A program made the position numbers and the translations under genes. Positions 1 through 64,000 of a DNA stretch of 64,000 nt are shown in pieces. The DNA lies in contig NZ_CP121679.1 in NCBI RefSeq assembly GCF_029760895.1, forward strand, positions 372,001 through 436,000. Direction: 5' to 3'. The stretch's first letter is position 1. Each line of letters starts with the position of its first letter. A model generated the notes under the pieces. It made no database searches and was not told the DNA's origin. It saw nothing but the letters and a program-made list of their open reading frames with translations. This stretch comes from Ancylobacter sp. WKF20. Lineage in GTDB: Bacteria; Pseudomonadota; Alphaproteobacteria; Rhizobiales; Xanthobacteraceae.

Positions 1-831
1 GCCGGCATCCGGGTGAATTTCGGCACCATGACCAAGCCGCTGCATGTCGGCCGGGCCAGCGAGAACGGCGTGACCGCCGCGCTGCTCGCCGCGCGCGGCT
101 TCGACGCGGACCCGGCGGCGCTTGACGGCCCCTGGGGCTTCTTCTCGGTGATGGGCGAGGGGTTCGACGCGCAGAAGGCCACGCAGGGCTTCGGCAACCC
201 GCTGACCATCGTCAGCCCCGGCGTGTCGATCAAGCCGTATCCTTCCGGCATCCTCACGCATCAGTCGATGGACGCGATGCTGAAGCTGGTGCTCGACCAC
301 GACCTGAAGCCGGAGGCGGTGGAGCGCGTGCGCTTCTTCGCCGGCAAGAACATCATCGAGCCGATCCGCTACCCGATCGCCCGCAACCATCTTCAGGCCA
401 AGTTCTCCATGCCGGCCCTGCTGGCCATGATCGTGCTGCGCCGGCGTGCCAGCCATCACGAGTTCGAGGATGCCTTCGTCGCCGGCCCCGCCATGCAGGA
501 CTTGCAGGCCCGCACCGAGGTGATCGGCGACCCCGCCATCGACGCGCAGGGTTACGACCTCATCCGCTCGCGCATCGAGGTCGATACCAAGGACGGGCGC
601 ACGCTCGTGCAATGGGCGGATGAGCGCTACCGGGGCGGGCCGCTGAACCCGATCAGCGACGCCGATCTCGACGGCAAGTTCTTCATGTGCGCCGAGGGCG
701 TGCTGGGCGAGGGGGCCCAGAAGGAGGTGCTCGCGCTCGGGCGCGGCCTCGATAGCGGCGCCGACATCGCCCGCCTCATGAACCTGCTCTCGGCCGCGGA
801 GGTCGGGCAACTCCAGGCAGTGGCGGAATAG
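1..831 (+). CDS. MmgE/PrpD family protein, C-terminal part (5' end outside window)
   Basis: The reading frame is open from base 1, so the N-terminus lies upstream; 276 residues are visible. The opening segment with FGTMTKPLH matches the conserved C-terminal half of MmgE/PrpD proteins, a family that includes 2-methylcitrate dehydratase and cis-aconitate decarboxylase. It is followed 59 bases later by a tricarboxylate transporter operon and then by a second MmgE/PrpD gene, which suggests dehydration or isomerisation of an imported carboxylic acid. The substrate cannot be read from the sequence. A GTG at 13 could be taken as a start, but the family alignment continues upstream of it. Confidence 0.85.
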   Translation, partial: AGIRVNFGTMTKPLHVGRASENGVTAALLAARGFDADPAALDGPWGFFSVMGEGFDAQKATQGFGNPLTIVSPGVSIKPYPSGILTHQSMDAMLKLVLDHDLKPEAVERVRFFAGKNIIEPIRYPIARNHLQAKFSMPALLAMIVLRRRASHHEFEDAFVAGPAMQDLQARTEVIGDPAIDAQGYDLIRSRIEVDTKDGRTLVQWADERYRGGPLNPISDADLDGKFFMCAEGVLGEGAQKEVLALGRGLDSGADIARLMNLLSAAEVGQLQAVAE

Positions 832-890
832 ACGACAAGCCAACCGGCGAGCACCCGAAGAGGTGCCGCCTTTCTGGGAGGAAACGGACA

Positions 891-1877
891 ATGCACTTCA
901 CCGTGGGCCTGACACGCGCCGCCGGCACGGCGCTTCTGCTGGCTGCCGCCCTCACGGGCGGCCGCCTACTGACCACCCCGGCCTCTGCCGATCCCGCCCC
1001 CTATCCGCAGAAGGTGGTGACCCTCGTCACCCATTCGAGCCCGGGCGGCGGATCGGATGTCTTTGTACGCGAGCTGTCGAAATATCTCGGCAAGTACATC
1101 AACGCGACCTTCGTGGTCGAGAACGTGCAGGGCGGCAGCGGCGCCAAGGCGGTGGCCCGCGTCGCCGGGGCGCCGGCGGATGGCAGCGTGTTCTACGCGA
1201 CCACGCCGACCTATGTGTACACCTCGCTGCTCAGCAAGCCGCCCAAGACCTATAAGGACCTGGAGCCGCTCGTGAACATCTTCGCCGACAGCGAAGTCGT
1301 CTTCACCCGCGCCGACGGGCCCTACAAGACCCTGCAGGACGTCATCGACAAGGCAAAGAAGGACCGCGGCAAATGGGGCGCGGCCAATCCCGCCTCGCTG
1401 GAGCGCCAGGCTGCCGAGCAGCTCAAGCGGGCCGCCGGGGTCAATGCGGCCATCGTCACCCATGAGGGCGGCGGCGACATGATGCTGAACGTGCTGAATG
1501 GCACGCTCGACATCGGCGTCGGCGAGTTCCAGGAGCTGCGCTCGCAGATCGACGACGGCAAGATCCGGGTGCTCGCGACCTTCAACCCCGAACGCCTGCC
1601 GCAGAAGCCGGACGTGCCGACGGTCAAGGAATCCGGCTTCGACGTCCAGCTCGTGAAGTTCCGCGGCCTTGCCGGCCCCAAGGGGCTCCCGGATGAGGTG
1701 ACCAAGGTGTGGGATGAGGCGATCCAGAAGGTGCTTCAGGATCCCGAGTACAAGAAGCAGTACACCGAGGAGGTCCTCGTGGCGCAGTTCATCCCGCACA
1801 AGGACTACCCGGCGTTCGTCGACAACTTCGCCACGACCACCGAAGCCTTCCTGAAGGAAACGGGCGCGATCAAGTAG
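891..1877 (+). CDS. tctC: Tripartite tricarboxylate transporter substrate-binding protein (TctC/Bug family)
   Basis: A 328-residue periplasmic solute receptor. An N-terminal signal peptide ends near the ASA-DPAPYPQ boundary. It is followed by the Bug-fold start (YPQKVVTLVTHSSPGGGSD) and the family's ending with a short lysine-containing tail. It should bind a carboxylate and deliver it to the TctA/TctB membrane pair encoded just downstream. The ATG at 891 has a strong ribosome-binding site, GGGAGGAAA, 7 bases upstream. It is the first gene of a tctC-tctB-tctA run flanked by MmgE/PrpD genes. The ligand is unknown; citrate-like acids are typical of the family but Bug receptors are diverse. Confidence 0.9.
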   Translation: MHFTVGLTRAAGTALLLAAALTGGRLLTTPASADPAPYPQKVVTLVTHSSPGGGSDVFVRELSKYLGKYINATFVVENVQGGSGAKAVARVAGAPADGSVFYATTPTYVYTSLLSKPPKTYKDLEPLVNIFADSEVVFTRADGPYKTLQDVIDKAKKDRGKWGAANPASLERQAAEQLKRAAGVNAAIVTHEGGGDMMLNVLNGTLDIGVGEFQELRSQIDDGKIRVLATFNPERLPQKPDVPTVKESGFDVQLVKFRGLAGPKGLPDEVTKVWDEAIQKVLQDPEYKKQYTEEVLVAQFIPHKDYPAFVDNFATTTEAFLKETGAIK

Positions 1878-1972
1878 CCCCGCCGCATCGGCCGGCCGGC
1901 GTGCGAACGCCGGCCACCTCCGCGCCATGCCGGATGTTCGCGCTGCCGCGCGATGTCGGGAAAGGGTCTGAC

Positions 1973-2446
1973 ATGAACAAGGACGGTTGGAGCGGCCTCG
2001 TGCTGCTCGCCCTTGCCGGTGCCTATTACGTGGCGACCGGCTCCATCGCCAACAGCACGCTGGAGGACGAGGTCGGCGCTATCGGCCTGCCTCATGCCCT
2101 GGCGGTCGTGCTCGCGCTGATCGGTATCGCCATCTTCCTGCGCGGGCTCAGGGCTGGCCGCGCGCCGGCCGATCCGCACGATGAGGAGGATGCCGATGTG
2201 CGCCTGCCGCGCGCGCTCGGTTTTCTCGCCTTCGGCGCGGTCTATGTGCTCATCCTGCCCTTCGCCGGCTATCTCGTCAGCGTCGCGCTGCTGATCGGGG
2301 CTGTCGCGCTCTATGAGGGCGCGCCGCGCCGCTGGACCGTTCCGGCCGCCGCCATCGGTGGCGCCATTCTCTACTGGGCGGTGTTCGTGAAGCTGCTGGG
2401 CGTCAACCAGCCCGCTGGCACCCTGTTTGCGGGGCTGTTCTCATGA
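1973..2446 (+). CDS. tctB: Tripartite tricarboxylate transporter small membrane subunit (TctB)
   Basis: A 157-residue protein with about four hydrophobic segments (near residues 6-25, 38-57, 81-102 and 110-150), the usual plan of the small TTT membrane subunit. I chose the ATG at 1973 (MNKDGWSG) rather than an upstream in-frame start at 1901: it has a GGGAAAGGG purine tract before it and starts just ahead of the first helix. Its stop overlaps the start of tctA by four bases (ATGA), so the two are translationally coupled. It partners TctA in the inner membrane. Confidence 0.88.
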   Translation: MNKDGWSGLVLLALAGAYYVATGSIANSTLEDEVGAIGLPHALAVVLALIGIAIFLRGLRAGRAPADPHDEEDADVRLPRALGFLAFGAVYVLILPFAGYLVSVALLIGAVALYEGAPRRWTVPAAAIGGAILYWAVFVKLLGVNQPAGTLFAGLFS

Positions 2447-3963
2447 GCACCTTCTGGGACATCATCCACCTGCTGACCGGCACGCCGATCATCCCGGTCG
2501 CCATTATGGGCCTCGTCTGGGGCATTCTCGGCGGCGCGCTGCCGGGCATTTCCGCCTCGATCACCATGGCGTTGGTGCTGCCCTTCACCTACACGATGGA
2601 CCCGGCGATGGCGATCGCGCTGCTCGCCTGCGTCTATATCGGCGCCGAATATGGCGGCTCCATTCCGGCGATCCTGATCCGCACGCCCGGCACCAACTCC
2701 TCCGCCGCGACGGTGATCGACGGCTATGAGCTGAACCGTCAGGGCCGCGCCGGCGAGGCGCTGGGCATCTCGCTGATGTCGGGCGTGGTTGGCAGCCTGT
2801 TCGGCCTCGCCATGCTGGTGCTGCTGACCGAACCGCTGTCCTGGCTGGCGCTGGCCTTTACCCCCGCCTCTTATTTTGGGCTCGGCATGCTCGGCCTCAG
2901 CGTCATCGCCTCGATGACCGGCGGCTCGCTGCTGAAGGGCCTCGCGGCGGCAGTGATCGGCCTGATGATCGCCACGGTCGGCACCGACCCGATCTCCGGC
3001 GTGACGCGCTTCACCTTCGACGTGCCGGACCTGCTCAACGGGGTGGAGCCGGTGCTGGTCATGGTTGGTCTGTTCGCCCTGACCGAACTGATGAGCCAGT
3101 CCGGCTCCACCACCGTCATGGAGCTGAAGGAGTCGGTGCGCATCCGCCTGCCGAGCCTCGCCATGATGAACAAGCTGAAGCGCTCGCAGACCATCGGCTG
3201 CATTCTCGGCCTGTTCGAGGGGCTGACACCGGGCGGTGGCGGCTCCATCGCGGCCTTCATGTCCTATAATGAGGCCCGCCGCTGGTCGAAGACGCCGGAG
3301 AAGTTTGGCAAGGGTTCGGAAGAAGGCGTCGCGGCGCCGGAGGCGGCGAACAACACGGTGGCGAGCACCGCGCTCATCCCGCTGCTCAGCTTCGGCATTC
3401 CCAGCTCTAACTCCACCGCCGTGCTGCTGGGCGGGCTCCTGATGCACGGGCTATTACCCGGCCCGCGCCTGTTCGAGCAGAACCCGCAGGTGATCGATAG
3501 CCTCTATGTCGGATCCTTCGTGGCGATCATCGCGCAGATCGGCGTCGGCATGCTGCTGCTGCCGGCGGCGGTGTGGCTGGTGAACCGGCCGCGCGCCTAT
3601 CGGGCCGGCTTCATCTTCGCGCTCATCCTGTCGGGCCTCTACACGCTGAACAACGCCACCTTCGACCTCGGCATCGCCCTGGCTCTCGGCGTCGTCGGCT
3701 ATCTCATGCGGATCTGCGGCTTCCCCTTCCTGCCGATGATCCTCGGCGTCGTTCTCGGCCACATGGTGGAATCGAGCTACCGCCGCTCGCTGGTGCTGTC
3801 CGGCGGCGACATGATGGTGTTCCTGCAGGATCCCATCTGCGTCGGTCTGCTGCTCGCCGCTACCGGCTTCGTCGTCTACTCGCTCACCCGCGAGGTGCGG
3901 GATGCGCGCAAGGCCCGGCACGAACAGGCCGAGAAGGCCAAACTTCAGGAGGCGCACGGATGA
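2443..3963 (+). CDS. tctA: Tripartite tricarboxylate transporter large permease (TctA)
   Basis: A 506-residue polytopic membrane protein with about 11-12 hydrophobic segments, the usual TctA length. The N-terminal part has the family's glycine-rich signature (LVWGILGGALPGISASITMA) and the YIGAEYGGSIPAILIRTPGT segment; a second half-repeat carries GLTPGGGGSIAAF and EAANNTVAS. It is the sodium- or proton-coupled permease that accepts substrate from TctC. It overlaps tctB by four bases and overlaps the following MmgE/PrpD gene by four bases (ATGA at 3960-3963), so transport and catabolism are co-translated. Confidence 0.93.
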   Translation: MSTFWDIIHLLTGTPIIPVAIMGLVWGILGGALPGISASITMALVLPFTYTMDPAMAIALLACVYIGAEYGGSIPAILIRTPGTNSSAATVIDGYELNRQGRAGEALGISLMSGVVGSLFGLAMLVLLTEPLSWLALAFTPASYFGLGMLGLSVIASMTGGSLLKGLAAAVIGLMIATVGTDPISGVTRFTFDVPDLLNGVEPVLVMVGLFALTELMSQSGSTTVMELKESVRIRLPSLAMMNKLKRSQTIGCILGLFEGLTPGGGGSIAAFMSYNEARRWSKTPEKFGKGSEEGVAAPEAANNTVASTALIPLLSFGIPSSNSTAVLLGGLLMHGLLPGPRLFEQNPQVIDSLYVGSFVAIIAQIGVGMLLLPAAVWLVNRPRAYRAGFIFALILSGLYTLNNATFDLGIALALGVVGYLMRICGFPFLPMILGVVLGHMVESSYRRSLVLSGGDMMVFLQDPICVGLLLAATGFVVYSLTREVRDARKARHEQAEKAKLQEAHG

Positions 3964-5345
3964 ACCAGCACCGCACGATCGAGGCGCCGCCGCTTGCCCT
4001 CGCCATCGGCGCCTTTGCCGCGCAGGCCCAGCCGAGCGCGGCGGCCGAAGAGGTCTGCCGTAACCTGCTGGTCGATATTGCCGGGCTCATCATCGCCGCG
4101 CGTGACACCGATTATGTCCAGGCGAGCCTTGCCAGCGCGGTCGATGATGGGCGCTGCACGGCGCTCGGCCATGCGCGCCGGCTCGGCATGTATGACGCCG
4201 CGCTGGTGAATGGCACGGCGGCGCATGGCGAGGATTTCGACGACACCTTCGAAGGCGGCCCGGTGCATCCCGGCGCCGTCGTGGTCCCGGCGGCGCTGGC
4301 GGCGGCGGAGCAGCACGGCGCCAGCGGGGCGGTGGTGATGCGCGCCATCGCCATCGGGGCCGAGCTGATGTGTCGCCTCAGCCTCGTCGCGCCACAAGCG
4401 ACGCATAAGGCGGGCTTCCACCCGACCGCGATCTTCGGCGCGCCGGCTGCCACAGTCACCGTCGCCGCCGTGCTCGGGCTTGATGCCGCCACCACCGCGC
4501 GCGCCCTCGGCATCGCCGGCAGCCTCGCTTCCGGCATCATCGAATACCTTGCGGACGGCTCCTCGACCAAGCGGCTGCATGCCGGCGCGGCGGCGCAGGC
4601 GGGCCTGCGCGCGGTGCATCTCGCCCGCGCCGGCTTCACCGGTCCGCTGACCGTCTTCGAGGGCACGCATGGCCTGTTCAAGGCGTTTGCACCGTCCAAG
4701 GCGCCCGATTTCGACAAGCTGATGGACGGTCTCGGCACGCGCTGGGTGATCGAGGGGCTGGCCTTCAAGCCCTATGCCTGCGGGACCATGACCCAGCCCT
4801 TCGTCGATTGCGCGCTCCAACTTGCGGCGAGCGGCGTGACGGCGGAGGAGATCGTGGCGATCCGCTGCAAGGTCGGCGAGGGCACCGTGCATCGGCTCTG
4901 GGAGCCGCTCGCCGGCAAGCACCGGCCGCCTAATGGCTATGCCGGCAAGTTCTCGACGCCCTATTGCATGGCGGTGGCCTTCATCGATGGCGCGGCCGGC
5001 CTCGGCCAGTTCACCGATGCGCGCTCGCAGGACCCGGCGGTGCAGGCGCTGGCGGCGAAGATTTTCTATGAGATCGACCCGGCGGACGAGTATCCCCGCA
5101 ACTTCACCGGTCATCTCGAGGCGACGCTCGCCGATGGCCGCGTCGTCACGCTGCGCCAGCCACATATGCGCGGCGGGGCGCATGAGCCGTTGCCGCAAGC
5201 TGAACTGGCGGCCAAGTTCGATGCCAATCTTCGTTTCGGTGGCCTGGACGCGGCGGCTATCGCGGACGTGCGGCAGGCACTCGACCGCCTCGCGGCGGGT
5301 GGTCCCGTCGACCTCGCTGCGGCGCGGGCACGGGCACGGGCGTGA
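3960..5345 (+). CDS. MmgE/PrpD family protein (full length)
   Basis: 461 residues, the usual full length of this family. The segment with AALVNGTAAHGEDFDDTF is the family hallmark (an asparagine-glycine turn then an acidic HGEDFDD active-site region near residues 80-98). A KAGFHPTAIFG segment and a C-terminal KPYACGTMTQPF segment also match. I chose the ATG at 3960 because it overlaps the tctA stop; the same frame is open far upstream but lies antisense to nothing useful and inside tctA. It is probably a dehydratase, isomerase or decarboxylase of the imported acid. This is the second PrpD-type gene in 5 kb, so the two may act on successive or isomeric substrates. Confidence 0.88.
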   Translation: MNQHRTIEAPPLALAIGAFAAQAQPSAAAEEVCRNLLVDIAGLIIAARDTDYVQASLASAVDDGRCTALGHARRLGMYDAALVNGTAAHGEDFDDTFEGGPVHPGAVVVPAALAAAEQHGASGAVVMRAIAIGAELMCRLSLVAPQATHKAGFHPTAIFGAPAATVTVAAVLGLDAATTARALGIAGSLASGIIEYLADGSSTKRLHAGAAAQAGLRAVHLARAGFTGPLTVFEGTHGLFKAFAPSKAPDFDKLMDGLGTRWVIEGLAFKPYACGTMTQPFVDCALQLAASGVTAEEIVAIRCKVGEGTVHRLWEPLAGKHRPPNGYAGKFSTPYCMAVAFIDGAAGLGQFTDARSQDPAVQALAAKIFYEIDPADEYPRNFTGHLEATLADGRVVTLRQPHMRGGAHEPLPQAELAAKFDANLRFGGLDAAAIADVRQALDRLAAGGPVDLAAARARARA

Positions 5346-6121
5346 TGAACCCGCTCGTGCCGCCGGACTTCGCCTTTTCGGGCCGGGAGCTGACAGGGCG
5401 CGTGGCTCTCGTCACCGGCGGCTCGCGCAATATCGGCCGCGCCATCGCGCTCGCCTTGGCGGAAGGCGGGGCCAGCGTGGCCATTGTCGGCCGGCGCGAC
5501 CGCGCGGCTGTCGATGAGGTCGTGGGCCAGATCGAGGCGGCCGGGGGCAGCGCCCTGGGCGTGTTGGGGGATGTGACCGAGTCCATCGACGTCGCCGCGA
5601 TCATGGACGCATGCCTCGCGCGCTTCGGGCGTCTCGACATCCTCGTGAACAACGCCGCCGTGCGGGACGAGGCGCCGCTCGCCGAGCTCAGCTATGAGAC
5701 CTGGCGATCGGTGATGGCCCTGTCGCTTGACGCGCCCTTTCTGCTCGCCAAGGCGGCGAACGAACCGCTGGCGCGCTCAGGCGCCGGTGCCATCATCAAC
5801 ATAGGCGGCCTCACCGCCTATATTGGGGCGCGCAACCGCGCCCATGTCGTCGCGGCGAAAGCCGGGCTCGGCGGGCTCACCCGAGCGTTGGCACATGAGC
5901 TGGCCACTGATGGCGTTACCGTGAACCTTGTCGCCCCCGGCCTGATCGAGACCCGGCGCGAGGGCGACCATCGTCCCCATCACCACGCCGCCACCGCCAA
6001 CCTCTTGGGCCGCCGGGGCACGCCCGACGAGGTCGCGGCGCTGGTGCGTTTCCTCAGCGGCCCGGCAGCGCGCTACATCACCGGGCAGACGCTGCAGGTG
6101 AATGGTGGGGCGTTCATGTGA
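5345..6121 (+). CDS. SDR family oxidoreductase
   Basis: A 258-residue classical short-chain dehydrogenase. The cofactor motif TGGSRNIGRA is near residues 26-35, the NNAA motif near 100, and the C-terminal YITGQTLQVNGG is typical of FabG-like SDRs. The usual catalytic tyrosine/lysine segment YxxxK appears altered: the region after the NIGGLTAYIGARNRAHVVAAKAG stretch has His where Tyr is usual, with a lysine four residues later. That makes catalysis uncertain or shifted. The ATG at 5345 overlaps the stop of the upstream gene (TGATG). It is the last gene of the carboxylate operon, so an oxidoreductase step on the same substrate is the likely role. Confidence 0.85.
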   Translation: MNPLVPPDFAFSGRELTGRVALVTGGSRNIGRAIALALAEGGASVAIVGRRDRAAVDEVVGQIEAAGGSALGVLGDVTESIDVAAIMDACLARFGRLDILVNNAAVRDEAPLAELSYETWRSVMALSLDAPFLLAKAANEPLARSGAGAIINIGGLTAYIGARNRAHVVAAKAGLGGLTRALAHELATDGVTVNLVAPGLIETRREGDHRPHHHAATANLLGRRGTPDEVAALVRFLSGPAARYITGQTLQVNGGAFM

Positions 6122-6430
6122 GCCAGCCTTATCCTGCTGGGTCATACTTAAAGAAGCGGGACACAGCTGTACCTCAGCTCGTGCATCCGCAGACCCTCAA
6201 GCCCCGCCCGTTTCCTCAGCTGGACTCATGCGAGCCGGACCGCATGGGGCGAGATTGAAAATACCCGCTCACACCAACGATCACCTCTGGCGAGCAGTTC
6301 AGCCGCCTTGGGTGTCAGCGGGATGGTGTGAAGGCTCGACTGTGACCCGTGAGTGACGCGTGGGTGTTTCGAGGGTTTGCCTGAGGGTCGACGATCCTTG
6401 CTAACTCATCGAGTTCAAGCAAGAAGCCGA
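6122..6430. other. Intergenic stretch between SDR gene and tRNA-Val
   Basis: 309 bases without a convincing gene. Open frames on both strands here have unfamiliar composition, no ribosome-binding site and no recognisable family. It contains the end of the carboxylate operon and the 3' flank of tRNA-Val. I see no strong hairpin terminator and no repeat. Confidence 0.5.
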
Positions 6431-6505
6431 TGGTGGGCGATGCAGGGATTGAACCTGCGACCCCTCCCGTGTGAAGGGAGTGCTCTCCCGCTGAGCTAAT
6501 CGCCC
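6431..6505 (-). tRNA. tRNA-Val (anticodon CAC)
   Basis: Read on the minus strand this is a 75-base cloverleaf. The acceptor GGGCGAT pairs with ATCGCCC, followed by A and an encoded CCA (rc of 6431-6433). The D arm contains TTAGCTCAGCGGGAGAGC, the anticodon stem CTCCC/GGGAG encloses loop TTCACAC, and the T arm carries GGTTCAATCC. The anticodon is CAC, which reads valine codon GUG. It lies between two convergent genes. Confidence 0.96.
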
Positions 6506-6613
6506 GTCTGGCCCGCCGCATCAGCGCCGGGCCGTCCGTCTCGTGCGGCGGGGGGGATTTAGTGTGCCGGGGTCGTGGGTGTCAAGCGCCCTTCGCTGTT
6601 CACCCACGGCCAA

Positions 6614-7303
6614 TCACGCACGGCCAAGGAGCTGGGCGACGGTGCCGGGCAGCAGATCATAATGCTCGATCAGCACATCGCCCCCGAGTTCCGCCGCCGG
6701 CGTCTCGGTATAGCCGAAGGGCACGACGATGCAGGGCACGCGGGCGTTCTGCGCGGTCAGTACGTCGGTCAGGCTGTCGCCAACCATGATGGCGCGCCCC
6801 GCCGTACCGCCCGCCCGCTCGATCGTGCCGAGGAGATGGCCGGCATCGGGCTTGTGGACAGCGAAGGTGTCGGCCCCTGCGATCACCGCGAAGCGGCTGG
6901 TGAGGTCGAGCCGGTCGAGCAGCAGGCGGGAGAGATATTCCAGCTTGTTGGTGCAGACCGCGAGCGTGTGGCCCTGCGCGGCGAGCGTATCCAGCGCGTC
7001 CAGCAGGCCGGGGAAGGGGCGCGACGAATCGGCGATATGGGCCGCGTAATGCTCCAGGAAGAGGTCATAGAGCCGATCGAATCGCTCCGGTTCGACGCTC
7101 ATCCCCGCGGCGGTGAGGCCGCGATTGACGAGGGCGCGCGCACCGGCGCCGATCATCTTGCGGGTTTCCTCGCGCGGTAGCGGCGGGGCGCCAGCATGGT
7201 CGAGCACGACATCGAGCGTGTCGAGCAGGTCAGGGGCGGTGTCGACGAGAGTGCCGTCGAGATCGAAGGCGATGACGGCGGGGTGGTCGGTGGAAAGAGG
7301 CAT
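6614..7303 (-). CDS. gph: Phosphoglycolate phosphatase (HAD family)
   Basis: 229 residues, the usual Gph size. HAD motif I is AFDLDGTLVDT near residues 10-20 (nucleophile and acid/base aspartates). Motif II is AVCTNK near 115-120, and motif IV is MVGDSLTDVLTAQNA near 172-186. A helical cap (EETRKMIGAGARALV) lies between I and II. It hydrolyses 2-phosphoglycolate, produced by DNA 3'-end repair or by RuBisCO oxygenation. The frame is open far upstream, but the ATG at 7303 has a GGAG five bases before it and gives the normal N-terminus; an ATG at 7321 is the alternative. Confidence 0.9.
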   Translation of the reverse strand: MPLSTDHPAVIAFDLDGTLVDTAPDLLDTLDVVLDHAGAPPLPREETRKMIGAGARALVNRGLTAAGMSVEPERFDRLYDLFLEHYAAHIADSSRPFPGLLDALDTLAAQGHTLAVCTNKLEYLSRLLLDRLDLTSRFAVIAGADTFAVHKPDAGHLLGTIERAGGTAGRAIMVGDSLTDVLTAQNARVPCIVVPFGYTETPAAELGGDVLIEHYDLLPGTVAQLLGRA

Positions 7304-7472
7304 GGTCGCTCCGTTGGGCATAAGTGGACGGGGGCGCCCGCCGCCGCGAGACGGAGCCTGCCGCTCATGCCTACAATCCTGCCGCTTTTCCTGTCCAGCG
7401 TGCCGCGTCCATCGGGCGCATGCCGCCCCGAGGGGATGAGTTGCCACGACTGGCCTGCGGGAGTGCATTCTT

Positions 7473-7976
7473 ATGACGACGTTCCGACCGACGCTGCCGA
7501 TCCTGACCCTCGCGCTCGGCGCCGTGCTGTGCCTCTCGGCGGCCGGGCTCTTGAGCGCACCGGCCCTCGCGCAGGCCACGGGCGGGCAGGGGAGCACGCC
7601 GCCGGCACCGGCCAACGCACCTGCGGCCAATCCGGCACCGGCGGCAAGTGGTCCCTTCGTGTTCGGGTCGCCGCCTTCGGCGCAGGCCAACCGGATCTAC
7701 TCCGTGAATGTGCGCACCGGCGAGGTGAGCGCCTGCCAGTTCGAGCGGCCGGAGGGCAGCGTGGTCGGCGTCACCAAATGTTTTCCGCGTGACGCCAGCG
7801 CCGGGCCGGGGCCGGTGGGCACCTATGACATGGTGACGACCCGCTATTCCGGCGAAACCGGCATCTTCCGCGTCAACGCCCAGAGCGGGGAAATGAGCGT
7901 GTGCTATGTGCGCGACATGCCCCGCGAAGGCGGCGGCACGGAACCGGCGGTGGTCTGCACGGCCCCCGCGCGCTGA
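7473..7976 (+). CDS. Small exported protein with two similar Cys-containing segments
   Basis: 167 residues with a signal peptide ending near APALAQ-ATG, then a Pro/Ala-rich linker (about residues 36-65). The folded part has two related segments: IYSVNVRTGEVSACQFE and IFRVNAQSGEMSVCYVRD. Each has an aromatic-x-VN-x-x-(T/S)GE core followed by a single cysteine. This looks like an internal duplication of a short beta unit, perhaps bound by disulfides in the periplasm. I do not recognise a named family. It is divergent from gph and upstream of rpiA. Confidence 0.75.
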   Translation: MTTFRPTLPILTLALGAVLCLSAAGLLSAPALAQATGGQGSTPPAPANAPAANPAPAASGPFVFGSPPSAQANRIYSVNVRTGEVSACQFERPEGSVVGVTKCFPRDASAGPGPVGTYDMVTTRYSGETGIFRVNAQSGEMSVCYVRDMPREGGGTEPAVVCTAPAR

Positions 7977-8052
7977 GGCGCGGCGGGTCTGAAGGCCGAG
8001 CGCTTGTTAAGGCTCGCTGCTCGTGAAGGCTTGCCGCCTCGCTGTTTCGGCG

Positions 8053-8068
8053 TTACCCACGCGGGTAA
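8053..8068. promoter_or_regulatory. Inverted repeat upstream of rpiA
   Basis: TTACCCACGCGGGTAA is a near-perfect 16-bp dyad (six-base arms, four-base centre) located 73-88 bases before the rpiA start in a 164-base intergenic region. Size and position suit a repressor or activator operator. I cannot assign a regulator. Confidence 0.35.
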
Positions 8069-8140
8069 TATCGACGGCTTCCAGAGAGCCGCCGTTCTAG
8101 GTTCCGCCCGCGCCTTCACACCGACCTGAAAAAGATCGCC

Positions 8141-8857
8141 ATGTCCGACGCCCCACTGTCCGACGCCGAGACCCTTAAGCGCCAGGCCGCCGCCCGCGCG
8201 CTGGAGCATGTGCGCTCCGGCATGAAGCTCGGGCTCGGCACCGGCTCGACCGCCAAGCACTTCGTCGAGCTGCTGGCCGAGAAGGTGCAGCAGGGGTTGG
8301 AAGTGGTGGGCGTTCCGACCTCCGAGGTGACCAAGGCGCAGGCCGAGAGCCTCGGCGTGCCGGTGGCGACACTCGACGAGTACCCGATCCTCGACCTGTG
8401 CGTGGACGGTGCGGACGAGATCGGGCCGGATCTCACCCTGGTCAAGGGCGGCGGCGGCGCCCTGCTGCGCGAGAAGATCGTCGCCTCGGCGGCGCAGGAA
8501 ATGTTCGTCATTGCAGATGCGTCGAAGAAGGTTGCGCAGCTCGGCGCCTTCGCGCTGCCGATCGAAGTGGTGGATTTCGGCGTCGCCGCGACCCGCCGGG
8601 CGATCGAGCGCGCCGCGAAGGCGGCCGGCTGTCATGGCCTGCTGACCTTGCGCCGGCGCGCCGACGGCCATGTTTTCGTCACGGATCAGGGACACGTCAT
8701 TCTCGATGCCGCCTATGGCGTCATTCCCGATCCCGCCGCGCTGGCGCTGGCCCTCTCGCAGGTGCCTGGCGTTGTCGAGCACGGGCTATTCATCAAGCTG
8801 GCGACCCGCGTCTTTCTTGCGGGCGCCGATGGCGTGACGGTCATAGACCGCGCGTGA
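8141..8857 (+). CDS. rpiA: Ribose-5-phosphate isomerase A
   Basis: 238 residues. It carries the RpiA hallmarks: [15 protein letters not shown] near residues 31-45, DGADEI near 90-95 (catalytic aspartates), [14 protein letters not shown] near 102-115 (catalytic Glu and Lys) and VVDFG further on. It interconverts ribose 5-phosphate and ribulose 5-phosphate in the non-oxidative pentose phosphate pathway in the cytoplasm. The ATG at 8141 is preceded by a weak purine stretch (GAAAAAGATC). It is followed 23 bases later by a DUF2059 gene. Confidence 0.95.
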
Positions 8858-8880
8858 AGCCGTTCTTCAGGGAGACAAGC

Positions 8881-9447
8881 ATGCCGGTTGGTACGGGACG
8901 TTACGGGAAGCGCCTGCTCGGCGCCGGCATCGGGGCGCTGGTTCTGGCGACGACGCCGGCGCTTGCCCAGCAGCCCGCCCCTTTCACCATGAGCCAGGCC
9001 GCCACCGCGCCGGCCAAGGTCGCCGAGCCGACGGCCGCGCAGCTCAAGCTGGCCAATGAACTGCTGACGGCCAATGGCGAGGCGGCGAGCTTCGACGCGC
9101 TGATTCCCGGCATCATCGAGCAGGCCGCCGCCAGCTTCGTGCAGGCGAATCCGGACCTCATCCGCGACCTGCGCGATGTCGCCAAGCAGCTCGTGCCGGA
9201 ATATGAGAAGCGCCGCGCCGAGATCATCCAGATCCTGGCCCGCACCTATGCCCAGCAGTTCTCCGAGGCCGAGCTCACCGAACTGCTGACCTTCTACCGT
9301 TCACCGGTGGGCAAGAAGCTGGTGGAGCGCCGCCAGCAGCTGCTCGATGACGGGCTACGCGGCATCCAGGCGTGGAGCGCCAAGTTCTCCAAGGAGATGG
9401 AGACCCGCGTGCGCGACGAGATGAAGAAGCGCGGCTTCACCATCTGA
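8881..9447 (+). CDS. DUF2059 domain-containing exported protein
   Basis: 188 residues: a signal peptide ending near ALAQ-QPA (about residue 30), then an all-helical domain. The block ILARTYAQQFSEAELTELLTFYRSPVGKKL is the diagnostic DUF2059 signature. The function of the family is unknown; members are periplasmic. The ATG at 8881 has AGGGAGA at a proper distance. It probably shares a transcript with rpiA, which ends 23 bases before it. A strong hairpin terminator follows it. Confidence 0.88.
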   Translation: MPVGTGRYGKRLLGAGIGALVLATTPALAQQPAPFTMSQAATAPAKVAEPTAAQLKLANELLTANGEAASFDALIPGIIEQAAASFVQANPDLIRDLRDVAKQLVPEYEKRRAEIIQILARTYAQQFSEAELTELLTFYRSPVGKKLVERRQQLLDDGLRGIQAWSAKFSKEMETRVRDEMKKRGFTI

Positions 9448-9476
9448 CGCGCCAACGACGGCACCACGCGGATACG

Positions 9477-9510
9477 AAAATGCCCGGCTCGCGCCGGGCA
9501 TTTTGCTTTT
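9477..9510. terminator. Bidirectional rho-independent terminator
   Basis: A perfect 12-bp stem (AAAATGCCCGGC / GCCGGGCATTTT) around a TCGC loop. A-tracts and T-tracts lie on either side, so it can stop transcription from the DUF2059 gene (+) and from the convergent tctA gene (-). Confidence 0.9.
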
Positions 9511-9539
9511 CGGGCGGGGCGCGGCGGTGGCGCCGAGGA

Positions 9540-11051
9540 TCAGTCCTCGTCGCCGCCGACCGGGGCCTTGCGGCCGGTGAGGAGATAGAACAGCAACGGC
9601 CCGAACAGGGCGAGCGCGGCCAGCGCGTAGAGTGTGACGGCGATGGGCGACTGGAACAGCACCATCGGGTCGCCGACGCTGATGGCGAGCGCGCGGCGCA
9701 GCTGCTGCTCGGCCAGCGGGCCGAGGATGAGGCCGACCACCACCGGGGCGATGGGGTAGTCGTAGCGCCGCAGCACATAGCCGAGCAGGCCGAAGACCAG
9801 CAGCATGCCGAGTTCGACCAGCGACGGGTTGGCGCCGAGGGTGCCGAGCGTCGCGAAGACAAGGATGCCGCCATAGAGCCACGGGCGCGGAATGGCCAGC
9901 AGGCGCACCCACAGGCCGACCAGCGGCAGGTTGAGGATGAGCAGCATGCCATTGGCGATGAACAGCGAGGCGATGAGGCCCCAGACCAGATCCGGCGCGG
10001 TGGCGAACAGCAGAGGGCCGGGATTGAGGCCATATTGCTGGAAGCCGGCGAGCATGATCGCGGCGGTGGCCGAGGTCGGCAGGCCCAGCGTCAGCAGGGG
10101 CACCAGCACGCCGGCGGCGGCCGCGTTGTTGGCCGCCTCCGGGCCTGCGACGCCCTCGATGGCGCCGTTGCCGAACTCGTCCGGCTTGCGGCACAGGCGC
10201 TTTTCCAGCGCGTAGGACAGGAAGGTCGGGATTTCCGCCCCGCCGGCGGGCATGGCGCCGATGGGGAAGCCGAGGAAGGTGCCGCGCAGCCACGGCTTCC
10301 AGGAGCGCTTCCAGTCCTCCTTGTTCATGAACACCGAGCCCTTCACCGGCTCGATCACCTCTTCCGCGCGCGAGCCGGCGGCGACCACGGAGAGCGTCTC
10401 GCCAATGGCGAACAGCGCGACGGCGAGTGTCGTCACCTCCACACCGTCGAGCAGGTCCGGGATGCCGAAGGACAGGCGCGCCTGCCCGCTCTGCAGGTCG
10501 ATGCCGATGAGGCCGAGGGCGAGGCCGAGGAACAGGCTGGTGAGGCCACGCGTCACCGAGGAGCCAAAGGCGGCGGAGACGGTGGTGAAGGCCAGTACCA
10601 TCAGCGCGAAATAGTCTTCCGGGCCGAAGGAGATGGCGATGTCGACCACGGTCGGGGCGATCAGCGCGAGGCCAATCGTGGCGATGGTGCCAGCGACGAA
10701 CGAGCCGATGGCGGCGGTGGCGAGCGCCGGGCCGCCGCGGCCAGCGCGGGCCATCTTGTTGCCTTCCAGCGCCGTGACGATGGAGGAGCTTTCGCCGGGC
10801 GTGTTCAGCAGGATGGAGGCGGTGGAGCCGCCATACATGCCGCCATAATAGATGCCGGCGAACATGATGAGCGAGCCGGCCGGGTCGAGCTTAAAGGTGA
10901 TCGGCAGCAGCAGCGCCACGGTAAGCGCCGGGCCGATGCCGGGCAGCACGCCGACGGCGGTGCCGAGCATGACGCCGACAAAGGCGAAGAGCAGATTCAT
11001 CGGCTGCAGGGCCACCATCAGGCCCTGATAGAGAGCGGCAAACGTATCCAT
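9540..11051 (-). CDS. tctA: Tripartite tricarboxylate transporter large permease (TctA), second set
   Basis: 503 residues with about 11-12 hydrophobic segments. The family signature appears twice: [17 protein letters not shown] near residues 37-53, and [16 protein letters not shown] with [10 protein letters not shown] in the second half. The [20 protein letters not shown] segment near 68-87 corresponds to the substrate path. It is the last gene of a tctC-tctB-tctA operon on the minus strand. It is diverged from the first TctA in this window, so the two transporters probably differ in substrate. Confidence 0.93.
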
Positions 11052-11063
11052 TCCCGCGTTTCC

Positions 11064-11546
11064 TCAGATCAGCCGTTCGATCGGGCCGGCGGGCAGCGAG
11101 AGCTGCAGGCCCTTGGCGAAGATCACATAGATGACGAAGCACATCACCGTGCCGGCGATCAGGTGGCCCCAGAGCGGGCCCTTGCCGAAGCCCTTCGCGG
11201 TCGCCGCGAACAGCCAGCCGGTGGCGATGGAGAAGCCGAGGAAGGGGAGGAGGACGATCTGGCCGATGAGGCCGGCGAGCACCCAGGCCATCGGCCCCAG
11301 CTCGTCGCGCGGGCGTTCCACCTCGCCCTCGCGGATCGCCTCGATGGCGGTCGCGACCGAGAGAATGGCGAGGCCGGCGGCGATGATGGTCGGGAAGGCG
11401 GCCGGGCCGACTGCCGAGAAGGCGTTGACGCTGGACAGGCGCCAGGCGTCCCAGCCGACCACCAGCGCCAGTATGGCGAGCCCGAAGGCGATGACGAACC
11501 CGGCCTTGTCTGGCCGCTTGGTGGATGAGATGCGCGTATCGCTCAT
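11064..11546 (-). CDS. tctB: Tripartite tricarboxylate transporter small membrane subunit (TctB), second set
   Basis: 160 residues with four hydrophobic segments (about residues 16-34, 43-60, 77-110 and 118-145), matching TctB topology. The ATG at 11546 starts MSDTRISSTK. The gap to tctA is 12 bases, indicating co-transcription. It pairs with the second TctA in the inner membrane. Confidence 0.87.
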   Translation of the reverse strand: MSDTRISSTKRPDKAGFVIAFGLAILALVVGWDAWRLSSVNAFSAVGPAAFPTIIAAGLAILSVATAIEAIREGEVERPRDELGPMAWVLAGLIGQIVLLPFLGFSIATGWLFAATAKGFGKGPLWGHLIAGTVMCFVIYVIFAKGLQLSLPAGPIERLI

Positions 11547-11571
11547 CGGTAGTTCCCCCGGCTACAACAAA

Positions 11572-11602
11572 GCTCCCCCGGAACCTTCCGGCCCGGGGGA
11601 GC
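11572..11602 (-). terminator. Intra-operon hairpin between tctC and tctB
   Basis: A perfect 10-bp GC-rich stem (GCTCCCCCGG / CCGGGGGAGC) with an 11-base loop. Read on the minus strand it is followed by TTTGTT. It sits in the 83-base gap after the binding-protein gene. It could be a leaky terminator or a stability element that raises binding protein over permease. Confidence 0.5.
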
Positions 11603-11629
11603 GTCTGACGCTTCAGTTGTGGACGTGTC

Positions 11630-12592
11630 TCACTGCGCGAGACCGATGTCCTTCAGGATCGCCTGGGTGGCGGCGATGTCCTTGGCGAGCTGGGCATCGA
11701 AGGCCTCGCCCGCCAGATAGGTGTTGGCCCAGCCCTTCTGGGCGAGCAGCTCGGCCCAGGCCTTCGACTTCACCATCTTGTCGATGGTGGCCGCGATTTC
11801 CTTCTTCTGCTCCGGCGTGATGCCGGGCGCAGCGGCGACCATGCGCCAGTTCTGGATCTCGACGTCGACACCCGATTCCTTGAAGGTCGGGATGTCCTTG
11901 GCCTCGGGCAGACGGGCGGCGCTCGACACGCCGAGGATGCGCAGCTTGCCGGCCTTCGCCTGGGCGTCGAACTCGGAGAGGCTGGAAATGCCGACCGTGA
12001 CCTTGCCGCCGAGGATGGAGGCGAGCGATTCGCCGCCGCCCGAGAAGGCGATGTAGTTGATCTTGGTCGGGTCGACGCCGATCGCCTTGGCGATCAAGCC
12101 AGCGGTGATGTGGTCGGTGCCGCCCGCCGAGCCCCCGGCCCAGGAGACCTTCTGGGGATCGGCCTTCAGCGCGGCCACGAGGTCCGCCATCGACTTGAGC
12201 GGGGAGCTGGCGGGGACGGCGATGGCCTCGAACTCGCCGGTGAGGCGGGCGATCGGGGTCACCTGGCTGAGGTTCACCGGCGACTTGTTGGTGATGATGG
12301 CGCCAACCATCACATAGCCGCCGACGATCAGCGCGTTCGGATCGCCCTTGGCGCCGTTGACGAACTGGGCGAGACCGATCGTGCCGCCGGCGCCGGGCAC
12401 GTTCAGCACCTGGACATTGCCGACGATCTTCTCGGTCTGCAGCACATGCTGCATGCCGCGCGCGGTCTGGTCCCAGCCGCCGCCGGGGGCCGCGGGCGCC
12501 ATGATCTTGAATTCATTGATCTCGGCCGATGCGGTGCCGAGCGGCGCGGCGAGCGCGGCGGCCAGCAGAATGCCGCGGAACATATGCTTCAT
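11630..12592 (-). CDS. tctC: Tripartite tricarboxylate transporter substrate-binding protein (TctC/Bug), second set
   Basis: 320 residues: a signal peptide ending near GTASA-EIN, then the Bug fold with [19 protein letters not shown] near residues 30-48 and the DxP-type ligand-loop region [13 protein letters not shown]. It is the periplasmic solute receptor for the second TTT transporter and the first gene of its operon. It shares little obvious identity with the TctC at 891, which supports a different ligand. The ATG at 12592 is preceded by a GGAGGAAAC-type site. Confidence 0.9.
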
Positions 12593-12791
12593 CGTTTCCT
12601 CCAGGTGTGAGTGGTGGCGCGTTGCCTCTGGCCACCACTTGAGCGCGCGTTGGGGAAGCTAGAGCGGCCGCGACATCCTGTCGAGTTCCACGGAAGGCTA
12701 AGGTTTTCGCCGACCAGCCATGCAATGCCTTGACGGCGCGGCGCGGGGAGGCGACATGCCCAGCACTCTTTCCGAAAAAGGGGGGCGCGCC

Positions 12792-14210
12792 ATGGGTGAG
12801 CACACGGACCAGTACGACGTCGACCTGTTCGTCATCGGCGGGGGCTCGGGGGGCGTGCGCGCCGCCCGCATCGCGGCGAGCTACGGCGCGCGGGTCCGCC
12901 TAGCCGAGGAATACCGCCTCGGCGGCACCTGCGTCATCCGTGGCTGCGTGCCCAAGAAGCTGTTCGTCTACGCCGCGCATTTCGCCCATGATTTCGAGGA
13001 CGCCGCTGGCTATGGCTGGACGGTGGAGGGCGCGCGCTTCGACTGGTCGACGCTGATCGCCAACAAGGACAAGGAAATCGCCCGGCTGGAGGGCGCCTAT
13101 CGCGGCAATCTCGAACGCACGGGCGTCGAGATCGTTGCCCAGCGCGCGGTGGTGGAAGGCCCCCATGCGGTGCGCCTCGCTGACGGCACGCGCGTCACCG
13201 CCCGCTACATCCTGGTCGCCACCGGCGGGCACCCCAATCTCGGCCTCGACATTCCCGGCCGCGAACTCGGTATCACCTCCAACGAAATCTTCCATCTGGA
13301 GCGGCTGCCGGCGCGCATCGTCATTCAGGGGGCGGGCTATATCGCGCTGGAATTCGCCAGCCTGCTCGCCACGCTCGGCAGCGATGTGACGGTGGTTCAT
13401 CGCGGCCACAAGGTGCTGGCGGGCTTCGACGAGGAGATCCGCGAGCGCCTCGCCGACGAACTGGCGCGCAATGGCGTCACCTTCGCCTTCGGCACGACCA
13501 TCGAGGGCATCTACGCCGCCGACGGCGCCAAGCGCGTGCGGCTGAGCGACGGGCGCGACCTGTTCGCCGAGGAGGTCATGCTCGCCATCGGCCGTATGCC
13601 GAACACCACCGGGCTCGGTCTCGACGCGGTCGGCGTGCAGCTCACCGCCAACGGCGCCATCGTGGTGGATGGCGACTCCCGCTCCAGCGTGCCGTCGATC
13701 TACGCCGTGGGCGACGTGACGGACCGGGTCCAGCTCACCCCCGTCGCCATCCGCGAGGGGCACTCCTTTGCTGACGGGGTGTTCGGCGGGAAGCCGTGGA
13801 AGGTCAGCTATGAGGTAATCCCGACCGCCGTGTTCACCGAGCCGGAGATCGGCACGGTTGGCCTGACCGAGGCGCAGGCGCGCGCGCAGGGGCGCCGGCT
13901 CGACATCTACAAGGCTGATTTCCGTCCGCTCAAGGCGACGCTCTCTGGGCGCGCCTCGCGCGTGCTGATGAAGCTGGTGGTCGACCAGAAGACCGACCGG
14001 CTGCTCGGCGCCCACCTCATCGGCCCGGATTCCGGCGAGATGGTGCAGCTCATCGCGGTGGCCATGAACATGGGCGCGACCAAGGCGGACTTCGACCGCA
14101 CCATGGCGCTGCACCCTTCCAGCGCCGAGGAACTGGTGACGCTGCGCACCAAGCACGCGAGCAGCGACCCGCTGCCGGAAGCCTCGACCGAGGCGACGCC
14201 GGCGCTCTAG
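12792..14210 (+). CDS. gor: Glutathione-disulfide reductase
   Basis: 472 residues. The FAD-binding motif FVIGGGSGGVRAARIAA is near 13-29. The redox-active disulfide is GGTCVIRGCVPKK with Cys47 and Cys52. An NADP domain carries GAGYIALEFA, ATGGHPN and YAVGDVTD follow, and the interface domain ends with the HPSSAEE motif whose His serves the thiolate. It reduces GSSG with NADPH in the cytoplasm. I chose the ATG at 12792, next to the FAD domain. An ATG at 12756 with a better ribosome-binding site (GGGGAGG) would add 12 residues and cannot be excluded. Confidence 0.9.
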   Translation: MGEHTDQYDVDLFVIGGGSGGVRAARIAASYGARVRLAEEYRLGGTCVIRGCVPKKLFVYAAHFAHDFEDAAGYGWTVEGARFDWSTLIANKDKEIARLEGAYRGNLERTGVEIVAQRAVVEGPHAVRLADGTRVTARYILVATGGHPNLGLDIPGRELGITSNEIFHLERLPARIVIQGAGYIALEFASLLATLGSDVTVVHRGHKVLAGFDEEIRERLADELARNGVTFAFGTTIEGIYAADGAKRVRLSDGRDLFAEEVMLAIGRMPNTTGLGLDAVGVQLTANGAIVVDGDSRSSVPSIYAVGDVTDRVQLTPVAIREGHSFADGVFGGKPWKVSYEVIPTAVFTEPEIGTVGLTEAQARAQGRRLDIYKADFRPLKATLSGRASRVLMKLVVDQKTDRLLGAHLIGPDSGEMVQLIAVAMNMGATKADFDRTMALHPSSAEELVTLRTKHASSDPLPEASTEATPAL

Positions 14211-14260
14211 CGTCCTGCCGGGCGACGCACCGCCGACCTCGGGGAACACGCGGCGTCGAG

Positions 14261-14300
14261 AAAAAAAGCGCCCCGGATGCAGGGGGAGGCATCCGGGGCG
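14261..14300 (-). terminator. Rho-independent terminator of the chemoreceptor gene
   Basis: A perfect 12-bp stem (CGCCCCGGATGC / GCATCCGGGGCG) with an eight-base loop. On the minus strand it is followed within two bases by seven T residues. It lies 23 bases after the chemoreceptor stop codon and also separates it from the convergent gor gene. Confidence 0.93.
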
Positions 14301-14323
14301 TCAGCTACGCGAGGCGGGGGGTG

Positions 14324-16021
14324 TCAGCCGGCGCGCAGATTGGTGACGAAGCGCTGCACTTCGTCTTGCAGGCTGGAGGCCTGCGAAGCGAGGGAGTTGG
14401 AAAGCGACATCATCTGGGTAGAGGCGGCGCCGGTCATCTCCGCGGCACGGCCGACGCCGGCGATGTTGTCATTGACGCCGCCCGTGCTCTGGGCCGCGTG
14501 CTGAGTGTTGACCGCGATCTCGCGGGTGGCGGCGCCCTGCTCCTCGATCGCCGAGGAGATGGCCGACGTGGCCTCGCGGATGTCGGTGATGATGGTCACG
14601 ATCTTTTCGATCGAGCCGACGGTGCGCTGGGTAACACTCTGGATTTCGTTGATCTTGCCGCCGATCACCTCGGTCGCCTTGGCCGTCTGGGCGGCGAGTT
14701 CCTTCACCTCGGAGGCGACCACGGCGAAGCCCTTGCCCATATCGCCGGCGCGAGCCGCTTCGATGGTGGCGTTCAGCGCGAGCAGATTGGTCTGGCTGGC
14801 GATGCTGGTGATGAGCTCCACCACTTCCCCGATCTGAGCGGCGGCGCGCGAGAGCTCGCGGATGTCGCTATGGGTCTGGGCGGTGGCCTCCGATGCCTGT
14901 CGGGCAATCCCGGCGGCATGGTCGATCTGGATGCCGATTTCCTGCACCGAGGCGTTCATCTCCTCCGTGGAGGCCGCGACCGTCTGCACATTGGTGGAGG
15001 CGGAACCGGCGGCTTGAGACACCGCCTGCGCCTGCCGCGTCGTCTCCTCGGCCGAGTTGGAGAGGCCGCGCGCGGCTTCCGACACTTCCCTGGAGGAGGA
15101 GCTGAAGGCGGTGGCGAGCGAGCCCATCTTGGCTTCAAAATCGCTGGCGATAGCCTCGCGCTCGGCCTTCAGGCGCTGGGCATTGCGCTCTTCCTGCCCG
15201 GCGGATTGCTGGCGCACCTCTTCGGCCTTCACCAGCGCCCGGCGGAAGATTTCCAGAGCCTTGGCAATCTGGCCCACCTCGTCCTTGCGGTCGGCATCAG
15301 GCACCGTCACCGCGAGATCATCCCGCCGCAGAGCATCCATCACCGCAATCTGGCGGGCGATCGGACGAGCGATGGCGTAACGCGAAACCAGGAAGGAGAT
15401 GACGAGAAGCACCAGGACGACGGACCCCATCCCGATCAGCAGCAGCTGGATGTTGGCGGCGATGCTGGCGTCGAGTTCACGGGCGGCCGCCTTGTTGGCC
15501 GCGACGGCCTCGTCGATCAGCTTGGCGTTGGCGGCGACGACCGCGTTCAGCGCTGGCTCGCAGTCGTCCACCATCATCTGCCCGGCTTTGACGATGCTTG
15601 CGTCGTCCAGCGATACCCGGGCCAACTGAAACATCGCGTCGCAATGCGTCTTGAGCGCGGTCGCGGTGCGCTGCCGGATATCGTTGATCGGTTCTTCCAG
15701 GTGCGGCAGGAGAGCGATGGCGTCCGTGGCCCGCGTGTCAATCAGCTGGGTGATCTGCGTGATTTCGGCATCGGCCGTCTTCACCGCGCTCTCGGAGACG
15801 GCCACAGCCAGCTTATAGGCGGCGCGCTCGAGATCGACGAGCTGGCGGCTGAGGCGCGCGAGCTGGATGAACCCGGCATCCTCCTGCATCGTGCGATCAA
15901 GGGCGCTGCGCAGGTCGCCCATCAGCCGGGCGGAGAACAAGCTTCCGCCCATCGCGCAGAGGCCGAGAAACAAAACAAGTGAGCTGATTTTCAGCATCAC
16001 GGGCAGGTTCTTGAAAGACAT
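14324..16021 (-). CDS. Methyl-accepting chemotaxis protein
   Basis: 565 residues with classical receptor layout: TM1 near residues 9-30, a helical periplasmic sensor of about 160 residues resembling a four-helix bundle, TM2 near 191-213, a HAMP domain ([13 protein letters not shown] onward) and a long cytoplasmic coiled coil. The signalling tip is [21 protein letters not shown], the kinase/CheW contact. It should relay a ligand signal to CheA. No CheW/CheA genes are in the window, so it is an orphan receptor. The ATG at 16021 has AGGA eight bases upstream. It ends with a strong terminator. Confidence 0.93.
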
Positions 16022-16371
16022 GATCTCGTTCCTGACGCCCTTCGAGGCGCCGCGACCCCATTAGACAGGTCCATCACTTCCAGTTCTCTCTCGATTAATC
16101 CGTAATAATTCGTAGGTAACTAAAAGAAGAATCCATTCTGAGTTGTATTGGAGTCTATTGATTATCAAAGTGGGGGCGTGATCAACCGGCCGACAGCGAT
16201 CCGGCCCGCTCACGTCCCGCTGAGGCGGGCGCAATAGGGGTTCGGCGTGGCTGCAATCGCGCACCGCTCGGCGCTCTGGTGCAAGCCTTGTGCTTGGGTG
16301 TATAAGGCCCGCCTTTCCCGCAGGGGTAACGTGCAGCGCGACCCTGCGGACGTGATATCGAGGAGGCTGAC
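16022..16371. other. Divergent promoter region of chemoreceptor and DAHP synthase
   Basis: 350 bases with a noticeably AT-rich part (about 16070-16170) close to the chemoreceptor start, the likely location of its promoter. The right half is GC-rich and leads to AGGAGG at 16360, the ribosome-binding site of the DAHP synthase gene. I find no gene and no clear operator. Confidence 0.5.
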
Positions 16372-17757
16372 ATGTCTGATCGCTGGACGCCGGATAGCTG
16401 GAGGGCCAAGCCCATTCAGCAGGTGCCTGAGTATCCGGACGCCACGGTTCTGGCGTCGGTGGAGCGTCAGCTTGCCTCGTTTCCCCCGCTGGTTTTTGCC
16501 GGTGAGGCGCGCCGCCTGAAGCGCGAGCTGGCCAAGGTCGCCAAGGGCGAGGCCTTCCTCCTGCAGGGAGGTGACTGCGCTGAGAGCTTCGCCGAGCACT
16601 CGGCCGACAACATCCGCGATTTCTTCCGCGTCTTCCTGCAGATGGCGGTGGTGCTGACCTATGCCGGCGCCTCGCCCGTGGTGAAGGTCGGCCGCATCGC
16701 CGGCCAGTTCGCCAAGCCGCGCTCCACGCCAATGGAGACGGTGAATGGGGTCGAACTGCCGTCCTACCGGGGCGACATCGTCAACGACATCGAGTTCACG
16801 CCGGAAGGGCGCGTGCCCGATCCGCGCCGCCAGCTCGAGGCGTACCGCCAGTCGGCGGCGACGCTGAACCTGCTGCGCGCCTTCGCCAATGGCGGCTATG
16901 CCAGCCTTGGCAACGCGCATCAGTGGATGCTCGGCTTCATCAAGGATAGCCCGCAGTCCGGCCGCTACCAGGCGCTCGCCGATCGCATCACCGAGGCGCT
17001 CGACTTCATGCGCGCCATCGGCATCGACCCGGAAACCCACCCGGAGATGCGCTCGACCGATTTCTTCACCAGCCACGAGGCGCTGCTGCTCGGCTATGAG
17101 CAGGCGCTGACGCGGGTGGATTCGACCACGGGCGACTGGTACGCGACCTCCGGCCACATGATCTGGATCGGCGACCGCACCCGCCAGGCCGACCATGCGC
17201 ATCTCGAATATGCCCGTGGCGTGAAGAACCCGGTGGGCCTGAAGTGCGGCCCCTCGCTGAAGCCGGACGACATGCTGCGCCTCATCGACATGCTGAACCC
17301 GCAGAACGAGGCGGGCCGGCTGACGCTGATCGCCCGCTTCGGCGCCGACAAGGTGGGCGACCACCTGCCAGCCCTGGTGCGTGCGGTCGAGCGCGAGGGC
17401 CGCACCGTCGTGTGGTCGTGCGACCCCATGCACGGCAACACGATCAAGGCCGGCTCGGGCTACAAGACCCGCCCGTTCGACCAGATCCTCAAGGAGGTGA
17501 AGGACTTCTTCGCCGTCCATGCGGCCGAGGGCACCTATGCCGGCGGCGTGCATCTGGAAATGACTGGCAAGAACGTCACCGAGTGCACCGGTGGCGCGCG
17601 GGCGATCTCGGATGCGGACCTCAAGGACCGCTACCACACCTATTGCGACCCGCGGCTCAATGCCGAGCAGGCCATCGAGATGGCCTTCCTCGTCGCCGAG
17701 CTGCTGAAGCAGGAACGCGCCGGCCGGGTTCGCCCGGTGACCGAAGCGGCTGAATGA
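16372..17757 (+). CDS. Class II 3-deoxy-7-phosphoheptulonate (DAHP) synthase
   Basis: 461 residues, the size of class II (plant-type) DAHP synthases. The start [19 protein letters not shown] and the segment [11 protein letters not shown] (metal-binding cysteine) are diagnostic. Other family blocks are [41 protein letters not shown] and GGVHLEMTG. It condenses phosphoenolpyruvate and erythrose 4-phosphate as the first step of the shikimate pathway. The ATG at 16372 has a near-perfect AGGAGG site. It is apparently monocistronic, ending with a hairpin. Confidence 0.95.
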
Positions 17758-17762
17758 TACCG

Positions 17763-17798
17763 CCGGCCCGGAGCCTTGGGTTCCGGGCCGGTCTTCTC
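17763..17798 (+). terminator. Rho-independent terminator after DAHP synthase
   Basis: A 10-bp perfect stem (CCGGCCCGGA / TCCGGGCCGG) with a nine-base loop, followed by TCTTCTCTT, five bases after the stop codon. The T-tract is interrupted, so efficiency may be moderate. Confidence 0.75.
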
Positions 17799-17888
17799 TT
17801 GCGCGCCGGTGGCACCGGCCGGGACTGACCGGCCGCACCGCGCGTCCTGACGATTGCCGGGCTTTCCGCGGAACGCTACATCAGGTCC

Positions 17889-19562
17889 ATGTCGTCAGAA
17901 CCCGCCGATCAGCTTCTCATCGCCCTTGCCCAGCTCAACCCGACGGTCGGTGACGTCGCCGGCAACCTCGCCATGGCGCGCGAGGCGCGGGCCCGCGCCG
18001 CCGAGCAGGGCGCCGATCTCCTCGTCCTCACCGAGCTGTTCATCGCCGGCTACCCGCCGGAAGATCTCGTGCTCAAGCCCGCCTTCCAGGCGGCGTGCCG
18101 CACGGCGGTGGAGCAGCTGGCGAGCGATACGTCGGATGGCGGCCCGGCCGTGCTGATCGGCGCGCCCTGGCTCGATGCCGGCAAGCTCTACAACGCCGTG
18201 CTGCTGCTGGAGGAAGGGCGCATCGCCGCCATTCGCTACAAGGTCGATCTGCCCAATTATGGCCCGTTCGACGAGAAGCGCGTCTTCGTCCCGGGCCCGA
18301 TGCCCGGCCCGATCGCCTTCAAGGGCGTGCGGATCGGCGTGCCGGTCTGCGAGGATATCTGGTCGCAGGACGTCATCGAATGCCTCGCCGAGACCGGTGC
18401 GGAGCTGCTGCTGATTCCCAACGGGTCGCCGTATCGTCGTACCGTCTATGACGAGCGGATGAACGTCGCCGTCGCTCGCGTGGTCGAGAGCGGGCTGCCG
18501 CTCGCCTATGTGAACCAGATTGGCGGGCAGGACGAACTGGTGTTCGACGGCGGCTCCTTCGTGCTCAACGCCGACCGCTCGCTGGCCATCCAGCTTCCAA
18601 ACTTCCAGGAGCGCATCCGCATCACCCGCTGGGAGCGCTGGGCCGATGGCTGGCGCTGCGAGGAGGGCGCGCGCGCGCCGCTGCTGACGGGCGACGAGGC
18701 GGACTATGCCGCCTGCGTCATCGGGCTGCGCGATTATGTCGAGAAGAACCGCTTCCCCGGCGTGGTGCTCGGCCTCTCCGGCGGCATCGATTCCGCCATC
18801 TGCGCCGCCATGGCGGTGGACGCCCTGGGCGCGGAGCGCGTGCATTGCGTGATGCTGCCCTACCGTTACACCTCCAATGAATCGCTCTCCGACGCGGCGG
18901 CGGTCGCCGAGGCGTTGGGCGTGCGCTACGACATCGTGCCGATCGCCGACGGTGTCGAGGCGCTGGAGGGCACGCTGGCGCCGATGTTCGCCGGGCGGGC
19001 GCGCGACGTGACGGAGGAGAACCTCCAGTCCCGCGTGCGCGGCACGCTGCTGATGTCGATCTCCAACAAGTTCGGCGCCATGGTCGTGACCACCGGCAAC
19101 AAGTCGGAAATGTCCACCGGCTACGCCACGCTCTATGGCGACATGAATGGCGGCTACAACCCGATCAAGGACTTGTACAAGTCGCAGGTCTTCCGCCTGT
19201 GCCGCCTGCGCAATGGCTGGAAGCCGGCGCACGCTCTGGGCCCGGACGGACCGGTGATGCCGGAGAACATCATCACCAAGCCGCCGACGGCCGAGCTGCG
19301 CGAGAACCAGAAGGACGAGGACAGCCTGCCGCCTTACGAGGTGCTGGACGCTATCCTCGAACGCTTGGTGGAACGCGAGTTGCCGGTCGCCGAGATCGTC
19401 GCGCAGGGCTATGACGCGGCGCTGGTGGCACGCGTCGAGCGGATGCTGAACATCGCCGAATATAAGCGCCGTCAGGCCGCGCCGGGGGTGAAGGTCACGA
19501 CCCGCAATTTCGGCCGCGACCGGCGCTACCCGATCACCAACCGCTTCCGCGAGACGGCGTAG
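17889..19562 (+). CDS. nadE: Glutamine-dependent NAD+ synthetase
   Basis: 557 residues with two domains. The N-terminal nitrilase-like glutaminase has its catalytic triad in [13 protein letters not shown] (Glu), [12 protein letters not shown] (Lys) and GVPVCEDIW (Cys). The C-terminal synthetase has the PP-loop [14 protein letters not shown], then TTGNKSE and the [10 protein letters not shown] segment. It amidates nicotinic acid adenine dinucleotide using glutamine-derived ammonia. The ATG at 17889 fits the family N-terminus. The stop is five bases before gltX, so the two form an operon. Confidence 0.95.
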
Positions 19563-19567
19563 GCGTC

Positions 19568-20914
19568 ATGACACCTCCGGTCCTCCGCTTCGCCCCGTCC
19601 CCGACGGGGCTGCTGCATGTCGGCAATGCCCGCACCGCGCTCTACAACGCGCTCTTTGCCCGGCGCGAGGGCGGGACGTTCATCCTTCGGTATGATGACA
19701 CCGATACGGCGCGCTCCACCGAGGCCTTTGCGGAGGCCATTGCCCGCGACATGGCATGGCTCGGGCTGGTGCCTGATCGGGTCGAGTACCAGTCGCGCCG
19801 GCTCGACCGCTACGATGCCGCCATCGAGCGCCTGAAGGCGGCGGGGCGGCTCTATCCGGCCTATGAGACGGAGGAGGAACTGGAGACCCGCCGCCTCTCC
19901 CGTCGCCGCCGGGGCCTGCCGCCAACCTATGACCGGGCGGCGCTCAAGCTCTCGCAGGAGGACCGCGCGCGGCTGGAGGCTGAGGGACGGCGCCCGCATT
20001 GGCGCTTCCGGCTCGACGGGCGCAAGGTCGTCTGGACCGATCTCGTGCGCGGCGAGCAGGCGGTGGACACCGCGACGCTCTCCGACCCCGTGCTGGTGCG
20101 CGCCGATGGCAGCTATCTCTACACGCTGACCTCGGTGGTGGATGACATCGAGATGGGCGTGACCCATGTCGTGCGCGGCGAGGACCATGTCACCAATACC
20201 GGCGTGCAGATCGAGATCATCGAGGCACTCGCCGGCAACGTTCCGGTGTTCGGGCACCATAATCTGCTGACCCTGCCGAGCGGGGAGGGGTTGTCGAAGC
20301 GCCTCGGTCATCTCTCGCTGACCGCGCTGCGCGAGGAAGGGCAGGAGGCGCTGGCCGTCGCCGCGCTCGCCATGCTCACCGGCACCTCGCTCGCCGTCGA
20401 GGCGGTGGCCGATCTCGATGCGCTGGCTGAACGCCTTGATTTTGCAAAGATTTCCCGCGCGCCGGCGCGCTTTGATCCGGCGGATCTCGACACGCTGACC
20501 GCCCAGACCCTGCACGCCCTGCCTTACGCGGCGGTGACGGACCGGCTGGCGGCGCTTGGTGTCGGCGGCGGCGAAGCCTTCTGGCTCGCGGTACGCGGCA
20601 ATCTCGCGCGTCTGGCCGATGCCGCCGGTTGGTGGCGGGTGGTCGAGGGGCCGCTCGCGCCGGTGATCGCGCCGGAGGATGCTGAATTTCTCGCGCAGGC
20701 GGCCGAGCTGCTGCCGCCGGAACCCTGGGACGAGGGCGTCTATGCCGCCTTCCTCGCGGTGATGAAGCCCGCCAGCGGGCGCGCCGGCAAGGCGCTGTTC
20801 CACCCCCTGCGCCTCGCGCTCACCGGGGCGTCCAGCGGCCCGGAACTCAAGGCGTTGCTGCCGTTGATCGGCCGCGCGCGGGCCGAGGCGCGGCTCAAGG
20901 GCGAGACGGCCTGA
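19568..20914 (+). CDS. gltX: Glutamyl-tRNA synthetase
   Basis: 448 residues. The class I HIGH motif appears as HVGN in [20 protein letters not shown] (residues 6-25). YDDTD near 40-44 is the glutamate-site segment. The KMSKS loop appears as [10 protein letters not shown]. The protein is somewhat shorter than typical single-copy GltX (about 470), and the KRLG form of the second motif is often seen in the second of two GluRS paralogs in alphaproteobacteria. It could therefore be GltX2. It charges tRNA-Glu, or tRNA-Gln in organisms using the amidotransferase route. It is coupled to nadE. Confidence 0.88.
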
Positions 20915-20938
20915 GGCTGGTCCTCAGTCGCATCACAA

Positions 20939-20974
20939 CGTCATGGCCGGGCTTGGCCCGGCCATCCACGACTT
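20939..20974. repeat. Dispersed palindromic repeat, copy 1
   Basis: CGTCATGGCCGGGCTTGGCC begins a hairpin element whose perfect 10-bp arms (ATGGCCGGGC / GCCCGGCCAT) flank TTG. Near-identical units occur at 25909-25931 and 44765-44787. It sits between convergent genes. This resembles REP-like elements common in Hyphomicrobiales. Confidence 0.85.
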
Positions 20975-21000
20975 CTGTTCCGCCGGATGTAGCGGCATCA

Positions 21001-21020
21001 AATTACCTTTAAAGGTAATT
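21001..21020. repeat. Perfect 20-bp AT-rich palindrome spanning a stop codon
   Basis: AATTACCTTTAAAGGTAATT is exactly self-complementary and 80% A+T in a high-GC genome. It overlaps the TAA stop (21019-21021) of the DUF2865 gene and lies between two convergent genes. It may be a short transcription stop, a protein-binding site or a remnant of a mobile palindrome. Confidence 0.8.
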
Positions 21021-22056
21021 ACGGCTTCTTCGCCGGGGCGGCCGGCGTTGCCGGGCGGGGCTGGGCCATTTCGCGCGAGGCGTCCTCGGTGACGACGATG
21101 TCGCCCTTGCGCAGGGTCGGGTCGTCTTCCTGGCTCAGCGCCTGCGCCCAGCTCATGCCGGCAGGGCGGCAGGAGCAGGCGGCGACGAATTGTTTCTTGT
21201 AAAGCAAGGCGTTAGGCAGCGACATATAGGGCTGCCCATTGGTGCCGACCGCCTGCTCGATGTCCTCGCCCGGATTGCGATAGGCAAAGAGGCGGGCTTC
21301 CGTGCCCGGGCACTGGCGCTGGCACTGCGCCTCGTCCGAGCCGAATTTCGCAGGGGTGGCGGCGAAGGAGACCGGGAAGAAGAAGCCGTCGCAGGTGCGC
21401 ACGCAGACCGTGCGGTAAGTTGACACCTTCGGCATTTCCAGCGGCTGCACGTCGAGCGGGCCGGCTTCCTCGTCGAGATTGCGCGGCACGCCGAAAAGCT
21501 GCTCGAACAGGTTGCGCGGGGCGCGGCGCTGCTGCGGGGCGTTGCCATAGCCGCCCTGCGGCTGGCCGAGCGCGGCCTGGTACTGCGCGCCGCAATTATT
21601 CTGCGCGAGGGCGTAGACGAGCTGGCGGCGCTGCTCGTCCGTGCCGCCCTGATCGCCGCGCTGCTGCATCATGGTACGGTCGAGCTGGGTGCGGGTCTGG
21701 GCGATCCTGCGGTTCAGCGCGTCGCATTGCGGGGGCAGCTGCGGCTGGAAAATGAGGAAGCCGCGCTTGTCGCAACCGAGCTGGCGGCCCTGCGCGGTGA
21801 GATCGGCAAGTCCTTGCTGGAGCTGGGCAATCTGCGCGCCGACATCGGGCTGTCCGGTGCTGCCGCCACGGTCGAGCGCGGCGAGCTGGCCCTCCAGGCG
21901 GATACACACCGAGCGGTCGCCGGGCGGCGCGCCGCCACCCACCGCGCCGGGCGGCAGATCCTGCGCGAGGGCGCTGCCGGCGAGGACCGTCAGGGCGGCC
22001 ATGGGGCCGAGCACGGCCGAGAGCACGGCGCGCGGGCGGGGGAATCGCAGCATCAT
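21019..22056 (-). CDS. DUF2865 domain-containing exported protein
   Basis: 345 residues. A signal peptide (hydrophobic stretch near 14-31, ending at ALAQ) is followed by a Gln-rich helical region (about 48-180). The diagnostic DUF2865 block follows: RTVCVRTCDGFFFPVSF, then QCQRQCPG, LFAYRNPGEDIEQAV and a CSCRP segment near the end. The paired cysteines suggest disulfides in the periplasm. Function is unknown; the family is largely confined to Hyphomicrobiales. The C-terminus is Pro/Ala/Lys-rich. The start may be either of two adjacent ATGs (22056 or 22053). Confidence 0.88.
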   Translation of the reverse strand: MMLRFPRPRAVLSAVLGPMAALTVLAGSALAQDLPPGAVGGGAPPGDRSVCIRLEGQLAALDRGGSTGQPDVGAQIAQLQQGLADLTAQGRQLGCDKRGFLIFQPQLPPQCDALNRRIAQTRTQLDRTMMQQRGDQGGTDEQRRQLVYALAQNNCGAQYQAALGQPQGGYGNAPQQRRAPRNLFEQLFGVPRNLDEEAGPLDVQPLEMPKVSTYRTVCVRTCDGFFFPVSFAATPAKFGSDEAQCQRQCPGTEARLFAYRNPGEDIEQAVGTNGQPYMSLPNALLYKKQFVAACSCRPAGMSWAQALSQEDDPTLRKGDIVVTEDASREMAQPRPATPAAPAKKP

Positions 22057-22233
22057 CAGCTAGGTCGTTTCACTTTTGGCTTGCGGCTGTGTGCCGGAAT
22101 CGGGCGCGAAGGGCAATGAGCATGGCGAGCTTGTCGAAATTTTGAAGCACCGGCGGCCTGGTAGCCCTCCCGGCTTTACCGGGGCGCCGGGCACACCATA
22201 TGAGCGGTGACATTGTGCCGGAGTGGAACGTCC

Positions 22234-22746
22234 ATGAAGCCTTTCGCCGCCATCCTCCTCGCCGCCGCCCTCGGGCTCGGCCTCGCCGCCCCCGCCATGG
22301 CGCAGGAACCGGACCTTATCTTCAAGAAATCAACGGTTTGGAAGTTCCTCACGCCCGACGACAAACTCGCCACCTATGGCATTGACGACCCCGTCGTGGA
22401 GGGGGTGGCGTGCCATTATACCGTTCCGGAGAAGGGCGGGGTGAAGGGCATGGTGGGGATCGCCGAGGAGGTGTCGGATATTTCCATTGCCTGCCGGCAG
22501 ATCGGTCCCATCGCCTTCAAGGGCAAGTTCGACCAGGGCGACGTGGTCTACCGCGAGAGCCGCTCGCTGATCTTCAAGAAGATGCAGATCGTGCGCGGCT
22601 GCGACGTCAAGCGTAACGTGCTGGTTTATCTCGTCTATTCCGACAAGCTGATCGACGGCAGCCCGAAGAACTCGACCTCCACCGTGCCGATCATGCCGTG
22701 GGGCGCGACCAATGAGGCGCCCAAATGCGCGGACTTCGTGAAATGA
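22234..22746 (+). CDS. creA: CreA family exported protein
   Basis: 170 residues. The signal peptide ends at MAQ-EP (about residue 24). The mature part has VEGVACHYTVPEKGG, the ISIACRQIGPI segment and RSLIFKKMQIVRGCD, all characteristic of CreA. Three conserved cysteines are present plus one near the C-terminus. Function is unknown; in E. coli it is the first gene of the creABCD locus, but no creBCD genes are here. The ATG at 22234 has GGAG upstream, whereas an in-frame ATG-less extension to 22207 lacks one. Confidence 0.9.
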   Translation: MKPFAAILLAAALGLGLAAPAMAQEPDLIFKKSTVWKFLTPDDKLATYGIDDPVVEGVACHYTVPEKGGVKGMVGIAEEVSDISIACRQIGPIAFKGKFDQGDVVYRESRSLIFKKMQIVRGCDVKRNVLVYLVYSDKLIDGSPKNSTSTVPIMPWGATNEAPKCADFVK

Positions 22747-22748
22747 AA

Positions 22749-22773
22749 AAGCCGGCCTGTCAGGGCCGGCTTG
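22749..22773 (+). terminator. Hairpin after creA
   Basis: A nine-base stem AAGCCGGCC / GGCCGGCTT with loop TGTCAG directly after the creA stop codon. The downstream T-run is very short, so it is a probable but not certain terminator. Confidence 0.65.
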
Positions 22774-22800
22774 AAGGCCGCGTCAGGCGTGGCCAGTCAG

Positions 22801-22860
22801 TGCAGTGAGGTGGACGATCAGGCCAGTGAGGTGGACAGTCAGGCCGATGAGGCCGACCTC
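22801..22860. repeat. Degenerate 21-bp tandem repeat
   Basis: About three imperfect units of the type CCAGTGAGGTGGACAGTCAGG; the core GTGAGGTGGA recurs 21 bases apart at 22805 and 22826, followed by a more diverged unit. It lies between creA and the 17-bp minisatellite. No gene is evident. Confidence 0.7.
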
Positions 22861-22879
22861 ACGGCCGGTCAGATCACCT

Positions 22880-22962
22880 CACTTGGTGCAGGTGCTCACT
22901 TGGTGCAGGTGCTCACTTGGTGCAGGTGCTCACTTGGTGCAGGTGCTCACTTGGTGCAGGTG
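22880..22962. repeat. 17-bp minisatellite, five units
   Basis: CACTTGGTGCAGGTGCT is repeated with exact 17-base spacing at 22880, 22897, 22914, 22931 and 22948, the last unit lacking its final two bases. The rightmost unit encodes, on the minus strand, the last residues (TCTK) and stop of the neighbouring gene. The other units are downstream copies of that gene end. Confidence 0.95.
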
Positions 22963-23282
22963 ATCGCCACCGTCTCGGCGCAGCCGGCGCCGTAACAGGC
23001 GGTACGCACCGGGCCGGTGGTCACGGCGCTCACCGTGGCATCCGACTTCACCTTGCCGAAGCTGGTGGCGCGCTCGAAATCGTGCACCCGGCACCAGGCG
23101 TCGGCCATGGCCTGCCCGCAGCTGGCGCCCGAGGCGACGCAGTTGTCGATGCCGTAGCCGTCCGAACTGTCGACGATGAAGATCTCGCGCACCGGCTCGG
23201 CGGCGAGGGCGAGGCCAGGCGCGAGGGTGAGGGCGGCGGCGAGGAGAGCGGAACGCAGGCGCGGGGAGACGGCGGAGGACAT
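22947..23282 (-). CDS. Small exported cysteine-rich protein of unknown function
   Basis: 111 residues from the ATG at 23282. A signal peptide ends near LALA-AEP (about residue 28). The mature part of about 80 residues opens VREIFIVDSSDGYGIDNC and has six cysteines (NC, SCG, WC, AC, GCAE, TC), implying up to three disulfides. I do not recognise a named family, although similar short exported proteins occur in related bacteria. The frame continues to a TTG at 23351, but that extension places 23 polar residues before the signal peptide. Its 3' end has been duplicated into a minisatellite. Confidence 0.75.
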   Translation of the reverse strand: MSSAVSPRLRSALLAAALTLAPGLALAAEPVREIFIVDSSDGYGIDNCVASGASCGQAMADAWCRVHDFERATSFGKVKSDATVSAVTTGPVRTACYGAGCAETVAITCTK

Positions 23283-23743
23283 GGTCTGGGTCTGCTGCTG
23301 ATGACAGGCGTTGCGGGGCACGAGCCGGGTGGCTCGGCTTACAGAACTCAACTTTGGCGAAAAGGTTTGAAGCGAGCCTTAATGTTTTCTCTTTCCGGCG
23401 CCGCGTGTCCCGCGTGCCGCACTCACCCCCCGGTGCAGAGGCGGGGGAGATAGACCCGCCGGCACGGGGGCGTCAACCGTGTTGCTGAAGATGATGCCGC
23501 AGCGGCAGCGGCGATGCTTATCCATCCGCACGCGGCTTGCGCGGGGCTTGCGTGGGTCGTGCGATCCCGCCCGGCGGCCCGCTTTCGCGCCTGCCGCCTT
23601 GACGGCCAGAGGGCTTTCCCATCTGCCGCCTTGACGGCGGCGGGCAAACCCGCGACAGACGCGGCACGCCGCGCGGCTTTGCGCGGAAGACCGCCCACGC
23701 CGCGCTCCTGAAGCGCGCGCGACGACCCCGGAAGGCTGCAGAA
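23283..23743. other. Intergenic stretch upstream of cysS
   Basis: 461 bases without a supported gene. It holds the promoter region of the small exported protein (minus strand, about 23290-23390) and that of cysS. A 16-base motif CTGCCGCCTTGACGGC occurs twice, 32 bases apart (23591 and 23623). I see no RNA gene. Confidence 0.5.
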
Positions 23744-25135
23744 ATGACCGACGCAAAGGCCGCGCTGCCCGAGCTGAAACTCTACAACACGCTCACCCGC
23801 GCCAAGGAGGCCTTCGCGCCCCTGGATCCGTCGCTGGTGCGCATGTATGTCTGCGGCCCCACCGTTTATGACTACGCGCATATCGGCAATGCGCGGCCGG
23901 TCATCGTCTTCGACCTGCTCTACCGCGTGCTGCGCCATCTCTATGGCGCGGACCATGTGAAATATGTCCGCAACATCACCGACGTGGACGACAAGATCAA
24001 CGCGCGGGCGGCCACTGAGTATCCCGGCCTCGACCTCAACGCCGCCATCGGCAAGGTGACCTTCGCCACCGAGGCGCAGTTCCACGACGATCTCGAAGCG
24101 CTGGGCGTGCTGCACCCGGATGTGGAGCCGCGCGCCACCGAGCACATCGCCGAGATGCGCACGCTGATCGAGCGCCTCGTCGCCTCCGGCCATGCCTATG
24201 TGGCCGAGGACCATGTGCTGTTCTCCGTGCCCTCCATGCCGGATTATGGCCAGCTCTCCCGCCGCCCGCTCGACGACATGATCGCCGGCGCGCGCGTCGA
24301 CGTGGCGCCCTACAAGCAGGACGCCATGGACTTCGTGCTGTGGAAGCCGTCCAAGCCCGGCGAGCCGGGCTGGGCTTCCCCGGCCGGCATCGCGGTGAAC
24401 GGGCGTCCGGGCTGGCACATCGAATGCTCCGCCATGAGCTGGAAGCATCTGGGCGAGACTTTCGACATTCATGGCGGCGGCATCGACCTTGTGTTCCCGC
24501 ACCATGAGAACGAGGTCGCGCAGTCGCGCTGCGCCTTCCACTCCGGGCTGATGGCCAAGGTGTGGATGCATAACGGCTTCCTGCAGGTGGAAGGCGAGAA
24601 GATGTCGAAGTCGCTCGGCAACTTCACCACCATCCGCGACCTGCTGAATGACTGGCCGGGCGACGTGCTGCGCCTCAACATGCTCAAGACCCATTACCGC
24701 CAGCCGATCGACTGGACGGTGAAGGGGCTGGAGGAGAGCGCCAAGACGCTGGAACAGTGGTTCGACGCGGCGGCGGACGATGCCTATCCGCGCCCGGCTC
24801 CGGCCGTGCTGGAGGCGCTGGCGGATGATCTCAACACGCCGAAGGCGATCGCCGAGCTGCACGGGCTGAAGGACCACGCCGGCAAGAAGGCGCTGGCGGG
24901 CACGCTGGCGTTTCTCGGCTTCACGCCCGGTCCGCTGCGCGAATGGTCGGCCTCCCGCGCCCCGGCGCTTTCCATCTCCGCGGCCGAAATCGAGGCGCGA
25001 ATCGCCGAGCGCATCGAGGCCCGCCGCAACCGCGACTGGGCGGCCTCCGACCGCATCCGTGACGAGCTGCTCGCGCAGGGCGTCGCGGTGAAGGACAACA
25101 AGGACGGCACGACGAGCTGGGAGCCGAAGCGGTGA
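23744..25135 (+). CDS. cysS: Cysteinyl-tRNA synthetase
   Basis: 463 residues, normal length. The segment [18 protein letters not shown] (residues 30-47) holds a zinc-ligand Cys and the HIGH motif as [12 protein letters not shown] near 287 is an intact KMSKS loop. The zinc site is completed by ECSAMS and HHENE. It ligates cysteine to tRNA-Cys in the cytoplasm. The ATG at 23744 is preceded by GGAAGG. The stop overlaps the following GNAT start (GTGA), so both are co-translated. Confidence 0.96.
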
Positions 25136-25641
25136 GTGCCGCCAAGGCCCCAGCCGCCGCGCTGCGGCCCTTCCTGCCGGCGGATACGTCGGCGCTCGCC
25201 TCCCTGATGCGCGACTCCATCTTCGCGCTGACGGGGGACGATTATGACGAGGACCAGCAGGATGCCTGGGCCGCCGTCACCGAGGACGAGGCCGCGCTCG
25301 CCGCGCGCTTCGGTGCCGCGCTCACGCTGGTGGCGACGCGCGAGGGCGAGCCGGTCGGCTTCCTCGCGCTCACCGACAACAAGGTGATCGACCTGCTCTA
25401 TGTCCACCCGGAAGTGGTGGGCGAGGGCGTCGGCGCGCTGCTCTGCGACGCCGCGGAAAAGCTCGCCACCGCGCGCGGCGCGACCAGCCTGACGGTCGAT
25501 GCCAGCGACACCGCGCTCGGCTTCTTCCAGAAGCGCGGATTCGTGCCCAAGAGCCGCAACACCGTGCAGCGCGGCGGCGTGTGGCTGGGCACCACGACGA
25601 TGGAAAAGCTCCTCACCGCCGGCGACGCCCCGCTGCATTGA
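25132..25641 (+). CDS. GNAT family N-acetyltransferase
   Basis: 169 residues. The acetyl-CoA-binding core is [24 protein letters not shown] (motif A, near 85-108), followed by [17 protein letters not shown], the usual motif B with an aromatic before the last strand. The start is GTG at 25132, inside the cysS stop. The substrate is unknown. Linkage to cysS is by overlap and may be only transcriptional convenience. Confidence 0.88.
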
Positions 25642-25678
25642 GGGGCGCGGGCGCCATGCCGATGAAGTGCCTTCGGCG

Positions 25679-25935
25679 GGTCTTTGCGCTGGATCCCGGC
25701 TCGGCGCTCCGGCTTCGCCTGCGCTGGGCCGGGACACGGGCTTGACCGACAGCGCTCCCCGTTTCCCGGACAAGCCGCGCTCACCATGTTCCGTTTCCCG
25801 GCCACTGCGACACGGAGAGCAGGGATCGTCGGTGGCTTCGCGACACACGCGATCCCGGATCGGCCTTGCGGCCGTCCGGGATGACGCCAACTCTCACCTC
25901 GCGCCGTCATGGCCGGGCTTGCCCCGGCCATCCCT
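25679..25935. repeat. Dispersed palindromic repeat cluster, copy 2
   Basis: The 341-base gap between the convergent GNAT and hydrolase genes is largely repeat. Positions 25687-25739 (from GCGCTGGATCCCGG) match, inverted, 38607-38659. Positions 25760-25785 contain the TTTCCCGGACAAGCCGCGC unit seen in the other copies. Positions 25909-25931 form the ATGGCCGGG / CCCGGCCAT hairpin. No gene is supported here. Confidence 0.8.
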
Positions 25936-25982
25936 CACGCGGCGGGGCGCGCGGCCCCGCCAAATCCCGTCAATGCCAGGTG

Positions 25983-27158
25983 TCAGGGCGTCTTGGCCGC
26001 CAGCAGGGCGTCGGTGGCATCCGACGACAGGCCGTTCAGCGTGGTGAGCGGGATGGAGAGCGGCTTGGTGCTGGCCGACAGCCGGGTGAGATCGAACCGC
26101 GTATAGTTCAGCCCGCCATAGGTGCGGAGATAGAGCGTGCTGCGGTTGAGATCGGTCAGCGCCGTCCAGGAGGTGTACTCGCTGGTGAAGGGCGGCGAAT
26201 CCTTGGTGGCGACGGCGGCGATGCCTTCATTGCCACCGGAATTGGTGTCGATGGTGATGTTCTTCGGCCGGTCGAAATTGTTCATGATGTGCGCGAGCGT
26301 GCGCACCGCATCGTCGGGCGCGGCGACCTTCTCGGCATATTGCGAATAATACACCGCGCGCACGAAGCGGCCGACCGAGGTGTTCGAGGCCGGCAGACCG
26401 GCGGTGGCGATGCCGGAATCGGGCTGCGCCACCTTCAGCGCGCCGAACGCGCCGCTCGACTGGTCGACATTGCTGAGGAAGGTGTAATTGTCGAGATTGG
26501 TCAGGTGCCAGGTGAATTCCGGGCCGTTGGTCATCACCCCGACCGGGTTGTCGTAGACGGCCTGCTTGCCATTGGCGAACTCGACCACGATCGAGGCGCC
26601 GCTGCGGTCGTGCAGCACGTAATGGAAGGGCGACTTGGCGTTGCCGAGCACGGCGAGCGGAGCGAGCAGCACCGGCTGGGCGGCGAGCGCGGCCTTCACC
26701 TCGGCGACGCTCTGGAACTGGCCGAGCGTCCACGAGCCGAGATCGATGGCGGAGAGCGCCGCCTTGGTCTTCGAGAAGGAATCCGACGGACCCGCCGCGC
26801 CGGCAAAGGCCAGGAGGCTGAAGGTCAGGCCCTTCTCGTTGAAGCCCTCGACGATCTTGAGATCATCCAGCGACCCGTCCGGCACGGTGACGGCGAGGAC
26901 GCGGTACTTGGTGGTGTAGTCGAGCGCAGCCGCGCCCGCCGTGGCCACCGAGCTGTAGCGCTGGCCGGCCGGCACATAGGCGACCCGGTAGGGCAGCTCC
27001 ATCGCCAGTTCGAGCGTGCGGCCGAAATACACGCCGCCATTGGCGTCGCGGTAAATCAGGGAGGTGCAGGCCTGAGCTGCCGGCGCGAGCGCGAGGCTCA
27101 GGGCCAAGGTGATCGGTCCAACGGCACGGCGCAGGCGACGAAAACGGGTCATGGGCAT
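25983..27158 (-). CDS. Choloylglycine hydrolase / penicillin V acylase family Ntn hydrolase
   Basis: 391 residues. The signal peptide ends exactly before Cys31 (AQA-CTSLIYRD), which becomes the N-terminal catalytic nucleophile, as in exported members of this family. Other conserved positions are visible: GRTLEL with the Arg at mature residue 17, VMTNGPEFTWHLTNL with the Asn, and a later GRFVRAVYY with the Arg. These enzymes cleave amide bonds of conjugated bile acids, penicillin V or acyl-homoserine lactones; for a free-living Gram-negative the last is a plausible but unproven role. An earlier GTG at 27173 is possible. It is convergent with the GNAT gene. Confidence 0.88.
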   Translation of the reverse strand: MPMTRFRRLRRAVGPITLALSLALAPAAQACTSLIYRDANGGVYFGRTLELAMELPYRVAYVPAGQRYSSVATAGAAALDYTTKYRVLAVTVPDGSLDDLKIVEGFNEKGLTFSLLAFAGAAGPSDSFSKTKAALSAIDLGSWTLGQFQSVAEVKAALAAQPVLLAPLAVLGNAKSPFHYVLHDRSGASIVVEFANGKQAVYDNPVGVMTNGPEFTWHLTNLDNYTFLSNVDQSSGAFGALKVAQPDSGIATAGLPASNTSVGRFVRAVYYSQYAEKVAAPDDAVRTLAHIMNNFDRPKNITIDTNSGGNEGIAAVATKDSPPFTSEYTSWTALTDLNRSTLYLRTYGGLNYTRFDLTRLSASTKPLSIPLTTLNGLSSDATDALLAAKTP

Positions 27159-27247
27159 CCAGGGAAAAGGCACGCCGGTATTGACGTAGCGTGCACCCTA
27201 GGCTGCGCGCGCGGCCTTGGATAGCCCCACGCGCCGGCCGTACCCCC

Positions 27248-27859
27248 TCACATCCGGCCGAGCACGCGCTCCTCGGTGGCGCCGTGCAGCTCGCCCTCGG
27301 GCACGCCAGCGACGGCCGTGGTCAGCTTGATGAGGGCGGCGCGCACGCTGTGGGCGACCTCCAGCGTCACCGGCCTCGACACATTGACGAAGCCGGTGGA
27401 CTGCATGTGGTCGAACAGCGCCAGCAGCGGGTCCCAGAAGCCGGCGATGTTCAGTACCATGACCGGCTTGCGGTGGCGGTTGAGCTGCACCCAGGTGAGC
27501 TGCTCGACCAGTTCCTCCAGCGTGCCGATGCCGCCGGGCAGGGCGATGAAGGCATCCGCCCGCTCGAACATCAGCCGCTTGCGCTCATGCATGTCCTGCG
27601 TGACGACCAGCTCGTGGGCGTGCTCGAAGGCCTGCTCATTGCCGATCAGGAAATCCGGGATGATGCCGGTGACCTTGCCGCCGGCTTCCGCGCAGGCGCG
27701 GGCGGTGGCGCCCATCAGCCCCACGCCGCCGCCGCCATAGATGAGACGGATATCGGCCTCGGCAAGCGCCCGGCCGAGCTCGATCGCCCCGTCGAGATAG
27801 ACCGGATCAGCCCCGGTGGCCGCTCCACAATAGACGCATACGCTCTTGATCTTTGTCAT
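27248..27859 (-). CDS. LOG family protein (TIGR00730-type phosphoribohydrolase)
   Basis: 203 residues. The Rossmann-fold start SVCVYCGAATG, the YGGGGVGLMG segment, MHERKRLMFERAD and the diagnostic PGGIGTLEEL (residues about 97-106) are all present. LOG proteins release the base from nucleoside 5'-monophosphates, including cytokinin precursors. The frame is open well upstream, but translation from the ATG at 27859 (MTKIKSV) gives the family length; an ATG at 27868 adds three residues. It is divergent from the arsR gene. Confidence 0.9.
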   Translation of the reverse strand: MTKIKSVCVYCGAATGADPVYLDGAIELGRALAEADIRLIYGGGGVGLMGATARACAEAGGKVTGIIPDFLIGNEQAFEHAHELVVTQDMHERKRLMFERADAFIALPGGIGTLEELVEQLTWVQLNRHRKPVMVLNIAGFWDPLLALFDHMQSTGFVNVSRPVTLEVAHSVRAALIKLTTAVAGVPEGELHGATEERVLGRM

Positions 27860-27988
27860 GGATACCATGGTGCACTGCGATAATGAGTCCGGCAAGGTGC
27901 CGATTCCTCTCCAGATGATACTGCCTACCGCCGCGTGCAAATGCGACGCGGTGGCCACCTGTTCCCTTTTCAGCGTCACCTTGTCTTC

Positions 27989-28004
27989 ATCGTCCATCGA
28001 CGAT
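27989..28004. promoter_or_regulatory. Candidate operator before arsR
   Basis: ATCGTCCATCGACGAT is a dyad with six-base arms and a four-base centre ending six bases before the arsR start. It is nested in a wider CATCGT...ACGATG repeat. Position suits autoregulation by the ArsR protein; not proven. Confidence 0.4.
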
Positions 28005-28009
28005 AAACG

Positions 28010-28375
28010 ATGGCGATGAGCGATGATGCCGCTTCCGGTCCCGATGATGAGCTGCTGGCCTTGCGCCTGCGTGCCCTCGCGCATCCGGCGCGGTTGGCGA
28101 TCCTGCGGGCGCTGGCGGAGGTGGAGCGCTGCCAGTGCGGGCACATTGTGCGCGGGCTGACGCTGGCGCAGTCCACTGTCTCGCAGCATCTCAAGGTGCT
28201 GAAGGAGGCGGGGCTGGTCACCGGCACCATTGAGGGGCCGCGCTCCTGCTATTGCATCGACCGGGAGGCCGTCGCCAGTCTGGCGCGGGAGATCGGCCCG
28301 CTGCTTGCCACGCTGGCGGGGGAGGGTGCCTGCGCCCGCCGCAGCCCTGATGCGCGGGAGCACGCTCTGGTCTGA
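28010..28375 (+). CDS. ArsR family winged-helix regulator
   Basis: 121 residues. The winged helix is centred on LAHPARLAILRALAE (near 23-37) and the recognition helix STVSQHLKVLKEAGLV (near 55-70). The segment ERCQCGHIV places Cys41 and Cys43 in the alpha-3 helix, a CxC arrangement like the metalloid-sensing site of classical ArsR (LCVCDL), so thiophilic metal or metalloid sensing is plausible. ArsR repressors release DNA on binding metal. It is followed by an Atm1-type ABC exporter gene 140 bases later. A second ATG at 28016 is possible. Confidence 0.88.
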   Translation: MAMSDDAASGPDDELLALRLRALAHPARLAILRALAEVERCQCGHIVRGLTLAQSTVSQHLKVLKEAGLVTGTIEGPRSCYCIDREAVASLAREIGPLLATLAGEGACARRSPDAREHALV

Positions 28376-28391
28376 GAGGCGTTTCCGCCTA

Positions 28392-28411
28392 TCTCGACGC
28401 CTGATACGAGA
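28392..28411. promoter_or_regulatory. Small inverted repeat between arsR and the ABC exporter gene
   Basis: TCTCG and CGAGA five-base arms separated by 10 bases, 105 bases before the exporter start. It may be an operator in the exporter promoter; arms are short so chance is possible. Confidence 0.2.
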
Positions 28412-28515
28412 CAGATGACGCAGGCCCGATGGGACACCATCCCGCTTGCGCCGAACCGAAGGCCGGCCGGGCGCAGCGCGCGCCGGGCCCGCGCCGGAAC
28501 TGAACGGAAAGCCTG

Positions 28516-30489
28516 ATGTCCGCACCCCAAGGTGTGCCCGCACCTGACGCCCTCTCCCCCCAAGCCGCCGCGGCGACGCCGGGAAAAGCCAGCGAGATCA
28601 ACCCGCGCGGCAGCCTCCTGGTCGCCCTGAAGGGGCTCGGCCCCTATCTGTGGCCGGCCGACCGGGCGGATCTGCGCGCGCGCGTGGTCTGGGGCCTGCT
28701 GCTGCTGGTGCTGGCGAAGATCGCCACCATGTCCACGCCCTTCATCTTCAAATGGGCGACCGACGCGGTGGCGGAGGGCGAGGGCGCCCGCATCACCAGC
28801 GATGCGGTGAGCTACCTCATCGCCGCGCCGGTGATGCTGACGCTGGCCTATGGCTTCTCGCGCATCGTCATGGCGGGCCTCACCCAGTGGCGGGACGGGC
28901 TGTTCGCCAAGGTGGCGATCCACGCGGTGCGGCGCCTCGCGCTGGAAACCTTCGAGCACATGCACGCCCTGTCGCTGCGCTTCCATCTGGAGCGCAAGAC
29001 CGGCGGGCTGACGCGGGTGCTGGAGCGCTCGCGCGAGGGCATCGAGACCATCGTGCGCATGCTGGTGCTGCACCTCGCGCCGACGATTCTCGAATTCGCC
29101 ATGGTGATCGGCGTGCTGCTCTGGCAGTTCGACTGGCGCTACGCGCTCGCCAGCGTGGCGATGATCGGCGCCTACACGCTCTTCACCTTCATCATGACCG
29201 AGTACCGCATGGGTATCCGCGCGGCGATGAACGAGAGTGACACCGACGCCAACTCCAAGGCGGTAGACAGCCTGCTGAACTACGAGACGGTGAAGTATTT
29301 CGGCGCGGAGACCTGGGAGGCGCAGCGCTATGACCGCTCCATGGCCCGCTATGAGCGCGCCACCGTCCACACCCACACGTCGCTCGCCTGGCTGAATGCC
29401 GGGCAGGCGACCATCTTCACCCTCGGCCTCACTGCGGTGATGGCGCTCTGCGTGTTCGACATCCGCGCCGGGCGGCAGTCGGTCGGCTCCTTCGTCATGA
29501 TCAACGCCATGATGATCCAGCTCTACCAGCCGCTGAACTTCCTCGGGATGATCTACCGCGAGATCAAGCAGTCGCTGATCGACATCGAGGCGATGTTTAC
29601 CATCCTCGCACGCCCGCCGGAGATCAAGGACACCCCCGGCGCCCCGGCGCTGGCGCTCAACGGCGGCACGGTGCGCTTCGAGGATGTGCGCTTCTCCTAC
29701 GATCCCGACCGCGAGATCCTCAAGGGCGTGTCCTTCGAGGTGCCGGCCGGGCGCACCGTGGCGATCGTCGGGCCCTCGGGCGCGGGCAAGTCGACCATCT
29801 CGCGGCTGCTTTACCGCTTCTACGACATCAATGACGGGCGCATCACCATTGACGGGCAGGACATCCGCCGGGTGAACCAGCAGAGCCTGCGCGCCGCCAT
29901 CGGCATGGTCCCGCAGGACACCGTGCTGTTCAACGACACGCTGGCCTACAACATCCGCTATGGCCGGGCCGGGGCGAGCGACGCCGAGGTGGCGCGCGCC
30001 GCCGAACTCGCGCAGATCGACGGCTTCGTGCGCCGCACCCCCAAGGGCTACGCCACCGAGGTCGGCGAGCGCGGATTGAAGCTCTCGGGCGGTGAGAAGC
30101 AGCGCGTGGCGATTGCCCGCACCATCCTGAAGAACCCGCCCATCCTCATCCTCGATGAAGCCACCTCGGCGCTGGACAGCCACACCGAGCGCGAGATTCA
30201 GGACGCTCTGGAAGGCGTCTCGCGCGGGCGCACCACGCTGGTCATCGCCCACCGGCTCTCCACCGTGGTCGGCGCCGACGAGATCATCGTGCTCGAGCAT
30301 GGCCGCATCGCCGAGCGCGGCACCCATGCCGAGCTGATGGACAAGGGCGGCCTCTACCACTCCATGTGGGAGCGCCAGCGCGAGGCCGAGCGCGCCCGCG
30401 AGACGCTGAAGGCCGCCGGCGAGGTGGACGAGGTGGTGCCGGACGCGCCCGCGCCCGCCCGCCCGACGCCGAGCCCGGCCGCCGCGTGA
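28516..30489 (+). CDS. Atm1-type ABC exporter (heavy-metal/glutathione-conjugate family)
   Basis: 657 residues: a six-helix transmembrane domain (about 60-380) then an ATPase domain with Walker A GPSGAGKST, Q-loop MVPQDTVLFND, signature LSGGEKQR, Walker B ILILDEATSALD and the H-loop IAHRLST. The block NYETVKYFGAETWEAQRYD is highly characteristic of the Atm1/ABCB7/HMT1 subfamily, which exports glutathione persulfides or metal-glutathione conjugates. It acts as a homodimer in the inner membrane. The C-terminal tail is Ala/Pro-rich. The preceding ArsR gene with a CxC site fits metal-responsive control, and gor in the window supplies glutathione reduction, although it is not linked. Confidence 0.9.
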   Translation: MSAPQGVPAPDALSPQAAAATPGKASEINPRGSLLVALKGLGPYLWPADRADLRARVVWGLLLLVLAKIATMSTPFIFKWATDAVAEGEGARITSDAVSYLIAAPVMLTLAYGFSRIVMAGLTQWRDGLFAKVAIHAVRRLALETFEHMHALSLRFHLERKTGGLTRVLERSREGIETIVRMLVLHLAPTILEFAMVIGVLLWQFDWRYALASVAMIGAYTLFTFIMTEYRMGIRAAMNESDTDANSKAVDSLLNYETVKYFGAETWEAQRYDRSMARYERATVHTHTSLAWLNAGQATIFTLGLTAVMALCVFDIRAGRQSVGSFVMINAMMIQLYQPLNFLGMIYREIKQSLIDIEAMFTILARPPEIKDTPGAPALALNGGTVRFEDVRFSYDPDREILKGVSFEVPAGRTVAIVGPSGAGKSTISRLLYRFYDINDGRITIDGQDIRRVNQQSLRAAIGMVPQDTVLFNDTLAYNIRYGRAGASDAEVARAAELAQIDGFVRRTPKGYATEVGERGLKLSGGEKQRVAIARTILKNPPILILDEATSALDSHTEREIQDALEGVSRGRTTLVIAHRLSTVVGADEIIVLEHGRIAERGTHAELMDKGGLYHSMWERQREAERARETLKAAGEVDEVVPDAPAPARPTPSPAAA

Positions 30490-30653
30490 GCGGTTGGCGC
30501 CGGCGCGGCCCTGCCGGGTGACGCAGCGGCGTCGCCGGGTCGCGACGCGATGGTGGAACCGGAACGGCCTCACGCCGCTTCCATTTGACGTACCGCCCGG
30601 CTCGCCCTACCTCTCCGGGGCCGCTGCCGGAGCGGCCGTCAGGAAAGCGGTTC

Positions 30654-31352
30654 ATGACCATCTTCGACTCGATCCGCAGCGGTCTCGCCCCGATCCACCG
30701 CGAGGGCTACCCCTTCATCCTCATCGGCGCGGCGGCCTCCGCCTTGCTGCTGTGGCTGGTGCCGCCGCTCGGCTGGATCTGCGTGCTGATCACGGCGTGG
30801 ATCTGCTACTTCTTCCGCGATCCCGAGCGCGTGACGCCGGTGCGCGAGGGGCTGGTGGTCTCCCCCGCCGATGGGCGCGTCTGCCTCGTCGGCCCGGCCG
30901 TGCCGCCGGCCGAGCTCGGCCTTGGCGAGTTGCCGCTGCCGCGCGTGTGCATCTTCATGAATGTGTTCGACGTGCATGTGAACCGCGCCCCGCTGGCCGG
31001 CCGCATCACCCGGATCGCCTATCGGCCGGGCAAGTTCCTCAATGCCGAGCTCGACAAGGCGAGCGACGACAATGAGCGCAGCGGCATGGTGCTGGAGACC
31101 ACGCTCGGCGCCGTCGGCGTTGTGCAGATCGCCGGCCTGATCGCCCGCCGCATCGTCAGCTTCGTGCGCGAGGGCGAGAGCCTCGCGCCGGGCGAGCGCT
31201 TCGGCCTCATCCGCTTCGGCTCGCGCGTCGACGTCTACCTGCCGGTGGGCACCCGCATCCTCGTCGCCGAGGGCCAGCGCGCGCTGGCCGGCGAGACGGT
31301 GCTGGCCGATGCCCATGCCAGCGGGCCCGAAACCACCTACCGCGTCGACTGA
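30654..31352 (+). CDS. psd: Phosphatidylserine decarboxylase proenzyme
   Basis: 232 residues, the short (PSD-A) form. A hydrophobic pair near residues 18-50 anchors it. The [13 protein letters not shown] and VVSPADGRV segments and [15 protein letters not shown] are family blocks. The autocleavage site is the FGSRVD motif (Gly189-Ser190), where the serine becomes the pyruvoyl group. It makes phosphatidylethanolamine. The start at 30654 has AGGAAAG upstream; an in-frame ATG at 30585 lacks one. pssA follows 37 bases later, so both steps of the PE branch are in one operon. Confidence 0.94.
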
Positions 31353-31389
31353 CCGTTCACCCCGTCCGCCGCTGCCCGCGAGGATCGCC

Positions 31390-32268
31390 ATGTCGGATCT
31401 CTTTCCGCCCTTCGAGCCGGAGGCGCCCGAGCCGCCGCGCCGCCGCTTCCAGGCCATTCCGCTGCGGCTGCTGGTGCCGAATGTGGTGACGCTGCTGGCG
31501 CTCTGCGCCGGCCTCACCGGCATCCGCATGGCGTTCGAGGGGCGCATGGAGCTGGCGCTCGGCGCCATCGTCATCGCCGCCGTGCTCGACGCCATGGATG
31601 GCCGCCTCGCGCGCATGCTGCAGGGCACCTCGCGCTTCGGCGCGGAGCTGGACAGCCTGTCGGACTTCCTGTGCTTCGGCGTCGCGCCGGCGCTCATCAT
31701 CTATATGTGGGGGCTGGACGTTCTCGGCTCGCTGGGCTGGATCGCCTCGCTGGCCTTCGCCATCTGCGCCGGGCTGCGCCTCGCGCGCTTCAACGTGATG
31801 CTGGAAGACCCGAACAAGCCGCCCTTCGCCGCGGATTATTTCACCGGCATCCCCGCGCCCGCCGGCGCGCTCATCATGCTGCTGCCGATCTATCTGGAGA
31901 TGATCGGCCTGCCCCGCCTCGTGGTGACGCCCGCCGTGGCGGCGCTGTTCACCCTCGGCATCGGCCTGCTGATGGTGTCCAAGCTGCCGGCCTTCTCCGG
32001 CAAACGGCTCGGTGCGCGCATCCCGCGCGACAAAGTGATGCCGCTATTCGTCGCCGTGGTGCTCTCGGTGGCGGTGCTGGTCACCTGGCCCTGGGCGACT
32101 CTCTCCGTGGTATGCCTCGCCTATCTCGCGGCGCTGCCCTTCTCCGCCATGCGTTATGCCGGCCAGATGCGGGCCTATGAGGCGCGCCTCGCCAGCGGGG
32201 GCCGGCCCGAGGAGCCGCATGGCGTGGAGGTGCCGGACGAGCACCGCCCGCCCTCGCACCTCAACTGA
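31390..32268 (+). CDS. pssA: CDP-diacylglycerol-serine O-phosphatidyltransferase
   Basis: 292 residues with about seven to eight membrane segments. The CDP-alcohol phosphotransferase motif is complete: DGRLAR, then FGAELDSLSD (DGxxAR...G...D...D, near residues 64-90). It makes phosphatidylserine, the substrate of Psd encoded upstream. I chose the ATG at 31390 with GAGGATC upstream rather than 31309, which overlaps psd. The C-terminal 30 residues are polar. Confidence 0.93.
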   Translation: MSDLFPPFEPEAPEPPRRRFQAIPLRLLVPNVVTLLALCAGLTGIRMAFEGRMELALGAIVIAAVLDAMDGRLARMLQGTSRFGAELDSLSDFLCFGVAPALIIYMWGLDVLGSLGWIASLAFAICAGLRLARFNVMLEDPNKPPFAADYFTGIPAPAGALIMLLPIYLEMIGLPRLVVTPAVAALFTLGIGLLMVSKLPAFSGKRLGARIPRDKVMPLFVAVVLSVAVLVTWPWATLSVVCLAYLAALPFSAMRYAGQMRAYEARLASGGRPEEPHGVEVPDEHRPPSHLN

Positions 32269-32296
32269 GGCCCGTCAGCGGCTTCCCCAAAAAGAA

Positions 32297-32335
32297 GCCG
32301 CCCGACGGCGTGGAGCCGGGGCGGCATTGGGCAGG
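32297..32335. terminator. Candidate hairpin after pssA
   Basis: GCCGCCC and GGGCGGC seven-base arms with a GC-rich 25-base centre, between the convergent pssA and small minus-strand gene. No T-run follows, so this is tentative. Confidence 0.35.
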
Positions 32336-32363
32336 AAACGTCGGAAACCGTGACGGGCCCGCC

Positions 32364-32603
32364 TCAGCGGGCGCGGCGGGCCATGACCTCGACCCGCGCG
32401 GTAAGCGGCGCGCCGGGGAAGGCCTGACGCAAAAGGCGCAGCGCCTCGGAATCAGTGGCCGGGCAGGCGAGATCGAGATGCTGCGACATGAGCTGGGTGA
32501 TGCTGGCCGGATCACGGCGCGCAAAGGCGGTCCGCGCCGGCTCGGCGTCACGCGCGATGAGTGAAGAAACCGCTGGTGTCATGGCCTTGGTCGCCTGCAG
32601 CAT
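32364..32603 (-). CDS. Small protein of unknown function
   Basis: 79 residues, largely helical, with three cysteine-free amphipathic segments and a basic C-terminus (VEVMARRAR). The start at 32603 is supported by an AGAGGGG ribosome-binding site. No signal peptide or membrane segment. I do not recognise the family. It faces pssA and has a 340-base regulatory-looking region upstream that includes a perfect inverted repeat. Confidence 0.65.
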   Translation of the reverse strand: MLQATKAMTPAVSSLIARDAEPARTAFARRDPASITQLMSQHLDLACPATDSEALRLLRQAFPGAPLTARVEVMARRAR

Positions 32604-32946
32604 CACAATCCCCTCTTCTCAACCGAGCGAATCAATCAGCTTTCCTGATGACCACAATGGCTCGGAGCCGCTGTTAACGCACCAACTATCTCGCAGTTCC
32701 CGATAACGTGACGATGACTGTGATCAAGATCTCACAGTCCCACGTCGCCGCCATCCGCGAGACTACGCAAGTGGTGGGGGGATTAGTTCAGATATGCCGG
32801 CACTTTTTCCACGCGCACGACATATATCGCGGCGGTGCGGGCGTTTCTTCACCGCGCTGCACAATAAAAACGCGCCATCACGCTGGGGAATGGCGGTGCA
32901 ATGACCGGAGCAATCCAGTCATTGGAATGATTGTAAAATTGAAATA
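32604..32946. other. AT-rich regulatory-looking intergenic region
   Basis: 343 bases, clearly richer in A+T than the flanks. It contains the promoter of the small gene at 32364-32603, a 24-bp inverted repeat at 32716-32739 and a second dyad (CAATGAC / GTCATTG, 32899-32905 and 32918-32924) after the stop of the Omp19-like gene. An 80-codon open frame on the plus strand here has no ribosome-binding site or known family and I do not call it. Confidence 0.55.
32716..32739. promoter_or_regulatory. Perfect inverted repeat GACTGTGA-N8-TCACAGTC
   Basis: Eight-base perfect arms around TCAAGATC. The inner TGTGA...TCACA resembles a CRP/FNR-superfamily half-site pair, but with an eight- rather than six-base spacer. 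It is 113-136 bases upstream of the small gene start at 32603. A regulator binding site is likely; the regulator is not identified. Confidence 0.55.
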
Positions 32947-33531
32947 TTAGCCGCGGATCAGCGTGATGTGCGTGCCGTCGGCGGTGGTGGTGCCGTCGAA
33001 CTGGCCATTGCCCATGGGCTTCAGCCGCGCCGTCACCTTGCCGAGGTGGTTCTGCAGCACGATGTCGTCGCCCCACACATCCCACGCCTTGGTCATGAAG
33101 ATGTCGTTGGGGCAATCCACGTCGGCATTGGCGGCAAAGCCGGTCATGCCGCGATCGGTGGAGAGCGTGACCTTGCAGGTCTTCTGCCCGTTGTCCCAGC
33201 CGAACTTCCACGCGCCGGCGAGCTGCGTGCGGGCGGCGCCCGGCTCGGCATAGGCGACGCCGCCTGGCGCGGTGGCCTGGGGCGGGGAGAGGGCGACCGG
33301 GGTTTCCGGCGCGCGCGGCGTCACCGCGGCGGCGGCGGTGGCGGCGCCCGCGCCATAGGTGGTGGTCGCGGGGGGCGGCACGGCGGAGCTTTCCACCGAG
33401 CCCGAGGGCGCCGGGGTGATCTGGCTGGGCTCGACCGCCGCCTGCTGGCTCCCAAATCCGTCAAGCGTCGTGCTGCAGCCTCCGAGAAGGAGGGCGGCGA
33501 CGGTGACGGCAAGGGTGGTCTTGACGCTCAT
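32947..33531 (-). CDS. Omp19-like lipoprotein with protease-inhibitor (AprI/Inh) domain
   Basis: 194 residues. The lipobox LLGGC puts the lipid-modified Cys at residue 19. A long Pro/Ala/Thr linker (about 30-105) leads to a C-terminal beta domain: LAGAWKFGWDNGQKTCKVTL, ADVDCPNDIF, a WxxxGDDIVLQN strand and the ending GQFDGTTTADGTHITL. This order (LAGxW, two Cys, GQFDG near the end) matches Brucella Omp19 and the metalloprotease-inhibitor Inh fold. It is probably an outer-membrane lipoprotein that protects against proteases. The ATG at 33531 begins the signal peptide directly. Confidence 0.85.
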   Translation of the reverse strand: MSVKTTLAVTVAALLLGGCSTTLDGFGSQQAAVEPSQITPAPSGSVESSAVPPPATTTYGAGAATAAAAVTPRAPETPVALSPPQATAPGGVAYAEPGAARTQLAGAWKFGWDNGQKTCKVTLSTDRGMTGFAANADVDCPNDIFMTKAWDVWGDDIVLQNHLGKVTARLKPMGNGQFDGTTTADGTHITLIRG

Positions 33532-33824
33532 CAGGCTCTAACTCCTCGCCCGCCGCACCGCGGGGGCGATCTCGTATCTCTCGGGGCACGCGGGGCGGTC
33601 GAGTCTTGTTTCGCGGAGGATCGTGGCGTGACCGTGACCCTGCGGCGGCAAGCCCCGCCCCTGCTGCTTATGCTCAACCATGGGTTAACGACGGCTTGAC
33701 TGTCGGTCACCTGTCGCTCCGGCATGTTCGGACGATGGACGCGCAGGCGCCGACGCGATATGTGCGACGCAGCATTACCCCCGCCCGTTTCCGCCCGCCG
33801 CTTCACGCCTGAGAGGTCGCCGCC

Positions 33825-34595
33825 ATGTATCAGATGCTGGATCCCGCCACGCTGACGGTTCTCATCACCGGAGCCACCTCCGGCATCGGCGCGGCGACCG
33901 CGCGGCGCTTCGTGCTGGCGGGCGCCAAGGTCATCGGCACCGGCCGGCGCGCCGACCGGCTGATCGCGCTGCGCGACGAGCTCGGCCCGCATTTCCACCC
34001 GCTCGAGGTCGATGTGCGCGACAACGCCGCGCTGACCGAGGCGCTCAGCGGCCTGCCGGAGAGCTTCCGCGCGGTCAATGTCGTCTTCGCCAATGCCGGC
34101 CTCGCCCTCGGCCTCGAACCCGCCCAGGCCGCCAGCCTGAAGGACTGGGAGGACATGGTCGACACCAACATCAAGGGCCTGCTCTACACGGTGCGCGCGA
34201 CGCTGCCGGCCATGGTCGAGCGCAAGGAAGGCCATGTGGTGTTCACCGGCTCCATCGCCGGCGACTACCCCTATGCCGGCGGCAATGCCTATGGCGGCAC
34301 CAAGGCCTTCGTGAAGCAGTTCGCGCTGAACCTGATGGCGGATCTGGCCGGCACGCAGGTGCGCGTCACCAATATCGAGCCGGGCATGGTCGAGACCGAG
34401 TTCTCGCTGGTGCGCTTCCATGGCGACGCGCAGAAGTCCGAGAGCGTCTATGCCGGCACCCAGTCGCTGACCTCCGAGGACATCGCCGAGCAGGTGTTCT
34501 TCTGCTGCACCCTGCCGCGCCATGTGGTGGTGAACAGCCTTCAGGTTTTTCCGACCTGCCAGGCCTTCGCCGGCTTCAAGGTGGTTCGGGACTGA
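33825..34595 (+). CDS. ydfG: SDR family NADP-dependent 3-hydroxy acid dehydrogenase (YdfG type)
   Basis: 256 residues. TGATSGIGAATARRF (near 15-29) binds NADP, followed by GRRADRL. ANAGLALG is the NAG motif. The catalytic Ser-Tyr-Lys are in GSIAGDYPYAGGNAYGGTKAF. The PYAGGNAYG block and ending are typical of the YdfG branch, which oxidises L-allo-threonine, serine and 3-hydroxy acids. The ATG at 33825 has GAGAGG upstream. Its stop is only two bases from the stop of the convergent chrA gene. Confidence 0.9.
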   Translation: MYQMLDPATLTVLITGATSGIGAATARRFVLAGAKVIGTGRRADRLIALRDELGPHFHPLEVDVRDNAALTEALSGLPESFRAVNVVFANAGLALGLEPAQAASLKDWEDMVDTNIKGLLYTVRATLPAMVERKEGHVVFTGSIAGDYPYAGGNAYGGTKAFVKQFALNLMADLAGTQVRVTNIEPGMVETEFSLVRFHGDAQKSESVYAGTQSLTSEDIAEQVFFCCTLPRHVVVNSLQVFPTCQAFAGFKVVRD

Positions 34596-34597
34596 CC

Positions 34598-35815
34598 TCA
34601 CAGCAGCAGGGCGCCGGCCAGCGCGGCGCCCGCCACCACGGCCCAGGCCGGCACCTTCCACAGCGCCAGAGCAAGATAGGCCAGCAGCGCCAGCGCGACC
34701 GCGCGCGGCGAGGTGAGGCTGGACGACACCACCGGATCCCAGAAGGCGGCGCCGAGCAGGCCGACCACGGCGGCATTGATGCCGGCGACCGCGTTGCGCA
34801 CCCGCCGCTGCGCCGCCAGCGCGGTCCAGAAGCGCAGCGCGCCATAGACCAGCAGCGCCGAGGGCAGGAAGGCGCCGATCAGCGCGATGAGCCCGCCGGC
34901 AAGCCCGTTCGGCGCGCCGGGCATGATCGCGCCGACATAGGCGGCGAAGGAGAAGAGCGGGCCGGGCATCGCCTGCACCGCGCCATAGCCGGCGAGGAAT
35001 GCCTCGCGCGTCACCCCGCCGGGATGCACCACCTCCGCCTCGATGAGCGGCAGCACCACATGGCCGCCGCCGAACACCAGCGATCCCGCGCGGTAGAAGG
35101 TGTCGAACAAGGCGAGGCCGGGATGCGTGGCCGCCAGCAGCGGCAGCGCGACCAGCAGCACGGCGAAGGTGACGAGCGCGGCGATGGAGACCGTGCGCCC
35201 TGGCAGATGCCGGCCGGGGGCGGGCACATGGGTCGGCTCGACCGAGAGCAGCGCCACGCCGATCAGCCCGCCGGCGAGGATGACGCCGACCTGACCCAAC
35301 GCGCCGGGCAGCAGCGTCGCGGCGGCGGCGGCCAGCAGAGCGAGGGTGCGGCGTTCGCGGTCCGGGCAGAGATTGCGCGCCATGCCGAGCACGGCGTCCG
35401 CGACGATGGCGGCGGCGGCAACCTTCAGCCCCGCCAGCCAGCCCCCGCCGATTCCCGCCTTGTCGGCGGCGACGACGCCATAGGCGAAGCCGAGCATGAG
35501 CAGGGCGGAGGGCAGGGTGAAGGCGACCCAGGCGGCGGCCATGCCGGCGAGCCCCGCCCGCATCAGCCCGATGGCCATGCCGACCTGGCTGGAGGCCGGG
35601 CCGGGCAGGAACTGGCAGAGCGCGACGAGATTGGCGTAGGCGGGCTCGCTCAGCCAGCCACGCTTGGCGACGAGTTCCTCGCGGAAGAAGCCGAGATGCG
35701 CCACCGGACCGCCAAAGGAGGTGAGGCCGAGCTTGAGGAAGGCGCCGAACACCTCGCCGGGGCTACCGGTGGTCTCGGCGGTGTCGGTGGTGCGCTCGCG
35801 GGTCGTGTCGCTCAT
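34598..35815 (-). CDS. chrA: Chromate transporter ChrA
   Basis: 405 residues with about 12 hydrophobic segments arranged as two homologous halves, the long-chain ChrA form. The N-terminal half has FGGPVAHLGFFREELV, then LCQFLPGPASSQVG; the second half repeats the pattern with FGGGHVVLPLIEAEVV and QAMPGPLFSFAAYVG. It exports chromate across the inner membrane. No chrB is adjacent. The start at 35815 gives a polar N-terminus of about 25 residues. Confidence 0.94.
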   Translation of the reverse strand: MSDTTRERTTDTAETTGSPGEVFGAFLKLGLTSFGGPVAHLGFFREELVAKRGWLSEPAYANLVALCQFLPGPASSQVGMAIGLMRAGLAGMAAAWVAFTLPSALLMLGFAYGVVAADKAGIGGGWLAGLKVAAAAIVADAVLGMARNLCPDRERRTLALLAAAAATLLPGALGQVGVILAGGLIGVALLSVEPTHVPAPGRHLPGRTVSIAALVTFAVLLVALPLLAATHPGLALFDTFYRAGSLVFGGGHVVLPLIEAEVVHPGGVTREAFLAGYGAVQAMPGPLFSFAAYVGAIMPGAPNGLAGGLIALIGAFLPSALLVYGALRFWTALAAQRRVRNAVAGINAAVVGLLGAAFWDPVVSSSLTSPRAVALALLAYLALALWKVPAWAVVAGAALAGALLL

Positions 35816-35900
35816 CCATCTGCGTTAGCGCGAGCGGGCGCGCTTTGCATGTGAATTTGCGATGACGGCCGGGACGACGATAGCCGGGACGATGGCGGCC

Positions 35901-36800
35901 TCAGGCCGCCGCGACGCTGCCGGGGACCACCGCGCTGGGCATCACGGCGCTCGGCATGGCCATCGCCGTGCGCAGCGTGTCGGCGAGGCGCCGGGCGGCG
36001 GGGGAGGCGGCCGGGGCGAGGAAGAGGCCGATCTCCATGTCCGGCAGCGGCGGCAGGCCATCGGCGGCGCCGAGGCGGCGCCATTCCGGCGGCGCGGCGC
36101 ATTCGGGCAAAGCGGTGATGCACAGCCCGGTCTCCACCGCCGAATGCACGCCGCCCTGCGAGGAGGAGGTGCAGGCCACCCGCCAGTTCAGCCCGGCCTT
36201 ATCGAGCGCGGCGGCGATGTGCGGGCGCACGCGGCAGCCAGTGGGAAACAGCGCCAGCGGCAGCGGGTCGTTGCGTTCGGGCCGGTGGCCGCGCGCGGCG
36301 AGCCAGAGCAGCTTTTCCTTCTTGAGCAGTTCGCCGGTCGGGCGGGTGAGGTCGCGCGTCAGCAGCGCCACGTCGATCTGCCCGCGATCGACCTCCGGCT
36401 CCAGATTCTTCGAGAGGTCGCAGCGAATGGAGATTTCCACGCGCGGATAGGCGGCGGCGAAGCGGGCGATGGTCGGGGTGAAATAGGCGTCGACATAGTC
36501 ATCGGGCATGCCGATGCGCACGCTGCCCTCGGGCGTGCCGCCCTTGAGATCGGCCAGCGCCTCGCTCTCGAAGGCAAGCAGGCGCCGCGCATGCGCCACC
36601 AGCCGCTCGCCGGTCTCGGTCAGCGAGATGCCGCGCCGGGAGCGTTCCAGCAGCCGCACGCCGAGATTTTCCTCGAGCTGGGCGATGCGCGCGGAGACCG
36701 CCGATTGGGTGCGGCCCACCCGCTCGGCCGCGGCGGTGAAGCCGCCCGTATCGACGATGGCGATCAGCATTCCCAGCGATTCGGTATCGAGATGGCGCAT
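35901..36800 (-). CDS. LysR family transcriptional regulator
   Basis: 299 residues. The N-terminal winged helix-turn-helix is clear (LIAIVDTGGFTAAAERVGRTQSAVSARIAQLEENLGVRLLER, split across residues 11-52), followed by a periplasmic-binding-like effector domain. I chose the ATG at 36800 because AGGAGG precedes it; the frame is open to 36839. It is divergent from an EamA-type exporter gene, the common arrangement in which the LysR protein controls the transporter. The effector is unknown. The last 25 residues are a low-complexity Ala/Val/Pro/Ser tail. Confidence 0.9.
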   Translation of the reverse strand: MRHLDTESLGMLIAIVDTGGFTAAAERVGRTQSAVSARIAQLEENLGVRLLERSRRGISLTETGERLVAHARRLLAFESEALADLKGGTPEGSVRIGMPDDYVDAYFTPTIARFAAAYPRVEISIRCDLSKNLEPEVDRGQIDVALLTRDLTRPTGELLKKEKLLWLAARGHRPERNDPLPLALFPTGCRVRPHIAAALDKAGLNWRVACTSSSQGGVHSAVETGLCITALPECAAPPEWRRLGAADGLPPLPDMEIGLFLAPAASPAARRLADTLRTAMAMPSAVMPSAVVPGSVAAA

Positions 36801-37034
36801 CGGCGTCCTCCTGCGCGTCCTCCCGAACGCATGGGTCACAGGGCAGGCGGCGTCGGCCGCCGCGCTGACGACTTATATCACCATCATGAATGTATCGACA
36901 AAATAAAGTCGCTTTGGCGATGCCAATTCGCGGTGTATCCAGATGTCATCGGCGCTTTCCCCGTGCGGGACGCCGCGCGCGGTCGAGTAGGACCGCGTCG
37001 TCCACTCCCTGCATGTCCTGTGTCGAGCCCGGCA

Positions 37035-38060
37035 ATGTCTCCGCCTCCCGCCGCCCTTGCCCCGGCCGCCGCCGAGGGTGCCATCCTGCTCTCCCCCGCG
37101 TCGACCGCCGACCTGCATGAGGCGGCGCTGCGCCGACAGGCGTTCTTCGCCGTGGTGCTGGCGGCCATCTGCATCGGCTTCTCCGCCATCTTCGTGCGCC
37201 TCGCCGATGTCGGCCCGGCGGCGGTGGGCTTCTGGCGGCTGGTTTTCGCGCTTGGCCCGACCATCATCTGGGCGGTGGCCGAGCAGCGGGCGCTGGAGCG
37301 CCGCGCGCCGCGTGCGCCGGGTACTCCCCGCGTGCTGTTCACCCGCCGGCAGCTGTTCATTTCCATGATGGCCGGGCTGTTCTTCGGCGCCGATCTCGTC
37401 GCCTTCCATCTCGGCCTTGCCCACACCACAACCGCCAACGCGCTGCTGATCGCCAATCTGGCGGTGGTCATCGTGATGGTGATCGGCTGGCTGGCGCTGG
37501 GCGAGCGGCCCTCGCGCGGCCTCCTGCTGGCGCTGGTGCTGTCGCTCGGCGGCACCGTGCTCATCATCTCGCGCAGCGCCGCCGCCGTGCCGGGCGATGG
37601 CGTCAGCGTCTATGGCGACGTGCTCTGCATGGCCGCCGCCGCCTGCTACGCCGGCTATATGCTGATGACCCGCCTCGTGCGCCGCAGCGGCCAGAGCCAT
37701 GGCCCGGCGCTGGGCGGCGGCATGGTCTCGCTGATCGCCGCCAGCACTGCCGCCATCTTCTGCCTTGTCTGGGCCGTCGCGGCGGGCGAGACGCTGGTGC
37801 CCTCGAGCCTTCAGGGCCTGCTCGCGGTGGTCGGCCTCGGCCTTGTCGCCCATGCGACCGGGCAGGGGCTCACCACCTTCGCGCTCGGGCGGCTTCAGGC
37901 CGGGCTGATCTCGGTGGTGCTGCTGCTGCAGATCGTCGTCGGCACCAGCATGGCGGCCCTGCTGTTCGGTGAAATTCCCTCGCTCATGGTCGCCATTGGC
38001 GGCGCCATGGTGGTGGCCGGCATCGTCGTCGCCCGGCCGGGCAAGCCGCAGCCGCGCTGA
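37035..38060 (+). CDS. EamA (DMT superfamily) transporter
   Basis: 341 residues with ten hydrophobic segments in two five-helix halves. Landmarks are SAIFVRLADVGPAAVGFWRL in the first half and HATGQGLTTFALGRL in the second. These proteins usually export amino acids or other metabolites. The start at 37035 gives a polar 35-residue N-terminus; the frame is open antisense through the lysR gene but that part is not coding. It is divergent from the LysR regulator, which probably controls it. Confidence 0.9.
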   Translation: MSPPPAALAPAAAEGAILLSPASTADLHEAALRRQAFFAVVLAAICIGFSAIFVRLADVGPAAVGFWRLVFALGPTIIWAVAEQRALERRAPRAPGTPRVLFTRRQLFISMMAGLFFGADLVAFHLGLAHTTTANALLIANLAVVIVMVIGWLALGERPSRGLLLALVLSLGGTVLIISRSAAAVPGDGVSVYGDVLCMAAAACYAGYMLMTRLVRRSGQSHGPALGGGMVSLIAASTAAIFCLVWAVAAGETLVPSSLQGLLAVVGLGLVAHATGQGLTTFALGRLQAGLISVVLLLQIVVGTSMAALLFGEIPSLMVAIGGAMVVAGIVVARPGKPQPR

Positions 38061-38145
38061 GCCCGGCTGACGGGGACTTGCGGGGGGTACTTGCGGCGCC
38101 CGCGCCGCGGGTCTACCTCGGTGACCAACAGCGAGGAGCGTGACG

Positions 38146-38487
38146 ATGCAGCAGCCCAATCCCTTCGGTGGCGTGATCGAGAACCTGTCGGTGGACGAGG
38201 TGAAGGCCGGGCTTGAGGCCGGTACGATCCTGCTGGTCGATGTGCGCGAGCCGAACGAACTCGACGCCGAGCGCATTCCCGGCGCGGTCGATTTCCCGCT
38301 CTCCACCTTCGATGCCGCGGCGCTGCCCGATCCCGCCGGCAAGACGCTGGTGTTCTCCTGCCGCTCCGGCCAGCGCTCGCAGAAGGCCGCCGCCGCCGCG
38401 CAGGCCGCCGGAATCGACCTCTACCGCCACATGGCCGGCGGTATCCTCGCGTGGAAGGAAGCGGGTTTTCCGACCGAGCGGGGCTGA
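38146..38487 (+). CDS. Rhodanese-like domain protein
   Basis: 113 residues, a single rhodanese domain. It has LLVDVREPNELDAERIPGA (near residues 29-47), the active-site loop CRSGQRS with the catalytic Cys near residue 76, and the final GGILAWKEAGFP. Single-domain members act as sulfurtransferases or sulfur carriers in the cytoplasm. GCGAGGAGC precedes the ATG at 38146. It is 85 bases after the EamA gene and could share its transcript. Confidence 0.92.
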   Translation: MQQPNPFGGVIENLSVDEVKAGLEAGTILLVDVREPNELDAERIPGAVDFPLSTFDAAALPDPAGKTLVFSCRSGQRSQKAAAAAQAAGIDLYRHMAGGILAWKEAGFPTERG

Positions 38488-38535
38488 GGGGGCGGCCGCC
38501 CGCCTGATGCGCGATTAGGACGCTGCGCGGAGTCT

Positions 38536-38659
38536 CTCCTGGATCCCGGATCGGCGCGGCGCTGTGCGCCGCTTGTCCGGGAAACAGGGGCGTTGTTCCG
38601 AGTAACGTGTCCCGGCCCAGCGGAGGCGCAGCCGAAGCGCCGAGCCGGGATCCAGCGCA
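38536..38659. repeat. Dispersed palindromic repeat cluster, copy 3
   Basis: Two units: 38536-38586 (CTGGATCCCGGATCGG...GTCCGGGAAAC), like 44653-44705, and 38607-38659, an inverted near-copy of 25687-25739. It lies between the convergent rhodanese and aminotransferase genes. Confidence 0.8.
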
Positions 38660-38734
38660 ATACACCGCCGCAGGCGTCGTCCTCGGCTTTCCCCGGCCCA
38701 GCCGGGCCTCGCAAGATGCTCGTGGCGGGGGGGC

Positions 38735-40114
38735 TCACCCCACCAGCCGGCGCACCACATCCGCCGTCGCCGCGACGAGGCGGTCGACCTGCACGTCCTG
38801 CGTCGCCGGCGAGCACAGCATCATGTCGTGGAAGGGCGAGATCAGCACGCCGCGCACCAGCAGGGCGAGGTGGATGGTGGCTTCGAGATCCGCGTAATGC
38901 GCCGCATGGGCCTCGCCGCCCGTTCTGAGCGGGCGCGGGGCGCGGACGACTTCCACGCGGGCGCCGCAGCGGGCGACATGCCAGGGCAGGCGCGCCTTTG
39001 CCAGAACCTCGGCAAGGCCCGCCTCCAGCCGGTCGGCCAGCCGGTTCATATGCGCATAGGCCGCGTCGGTGGCGACCTCCTCCAGCGTCGCGCGCAGGGC
39101 GGCGAGCTGGAGCGCGGTGCCCGACAGTGTCGTGCCCATCCCTGAGCGCCCGTCCGGCTGGCTGGCACGAGCCCGGGTGAGGCGTTCGGCGACGTCCGCG
39201 CTCATGCCCCAGACCGAGGTCGGGACGCCGCCGGCGATCGCCTTGCCGACCACGAACAGGTCCGGCTCCAGCCCGAACTTGCGGGTGTAGCCGCCCGGCC
39301 CGCTGGAGAGGGTGTGCGTCTCGTCGATCAGCAGCAGCGTGCCGGTTCGGCGGGTGATGTCGCGCAGCGCGTCGTGGAAGCCGGGCTGCGGCAGCACCAT
39401 CGCGCAATTGGTCAGGACCGGCTCGGTGATGACGCAGGCGACCGAGCGGTCGGCCAGCGCTTCTTCGAGCGCAGCGATGTCGTTGAACGGGATGACGCGG
39501 GTCAGCGCGGTGAGGTCGCGCGGCTCGCCCAGCAGGCCCTGCGCGTTGCGCGCGCGGCCATCCGGGCCGAGCTCGACGAAGGTCTCGTCCACCGCGCCAT
39601 GATAGGCGCCGTCGAACACCAGGATGCGCGGGCGCCCGGTGGCGGCGCGGGCGGCGCGCAGGGCGAAGCGGTTGGCGTCCGTCGCGGTGGTGGCGATCTG
39701 CCAGTAGGGCAGGCCGAAGCGGGCGGCGAGCAGGTCGCCGACAATGGCCGCGTCCGGGCTCGGCAGCATGGTGGCGAGCCCCGCCCGCGCCTGCCGCGTC
39801 AGCGCCTCGGCTACCGGCGCGGGGCCATGGCCGAACAGCGAGGCGGTGTCGCCGAGGCAGAAATCGTCATAGCCATTGCCGTCGACATCGGTGAGGCGGG
39901 CGCCGGACGCCTGCGCCACCACCAGCGGCACCGGGGTGGACCAGTCCACCATCCAGTGCATCGGCACACCTTGATAGAGATGCGCGGCGGCGCCGGCGGC
40001 CGCGCGGGTCTTCGGCCGCGTGCCGAGATAGAGCGCCTCGGCCTCCGCGCGCAGCGCCGCGGTGCGGGCCGGGCTGACCCCGGAGCCTTCGCCGACGGGG
40101 GTGACGAGGTTCAT
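38735..40114 (-). CDS. Class III aminotransferase (glutamate-1-semialdehyde aminomutase-like)
   Basis: 459 residues, fold type I PLP enzyme. It has DVDGNGYDDFCLGDTASLFGH, an AYHGAVDET segment, the PLP-contact IDETHTLSSGPGG and the Schiff-base Lys in FVVGKAIAGGVPTSVWG. The closest pattern is the GSA-aminomutase-like branch often annotated as aspartate aminotransferase family. The ATG at 40114 follows AGGGAAA. It is 82 bases downstream of the spuC-like gene on the same strand, so it probably belongs to a polyamine or omega-amino-acid catabolic operon. The exact substrate is unknown. Confidence 0.85.
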   Translation of the reverse strand: MNLVTPVGEGSGVSPARTAALRAEAEALYLGTRPKTRAAAGAAAHLYQGVPMHWMVDWSTPVPLVVAQASGARLTDVDGNGYDDFCLGDTASLFGHGPAPVAEALTRQARAGLATMLPSPDAAIVGDLLAARFGLPYWQIATTATDANRFALRAARAATGRPRILVFDGAYHGAVDETFVELGPDGRARNAQGLLGEPRDLTALTRVIPFNDIAALEEALADRSVACVITEPVLTNCAMVLPQPGFHDALRDITRRTGTLLLIDETHTLSSGPGGYTRKFGLEPDLFVVGKAIAGGVPTSVWGMSADVAERLTRARASQPDGRSGMGTTLSGTALQLAALRATLEEVATDAAYAHMNRLADRLEAGLAEVLAKARLPWHVARCGARVEVVRAPRPLRTGGEAHAAHYADLEATIHLALLVRGVLISPFHDMMLCSPATQDVQVDRLVAATADVVRRLVG

Positions 40115-40196
40115 CGCGCTTTCCCTATAGTCCGTGCCGGCGGCATTGAAGCACGTTTCGCGCACCCGTGCCGCCGGCGATGGTCTCAGCCCGCCC

Positions 40197-41576
40197 TCAG
40201 TGCACCCAGCCCCAGCGCTTCAGCTCGGCATAGGCCTCGTCCAGCGTCTTGGTGGCGCGGGCGATCAGCTCGTCGATCTCGCCATGCGAGATGGTGAGCG
40301 GCGGGGCGATGATGAGGCGGTCACGCACGGCGCGCATGACGAGGTTGTTCTTGAAAGAGAAGTCGCGCGCCAGCGTGCCGGCCTTGCCGACATCGGCGAA
40401 CTTGGTGCGGCCGACCTTGTCCGGCGTCAGCTCCAGCGCGCCGACGAGGCCCATCATCGGCGCCTCACCGACCAGCGGGTGCTCGGCGAGCTTGGACCAC
40501 TGCGCCTTCAGATACGGGCCTACATCATTGGCGACGCGGCCGATCAGGTTCTCCCGCTCCATGATGGCGAGATTGGCGAGCGCGGCGGCGCAGGCGGCCG
40601 GGTGGCCGGAATAGGTGTAGCCATGGTTGAAGTCGCCGCCTTCCAGCAGCACCTCGACCACGCGGTCGGCCACCATCACCCCGCCCAGCGGCATGTAGCC
40701 GGAGGTGATGCCCTTGGCCATGACGAGGATGTCCGGCTCGGTGTGGAAGGTCTCGCAGCCGAACCAGCTGCCGGTCCGGCCGAAGCCGCAGATCACCTCG
40801 TCGGAGACGAACAGGATGTCGCGCTCGCGGCAGATGCGGGCGACTTCCGGCCAGTAGGTCGCGGGCGGGATGATGACGCCGCCGGCGCCCTGGATCGGCT
40901 CGGCGATGAAGGCGGCGATGCGGTCCTCGCCCAGCGCGTCAATGGTCGCTTCCAGCGCGCGGGCGGTGCGCAGGCCGAACTCGTCCGGCGTCTCGCCCTG
41001 GCGCGCCTCGCCCCAGAAATAGGGCTGGGCGATGTGGACGATGTCGGGAATGATCGCGCTCTGGCCGTGCATCGGCGACATGCCGCCGAGGCTGCCGGCG
41101 GCGACGGTGGAGCCGTGATAGGCGTTGTGCCGGGAGATGATGACCTTCTTCTCCGGCTTGCCCTTGATCTGGAAATAGCGGCGGACGAGCTTGATGACGG
41201 TGTCGTTCGACTCCGAGCCCGAGCCGGTGAAGAAGACGCGGTTGAACTGCTTCGGCGTCAGCTCGGCGAGCTTGGCGGCGAGCTCGATGGCCGGGCCGTG
41301 CGTCGTCTTGAAGAAGGTGTTGTAATAGGGCAGCTCCGCCATCTGCTTGGCGACGGCATCGACGATCTCCTGTCGGCCATAGCCGACATTGACGCACCAG
41401 AGGCCCGACATGCCGTCGAGGATGCGGTTGCCGTCCGAGTCGGTCAGCCACACGCCCTCGGCCTTGAGGATGACGCGCGAGCCTTCCTCGTTCAGCGATT
41501 TGGTATCGCTGAAGGGATGGAGGTGATGGGCGGCGTCGAGCGCACGCAGTTCGGCGGTGGAAGTGGGAAGCGGCAT
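40197..41576 (-). CDS. spuC: Putrescine/omega-amino acid-pyruvate aminotransferase (SpuC type)
   Basis: 459 residues. The N-terminus with HHLHPFSDTKSLNEEGSRV, the block GLWCVNVGYGRQEIVDA, FFTGSGSESNDT, SRHNAYHGSTVA, SDEVICGFGRTG and the Lys in MAKGITSGYMPLGGV closely follow the Pseudomonas SpuC pattern. It transfers the amino group of putrescine or a related polyamine to pyruvate. I chose the ATG at 41576; another ATG at 41594 adds six residues. It is divergent from a gamma-glutamylpolyamine-synthetase-like gene and near a PotF-type receptor, supporting polyamine use. Confidence 0.9.
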   Translation of the reverse strand: MPLPTSTAELRALDAAHHLHPFSDTKSLNEEGSRVILKAEGVWLTDSDGNRILDGMSGLWCVNVGYGRQEIVDAVAKQMAELPYYNTFFKTTHGPAIELAAKLAELTPKQFNRVFFTGSGSESNDTVIKLVRRYFQIKGKPEKKVIISRHNAYHGSTVAAGSLGGMSPMHGQSAIIPDIVHIAQPYFWGEARQGETPDEFGLRTARALEATIDALGEDRIAAFIAEPIQGAGGVIIPPATYWPEVARICRERDILFVSDEVICGFGRTGSWFGCETFHTEPDILVMAKGITSGYMPLGGVMVADRVVEVLLEGGDFNHGYTYSGHPAACAAALANLAIMERENLIGRVANDVGPYLKAQWSKLAEHPLVGEAPMMGLVGALELTPDKVGRTKFADVGKAGTLARDFSFKNNLVMRAVRDRLIIAPPLTISHGEIDELIARATKTLDEAYAELKRWGWVH

Positions 41577-41608
41577 GGCGCACCTGCTCATCATGAAGTC
41601 GCGGTGAC

Positions 41609-41622
41609 AATGTGATCACATT
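41609..41622. promoter_or_regulatory. Perfect 14-bp palindrome in the divergent polyamine promoter
   Basis: AATGTGATCACATT is fully self-complementary and lies 32 bases before the spuC start and 118 bases before the glutamine-synthetase-like start. The GT-N4-AC core matches GntR-family (HutC/FadR-like) operators, so a GntR repressor controlling both directions is plausible. No regulator gene is adjacent. Confidence 0.55.
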
Positions 41623-41740
41623 TCGCGTGCGTCAAGCCGTCCGGCATGGCAAAAGGGCGTGTCTCACGTCGCGGGGCGGCGCTTGACCACCACCGCGTCG
41701 GCGTGAGCACAATCGACTGACGCATTCTGCCAGGTGGATC

Positions 41741-43144
41741 ATGCCATTGCCCGAAGCTGCGGACCTTGCCGCGGCGCTGTCTTCCTCCCGTCCTGCCGAT
41801 GAGTTCGGCGCCTATGTCGCCGAACATGGCACCCCCGACATTGTCGAGGTGCTGCTGCCCGACACCCATGGCGTGCTGCGCGGCAAATGGATTCCAGGCA
41901 CGGCGGGCGGGAAGATCTGGGGTGACGGGGTGGCGATCCCGCTCTCGATCTTCGGGTTGGACATTTGGGGGCGCGAGGTCGAGGAGACCGGCATCCATAT
42001 CGAGACCGGCGATCGCGACGGCATCTGCCGCCCTGTGGCGGGCACGCTGAAGCCGGTGCCGTGGTCGCCGCGCCCGGCGGCGCAGGTGCTGATCTCGATG
42101 AACGAGCCGGACGGGCGGGGCGGCGAGCGGCCATGGGATCTCGATCCGCGCCACAAGCTCGCCGCGCAGGTGGCGCGCCTTGCCGCGCGGGGGCTTCATC
42201 CCTGCGTCGCCTTCGAGCTGGAATTCTATCTCATCAAGCCCGCCCCCGGCCCCGGCGGCGTGCCCGAGCCGGTGTTCCCGGCCTCTGCCAATGGCCCGGC
42301 GCGGCAGAACATGTATTCCATGTCGGACCTCGACGCCTATGCCGGGCTGCTGCACGAAATCCGCGAGGCGGCGCGCATTCAGGGCCTGCCGGCCGACACG
42401 GTGATCTCCGAGGCGGCGCCCGGCCAATATGAGGTGAACCTCTATCACCGCACCGACGCCATGGCGGCGGCGGATGACGCCATCCTGCTGCGCCGGCTGA
42501 TCGACGGCGTCGCCCGCAAGCACGGGCTGCGCGCGAGCTTCATGCCCAAGCCCTTCCTCGACTTCGCCGGCTCCGGCATGCATGTGCATGTGAGCCTTGC
42601 CGACCGCTCCGGCGCCAATGCCTTCGGCCAGGGCGAGGCGGGCGAGACGCTGCTGCGCAACGCCGCGGCCGGGATGCTCGCCACCATGGCGGATACCTGC
42701 GTCTTCTATGTGCCGAGCTATAATGGCTTCCGCCGCCTCGTGCCCGGCAGCTACGCCCCGACCAGCGTGTCCTGGGGCTTCGACAACCGCGCGGTCGCCG
42801 TGCGCGTGCCCAATGGCGGGCCGAAGGCGCGCCGGCTGGAGCACCGCATCGCCGGCGCCGACGCTCACCCCCATCTCGTCCTCGCCGGCATCCTCGCGGG
42901 GATGCTGGAGGGCATCGAGAAGGGCCTTGAGCCGCCGGCGCCGCTGACCGGCAATGCCTATGAGCAGGAAGCCCCGCTCCTGAGCTACGACATGGGCGAG
43001 GCGGTGCGGCGCTTCGCGGGCTCGGAGTTCGTCGGCCGGGCCTTCGGCGCCCAGTACCAGCGTGTGTTCGCCATCATGAAGGAGACGGAACTGCTCGCCT
43101 TCGAGCGGCGGATCAATCTTCTGGAATACGAGACCTATTTGTGA
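41741..43144 (+). CDS. Glutamine synthetase family protein, probable gamma-glutamylpolyamine synthetase
   Basis: 467 residues. The glutamine synthetase catalytic fold is visible: FELEFYLIKP (metal Glu pair), SEAAPGQYEVN, AGSGMHVHVSL (His), VPSYNGFRRLVPGSYAPT (ATP/glutamate Arg) and NRAVAVRVP, LEHRIAGADAHPH. The family branch is PuuA/GlnA3-like rather than true GlnA, lacking the adenylylation-loop pattern. It probably gamma-glutamylates putrescine or another amine. The ATG at 41741 has CAGGTGG upstream. It is 140 bases before the potF gene and divergent from two aminotransferases. Confidence 0.88.
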   Translation: MPLPEAADLAAALSSSRPADEFGAYVAEHGTPDIVEVLLPDTHGVLRGKWIPGTAGGKIWGDGVAIPLSIFGLDIWGREVEETGIHIETGDRDGICRPVAGTLKPVPWSPRPAAQVLISMNEPDGRGGERPWDLDPRHKLAAQVARLAARGLHPCVAFELEFYLIKPAPGPGGVPEPVFPASANGPARQNMYSMSDLDAYAGLLHEIREAARIQGLPADTVISEAAPGQYEVNLYHRTDAMAAADDAILLRRLIDGVARKHGLRASFMPKPFLDFAGSGMHVHVSLADRSGANAFGQGEAGETLLRNAAAGMLATMADTCVFYVPSYNGFRRLVPGSYAPTSVSWGFDNRAVAVRVPNGGPKARRLEHRIAGADAHPHLVLAGILAGMLEGIEKGLEPPAPLTGNAYEQEAPLLSYDMGEAVRRFAGSEFVGRAFGAQYQRVFAIMKETELLAFERRINLLEYETYL

Positions 43145-43284
43145 GCGTCCCCAGCTTGTGACCAATGATTGGGCACGAGCCGGGGAGTTTCACTTGAGCG
43201 GGGATCGGCGAGGCACTAGCCTTGCCGCCCGGAGCCCTCACCGGTCCATTCGGCTGATCACTTTACTTGCCCAAGGAGAAACGG

Positions 43285-44394
43285 ATGTCTCGCCTCCTTT
43301 CGACACTCGCGGCCGGTCTTCTGGCGGCGCTGGCGGTCGCGCCCGCGTCGGCTCAGGAGAAGGTCGTGAACGTCTACAACTGGTCCGACTATATCGACGA
43401 GTCGGTGCTGGAGGAGTTCACCAAGGAAACCGGCATCAAGGTCCGGTACGACGTCTTCGACTCCAACGAGGTGCTCGAGACCAAGCTGCTCGGCGGCAAG
43501 ACCGGCTATGACGTGGTGGTGCCGACCGGCTCCTTCCTGCAGCGCCAGATCCAGGCCGGCGTGTTCATGAAGCTGGACAAGTCGAAGCTGCCGAACCTGC
43601 AGTACCAGTGGCCGGTCATCTCCGAGCGGCTCGCCGTCTATGATCCCGGCAACGACTACGCCGTGAACTATATGTGGGGCACCACCGGCATCGGCCTCAA
43701 CGTCGACAAGGTGAAGCAGCGCCTCGGCGACACCCCGCTCAACAGCTGGGACATCGTGTTCAAGCCGGAACTGCTCGGCAAGCTGAAGGATTGCGGCGTC
43801 TACATGCTGGACGGCCCGGAGGAGATCATCCCCACCGCGCTGCGCTATCTCGGCAAGGACCCGAACTCCAAGGATCCGGCTGACATCGAGGCCGCCGGCA
43901 AGCTGCTGGCGCCGATCCGCAAATTCGTCAAGAAGTTCGATTCCTCGGGCTACATCAACGCGCTGGCCGGCGGCGACATCTGCCTCGCGGTCGGCTGGTC
44001 GGGCGACGTGTTCCAGGCCAAGGCCCGCGCCGAGGAAGCCGCCCAGAAGACCGGCAAGCCGCCGATCAACATCGAGTACATCATCCCGAAGGAAGGTGCG
44101 CTGATGTGGTTCGACAACTTTGCCATCCCGAAGGATGCCGCCCACCCCGAGGAGGCGCTGGCCTTCATCAACTACATGATGAAGCCCGAGGTCGCCGCGA
44201 AGAACTCCAACTTCATCTCCTATGCCTCGGGCAATGAGGGGGCGCAGAAGTTCATCGACAAGGCGATCCTCGACAACCCGGCGATCTACCCGGACAAGGA
44301 CACGCTGGCCAACCTCTTCACCGTCACCACCTACCCGCAGAAGGTCCAGCGCGTCGTCACCAAGACGTGGACCGACTTCAAGCGCGGCAAGTGA
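43285..44394 (+). CDS. potF: Polyamine ABC transporter substrate-binding protein (PotF/SpuD type)
   Basis: 369 residues. The signal peptide ends at ASA-QEKVV (about residue 22). The family opening VVNVYNWSDYIDESVLEEF is followed by YDVVVPTGSFL, NYMWGTTGIGLNVDKV, YLGKDPNS and LMWFDNFAIPKDA, all typical of putrescine/spermidine receptors. It binds a polyamine in the periplasm for PotGHI; no permease genes follow, since the next gene is lpxXL on the other strand, so the transporter is elsewhere. The ATG at 43285 has AAGGAG upstream. Confidence 0.93.
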   Translation: MSRLLSTLAAGLLAALAVAPASAQEKVVNVYNWSDYIDESVLEEFTKETGIKVRYDVFDSNEVLETKLLGGKTGYDVVVPTGSFLQRQIQAGVFMKLDKSKLPNLQYQWPVISERLAVYDPGNDYAVNYMWGTTGIGLNVDKVKQRLGDTPLNSWDIVFKPELLGKLKDCGVYMLDGPEEIIPTALRYLGKDPNSKDPADIEAAGKLLAPIRKFVKKFDSSGYINALAGGDICLAVGWSGDVFQAKARAEEAAQKTGKPPINIEYIIPKEGALMWFDNFAIPKDAAHPEEALAFINYMMKPEVAAKNSNFISYASGNEGAQKFIDKAILDNPAIYPDKDTLANLFTVTTYPQKVQRVVTKTWTDFKRGK

Positions 44395-44455
44395 GCTGAA
44401 GGGCTCGCCGGGCCGCCCTGTGGCGGTCGGTGGCACGCGTGGCCGATGAGACCAG

Positions 44456-44490
44456 ACGGGCGTCCGGGAAACCGGGCGCCCGTTTTCTCT
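44456..44490 (+). terminator. Rho-independent terminator after potF
   Basis: A 12-bp stem (ACGGGCGTCCGG / CCGGGCGCCCGT, one G-T wobble) with a GAAA loop followed by TTTTCTCTT. Confidence 0.9.
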
Positions 44491-44539
44491 TGGGGGGCTC
44501 GGGGAGCAGGGGCGGCGCGAGGTGAGTGCGGCGCGAGGT

Positions 44540-44855
44540 CTGTATCCCGGACGCCTGAAGCGTCAGCGGAAGGCGAGCCGGGACCCAGCGGGAGACTCTT
44601 GGGCCGTGTTCTTTTCGACGGGAATAGGAAGGGCCGCCTTCGGCGGAGTCCTGCGCTGGACCCCGGATCGGCGCCGCGCCATGCGCGGCTTGTCCGGGGA
44701 ACGGGAGGGATGGCGCGCCGCTCGCCGGCTCGTCATGGCCCAAGGCAGCGCCTGCCAACCCGTCATGGCCGGGCTTGGCCCGGCCATCCATGACTTCGGT
44801 CGGTGGTACGAGGGAAAGTCGTGGATCCCCGGGTCAAGCCCGGGGATGACGGCGT
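44540..44855. repeat. Dispersed palindromic repeat cluster, copy 4
   Basis: Most of the 519-base gap between potF and lpxXL (convergent) is repeat. Units are 44542-44590, 44653-44705 (like 38536-38586), the hairpin 44765-44787 (ATGGCCGGGC / GCCCGGCCAT, like copy 1) and the hairpin 44825-44847 (ATCCCCGGG / CCCGGGGAT). The last two units are flanked by inverted TGACTT/AGTC-type sequences and appear to form one composite element. No gene is supported here. Confidence 0.82.
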
Positions 44856-44913
44856 GTTGGGTGTAAGGCGGCGTGCGAGCAAGGGGATTGGTTGACCCCG
44901 CAGCGCGTCCCCG

Positions 44914-45831
44914 TCAGATCCGCCAGCGGCGGTAGAACCAGGTCCACTGCTCGGGATGCTCGCGGACCCAGCCCTCGACGACCGAGGTGATCATCTGCAT
45001 CGAGCCGTCCACGTCGATCTTGCCCTTGGCGTCGCGCGGCAGATTGAGAGCGGGGGTGCACTGGATGCGGAAGCGTCCTTCCGGCAGGCGGATGACGCGC
45101 ACGCCGTGCACCGGGCATTCATAGAGCCGGGCGAGGCGGGCGATGGTGGGGTTGGTGGTGCAGGGCCGGCCGAAGAACTGCACGATCGGCCCGCCCTTGC
45201 GCGCCTGATCGACGAGGATGCCGAGATGCTTGCCCTGGTCCAGCACCGCCGCGAGCTCGAACACCGCGACATGCGAGGCGGCGACGAGGTTGCCCATCAC
45301 CTGGCTGCGGGCGCCGAACAGCAGGTCGGCGAAGAAGGTGTTGTCCGGCGCGCGGAACAGCACGGCGCTGTCCAGCCCCTGCGCGGCGGCGGCGATGGCC
45401 GGCAGTTCCCAGTTCGCCAGATGCGCGGTGAACACCAGCGCCGGCTTGCCGTCGATGCGCATGGCGACGAAGTTGGAGACGCCGGTGGTCTCGATCCGGC
45501 TCTTGGCCGGCTCCCACATATTGTACTGCCAGATGCGGTCGAGATGGACGAACTCGCCGGCCATGCGGCCGAGATTGTCCCACATGCCCCGCGCGATGGC
45601 CTGGCGCTCGGCCTCGGTTTTCTCCGGGTAGGCGAGGGCGAGGTTTTTCAACGCCGCCTTGTGGATCGGCGTGAAGGGACCGATGGCGCGGGCCCAGAAG
45701 CTGCCGACCCAGGCGGAGAATTGCGGGTTCTGCATCCGCAACAGGCGCGTGAGCGTCCACACGCCGGCCGAGAGGAAGCCATCGCGGATGCGAAGGCTCC
45801 ACGGCTTGCGCGGCGAGGTGTCCGTGCTCAT
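44914..45831 (-). CDS. lpxXL: Lipid A very-long-chain acyltransferase (LpxXL; LpxL/HtrB family)
   Basis: 305 residues. One N-terminal hydrophobic segment (about 20-32) anchors it. The acyltransferase motif HLANWE (Hx4E form of Hx4D/E) is near residue 137, followed by ILVDQARKGG and the ending WTWFYRRWRI typical of LpxL-type enzymes. The location at the end of the acpXL cluster identifies it as the enzyme moving the very-long-chain acyl group from AcpXL to lipid A. The ATG at 45831 starts a polar leader. It is 25 bases downstream of the dehydrogenase gene. Confidence 0.9.
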   Translation of the reverse strand: MSTDTSPRKPWSLRIRDGFLSAGVWTLTRLLRMQNPQFSAWVGSFWARAIGPFTPIHKAALKNLALAYPEKTEAERQAIARGMWDNLGRMAGEFVHLDRIWQYNMWEPAKSRIETTGVSNFVAMRIDGKPALVFTAHLANWELPAIAAAAQGLDSAVLFRAPDNTFFADLLFGARSQVMGNLVAASHVAVFELAAVLDQGKHLGILVDQARKGGPIVQFFGRPCTTNPTIARLARLYECPVHGVRVIRLPEGRFRIQCTPALNLPRDAKGKIDVDGSMQMITSVVEGWVREHPEQWTWFYRRWRI

Positions 45832-45856
45832 CGGCGGGGAAGGCGCCCGTTTGCCA

Positions 45857-46879
45857 TCAGAAGGTGATGACCACCTTGCCGAAGACCCGGCGGGTTTCCA
45901 GCCGCTCCAGCCCGGCGCCGAACTGCTCCAGCGGGTACTGCGAATCGATGACCGGCAGCACGCCGCGCTCCATGCGCTTCAGACCGTCGGCAATGGCGCG
46001 GATCGGCGCGCCGAAGGAGCCGATGATGCGGTACTGGCGCTGGAAGAGCTGCATCAGGTTCATGTTCACCGACACGCCCGAGGTCGAGCCGCAGGTGACG
46101 AGGCGCGCGCCCGGCCGCATGGAGAGCAGCGAGCCGTTCCAGGTCTCGGCGCCGACATGCTCGAAGACGACGTCCACGCCCTTCTTCTTGGTGATCTTGC
46201 GGACCTCGTGCTCGAAGCGCTCGGTCTTGTAGTTGATGACATGGTCGGCGCCGAGCGCCTTGGCCTTGGCGCACTTCTCGTCATCGCCCGCCGTGGTGAT
46301 GACCGTGCAGCCGATCTCCTTGGCCATGCGGATCGCCACCGTGCCGATGCCGGAGCCGGCGGCGTGGACCAGCACGGTCTCGCCGGGCTCGAGCTTGGCA
46401 TTGTCGAACAGCATGTGCTCGACGGTGGAGAAGGTGACGGGCGCGGTGGCCGCGTCCACCCAGGAGATGCCGTCCGGGATCGGCACGCAGAGCCGGTCCT
46501 TGATGTTCAGCGTGTCGCGGGCAAAGCCATCGACATGGAAGCCCATGACGCCGGCGACTTCCTCGCAGAGATTGTCGCGGCCGGACTTGCACATGCGGCA
46601 TTGGCCGCAGGTGAGGGCGCCATACATGGCGACCTTCGAGCCCTTCTTGAAGCGGGTCACGCCCTCGCCGGTGGCGACGACTTCGCCGACCGCCTCGGCG
46701 CCGACGACCAGCGGCATCTTGCGCTTGGCGAAGGCCATGCCGCGCCAGCCCCAGACGTCGATATGGTTCAGCGCCAGCGCCTTGACGGCGACCTGAACCT
46801 CGCCCGGCGCCGGAGCATCCGGCTCCGGCAGGTCGACGAGCTTGAGTTCACGGTCGGAAACCAGTTGCAGCGCGCGCAT
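45857..46879 (-). CDS. Zinc-binding medium-chain dehydrogenase of the VLCFA cluster
   Basis: 340 residues, MDR fold. The NADPH-binding VHAAGSGIGTVAIRMAKEIG is near 155-174. A structural-zinc lobe with CGQCRMCKSGRDNLC is near 89-103, and a GHE-like VVGAEAVGEV segment precedes it. The position, between the fabG-like gene and lpxXL, matches the alcohol-dehydrogenase gene (fabXL/adh) of the rhizobial acpXL cluster, probably an enoyl or keto reductase in chain elongation. GGAG precedes the ATG at 46879. Confidence 0.88.
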   Translation of the reverse strand: MRALQLVSDRELKLVDLPEPDAPAPGEVQVAVKALALNHIDVWGWRGMAFAKRKMPLVVGAEAVGEVVATGEGVTRFKKGSKVAMYGALTCGQCRMCKSGRDNLCEEVAGVMGFHVDGFARDTLNIKDRLCVPIPDGISWVDAATAPVTFSTVEHMLFDNAKLEPGETVLVHAAGSGIGTVAIRMAKEIGCTVITTAGDDEKCAKAKALGADHVINYKTERFEHEVRKITKKKGVDVVFEHVGAETWNGSLLSMRPGARLVTCGSTSGVSVNMNLMQLFQRQYRIIGSFGAPIRAIADGLKRMERGVLPVIDSQYPLEQFGAGLERLETRRVFGKVVITF

Positions 46880-46984
46880 GAAACACTCCGAGGCAGCGCC
46901 GGCGGCTCGCATCGGCCCTGCTGGCCGCAAAAGCCAGAGGTGCCGCGCGGGCCGCCCGCGGAAAGACGAGGCTGGATAACGAAA

Positions 46985-47737
46985 TCAGCGCTGGATGGCT
47001 AGTGCGGCGGTGAGACCGCCATCCACCGGGAGGGTCGCGCCGGTCACATAGGCGGCACCGGGGGAGAGCAGGAAGCCGACCACGGCCCCCACATCCCCGG
47101 GCGCCGCGAAGCGCCCGGCCGGAATCTGCTTCTCGACATTGGCGCGATAGGCCGCGTAGGGCGCCAGCATCGCCGTGTCGACGAAGCCGGGGGCGACGAC
47201 GTTGACCGTGACGCCGCGCCGCGCCGTCTCGATGGCCAGCGTGCGGCAATAGCCGGCAAGCGCGGCCTTGGAGCCGGCATAGATGGCGTTGCCGGCATTG
47301 GCGACATCCGCCGCGATCGAGCCGATGGCGACGATGCGCCCGGCGCGGGCGCGCGTCATCGGCCGGATCAGCGCGCCGGCGATGCGCACGAAGGACCAGT
47401 AATTGACCTGCATGAGCTGCTCGGCCTTGGTCTGGTCGACCATCGCCGCCAGCGTGTCGTAGCTCATGCCGGCATTATGGACGAAGCCGAAATAGGCCGG
47501 CTCCTCCGCCACCTGTGCGGCGAAGGCCTCGACCGCGTCCTTGTCGGCGAGGTCGAGCGCGCGCACCTCGAGCGAGGCGTCCGGCTTCTCGGCCTTGATG
47601 TCGGCGATCAGCGCCTCGGCTTCCGCCGCGGCGGTGCGGACGGTGAAGACGACGTGAAAGCCGGCAAGCGCCGCGGCGCGCACAATGGCCGCGCCGACGC
47701 CGCGCCCGCCGCCGGTGACGAGAACACGCTGGGTCAT
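46985..47737 (-). CDS. fabG: SDR family oxidoreductase, probable 3-oxoacyl-ACP reductase of the VLCFA cluster
   Basis: 250 residues. TGGGRGVGAAIVRAA near 7-21 binds NADP; HNAGM is the NAG-type motif near 85; GSIAADVANAGNAIYAGSKAAL has the catalytic Ser, Tyr and Lys; and NVVAPGFVDTAM and the C-terminal YVTGATLPVDGG are FabG signatures. Rhizobial acpXL clusters, as I recall them, do not carry a ketoreductase here, so this would complete the elongation cycle. The start at 47737 has a weak ribosome-binding site. A GC hairpin pair lies between it and the upstream ketosynthase gene. Confidence 0.86.
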   Translation of the reverse strand: MTQRVLVTGGGRGVGAAIVRAAALAGFHVVFTVRTAAAEAEALIADIKAEKPDASLEVRALDLADKDAVEAFAAQVAEEPAYFGFVHNAGMSYDTLAAMVDQTKAEQLMQVNYWSFVRIAGALIRPMTRARAGRIVAIGSIAADVANAGNAIYAGSKAALAGYCRTLAIETARRGVTVNVVAPGFVDTAMLAPYAAYRANVEKQIPAGRFAAPGDVGAVVGFLLSPGAAYVTGATLPVDGGLTAALAIQR

Positions 47738-47759
47738 GCTGGGTGGTGCCTGTCGTCTG

Positions 47760-47796
47760 CTCTCCCGCATGGGGAGAGGCCGGCCCGCAGGGCCGG
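47760..47796. repeat. Tandem hairpins inside the VLCFA operon
   Basis: CTCTCCC / GGGAGAG around GCATG (47760-47778), directly followed by CCGGCCC / GGGCCGG around GCA (47780-47796). It lies in the 148-base gap between fabF1 and fabG, the only gap over 110 bases in this cluster. It resembles short palindromic repeats common in related genomes. Confidence 0.6.
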
Positions 47797-47885
47797 GTGA
47801 GGGTGGAAGCCAAGGCCGGTACTGCCGGTGGCGCCCCGTCCCGCATCGCCTCTCGGGCGCGCGGTCGGCGGCACCGGCGCGTGGA

Positions 47886-49166
47886 TCACGCCGGCGAGCC
47901 CTTCATGATCAGGCAGACATTCTGCCCGCCGAAACCGAAGGAGTTCGACATGATGCGGTTCACCTGCGCATCGCGCGCGACATTCGGCACCACGTCGAGC
48001 GGAATGGCCGGGTCCGGCAGCTCGTAATTGATGGTCGGCGGGATGCGGCCATTCTGGATGGTGAGCAGCGAGATCACCGCCTCGATGGCGCCGGCGGCGG
48101 TGAGCGTGTGGCCGATCATCGACTTGTTGGACGACAGCGGAATGCCCGCCAGACGCTCGCCGAACACGGCGGTCATGCCGGTGAACTCCATGCGATCGTT
48201 CTCGGGCGTCGAGGTGCCATGGGCGTTGATGTAGTCGATCTCGTCCGGCGTCACGGCCGCGTCGGCCAGCGCCCGGCGCATGCAGCCGATGACCGGCTTG
48301 GCGTCCGGCGAGGAGCGGGTGCGGTGGAAGCTGTCGGCCATCTCGCCGACACCCTCGATCACGCCGAGGATTTTCGCCCCGCGCGCGACCGCACTTTCCA
48401 TGCTCTCCATCACCAGGGCGCCCGCGCCCTCGGCGATGATGAAGCCGTCTCGGTTCTTGGCGAAGGGGCGGGAGGCGGCTTCCGGCACTTCGTTATTGGT
48501 CGACAGAGCCGACAGCAGCGAGAAGCGGATGAGCGCCTCGGCGGTCACCGAGCCATCGGTGGCGATGGACAGCGCCGCGTCGCAATCGCCGCGACGGATC
48601 GCCTCGACCGCGAGCTGGATCGAGGTGTTGCCGGAGGCGCAGGCGGTGGACAGCGAGATCGGCTGGCCGCGCGTGCCGAAACGGTCGGCGAGATGATCGG
48701 CGATCGAGCCGTAGAGGAAGCGCTCGTGCCAGGCGTCGTGGCCATTGGCCTCGGCGGCGCGCAGCAGGTCGTCATAGGAGATCGGCCCGTTGGCGGCGGC
48801 TTCCTGGCCGAGGATGCGGCGCTGCGGCCATTCCAGCTCGATCGGCGGCACGGCGCAGAACAGCGGGCCGGGGAAGTCGCCCTTGGAGCCGATCCCCGAT
48901 TCGCTGATCGCTTCTTCCGCCGCGAGCTGGGCCAGTTCCTCGGAGAGGTCCGGCGCGGTGCGCCCGCTCTCGGAGAGGTAGTCGACCGTACCGGCGATGG
49001 TGGTCCTCAGCGCATCAAGCGGGAAGCGGGTGATGCGATGAATGCCGGACTTGCCGGCCGTGAGCTTCGCCCAGTTGTCCGTCTTGCCCTGACCAAGCGA
49101 CGTGACCAGGCCCATGCCGGTAACGACGACGATCGGCCGGCCGGCCTTGTCGGTATAGGACGCCAT
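47886..49166 (-). CDS. fabF1XL: Beta-ketoacyl-ACP synthase with intact active site (FabF1XL)
   Basis: 426 residues, KASII fold. The catalytic triad is present: Cys176 in LSTACASGN, His316 in NAHGTSTPEND and His353 in MIGHTLTAAGA. It condenses malonyl-ACP with the growing acyl chain. The next gene upstream in the operon encodes a homolog without these residues, so this is the catalytic subunit of a possible pair. The ATG at 49166 follows a GGAGCAG-type site, 39 bases after fabF2. Confidence 0.93.
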   Translation of the reverse strand: MASYTDKAGRPIVVVTGMGLVTSLGQGKTDNWAKLTAGKSGIHRITRFPLDALRTTIAGTVDYLSESGRTAPDLSEELAQLAAEEAISESGIGSKGDFPGPLFCAVPPIELEWPQRRILGQEAAANGPISYDDLLRAAEANGHDAWHERFLYGSIADHLADRFGTRGQPISLSTACASGNTSIQLAVEAIRRGDCDAALSIATDGSVTAEALIRFSLLSALSTNNEVPEAASRPFAKNRDGFIIAEGAGALVMESMESAVARGAKILGVIEGVGEMADSFHRTRSSPDAKPVIGCMRRALADAAVTPDEIDYINAHGTSTPENDRMEFTGMTAVFGERLAGIPLSSNKSMIGHTLTAAGAIEAVISLLTIQNGRIPPTINYELPDPAIPLDVVPNVARDAQVNRIMSNSFGFGGQNVCLIMKGSPA

Positions 49167-49205
49167 ATTCTGCTCCTGCGAAGCCTCAGCTTCCGCAAAC
49201 GGGGA

Positions 49206-50390
49206 TCAGTCGACGCGCTCCACAAGCGCGACGCCTTCCCCACGCCAATGCCCCACTGCGGTAACGATGGCACGGGAGAGCGGTCCATCGAAAGGCTTTT
49301 CAAGCGTTTCGCCGGGCAGCGGGGCGAAGAGCTGCCCTTCCGAAACTGCAAGGCTCGCCAGGGCGAGCGCGACCGGCATCTGCGCCTCGAGCCCGTGGCC
49401 GACGCGGTCGGTCACCGAGCGCACCGGCAGGCCGCTGCGGGTGAGGACGTCGACTTCGGCGCGGGTCGGCTCCGGCGCGCCGGAGGCGGCGGAGAGGATC
49501 GCGGTACCGGAAACATCCGCGCCCTTGGCCTCGTTGATGAGGCTTTCGAGCACCGCCGCGACGGCGGCGGGATCGTTGCGGCGCGCGCGCTCGGACCAGA
49601 CGCCGGAGAGCTTGGCGATGGGTTTCGCCCCACGCGCCGTGGCGTGCTCGGGCGATTCCAGAACCAGGAAGGCGCCGGCCGAGCCGGTCGGCACGCCCTT
49701 GGGGTCGGCCAGCACCGGCGCCCAGGGGGCGTGCATGGCGAGGCGCTTCAGGGCGAAGAGCAGCAGCATGTCGCGCCGCTCGGCATTATAGGCGCCGCCC
49801 ACCAGCGCGATCTCGCTCGTGCCGGCGGCAATGCGCGACCAGCCGATGCGCACCGCGTCCGTGCCGGAGCTTTCCTCGCCCATGAAGGTGCGCGAGGAGC
49901 CGGTGACGCCGTGGACGATGGAGATGTTGCCGGCCAGCAGATTGGAGAGCTGGGCGAGGAACAGGGTCGGGCGCAGGTTCGACTGAAGCTGTTCGTTCAG
50001 GAACACGTCCGGCTTCGGCTGCTTCTCGATGTCGGTGAGGATGGCGCCGTCGACCGACTGGTCGCGCTCGCCGCCGCCCGCCGCCACCACCATGTCGGTG
50101 GTGGAGAGAATGTCCTTGTTGCCGGCGATGCCGGCGGAAACGAGGGCGAGACCGGCCGCATAGGTGCCGATGCGCTGCCACGGTTCCATCTGGCGCTGGT
50201 CGCCGCGCTTGGGGATCTGCTTGTCGAAGTCGATCTTCGCCAGCGGATGCACGACGTAGGGCAGGAAGTTGCCCTCGTCGGTAACAGGCTTCGGCGTGGC
50301 CGACAGGGCCTGCCAGTGCGCTTCCAGCCCTTCACCCAGCGACGAGACGAGCCCGATGCCGGTGATCCAGACGTCACGACGATTAGACAT
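49206..50390 (-). CDS. fabF2XL: Ketosynthase homolog lacking the catalytic cysteine (FabF2XL)
   Basis: 394 residues with the thiolase fold: WITGIGLVSSLG at the start, SIVHGVTGSSR where the nucleophile elbow should be, and TDRVGHGLEAQMP at the second half. The aligned Cys position is Val162, and there is no cysteine in the whole protein. The usual NAHGT(S/G)TP block is replaced by a SGAPEPTRAE segment, so the first His is missing; a VGH remains. It therefore cannot act as an ordinary ketosynthase. By analogy with the chain-length factors of type II polyketide synthases, it may pair with FabF1XL. It overlaps fabZ by eight bases. Confidence 0.9.
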   Translation of the reverse strand: MSNRRDVWITGIGLVSSLGEGLEAHWQALSATPKPVTDEGNFLPYVVHPLAKIDFDKQIPKRGDQRQMEPWQRIGTYAAGLALVSAGIAGNKDILSTTDMVVAAGGGERDQSVDGAILTDIEKQPKPDVFLNEQLQSNLRPTLFLAQLSNLLAGNISIVHGVTGSSRTFMGEESSGTDAVRIGWSRIAAGTSEIALVGGAYNAERRDMLLLFALKRLAMHAPWAPVLADPKGVPTGSAGAFLVLESPEHATARGAKPIAKLSGVWSERARRNDPAAVAAVLESLINEAKGADVSGTAILSAASGAPEPTRAEVDVLTRSGLPVRSVTDRVGHGLEAQMPVALALASLAVSEGQLFAPLPGETLEKPFDGPLSRAIVTAVGHWRGEGVALVERVD

Positions 50391-50895
50391 GCGAGAGAGT
50401 TCCTGAGCACGCCGCGGCAGCGCCGGCGACGGCCGGCGGCTCCATCGGCATGCCGATGCGCTCGGCTGTAGTAAGAAGGTAACCGCGCAGCTCCGGAGCC
50501 GGGAACGGCATGGTTTTCAGCGTGATGTCGGCGTTGCAGACGAGCTTGCCTTCGACGCGACCCTCGGCCTTGAGGCGGGCGAAGCCGGAGCCGTCATGCT
50601 CCATGCGCGCGTCCACCTCGATGACCTGGCCGGGCGTGACGAAGGTCCGCAGCTTGCCCTTGTCGACCGAGGCGAGGAACGCCATGCGGTCGTAATTATG
50701 CAGGCGGAGCAGCAGCATGCCGCAGCTCTGCGCCATGATTTCGAACAGCAGGACCCCCGGCAGAAGCGGGTGCCCGGGGAAGTGCCCCTCGAAGATCGGG
50801 CTTTCATCCGGCACGATATTCGCCGTCTTCAGGGTGCGGGCCTCGAGGTCGAGGTTCAGCACCTTGTCGATCATCTGAAAATATTCGAGCCGCAT
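50383..50895 (-). CDS. fabZXL: 3-hydroxyacyl-ACP dehydratase (FabZ type) of the VLCFA cluster
   Basis: 170 residues, hot-dog fold. The FabZ signature EGHFPGHPLLPGVLLFEIMAQ has His38 and Glu52 as the catalytic pair. The C-terminal extension of about 35 residues is Ala-rich and longer than in housekeeping FabZ. It dehydrates 3-hydroxyacyl-ACP during elongation. The ATG at 50895 lies 34 bases after the AcpXL stop; its 3' end overlaps fabF2 by eight bases. Confidence 0.91.
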   Translation of the reverse strand: MRLEYFQMIDKVLNLDLEARTLKTANIVPDESPIFEGHFPGHPLLPGVLLFEIMAQSCGMLLLRLHNYDRMAFLASVDKGKLRTFVTPGQVIEVDARMEHDGSGFARLKAEGRVEGKLVCNADITLKTMPFPAPELRGYLLTTAERIGMPMEPPAVAGAAAACSGTLSHV

Positions 50896-50929
50896 TACAC
50901 CGTCCTGCCCCTACGTCGCGATGCCGCCA

Positions 50930-51211
50930 TCAGGCGGACTTGGCGGCGATCAGCTCGTCGATGCGCGCGCAAAGGTTCTTGAGCACGAAATACTGCTCGG
51001 TCGTCGCCTTGCCTTCGTTGACTTCCTGCGTCCAGCTCTCGAGCGGGAGCTTGATGCCGAACGCCTTGTCGATGGCGAAGGCGATGTCCAGGAAGTCCAG
51101 GCTGTCGATGCCGAGATCGTCGATGGCGTGGCTCTCCGGCGTGATGTTCTCGCGCGGGATGTCGCACGTCTCGGCGATGATGTTGGCGACGGTCTCGAAC
51201 GTGGTCGACAT
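50930..51211 (-). CDS. acpXL: Acyl carrier protein AcpXL
   Basis: 93 residues, as in rhizobial AcpXL and longer than housekeeping AcpP (78). The phosphopantetheine site is Ser37 in [10 protein letters not shown]. The C-terminal part ([20 protein letters not shown]) is typical of the AcpXL group. It carries the very-long-chain acyl (27-hydroxyoctacosanoate class) to LpxXL. It is the first gene of the cluster; the very long frame running upstream is a shadow of the alpha-2-macroglobulin gene. The start at 51211 has AGAGG upstream. Confidence 0.94.
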
Positions 51212-51535
51212 GGAAAGCCTCTGGTCTCGGCGGCCGCGTCCGGCCACGGTTGAATCGGAGCGTCTCCCGGCACGGCTGTGACGGCAGGCCCCCAAATGGA
51301 TGTCGGCCCGTATACCTAAGCGCGGACGGCTATTCAATGGCAGCGGCGCGGCAATCCTCGGCTGTGTGACATCCGCGCCCGCCGCGCCGCGCGCGAGGGT
51401 TGGCCCCGCGCCGGTGGACAGGGGCGCGATGAGGGGCCGGCGAGCAGCCGGTGAATGGTTGACGTCATGGCCCGGACGCGGATTTCGGCCTATCGTGACG
51501 TCACCCGCCGGGGCGGGATCTTTCGAGGTGGTGCT
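51212..51535. promoter_or_regulatory. Divergent promoter region of acpXL and alpha-2-macroglobulin genes
   Basis: 324 bases with no gene. It contains two copies of the 8-bp palindrome TGACGTCA at 51460-51467 and 51496-51503 (the second inside GTGACGTCAC), 36 bases apart and 32-75 bases upstream of the A2M start. These are candidate operators. The GC-rich central part leads to the ribosome-binding site GAGGTGG. Confidence 0.45.
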
Positions 51536-54500
51536 ATGGGTGGCGTGCGGTTGGCTTTTTCCTCTCTCGGGCGCGCCGTCGCCGCGTCGTCGCTGGTTCT
51601 GGCGCTGATGCTCGCGCCGGCCATGGCGCAGAACGTGCTGCCGGCGGCCAAGCCGGCCGCTCAGGCCACCAAGCCAGCCGCCCAGGCGGGCAAGCCCTCG
51701 GCGACCGGCGCGGCCGCGACCGTCGGAGCCCCGGCGCAGGACGCGCTGCCCAAGACCTTTACCCGGCAGGATCTTGTCGAGGCCGCGCGCCGGCTGCAGG
51801 CGCTGCTCGACCGCGAGCGCGGGCCGTTGCCCAAGCCCGCCGCGCAGCTGCGCAAGGACGCCGATGCCGCGCTGGCGGCGGGGGATGCGCGCACCGCGAC
51901 CGATCTTTACGGCCAGCTCGCCCATGCCGCCGGCAACGATGCCGGCGCGTGGCTGCGGCTCTCGCGGGCGCTGGCGCGCATCAAGCCGAATGACGACGAG
52001 AGCGGCGACGTGTTCCTGGAGCGGGCGCAGGGCGCGGCGTTCCTCGCCTATCGCAACGCCACGACCCGCGCGCAGCAGGCGGACGCGCTGTTCGCCATCG
52101 GCCATCTCTACGACCAGCGCCAGCTCTGGCGCGCGGCACTCGACACGCTCACCCTCGCGCTGACCTACGCCAACGTTCCCGATCAGCGGGCCTTCTACGA
52201 CAAGTTGCGCGCCGAGCGCGGCTTCCGCATGCTCGACTACAGCGTCGATTCGGACGCGGCGAGCCCGCGCATCTGCGTGCAGTTTTCCGAGCCGCTGGCC
52301 AAGGCGACGGACTATGCCGCCTATGTCACGCTGAAGGGCCCGCAGGGCGTGGTCGACAAGCCGGCGGTGTCCTTCGAGGACAGCCAGCTTTGCGTCGAGG
52401 GGCTGAAGCATGGCGAGAGCTATGATGTCGGCCTGCGCCAGGGCCTGCCCTCCAGCATCGCGAGCGAGCCGCTGGCCGCCGCGGCCGACCTCACCATCTA
52501 TGTGCGTGACCGCAAGCCGGGCGTGCGCTTCACCGGGCGCAATTACGTGCTGCCGCGCACCGGCCCGCGCGGCATTCCGCTGGTGAGCGTCAACACCTCG
52601 GTTGTCGGCGTCGAGCTCTATCGCATCGGCGACCGGAGCCTCATTCCCACCGCCATTGATGGCGAGTTCCGCCGCGATCTCGCGGGCTATGATCTGGAGC
52701 GGCTGAAGTCCGGCCGGGCCGAGCTGGTCTTCAAGGGCGAGCTGGAGACCGCGTCGCCGCTCAATGAGGACGTCACCACCGCCTTCCCGGTGGATGAGGC
52801 CGCGCCGACGCTGGCGCCCGGCGTCTATGTGCTCGCCGCCCGCCCGGCCGGTTCCGCCGCCGACCCGAGCGACGAATGGGGTACGAGGGCGACGCAGTGG
52901 TTCGTCGTCTCCGATCTCGGCATGACCGCGCTGTCCGGCTCGACCGGCCTCACCGTGATGGTGCGCGCGCTCGGCACCGCCCAGCCGCTGGCCGATGTCG
53001 AGCTGCGCCTGCTCGCCAAGTCCAACGAGGTGCTGGCGACCGCGACCACCGACGCCACTGGCGGCGCCGCCTTCGCGCCGGGCGTGATGCGTGGCACTGA
53101 CGGTTTCGCCCCGGCCGTGCTTGTCGCCCGCGCCAAGGATGGCGACTACGCCTTCCTGTCGCTGGAAGATCAGGCCTTCGATCTCACCGATCGCGGCGTC
53201 GGTGGCCGGGCGGCGCCGGACAAGATGGACGCCTTCCTCACCACCGAGCGCGGGGTCTACCGCTCCGGCGAGGAGGTGCATCTCACCGCGCTGCTGCGTA
53301 ACCCGCAGGTGGAGGCGGTGGCTGGCGTGCCGCTGACGCTCATGCTCAAGCGGCCCGATGGTGTCGAGGAGCGCCGCGTCGTCGCCGAGGATGCCGGCGC
53401 CGGCGGGCGCGCGGTCGTCTTCCCGCTGATGAGCGGCGCGATGACCGGGGTGTGGCGGATCGAGGCCTATGTCGACCCGCGCGGCAAGCCCGTGGGCGAG
53501 ACGACGTTCCTGCTCGAAGACTATGTGCCGGAGCGGCTGGCGCTCGACCTCTCCAGCACCACGACCCGCATCGCCCCAAAAACGCCGGTGACGGTGGATG
53601 CCAGCGGGCGCTGGCTGTTCGGCCCCCCGGCCGCCGGGCTGGAAATCGCCGGCGAGATCGAGGTGCGCGTCGCCAAGGAGCGCCCGAACCTGCCGGGCTG
53701 GCAGTTCGGCCGCCCCGATGACGGCTTCGCGCCGGTGCGCGCGGCGCTGCCGGACCTCGCCACCACCGATGCCGCCGGCAAGGCGCGGCTCTCCGCCCTG
53801 CTGCCGACCCTGCCGCCAACCGCCCGTCCGCTGGAGGCGGAAATCTTCGTCAGCCTGGAGGAAGGCGGCGGGCGCGCGGTGCGCCGCTCGCTGGTGATTC
53901 CGGTCGAGCCGGCGCCGCTGGTTTTGGGCGTGAAGCCTCTTTTCGGGCCGAGCGGGCCGGGCGAGAACGCCAATGCGAGCTTCGAGGTGCAGGCCTTTGA
54001 TGCGGCGGGCGCCTCTGTGGCGAGGCCCGGCGCGAGCTGGGCGCTCTACCGCATCGAGACCCGCTATCAATGGTATCGCCTGGGCGGCAGTTGGGATTTC
54101 GAGCCGGTGCAGTCGGTCGCCAAGGTGGCCGATGGCAAGCTCGATCTCGGCAGCGCACCGGCGCGGCTCGACGTGCCGGTCGGCTGGGGCCGCTACCGGC
54201 TGGAAGTGAGCGATGGCAGCCTCGTCACCGCCGTGCCCTTCGAGGCCGGCTGGGGCGGCGGGGCGACGGCCGACGCGCCGGACAGGCTGGAGGTTAGTCT
54301 CGACAAGAAGCAGTACGCCGCTGGCGAGACGCTGAAGGTGAACCTCGCGAGCCGCCATGCCGGTTCCGCCACCGTGCTGATCGTCGGCGACGGCGTCTTC
54401 GCCGCGAAGACGCTCGACGTGCCGGCCGGCGCCAGCACGGTGGACTTCCCCGTCGCGGCGGGCTGGGGACCGGGCGCTTATGCGCTCGCCTTCCTGCACC

Positions 54501-56884
54501 GCCCGCTCGATGTGGCGGCCGGCCGCAACCCCGGCCGGGCCATCGGCCTTGCCTGGTTCGGCGTCGACCAGTCCGCGCGCCGGCTGGAGGTGAAGCTCGA
54601 CGCCCCGACGCTGGTGCGGCCGGAGACGACGCTCTCGGTTCCCGTCACCGTCGCCGGGGCCGGGAACGGCGAAGCCTTCGTCACGCTGGCGCTGGTCGAT
54701 GTCGGCATTCTCAACCTCACCCGCTTCGAGGCGCCGGACCCGGATGGCTTCTATCTCGGCCAGCGCGCGCTGGGCACGGAGGTGCGCGACTTCTACGGCC
54801 AGTTGATCGACGGCATGCTTGGTTCGCGCGGCCGCCTGCGCGCCGGTGGCGACGCGATGGACGCGGGCCTTCAGGCCGAGCCGCCGACACAGCCGCCGCT
54901 CGCTCTGTTCGCCGGCCCGGTGAAGCTGGACGCGGAAGGGCGCGGCACCATCGACTTCGCCATTCCCCCCTTTGACGGCACGGGCCGGCTGATGGCGGTG
55001 GCGTGGTCCGCGGCTGCCGTCGGCCATGCCTCGGCCGATGTCATCATCCGCGACCCGGTGGTGCTCACCGCGACGCTGCCGCGCTTCCTCGCCGCCGGTG
55101 ACCGCTCGACGCTCAATCTCGCCTTGGCCAATGTCGATGGCGAGGCCGGCGACTATGCGCTCGATGTGGTGACGGAAGGCCCGATCACGGTGCCGAGCGC
55201 GCCCAAGACCATCCCGCTCGCCAAGGGCGCGCGGCAGGCCTTCAATGTCGCGCTGAACGGCACGGGGATTGGCGAGGCGAAGCTGTCGCTGCGGCTTTCC
55301 GGTCCCGGCGGCCTCAGCGTTACCCGCGACTACCGGCTGAATGTGCGCCCGGCCTATCCGGCGATCTCGCGCCGGACGGTGGAGGCCATCGCGCCCGGCG
55401 CTTCGCTGACGCTGAGCCGCGATCTCGTGGCCGATCTCGTGCCGGGCACGGGCGGCGTCACCGTCTTCGCCGGACCCGACCCGGCGCTCGACGTGCCCGC
55501 GCTGCTCGGCGCGCTCGACCGCTACCCCTTCGCCTGCTCCGAACAGCTCACCAGCCGCGCCCTCCCGCTGCTCTATCTCAGCGATTTCGGCACGGCCGAG
55601 CGGTTCCGCCTGAAGGACCCGGCGGAAACCATCCGCGACGCCATCGCCCGGCTGATCGCCCGGCAGGGCTCGGACGGTTCCTTCGGCCTGTGGAGCGCGG
55701 GCGGCAATGACCTCTGGCTTGACGCCTATGTCAGCGACTTCCTCACCCGTGCCCGCGAAAAGGGCCACAAGGTGCCGGAGCAGCCCTTCACCATGGCGCT
55801 CGACCGGCTGCGCAACGCGGTGGCCTATGCCAGCGAGGGCGCGACCGATGACGGCACCGCCTATGCCATCTATGTGCTCGCCCGCAATGGCCGTGCCCCG
55901 CTCGGCGATCTGCGCTACGTCGCCGATGCCAAGCTCGAGGACGTACAGAGCCCGCTGGCGCGCGGCCAGATTGGCGCGGCGCTCGCCATGCTCGGCGACA
56001 AGACCCGCGCCGAGCGGGTGTTCGGGGCGGCGCTGGAACTGCTGCCGGACGCGCCGGAGACGCTGACCTCCGGGCGCGCCGATTTCGGCTCGATCCTGCG
56101 CGACGCGGCGGGCGTGGCGACGCTGGCCTCGGAAGCCGGCTTCACCGGCACGGCGCGCACCGCGCGGTCCCGGCTCGCCACCGCCTTCGTCGATGCCGGG
56201 CCGACCTCGACGCAGGAAGATGCCTGGCTGCTGCTCGCCGCCCGCGCCGCGCGCGAGGGCAAGGGGCTGGCGGTGGAGGTCGATGGGCGCCTCACCAGCG
56301 GCATCTATGAGCGCACGCTCACCCCGGCCGAGCTGGCGACGCCGATCAAGCTGACCAATCGCGGCACGGCGCCGCTTGATGTCGCGGTGTCCATCGACGG
56401 CCCGCCCGCGACCCCCGAGTCCGCCTCGGCCGAGGGTTTCGCGCTCACCCGTAGCTATTTCACGCTGGACGGCACGCCGGTGGACCCGGCCAAGGTGGCG
56501 CAGAACACAAGGCTCGTCGTGGTACTGGATGCGAGCGAGGATGAGGCGGCGCCGAGCCATGTGCTGCTGGTGGATTATCTGCCGGCCGGTTTCGAGATCG
56601 ACAATCCGGCCCTCGCCGTTGGCGCCGACACCGGCACGCTCGCCTGGATCGGCGAGACCTCGGACCCCGCCCATACCGAGTTCCGCGACGCCTTCTTCGC
56701 CGCTGCCTTCGACCTGACGCAGGAAGGCGAGGAACCGCAGAGCCTGCGCGTCGCCTATATAGTGCGCGCCGTCTCGCCCGGCAGCTATGCCCACCCGCCG
56801 GCCATCGTCGAGGACATGTACCGGCCGGGCCGCTATGCCCGCACCGAGCCCGGCAAGGTCGAGGTGACGGGGGCGGCACGGTGA
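51536..56884 (+). CDS. yfhM: Alpha-2-macroglobulin family protein (YfhM type)
   Basis: 1782 residues, matching bacterial A2M. A signal peptide ends at AMA-QN and an Ala/Pro/Lys linker follows. Helical repeats (about 50-230), MG domains, an alpha-helical thioester domain and a C-terminal receptor-like domain come next. The thioester motif is Cys1334-Ser-Glu-Gln1337 (YPFACSEQ), needed for covalent protease trapping. There is no lipobox cysteine, unlike E. coli YfhM, so it may be soluble. I chose the ATG at 51536 for its GAGGTGG site; the frame is open to 51455. The stop overlaps pbpC. Confidence 0.92.
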
Positions 56885-59016
56885 TGAGGTGCGCCGTCCG
56901 ACGTCGGCTGGCGCGCGGGGCGGGCATTGCCCTGCTCGGCGGGATCCTGCTGTCTGGCGGCACCTATGCCTGGGTGGTCGGCGTGCGGGCGGCGGCGCCT
57001 CCGGTGGCGTCAATCGCGACCTCCGTGGAGGTGCTGGACCGCGAGTGGCGGCTTCTGCGCCCCTTCGCCCTGCCGGACGGCCGCTGGCGGCTGGCCGCGA
57101 TGCCCGGCGATGTCGACCGGCGCTATCTCGACATGCTCGTCGCCTATGAGGACCGGCGCTTCTACCAGCATGTCGGCGTCGACCCGCTGGCGCTCATCCG
57201 CGCCGCCGGGCAGATGCTGCTCGGCGGGCGCATCGTCTCCGGCGGCTCTACGCTGACCATGCAGGTCGCCCGGCTGATGGAGCCGCGCGCCGAGCGCAGC
57301 CTTGCCGCCAAATGGCGCCAGATGAAGCGCGCTATCGAGCTTGAAGCGCGGCTGTCGAAGCGCGAGATCCTCGCGCTCTATCTCGCCCTCGCGCCCTTCG
57401 GCGGCAATATTGAGGGCGTGCGCGCGGCGAGCCTCGCCTATTTCGGCAAGGAGCCGCGCCGGCTTACGCTGGCCGAGGCCGCGCTTCTGGTCGCCCTGCC
57501 GCAGGCGCCGGAAGCCCGCCGGCCGGACCGTAATCCCGCCGGCGCCGAGCGAGCCCGCGCGCAGGTGCTGGCGCGGCTGGAGGAGACGGGGCTGTACGGC
57601 GCGGCCGAGATCGCCTTTGCCCAGCGCGCGCCGATCCCCGCGCAGCGGCAGGCCATGCCGATGCTGGCCGCCCATGCGGCCGAGGCGGCACGCGCCGAGC
57701 GGCCCGCCCAGGCGCGCCATCGCCTCGCCATCGACGCGCCGGCGCAGGCGCGGCTGAAGGAGCTGGCCGGCGAGCGGCTTCGCACGCTCGGTCCGAAGGT
57801 CTCGCTGGCGCTGGTGATGGTGGACAATGCGAGCGGCGAGGTGCTGGCGCGAGTCTCCGGCGGCGATCCGCTCGATGCGGGCCGCGCGGGGGCGGTGGAT
57901 CTCACCCACGCCATTCGCTCGCCCGGCTCGACGCTGAAGCCCTTCATTTACGGCCTCGCCTTCGAGGATGGCGTTGCCCATCCCGATACGCTGATCGAGG
58001 ACCGGCCGGTGCGCTTTGGCGCCTATCGGCCGCGCAATTTCGACCGCGACTATCAGGGCACGGTGCCGGTGCGGCAGGCCCTTCAACTGTCGCTCAACGT
58101 GCCGGCTGTCGTGCTGCTGGAGGCGGTGGGGCCACAGCGCCTCGCCGCCCGGCTGGGCTCGGCCGGCTTTGGCCTTCATCTGCCGGCGGGCGAGGTGGCG
58201 GGCCTGGCAGTCGGGCTCGGCGGTGTCGGCATGAGCCTTGAGGCGCTAGCCGGGCTCTATGCCGGCGTCGCCAATGGCGGCGCGCCGCATCATCTGCGCG
58301 CCCGGCTGGACGAGGGCGTGACCGGGGCGGGGGAGGCGCCGCGGCTGATGAGCGAGGTGGCCGCCTGGTATCTCGCCGATGCGCTCGCCGGCACGCCCGC
58401 GCCAAAAAATGAGCGGGCCGGGCGGATCGCCTTCAAGACCGGCACATCCTATGGCTATCGCGATGCCTGGGCGGTGGGGTTCGACGGACGGCGCACCATC
58501 GCGGTCTGGGTCGGGCGGCCGGACGGCCAGCCCGTGCCGGGCATGATCGGCCGCGAGGCCGCAGCGCCCATCCTGTTCGAGGCGTTCTCCCGGCTGGTGA
58601 GCCAGCCCGCGCCGCTGCGGGCGGCGCCGCGCGGCGCCATCGTCGCGCGGAACGCAGAGCTGCCGCCGCCGCTCCGGCATTTCGGCCGGAACGCGGGGCA
58701 GCTGGCGTCAGCGGAGGGTCCAAGGATTGCCTTCCCGCCCGACGGCGCGTCGCTTGAGCGCGGGGAGGGGGAGGCGTTGCCGCTGAAGGTCAACGGCGGC
58801 AGTGGCGGGCTCACCGTGCTGATCGACGGTGTGCCGGCGGTTCTCGCGGGAGGCGGACCGGCAGGCGCAGCTACCTATTTCTGGCAGCCGGCGGGCTCTG
58901 GTTTTGTCCGTCTCACCGTCATGGACGCTGTGGGGGCTTCCGACAGCGTCGTTCTGCGCATTCGCGGGCCGGAGGAGGCCTCAAGCCTTTCGGCCGGTCG
59001 TCTCAGCGGCCGTTGA
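56884..59016 (+). CDS. pbpC: Penicillin-binding protein 1C
   Basis: 710 residues. One N-terminal helix (about 10-32) anchors it. The glycosyltransferase 51 domain has [13 protein letters not shown] with the catalytic Glu89. The transpeptidase has S349-T-L-K352, an SLN motif and K518-T-G-T521. The C-terminal BiPBP domain is present. It polymerises and cross-links peptidoglycan; with A2M it forms the conserved yfhM-pbpC defence pair. The ATG at 56884 overlaps the yfhM stop (TGATG); the preceding GTG is an alternative. The 3' end overlaps the convergent DUF1127 gene by 14 bases. Confidence 0.94.
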
Positions 59017-59206
59017 CGGCGACGCGGGCAATGTCGGCGCGGGTCAGGCCACGGGCGGCCAGAGCGGCGTCGGACAGGCGCGACAGGGTCTCGTAACGCT
59101 GGGCGATGCGGCGGCCTTCACCGACGGCCTCGAAGAAAGCAGCGACGCCCTCAAAGAAGCGCGAGAAGTCCGGGGTGGTGCGGTGGGTCAGCGAAAAAGT
59201 GCTCAT
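59003..59206 (-). CDS. DUF1127 domain small protein
   Basis: 67 residues. The C-terminal half RYETLSRLSDAALAARGLTRADIARV is the DUF1127 (YjiS-like) motif, an arginine-rich helical hairpin found in many small alphaproteobacterial proteins that affect phosphate, RNA turnover or stress responses. GGAG precedes the ATG at 59206. Its 3' end overlaps pbpC by 14 bases antisense. Confidence 0.9.
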   Translation of the reverse strand: MSTFSLTHRTTPDFSRFFEGVAAFFEAVGEGRRIAQRYETLSRLSDAALAARGLTRADIARVAVNGR

Positions 59207-59676
59207 CTGAGCTCTCCATGTCTCTCAAGGCATTCTGTATGCCAGTGAATATAGACCGATTGGTGCGCCGCAAAAGTCATTATGCTGCATGACAGCACTG
59301 AGGCTCACGCATGGATAGGTGCAAGCTTTCGGCAAGGCTTTTCGGTCTCGGAGGGGAGCGGGGTGCCTGAACGGCGCGATAAGGGTGTAATAATACCTTT
59401 AAACGCTGCTCCTATGCGCAATGTGCACCCTGCGCCTGCTTTTCAGTCATGCCTCAGGCGCGGGGGCTTTTCGGTGCTCCCGGCCGAGGAGCGCCGGAAT
59501 GAGGGAGCAGAAGGTGATCGCGCGCTCAGCAGTGGAAAGCGTGACGGCGGCGGCGAAAGGGGGGTAGACCGAGCCCGCAGGAGGCGCTATAGACCGCGCC
59601 ACTGCCGCCGAGCCACGTTTCCCGCCGATGCGGGTTTCACCGGCCCGGCCCCGAAAAGCGCCTCAGGGCGCTTCGG
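59207..59676. other. Intergenic region before tRNA-Gln
   Basis: 470 bases. The left part (59210-59300) is AT-rich and probably carries the DUF1127 promoter on the minus strand. A second AT-rich spot at 59390-59410 (ATACCTTTAAAC) may be a promoter. An open frame of 134 codons on the plus strand (59282-59686) runs into the tRNA and is not credible. Confidence 0.5.
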
Positions 59677-59750
59677 TGGGGGATAGTTTAACGGTAGAAC
59701 TGCGGACTCTGACTCCGTTAGTCCTGGTTCGAATCCAGGTCCCCCAGCCA
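59677..59750 (+). tRNA. tRNA-Gln (anticodon CTG)
   Basis: A 74-base cloverleaf. The acceptor TGGGGGA pairs with TCCCCCA, then discriminator G and encoded CCA. The anticodon stem GCGGA/TCCGT encloses CTCTGAC, giving anticodon CTG (codon CAG). The T arm carries GGTTCGAATCC. It is the only tRNA in this part of the window. Confidence 0.96.
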
Positions 59751-59826
59751 CTCCACATTCCGGAAATATCAAGTTTAACGATTTCAGCGGCCTGCGCCGC
59801 AGGCGCGTTGCTGCTTCGGCGTGCGT

Positions 59827-59946
59827 CTAGTCGCCAAACCCGAACAGCACAACGACGCTCATGCCGATCATGGCGACAAGCCAGATCGCGCCGTAGATCA
59901 GGCGCGGGTCGATGCCGAAATCAAGCAGGGCGATCGCGGAGGTCAT
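59827..59946 (-). CDS. 39-residue single-pass membrane protein
   Basis: The minus-strand frame 59946-59827 encodes MTSAIALLDFGIDPRLIYGA and then a strongly hydrophobic stretch (IWLVAMIGMSVVVLFGF, residues 21-37), ending GD. It is too short for ordinary gene callers. A TAGG lies eight bases before the ATG. It may be a genuine small membrane protein; the evidence is composition and topology only, with no recognised family. Confidence 0.45.
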   Translation of the reverse strand: MTSAIALLDFGIDPRLIYGAIWLVAMIGMSVVVLFGFGD

Positions 59947-60053
59947 GGCGCAAGCCTACCTTATCTTCCCGGCGCGGAACAATGCCCGCATCGCGCGCGG
60001 AGCGGCGAGATTGCGGTGTTTTGAACGCCGCCGGCTGACGCCCATCTGCCGCC

Positions 60054-60296
60054 TCACATCCGCATGAAGGCGCTGCCGCGATAGGCGGGCAGGACGCGCA
60101 GGGCGAAATCGACCAGCCGCTCCTCGTCCTTCTCACCCTGGCTGGCGGCTTCGATCAGCGCGGCGGCGAGGCGGGTGCGGCGGTCCTGCGAATCGTCCTG
60201 CGGGCCGAATGTACCGGCCTCGCTTTCGGCGCGCGTCATGCAGCGGCTCAGCAGGGCGACGGTTTCCGGATCGAAACGGACGAAACGCGACGACAT
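60054..60296 (-). CDS. Small cytoplasmic protein of unknown function
   Basis: 80 residues, rich in helix formers, with no signal peptide or membrane segment. It opens MSSRFVRFDPETVALLSRC and has an acidic/basic centre (DSQDRRTRLAAALIEAA). Of the two adjacent ATGs, the one at 60296 lies seven bases after GGAG, so I chose it. I do not recognise the family. It is downstream of the SURF1 gene, 129 bases away. Confidence 0.65.
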   Translation of the reverse strand: MSSRFVRFDPETVALLSRCMTRAESEAGTFGPQDDSQDRRTRLAAALIEAASQGEKDEERLVDFALRVLPAYRGSAFMRM

Positions 60297-60341
60297 CATA
60301 CACTCCACAGGGTCATTTGCGGCCCGGGGCAGATGTAGGCA

Positions 60342-60377
60342 GGGGACTCGGCGCGGCAAGATGCGCCGCGCGTCCCC
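60342..60377 (-). terminator. Hairpin between SURF1 and the small downstream gene
   Basis: GGGGAC / GTCCCC outer arms with an inner GCGCGGC / GCCGCGC stem. It follows the SURF1 stop on the minus strand by about 50 bases. No T-run follows, so termination is uncertain. Confidence 0.35.
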
Positions 60378-60424
60378 GCTCATCGTTTTTTCGTGTCCGA
60401 CGTAAGTCGTTGAAAACAGGGTAT

Positions 60425-61183
60425 TTAACGGCGCCGCCGGAGCCAGATGGCGGCGGCGAGGCTCATGAGGGCAAGGCCGAACCAGGTGAGGGCGTAGACC
60501 AGGTGGTTGTTGGTGAAGCGCACCACGGTGAGCCCGCCGACGGGGGCGCCCTGCGGGCCCTGTGACGCCTCGGCATCGACGAAATAGGGCGCGGCATCAA
60601 CGAGTTGGCGCGCCTGCGCGATCGCGGCGACATCGCGCGAGTACCAGCGGTCGCCGGCCGGGTCATTGCTGCGCAGGAAACCGCCGCCGGGCTCGGAAAG
60701 GCGAATGAGGCCAATGACTTGCGTCGGGCCGGCGATCTGCCCGACCGATCGGGTCGCGGGCTCACGGCGCTCGGGCGGGACGAAGCCGCGATTGACCAGC
60801 ACGGTCCGCCCATCCGCCATCACCAGCGGCGTAAGCACCCAGAAGCCGCCGCCGAGCTCGGTGACGGCCTGCACTAAGGTCTCGCGATCATTGAGAAATT
60901 CGCCCTCAATCCGTACCCGGCGATAGGCGTCGTCCGGGGAGGCGGTGGCCGGCGCGGGGACGGGGGCGGCGTGGATGCGGCCGTCCACCTGGGCGATCAG
61001 GTCGAGCTTCCAGAACAGGCGCTGGACCTGCCAGATTCCGAGGCCGGTGAAGCCGCCAGTCAGGCCGATGAGGAGGACGATCAGGCCGATATGTGCAAGG
61101 CGGGAGCGGTGAGGCGCCAGCGGCGCCCCATCCCTATCCGGGTCGTCCTCGGGCGCCCCGTGGGGCACCCGAGACGCGCTCAC
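60425..61183 (-). CDS. SURF1 family oxidase-assembly protein
   Basis: 252 residues with one membrane helix near each end (about 31-51 and 228-248), the SURF1 topology. Landmarks are GFTGLGIWQVQRLFWK, YRRVRIEGEFL, GFWVLTPLVMADGRTVLVNRGFVP and NNHLVYALTWFGLALM. It helps heme insertion into heme-copper oxidases. The start is GTG at 61183, overlapping the cyoD stop (GTGA). Location in the cyo operon suggests it serves the quinol oxidase, like Paracoccus Surf1q. Confidence 0.93.
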   Translation of the reverse strand: MSASRVPHGAPEDDPDRDGAPLAPHRSRLAHIGLIVLLIGLTGGFTGLGIWQVQRLFWKLDLIAQVDGRIHAAPVPAPATASPDDAYRRVRIEGEFLNDRETLVQAVTELGGGFWVLTPLVMADGRTVLVNRGFVPPERREPATRSVGQIAGPTQVIGLIRLSEPGGGFLRSNDPAGDRWYSRDVAAIAQARQLVDAAPYFVDAEASQGPQGAPVGGLTVVRFTNNHLVYALTWFGLALMSLAAAIWLRRRR

Positions 61184-61581
61184 GGCATCTTCCTCATGTC
61201 GTGCATGCCCGGCATCATGTTGGTGTTGAGGTGGTACATCACCCACACCGAGCCGGAGAGCATGATCACCACCACGATCAGGGTGAACAGCAGCGAGAGC
61301 ATGCTCCAGCCGCCCTCGATGCGGAAGTCCATGTGCAGGAAGTAGATCATGTGGACCACGATCTGCACCACCGCGAAGCCCATGATGACGAAGCCGGTCA
61401 GCGCCGCGCTGCCGAGCACGCCGCTCATCACCAGCCAGAACGGGATGGCGGTGAGGATGACCGACAGCACGAAGCCGGTGACATAGCTGCGCAGGGAGCC
61501 GTGGCTGCCCTCGGCGTGGTCATCGTGACCGTGGCCGTGCGCGTCGCCGTGATGAGCGGGGGAGGGGGTCGTCGCGCTCAT
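61180..61581 (-). CDS. cyoD: Cytochrome o ubiquinol oxidase subunit IV (CyoD)
   Basis: 133 residues. A His-rich N-terminal tail (HHGDAHGHGHDDHAEGSHG) is followed by three membrane helices (about 34-55, 62-83 and 97-118), the CyoD plan, with VVQIVVHMIYFLHMDF as landmark. The ATG at 61581 overlaps the cyoC stop. CyoD supports assembly of the bo3-type quinol oxidase. Its own stop overlaps the SURF1 start. Confidence 0.93.
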   Translation of the reverse strand: MSATTPSPAHHGDAHGHGHDDHAEGSHGSLRSYVTGFVLSVILTAIPFWLVMSGVLGSAALTGFVIMGFAVVQIVVHMIYFLHMDFRIEGGWSMLSLLFTLIVVVIMLSGSVWVMYHLNTNMMPGMHDMRKMP

Positions 61582-62201
61582 CGCAGAACTCCCATGAGAT
61601 AGACGAAGGTGAAGACGCCGATCCAGATGACGTCCAGGAAGTGCCAGAACATCGACAGGCACATCAGCCGGCGCTTATTGGCCGGGATCAGGCCGTGCTT
61701 GGTGACCTGCACCATCAGCGTGATCAGCCAGAGGCTGCCAAAGGTGACGTGCAGGCCGTGCGTGCCGACCAGGATGAAGAAGGCCGACAGGAAGGCGCTG
61801 CGCTGGGGCGTGGCGCCCTCTTCGATCAGGTGATGGAACTCGTAGAGCTCGATGCCGAGGAAGGCGAAGCCGAAGGCCAGCGTCACCAGCAGCCAGAGCA
61901 GCGTCGCCTGCACCCGGTTCTTCTCCATCGTCAGCATGGCGAAGCCATAGGTGATGGAGGAGAACAGCAGCATCGCGGTGTTGAGCGCGACGAGGTTGAG
62001 GTCGAACAGGTCGCGCGGGCCGGGGCCCGCCGCGTAATTGCCGCCGAGCACCGCGAAGACCGCGAACAGCACGGCGAAGATGAGACAGTCGCTCATCAGA
62101 TAGATCCAGAAGCCCAGCGCGGTGCTGTGGCCTTCCGGGTGCGGGTGCTCGTCGACCTCGTAGAAGACGGGCGTGTCGGTCGTGGTGGTTGCCGTGCTCA
62201 T
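61578..62201 (-). CDS. cyoC: Cytochrome o ubiquinol oxidase subunit III (CyoC)
   Basis: 207 residues with five membrane helices, matching CyoC. The landmarks are GFWIYLMSDCLIFAVLF near 31-47, AFGFAFLGIELYEFHHL, ILVGTHGLHVTFGSLW and MFWHFLDVIWIGVFTFVYLMG. The ATG at 62201 overlaps the cyoB stop (TGATG). It is a subunit of the proton-pumping quinol oxidase. Confidence 0.95.
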   Translation of the reverse strand: MSTATTTTDTPVFYEVDEHPHPEGHSTALGFWIYLMSDCLIFAVLFAVFAVLGGNYAAGPGPRDLFDLNLVALNTAMLLFSSITYGFAMLTMEKNRVQATLLWLLVTLAFGFAFLGIELYEFHHLIEEGATPQRSAFLSAFFILVGTHGLHVTFGSLWLITLMVQVTKHGLIPANKRRLMCLSMFWHFLDVIWIGVFTFVYLMGVLR

Positions 62202-64000
62202 CACTTCGCCTGCGCGCCGAGCAGCCGGGTGCGCTCGTCCTCGGTACGGGTGACCTCGTCAGCGGGAATGTCGAAGTCGCGGTTGTAGTTGAAGGTGTGG
62301 TGGATGGCGGTGCCGATCAGCGCCACGAAGGCCAGCGCGGCGAGCCACCAGATGTACCAGATCAGCGCGAAACCGAGCACGTAGCTGATGGCGGCGAGGA
62401 TCGGGCCGGTGCCCGTGTAGCGGGGCATGTGGATCGGCTTGAAGCCGGTCAGCGGACGCACATAGCCGCGCTGCTTCATGTCCCACCACGCGTCGAGGTC
62501 ATGCACCACGGGGGTGAAGGCGAAATTGTAGGCCGGCGGGGGCGAGGAGGTCGCCCATTCCAGCGTGCGCGCGTTCCACGGGTCGCCGGTGGTGTCGCGC
62601 AGTTCCTCGCGCTTCCAGATCGAGACGGCGATCTGCAGCAGGAAGGAGCCGATACCGCAGGCGATGAGGAAGGCGCCGAAGGCCGCGATGATGAACCAGA
62701 TGTGCAGCGACGGGTCGTCGAAGACGCGCAGGCGGCGGGTCACGCCCATCAGGCCGAGCACGTAGAGCGGCATGAAGGCGAAGAAGAAGCCCACCACCCA
62801 GAACCAGAACGACACCTTGCCCCAGAACGGCGCCAGCCGGAAGCCGAACGCCTTGGGCCACCAGAAGGCGATGCCGGCGAACAGGCCGAACAGCACGCCG
62901 CCAATGATGACGTTGTGGAAATGCGCGATCAGGAACAGCGAGTTGTGCAGCACGAAGTCGGCCGGCGGCACCGCCAGCAGCACGCCCGTCATGCCGCCGA
63001 TCACGAAGATCAGCATGAAGGCGATGGTGTACATCATCGGCAGTTCGAAGCGGATGCGGCCGCGATACATCGTGAACAGCCAGTTGAACATCTTCGCGCC
63101 CGTTGGGATCGAGATGATCATCGTGGTGATGCCGAAGAAGGAGTTCACGCTGGCGCCCGAGCCCATCGTGAAGAAGTGGTGCAGCCACACCAGGTAGGAC
63201 AGGATGGTGATGACGATGGTGGCGTAGACCATCGAGGTGTAGCCGAACAGGCGCTTGCCGGAAAAGGCCGAGGTGACTTCCGAGAAGATGCCGAAGGCCG
63301 GCAGGATCAGGATGTAGACCTCCGGGTGGCCCCAGATCCAGATCAGGTTCACGTACATCATCGGGTTGCCGCCGAGATCGGACGTGAAGAAGTTGGTGCC
63401 GATATAGCGGTCAGCCGAGAGCAGCGCGAGAACGGCGGTCAGCACCGGGAAGGTGGCGACGATCAGCACGTTGGTGCACAGCGAGGTCCAGGTGAAGATC
63501 GGCATCTTCATCATGGTCATGCCGGGGCAGCGCATCTTCACGATGGTGCAGATGAGGTTGATGCCCGACAAGGTTGTGCCGACACCCGCGATCTGCAGCG
63601 CCCAGATGTAATAGTCGACGCCGACATAGGGGCTGTAGCCGATGCCCGAGAGCGGGGGATAGGCCAGCCAGCCGGTCTGCGCGAACTCGCCGACGAACAG
63701 CGAGGTCATCACCAGCACGGCGCCCGACACCGTCATCCAGAACGAGAAATTGTTCAGGAAGGGGAAGGACACGTCACGCGCGCCGATCTGCAGCGGCACG
63801 ACATAGTTCATGAAGCCCGTGACCATCGGCATGGCCACGAAGAAGATCATGATCACGCCATGGGCGGTGAACACCTGGTCGTAATGGTGGGCGGGCAGGT
63901 AGCCCTCCGAGCCACCGAAGGCCCAGGCCTGCTGGATGCGCATCATGATGGCGTCGGCGAAGCCGCGCAGCAGCATGATGATGCCCAGCACCATGTACAT
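62201..64000 (-). CDS. cyoB: Cytochrome o ubiquinol oxidase subunit I (CyoB), N-terminus cut by the window edge
   Basis: 599 residues are visible; full CyoB is about 660, so roughly the first 60 lie beyond base 64000. Heme and copper ligands are present: [10 protein letters not shown] (heme b His), [14 protein letters not shown] (Cu His cross-linked to Tyr), WLHHFF (two Cu His) and [11 protein letters not shown] (heme His pair). A long C-terminal extension with [12 protein letters not shown] is typical of quinol oxidases. It is the catalytic subunit oxidising ubiquinol and reducing O2. cyoC follows with a TGATG overlap. Confidence 0.96.

Follow-up and report, generated by a model that had tools for sequence, protein, structure and literature searches.

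In rhizobia and related bacteria, the very-long-chain fatty acid (VLCFA) of lipid A reinforces the outer membrane and is important for living within host cells. According to the passages available from published genetic work, insertion into fabF2XL of Agrobacterium fabrum yields lipid A without VLCFA, with partial restoration in trans (PMC11901934); acpXL, fabZXL, fabF1XL, and fabF2XL of Bradyrhizobium ORS278 were not disruptable, and lpxXL was (PMC5613085); and Sinorhizobium meliloti mutated in lpxXL, adhA2XL, fabF1XL, fabF2XL, or fabZXL grows at a disadvantage in the medium employed (PMC5539429). As the A. fabrum mutant carries an insertion, polar effects may contribute to its phenotype. One published table, in its accessible part, names fabF1XL and fabF2XL both as beta-ketoacyl-ACP synthase. 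A description as "two FabF enzymes" leaves unexplained how a type II fatty acid system is directed toward C26–C30 products.

A ketosynthase (KS) paired with an inactive homolog, the chain-length factor (CLF), is the arrangement of actinorhodin biosynthesis (1tqy_A/1tqy_B). In the aryl polyene pair ApeO-ApeC, as the available passages describe it, a KS is joined by a catalytically degenerate protein in a reducing, fatty-acid-like pathway of Gram-negative bacteria; both proteins line the cavity, which extends as far as His138 of ApeO and Glu142 of ApeC, and ApeC is about half-size, with one thiolase domain and the second almost lost (PMC8358021). The open-access passages on fabF2XL discuss neither missing catalytic residues nor a chain-length factor, and the open-access literature, with subscription papers mostly outside it, contained nothing joining chain length factor with lipid A VLCFA or Rhizobium lipopolysaccharide, or linking 27OHC28 with ketoacyl.

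The window analyzed here is a stretch of 64,000 nucleotides (contig NZ_CP121679.1, positions 372,001 to 436,000) and part of the single-contig, 4.63 Mb genome of Ancylobacter sp. WKF20. Its minus strand carries, in order, acpXL (50930–51211; a dedicated acyl carrier protein of 93 aa, NF005079, 180 bits), fabZXL (50383–50895; 3-hydroxyacyl-ACP dehydratase by ORF and family match), fabF2XL (49206–50390), fabF1XL (47886–49166; an active-type ketosynthase of 426 aa, NF005076, and the proposed partner of FabF2XL), a gene for a FabG-like SDR (short-chain reductase; 46985–47770, by ORF and family match), a gene for a zinc-type alcohol dehydrogenase family protein (45857–46930; at the adh2XL position, start codon uncertain), and lpxXL (44914–45831; lipid A acyltransferase, NF005120, 385.8 bits). 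The start of fabF2XL, the third gene, overlaps the end of fabZXL by 8 bases, and 39 bases, with AGGAG ahead of the fabF1XL start, separate its stop codon from that start. The 394-residue ORF without Cys described in the sequence-only reading was confirmed and lies on the minus strand. Its product, a non-catalytic ketosynthase homolog, matches NCBIfam NF005084 at 564.5 bits (curated cut-off 320), a family placement with which its position in an acpXL-fabZXL-fabF2XL-fabF1XL cluster agrees, and its closest named proteins are from Ancylobacter. With Pfam at E 0.001, PF00109 was the sole match, and neither PF02801 nor PF13723 was detected.

Two further features of this region were recorded. The FabG-like reductase between fabF1XL and adh, which may be a dedicated VLCFA reductase, occupies the same place in Ancylobacter, Xanthobacter, and Azorhizobium loci and was not found in most Bradyrhizobium loci. 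Upstream of acpXL, a divergent plus-strand ORF (51455–56884, 1809 aa) may, by reading alone, be alpha-2-macroglobulin-like.

We located the active site of FabF2XL with two alignments. MAFFT placed E. coli FabF Cys164 (Met1 numbering) opposite Glu173, within SRTFMGEE (codon 49872–49874, minus strand), and a phmmer alignment to the solved KAS II 4jrh likewise set the catalytic Cys opposite this residue; Val162, which the sequence-only reading had taken for the nucleophile position, was thereby ruled out. The NAHGTxTP block is indeed gone (ILSAASGAPEPT), as that reading had reported, and the GFGG loop is absent. Its description of the next gene as a ketosynthase with Cys176, His316, and His353 also proved correct, Cys176 (codon 48639–48641, minus strand) being the nucleophile of FabF1XL. 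An active elongating ketosynthase (FabF/FabB) has a Cys-His-His triad and a Lys; the second His, His332 (codon 49395–49397, minus strand), is the only one of these present in FabF2XL.

The MAFFT alignment comprised E. coli FabF, act CLF, 128 F2XL proteins, and 125 F1XL proteins, and residues were also counted in an enlarged collection with 183 distinct F2XL and 180 distinct F1XL sequences, in which an F2 row required at least 180 BLAST bits to the window's F2 and a better F2 than F1 score. Four of the F2XL sequences are short: L005 (the FabF2XL of the window itself, truncated by the locus boundary), L102, and the second copies of L180 and L186. A carboxylate fills the nucleophile column in 183/183 F2XL sequences (Glu 182, Asp 1), the first catalytic His occurs in none of the 180 readable sequences, and the catalytic Lys in none of 181. 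The first-His column reads A/G in the MAFFT set and S/T in the enlarged set, a one-position alignment shift with no His either way. Where active enzymes have the GFGGTN loop, 129/183 F2XL sequences have GHxRGE. The F1XL nucleophile column holds Cys in 179 of 180 sequences (X in the other), and both His and the Lys are present in 179, the remaining row having a gap. One locus search used SRTFMGEE itself among its six peptide patterns, which biases that search toward the motif; loci from whole-profile searches agree with the pattern-derived loci.

Because Cys, first His, and Lys are absent across F2XL, FabF2XL should not function as a ketosynthase by the known mechanism, and the loss is a family trait rather than an error. 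No homolog with an intact triad occurred among the 183 F2XL sequences, and the frameshift or assembly error that the sequence-only reading had considered does not explain the residues, since the same Glu is found in 120/120 among the database relatives listed, which are partly the same sequences as the loci. The A. fabrum FabF2XL would, judging from the family, also have Glu at this site. The suggestion that catalytic Cys and His are missing in all homologs held for the Cys and the first His and failed for the second His. Freedom from Cys is true of the window protein and of 62/183 homologs; it is incidental and unfit as a family diagnostic.

Two side observations concern related proteins. FabF1XL matches KAS II well beyond residue 150 and poorly in the preceding stretch, about 93–150, with only 1–3 of 20 identities to FabF per block in 101–160, so that the active partner, too, shows changes close to where the dimer region is expected. 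In addition, three genomes of the same taxonomic order (L146–L148, family code f174) encode a ketosynthase-like protein, NF004798 (PRK06147), about 340 aa long and possibly another degenerate KS.

Profile surveys, in which at most 4 to 6 candidates were scored per genome, were used to follow the occurrence of the two proteins. F2XL exceeded the profile cut-off in 18/385 genomes of the window's class, with scores falling from 371 to 94 bits among the matches listed; in 35/398 genomes of a phylum survey, every one of them in the window's class; and in 78/297 genomes of an order survey (79 at E 1e-30). F1XL, at E 1e-105, was found in 17/385 class genomes, all within the 18 carrying F2XL. In the eighteenth (G227), which has no F1XL match, the F2XL match ends at the contig end. 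A same-strand F1 ORF follows the F2 ORF in 184/189 cases, a count that includes overlapping loci of one genome. At L074, F1 is cut by the contig end; L031 and L102 end at contig ends, and the L031 genome has F1 on another contig. In Xanthobacter tagetidis (L017), the cluster is split, fabF2XL having no fabF1XL downstream and fabF1XL lying on a different contig. L198 is the fifth exception, and it and L017 speak against the pairing. Two F2-F1 pairs within 16 kb occur at each of four loci from genomes of the window's order (L190, L180, L181, and L186); the second F2XL is shortened in L180 and L186, the shortened copies being 252 and 327 aa.

We searched for natural fusions with the read-through F2-F1 sequence, accepting proteins of 0.55 to 1.75 times the query length, a filter that removes ordinary-length proteins consisting of F2 or F1 alone. 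Among the 101 matches, 22 two-part proteins were checked with profiles: 19 were F2XL/F1XL-like and 3 of the Riflebacteria type. P0246, a metagenome protein of 818 aa with 3 member sequences, is the sole one of the 22 with both profiles nearly whole. Its N half scores 385.5 bits to the F2XL profile (15–399 of 401) with MGEE present, and its C half 567.6 bits to the F1XL profile (6–423 of 426) with Cys, His, Lys, and His present; the junction could be a sequence error. P0248 and P0250 also run without a stop from the F2XL end into F1XL, but start inside F2XL. Most of the remaining double matches, broken off inside the F2XL profile, look to us like frameshifted gene calls.

FabF2XL is needed for VLCFA, lacks ketosynthase chemistry, has an active twin nearly always adjacent, and is once fused to it; the best reading is a ketosynthase heterodimer of which it forms the non-catalytic half. 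We consider it likely that FabF2XL is a conserved non-catalytic subunit of ketosynthase fold that pairs with the active FabF1XL and works like a CLF; the shift of its conserved columns toward the N-terminal half, described below, also speaks for this. The sequence-only reading had proposed an inactive homolog and an active KS as in KS-CLF, and this parallel gains support from residue loss, co-occurrence, paired duplication, fusion, and the published mutant, though the residue it had named is wrong. From these data we infer the physical F1XL:F2XL heterodimer, its shared tunnel, and any control of chain length. FabF1XL would carry out the condensations on AcpXL-bound chains; FabF2XL would contribute the dimer's second side, probably the distal end of the acyl tunnel, and would thereby permit elongation to C26–C30. 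Control of VLCFA length by F2XL is plausible.

FabF2XL might instead be a pseudo-enzyme in its own right, such as a homodimeric scaffold for AcpXL or the other cluster enzymes, with FabF1XL homodimeric as well. Coevolution and a fused structural model were uninformative about a pairing: when 178 unique F2-F1 pairs, with an effective number of 77, were put through mean-field DCA, no interface signal emerged, the top inter-protein pairs being scattered and hub-like, and the AlphaFold model of the read-through F2-F1 chain showed no F1:F2 interface. This model had a mean pLDDT of 68.2 and a pTM of 0.69 (five models, 68.2 to 45.9), with low confidence in 139–174 and 614–653, among other stretches, and at that mean pLDDT it was set aside as evidence on the dimer. 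In a VIA comparison, the KAS II chains, the ishigamide KS/CLF entry, and act CLF all fell within about 1.5 Z, so the fold does not discriminate KAS II from CLF. An independent role would also suit L198, where F1XL was sought in the 1.8 kb following F2XL and not found, and the genetics, which says only that fabF2XL is needed. However, the fold dimerizes in relatives and the same-fold neighbor is fixed, and the 17/17 co-occurrence and the natural fusion favor pairing with F1XL; we regard the separate pseudo-enzyme as unlikely.

Still less probable, in our view, is that FabF2XL is another kind of enzyme, which uses Glu172/Glu173 and the retained His in, for example, malonyl-AcpXL decarboxylation (KSQ-like) or hydrolysis. 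The second His is present in 162/181 readable F2XL sequences, unlike act CLF, which makes a residual chemical role possible, and MGEE, like several charged residues, hardly varies. On the other hand, the His332 position is replaced in 19/181 otherwise normal homologs, and the first His (0/180) and the Lys (0/181) are gone throughout. KSQ decarboxylases have Gln in place of Cys and keep both catalytic His, whereas F2XL has Glu or Asp and lacks the first His in 180/180. The distribution of conservation, counted as columns conserved to at least 95% after sequence weighting at 80% identity, also argues against other chemistry: it is highest in the segment adjoining the dead site and lowest in the catalytic half. 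Residues 101–180 of F2XL have 31/80 such columns, with a peak of 15/20 in residues 141–160 (PTLFLAQLSNLLAGNISIVH; codons 49911–49970, minus strand), the most conserved block, and residues 261–394 have only 6/134, compared with 61/166 in residues 261–426 of F1XL. F2XL 141–160 aligns to FabF 132–151, which we take to be a dimer-interface segment that helps line the partner's pocket. F2XL, although full length, is constrained mostly in its N-terminal half, and pairing with FabF1XL, the reading that we prefer, would be a suitable cause.

That FabF2XL is a decaying duplicate without function is very improbable: catalytic residues are lost, L180 and L186 have short second copies, and a common F2+F1 clade was not rejected (p-AU 0.238), but the ORF is open and full length in 179/183 sequences, many columns stand at 98% or more, and, in the passages available, A. 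fabrum VLCFA needs the gene (PMC11901934) and its disruption in ORS278 failed (PMC5613085).

Should one of the two FabF proteins be a dead partner, as the heterodimer reading holds, the annotation of the whole NF005084 family would be misleading, purification of the condensing enzyme should aim at the pair, and point mutants in F2XL would offer a test of chain-length control. FabF2XL belongs to the same family as the NF005084 (PRK06519) proteins and shares their acpXL-fabZXL-fabF2XL-fabF1XL gene order; the family name "beta-ketoacyl-ACP synthase" implies an active synthase, whereas the residues of FabF2XL say otherwise. Compared with the KAS II FabF, F2XL is without the Cys, the first His, the Lys, and the GFGG loop.

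Dead and live ketosynthase halves also occur in single chains elsewhere. Three proteins of 809–920 aa combine a dead, Glu-bearing N half with a live C half: P0272 and P0275, both named as Candidatus Riflebacteria, and P0273, which falls together with P0275. P0272 and P0275 thus share with the F2-F1 pair the order, the Glu at the dead site, and the live second half, and P0272 carries RPTLxxxxLSN, a motif also found in F2XL. The Riflebacteria N halves score 69.6–81.5 bits to the F2XL profile, within the FabF-type range of 57.5–104.8, and by this profile test are not F2XL orthologs. A large set of double ketosynthases (P0281–P0320; 670–830 aa, some with PF13723), with names including Streptosporangiaceae, Pseudonocardiaceae, and Labilithrix, was seen as well; it has the reverse order, the live half first and the Cys-less half second, in 15/15 checked. 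In a first tree, F2 and CLF shared a side of one branch at support 92, unstarred and flagged for long branches. A second tree set gave p-AU 0.354 for F2+CLF, p-AU 0.282 for F1 with the Riflebacteria C halves, and support 51 for F2 with the Riflebacteria N halves. These values do not discriminate between the possible origins of F2XL. We put forward only tentatively, and with somewhat less than even confidence, the broader view that the lipid A VLCFA of these Alphaproteobacteria is made by a dedicated KS/CLF-type heterodimer, in which a Glu-marked, full-length pseudo-ketosynthase forms the tunnel end and sets C26–C30, and that such a dead-plus-live pair is a general solution with several separate origins, among them the Candidatus Riflebacteria fused chains and, reversed, the actinobacterial and myxobacterial proteins.

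The likeness to ApeO-ApeC lies in a KS with a degenerate partner in a fatty-acid-like pathway, as proposed for F1XL/F2XL. ApeC is about half-size, whereas F2XL has 394 aa and no match to PF13723, presumably the thiolase domain of ApeC-type CLF, and F2XL is therefore not an ApeC-type CLF with a single thiolase domain. FabF2XL and FabF1XL do present the CLF arrangement of a Cys-less KS homolog beside an intact-triad KS gene. At the nucleophile, first His, Lys, and second His positions, act CLF has Gln, Asp, Lys, and Arg. F2XL thus differs from it in having Glu (182 sequences; Asp in 1) where act CLF, like P0233, has Gln, and in having lost the Lys and retained the second His, the reverse of act CLF. 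The actinorhodin KS-CLF makes a polyketide, whereas the product of the F2XL system is a fatty acid; if our reading is true, the KS-CLF principle extends from secondary metabolites to an envelope lipid.
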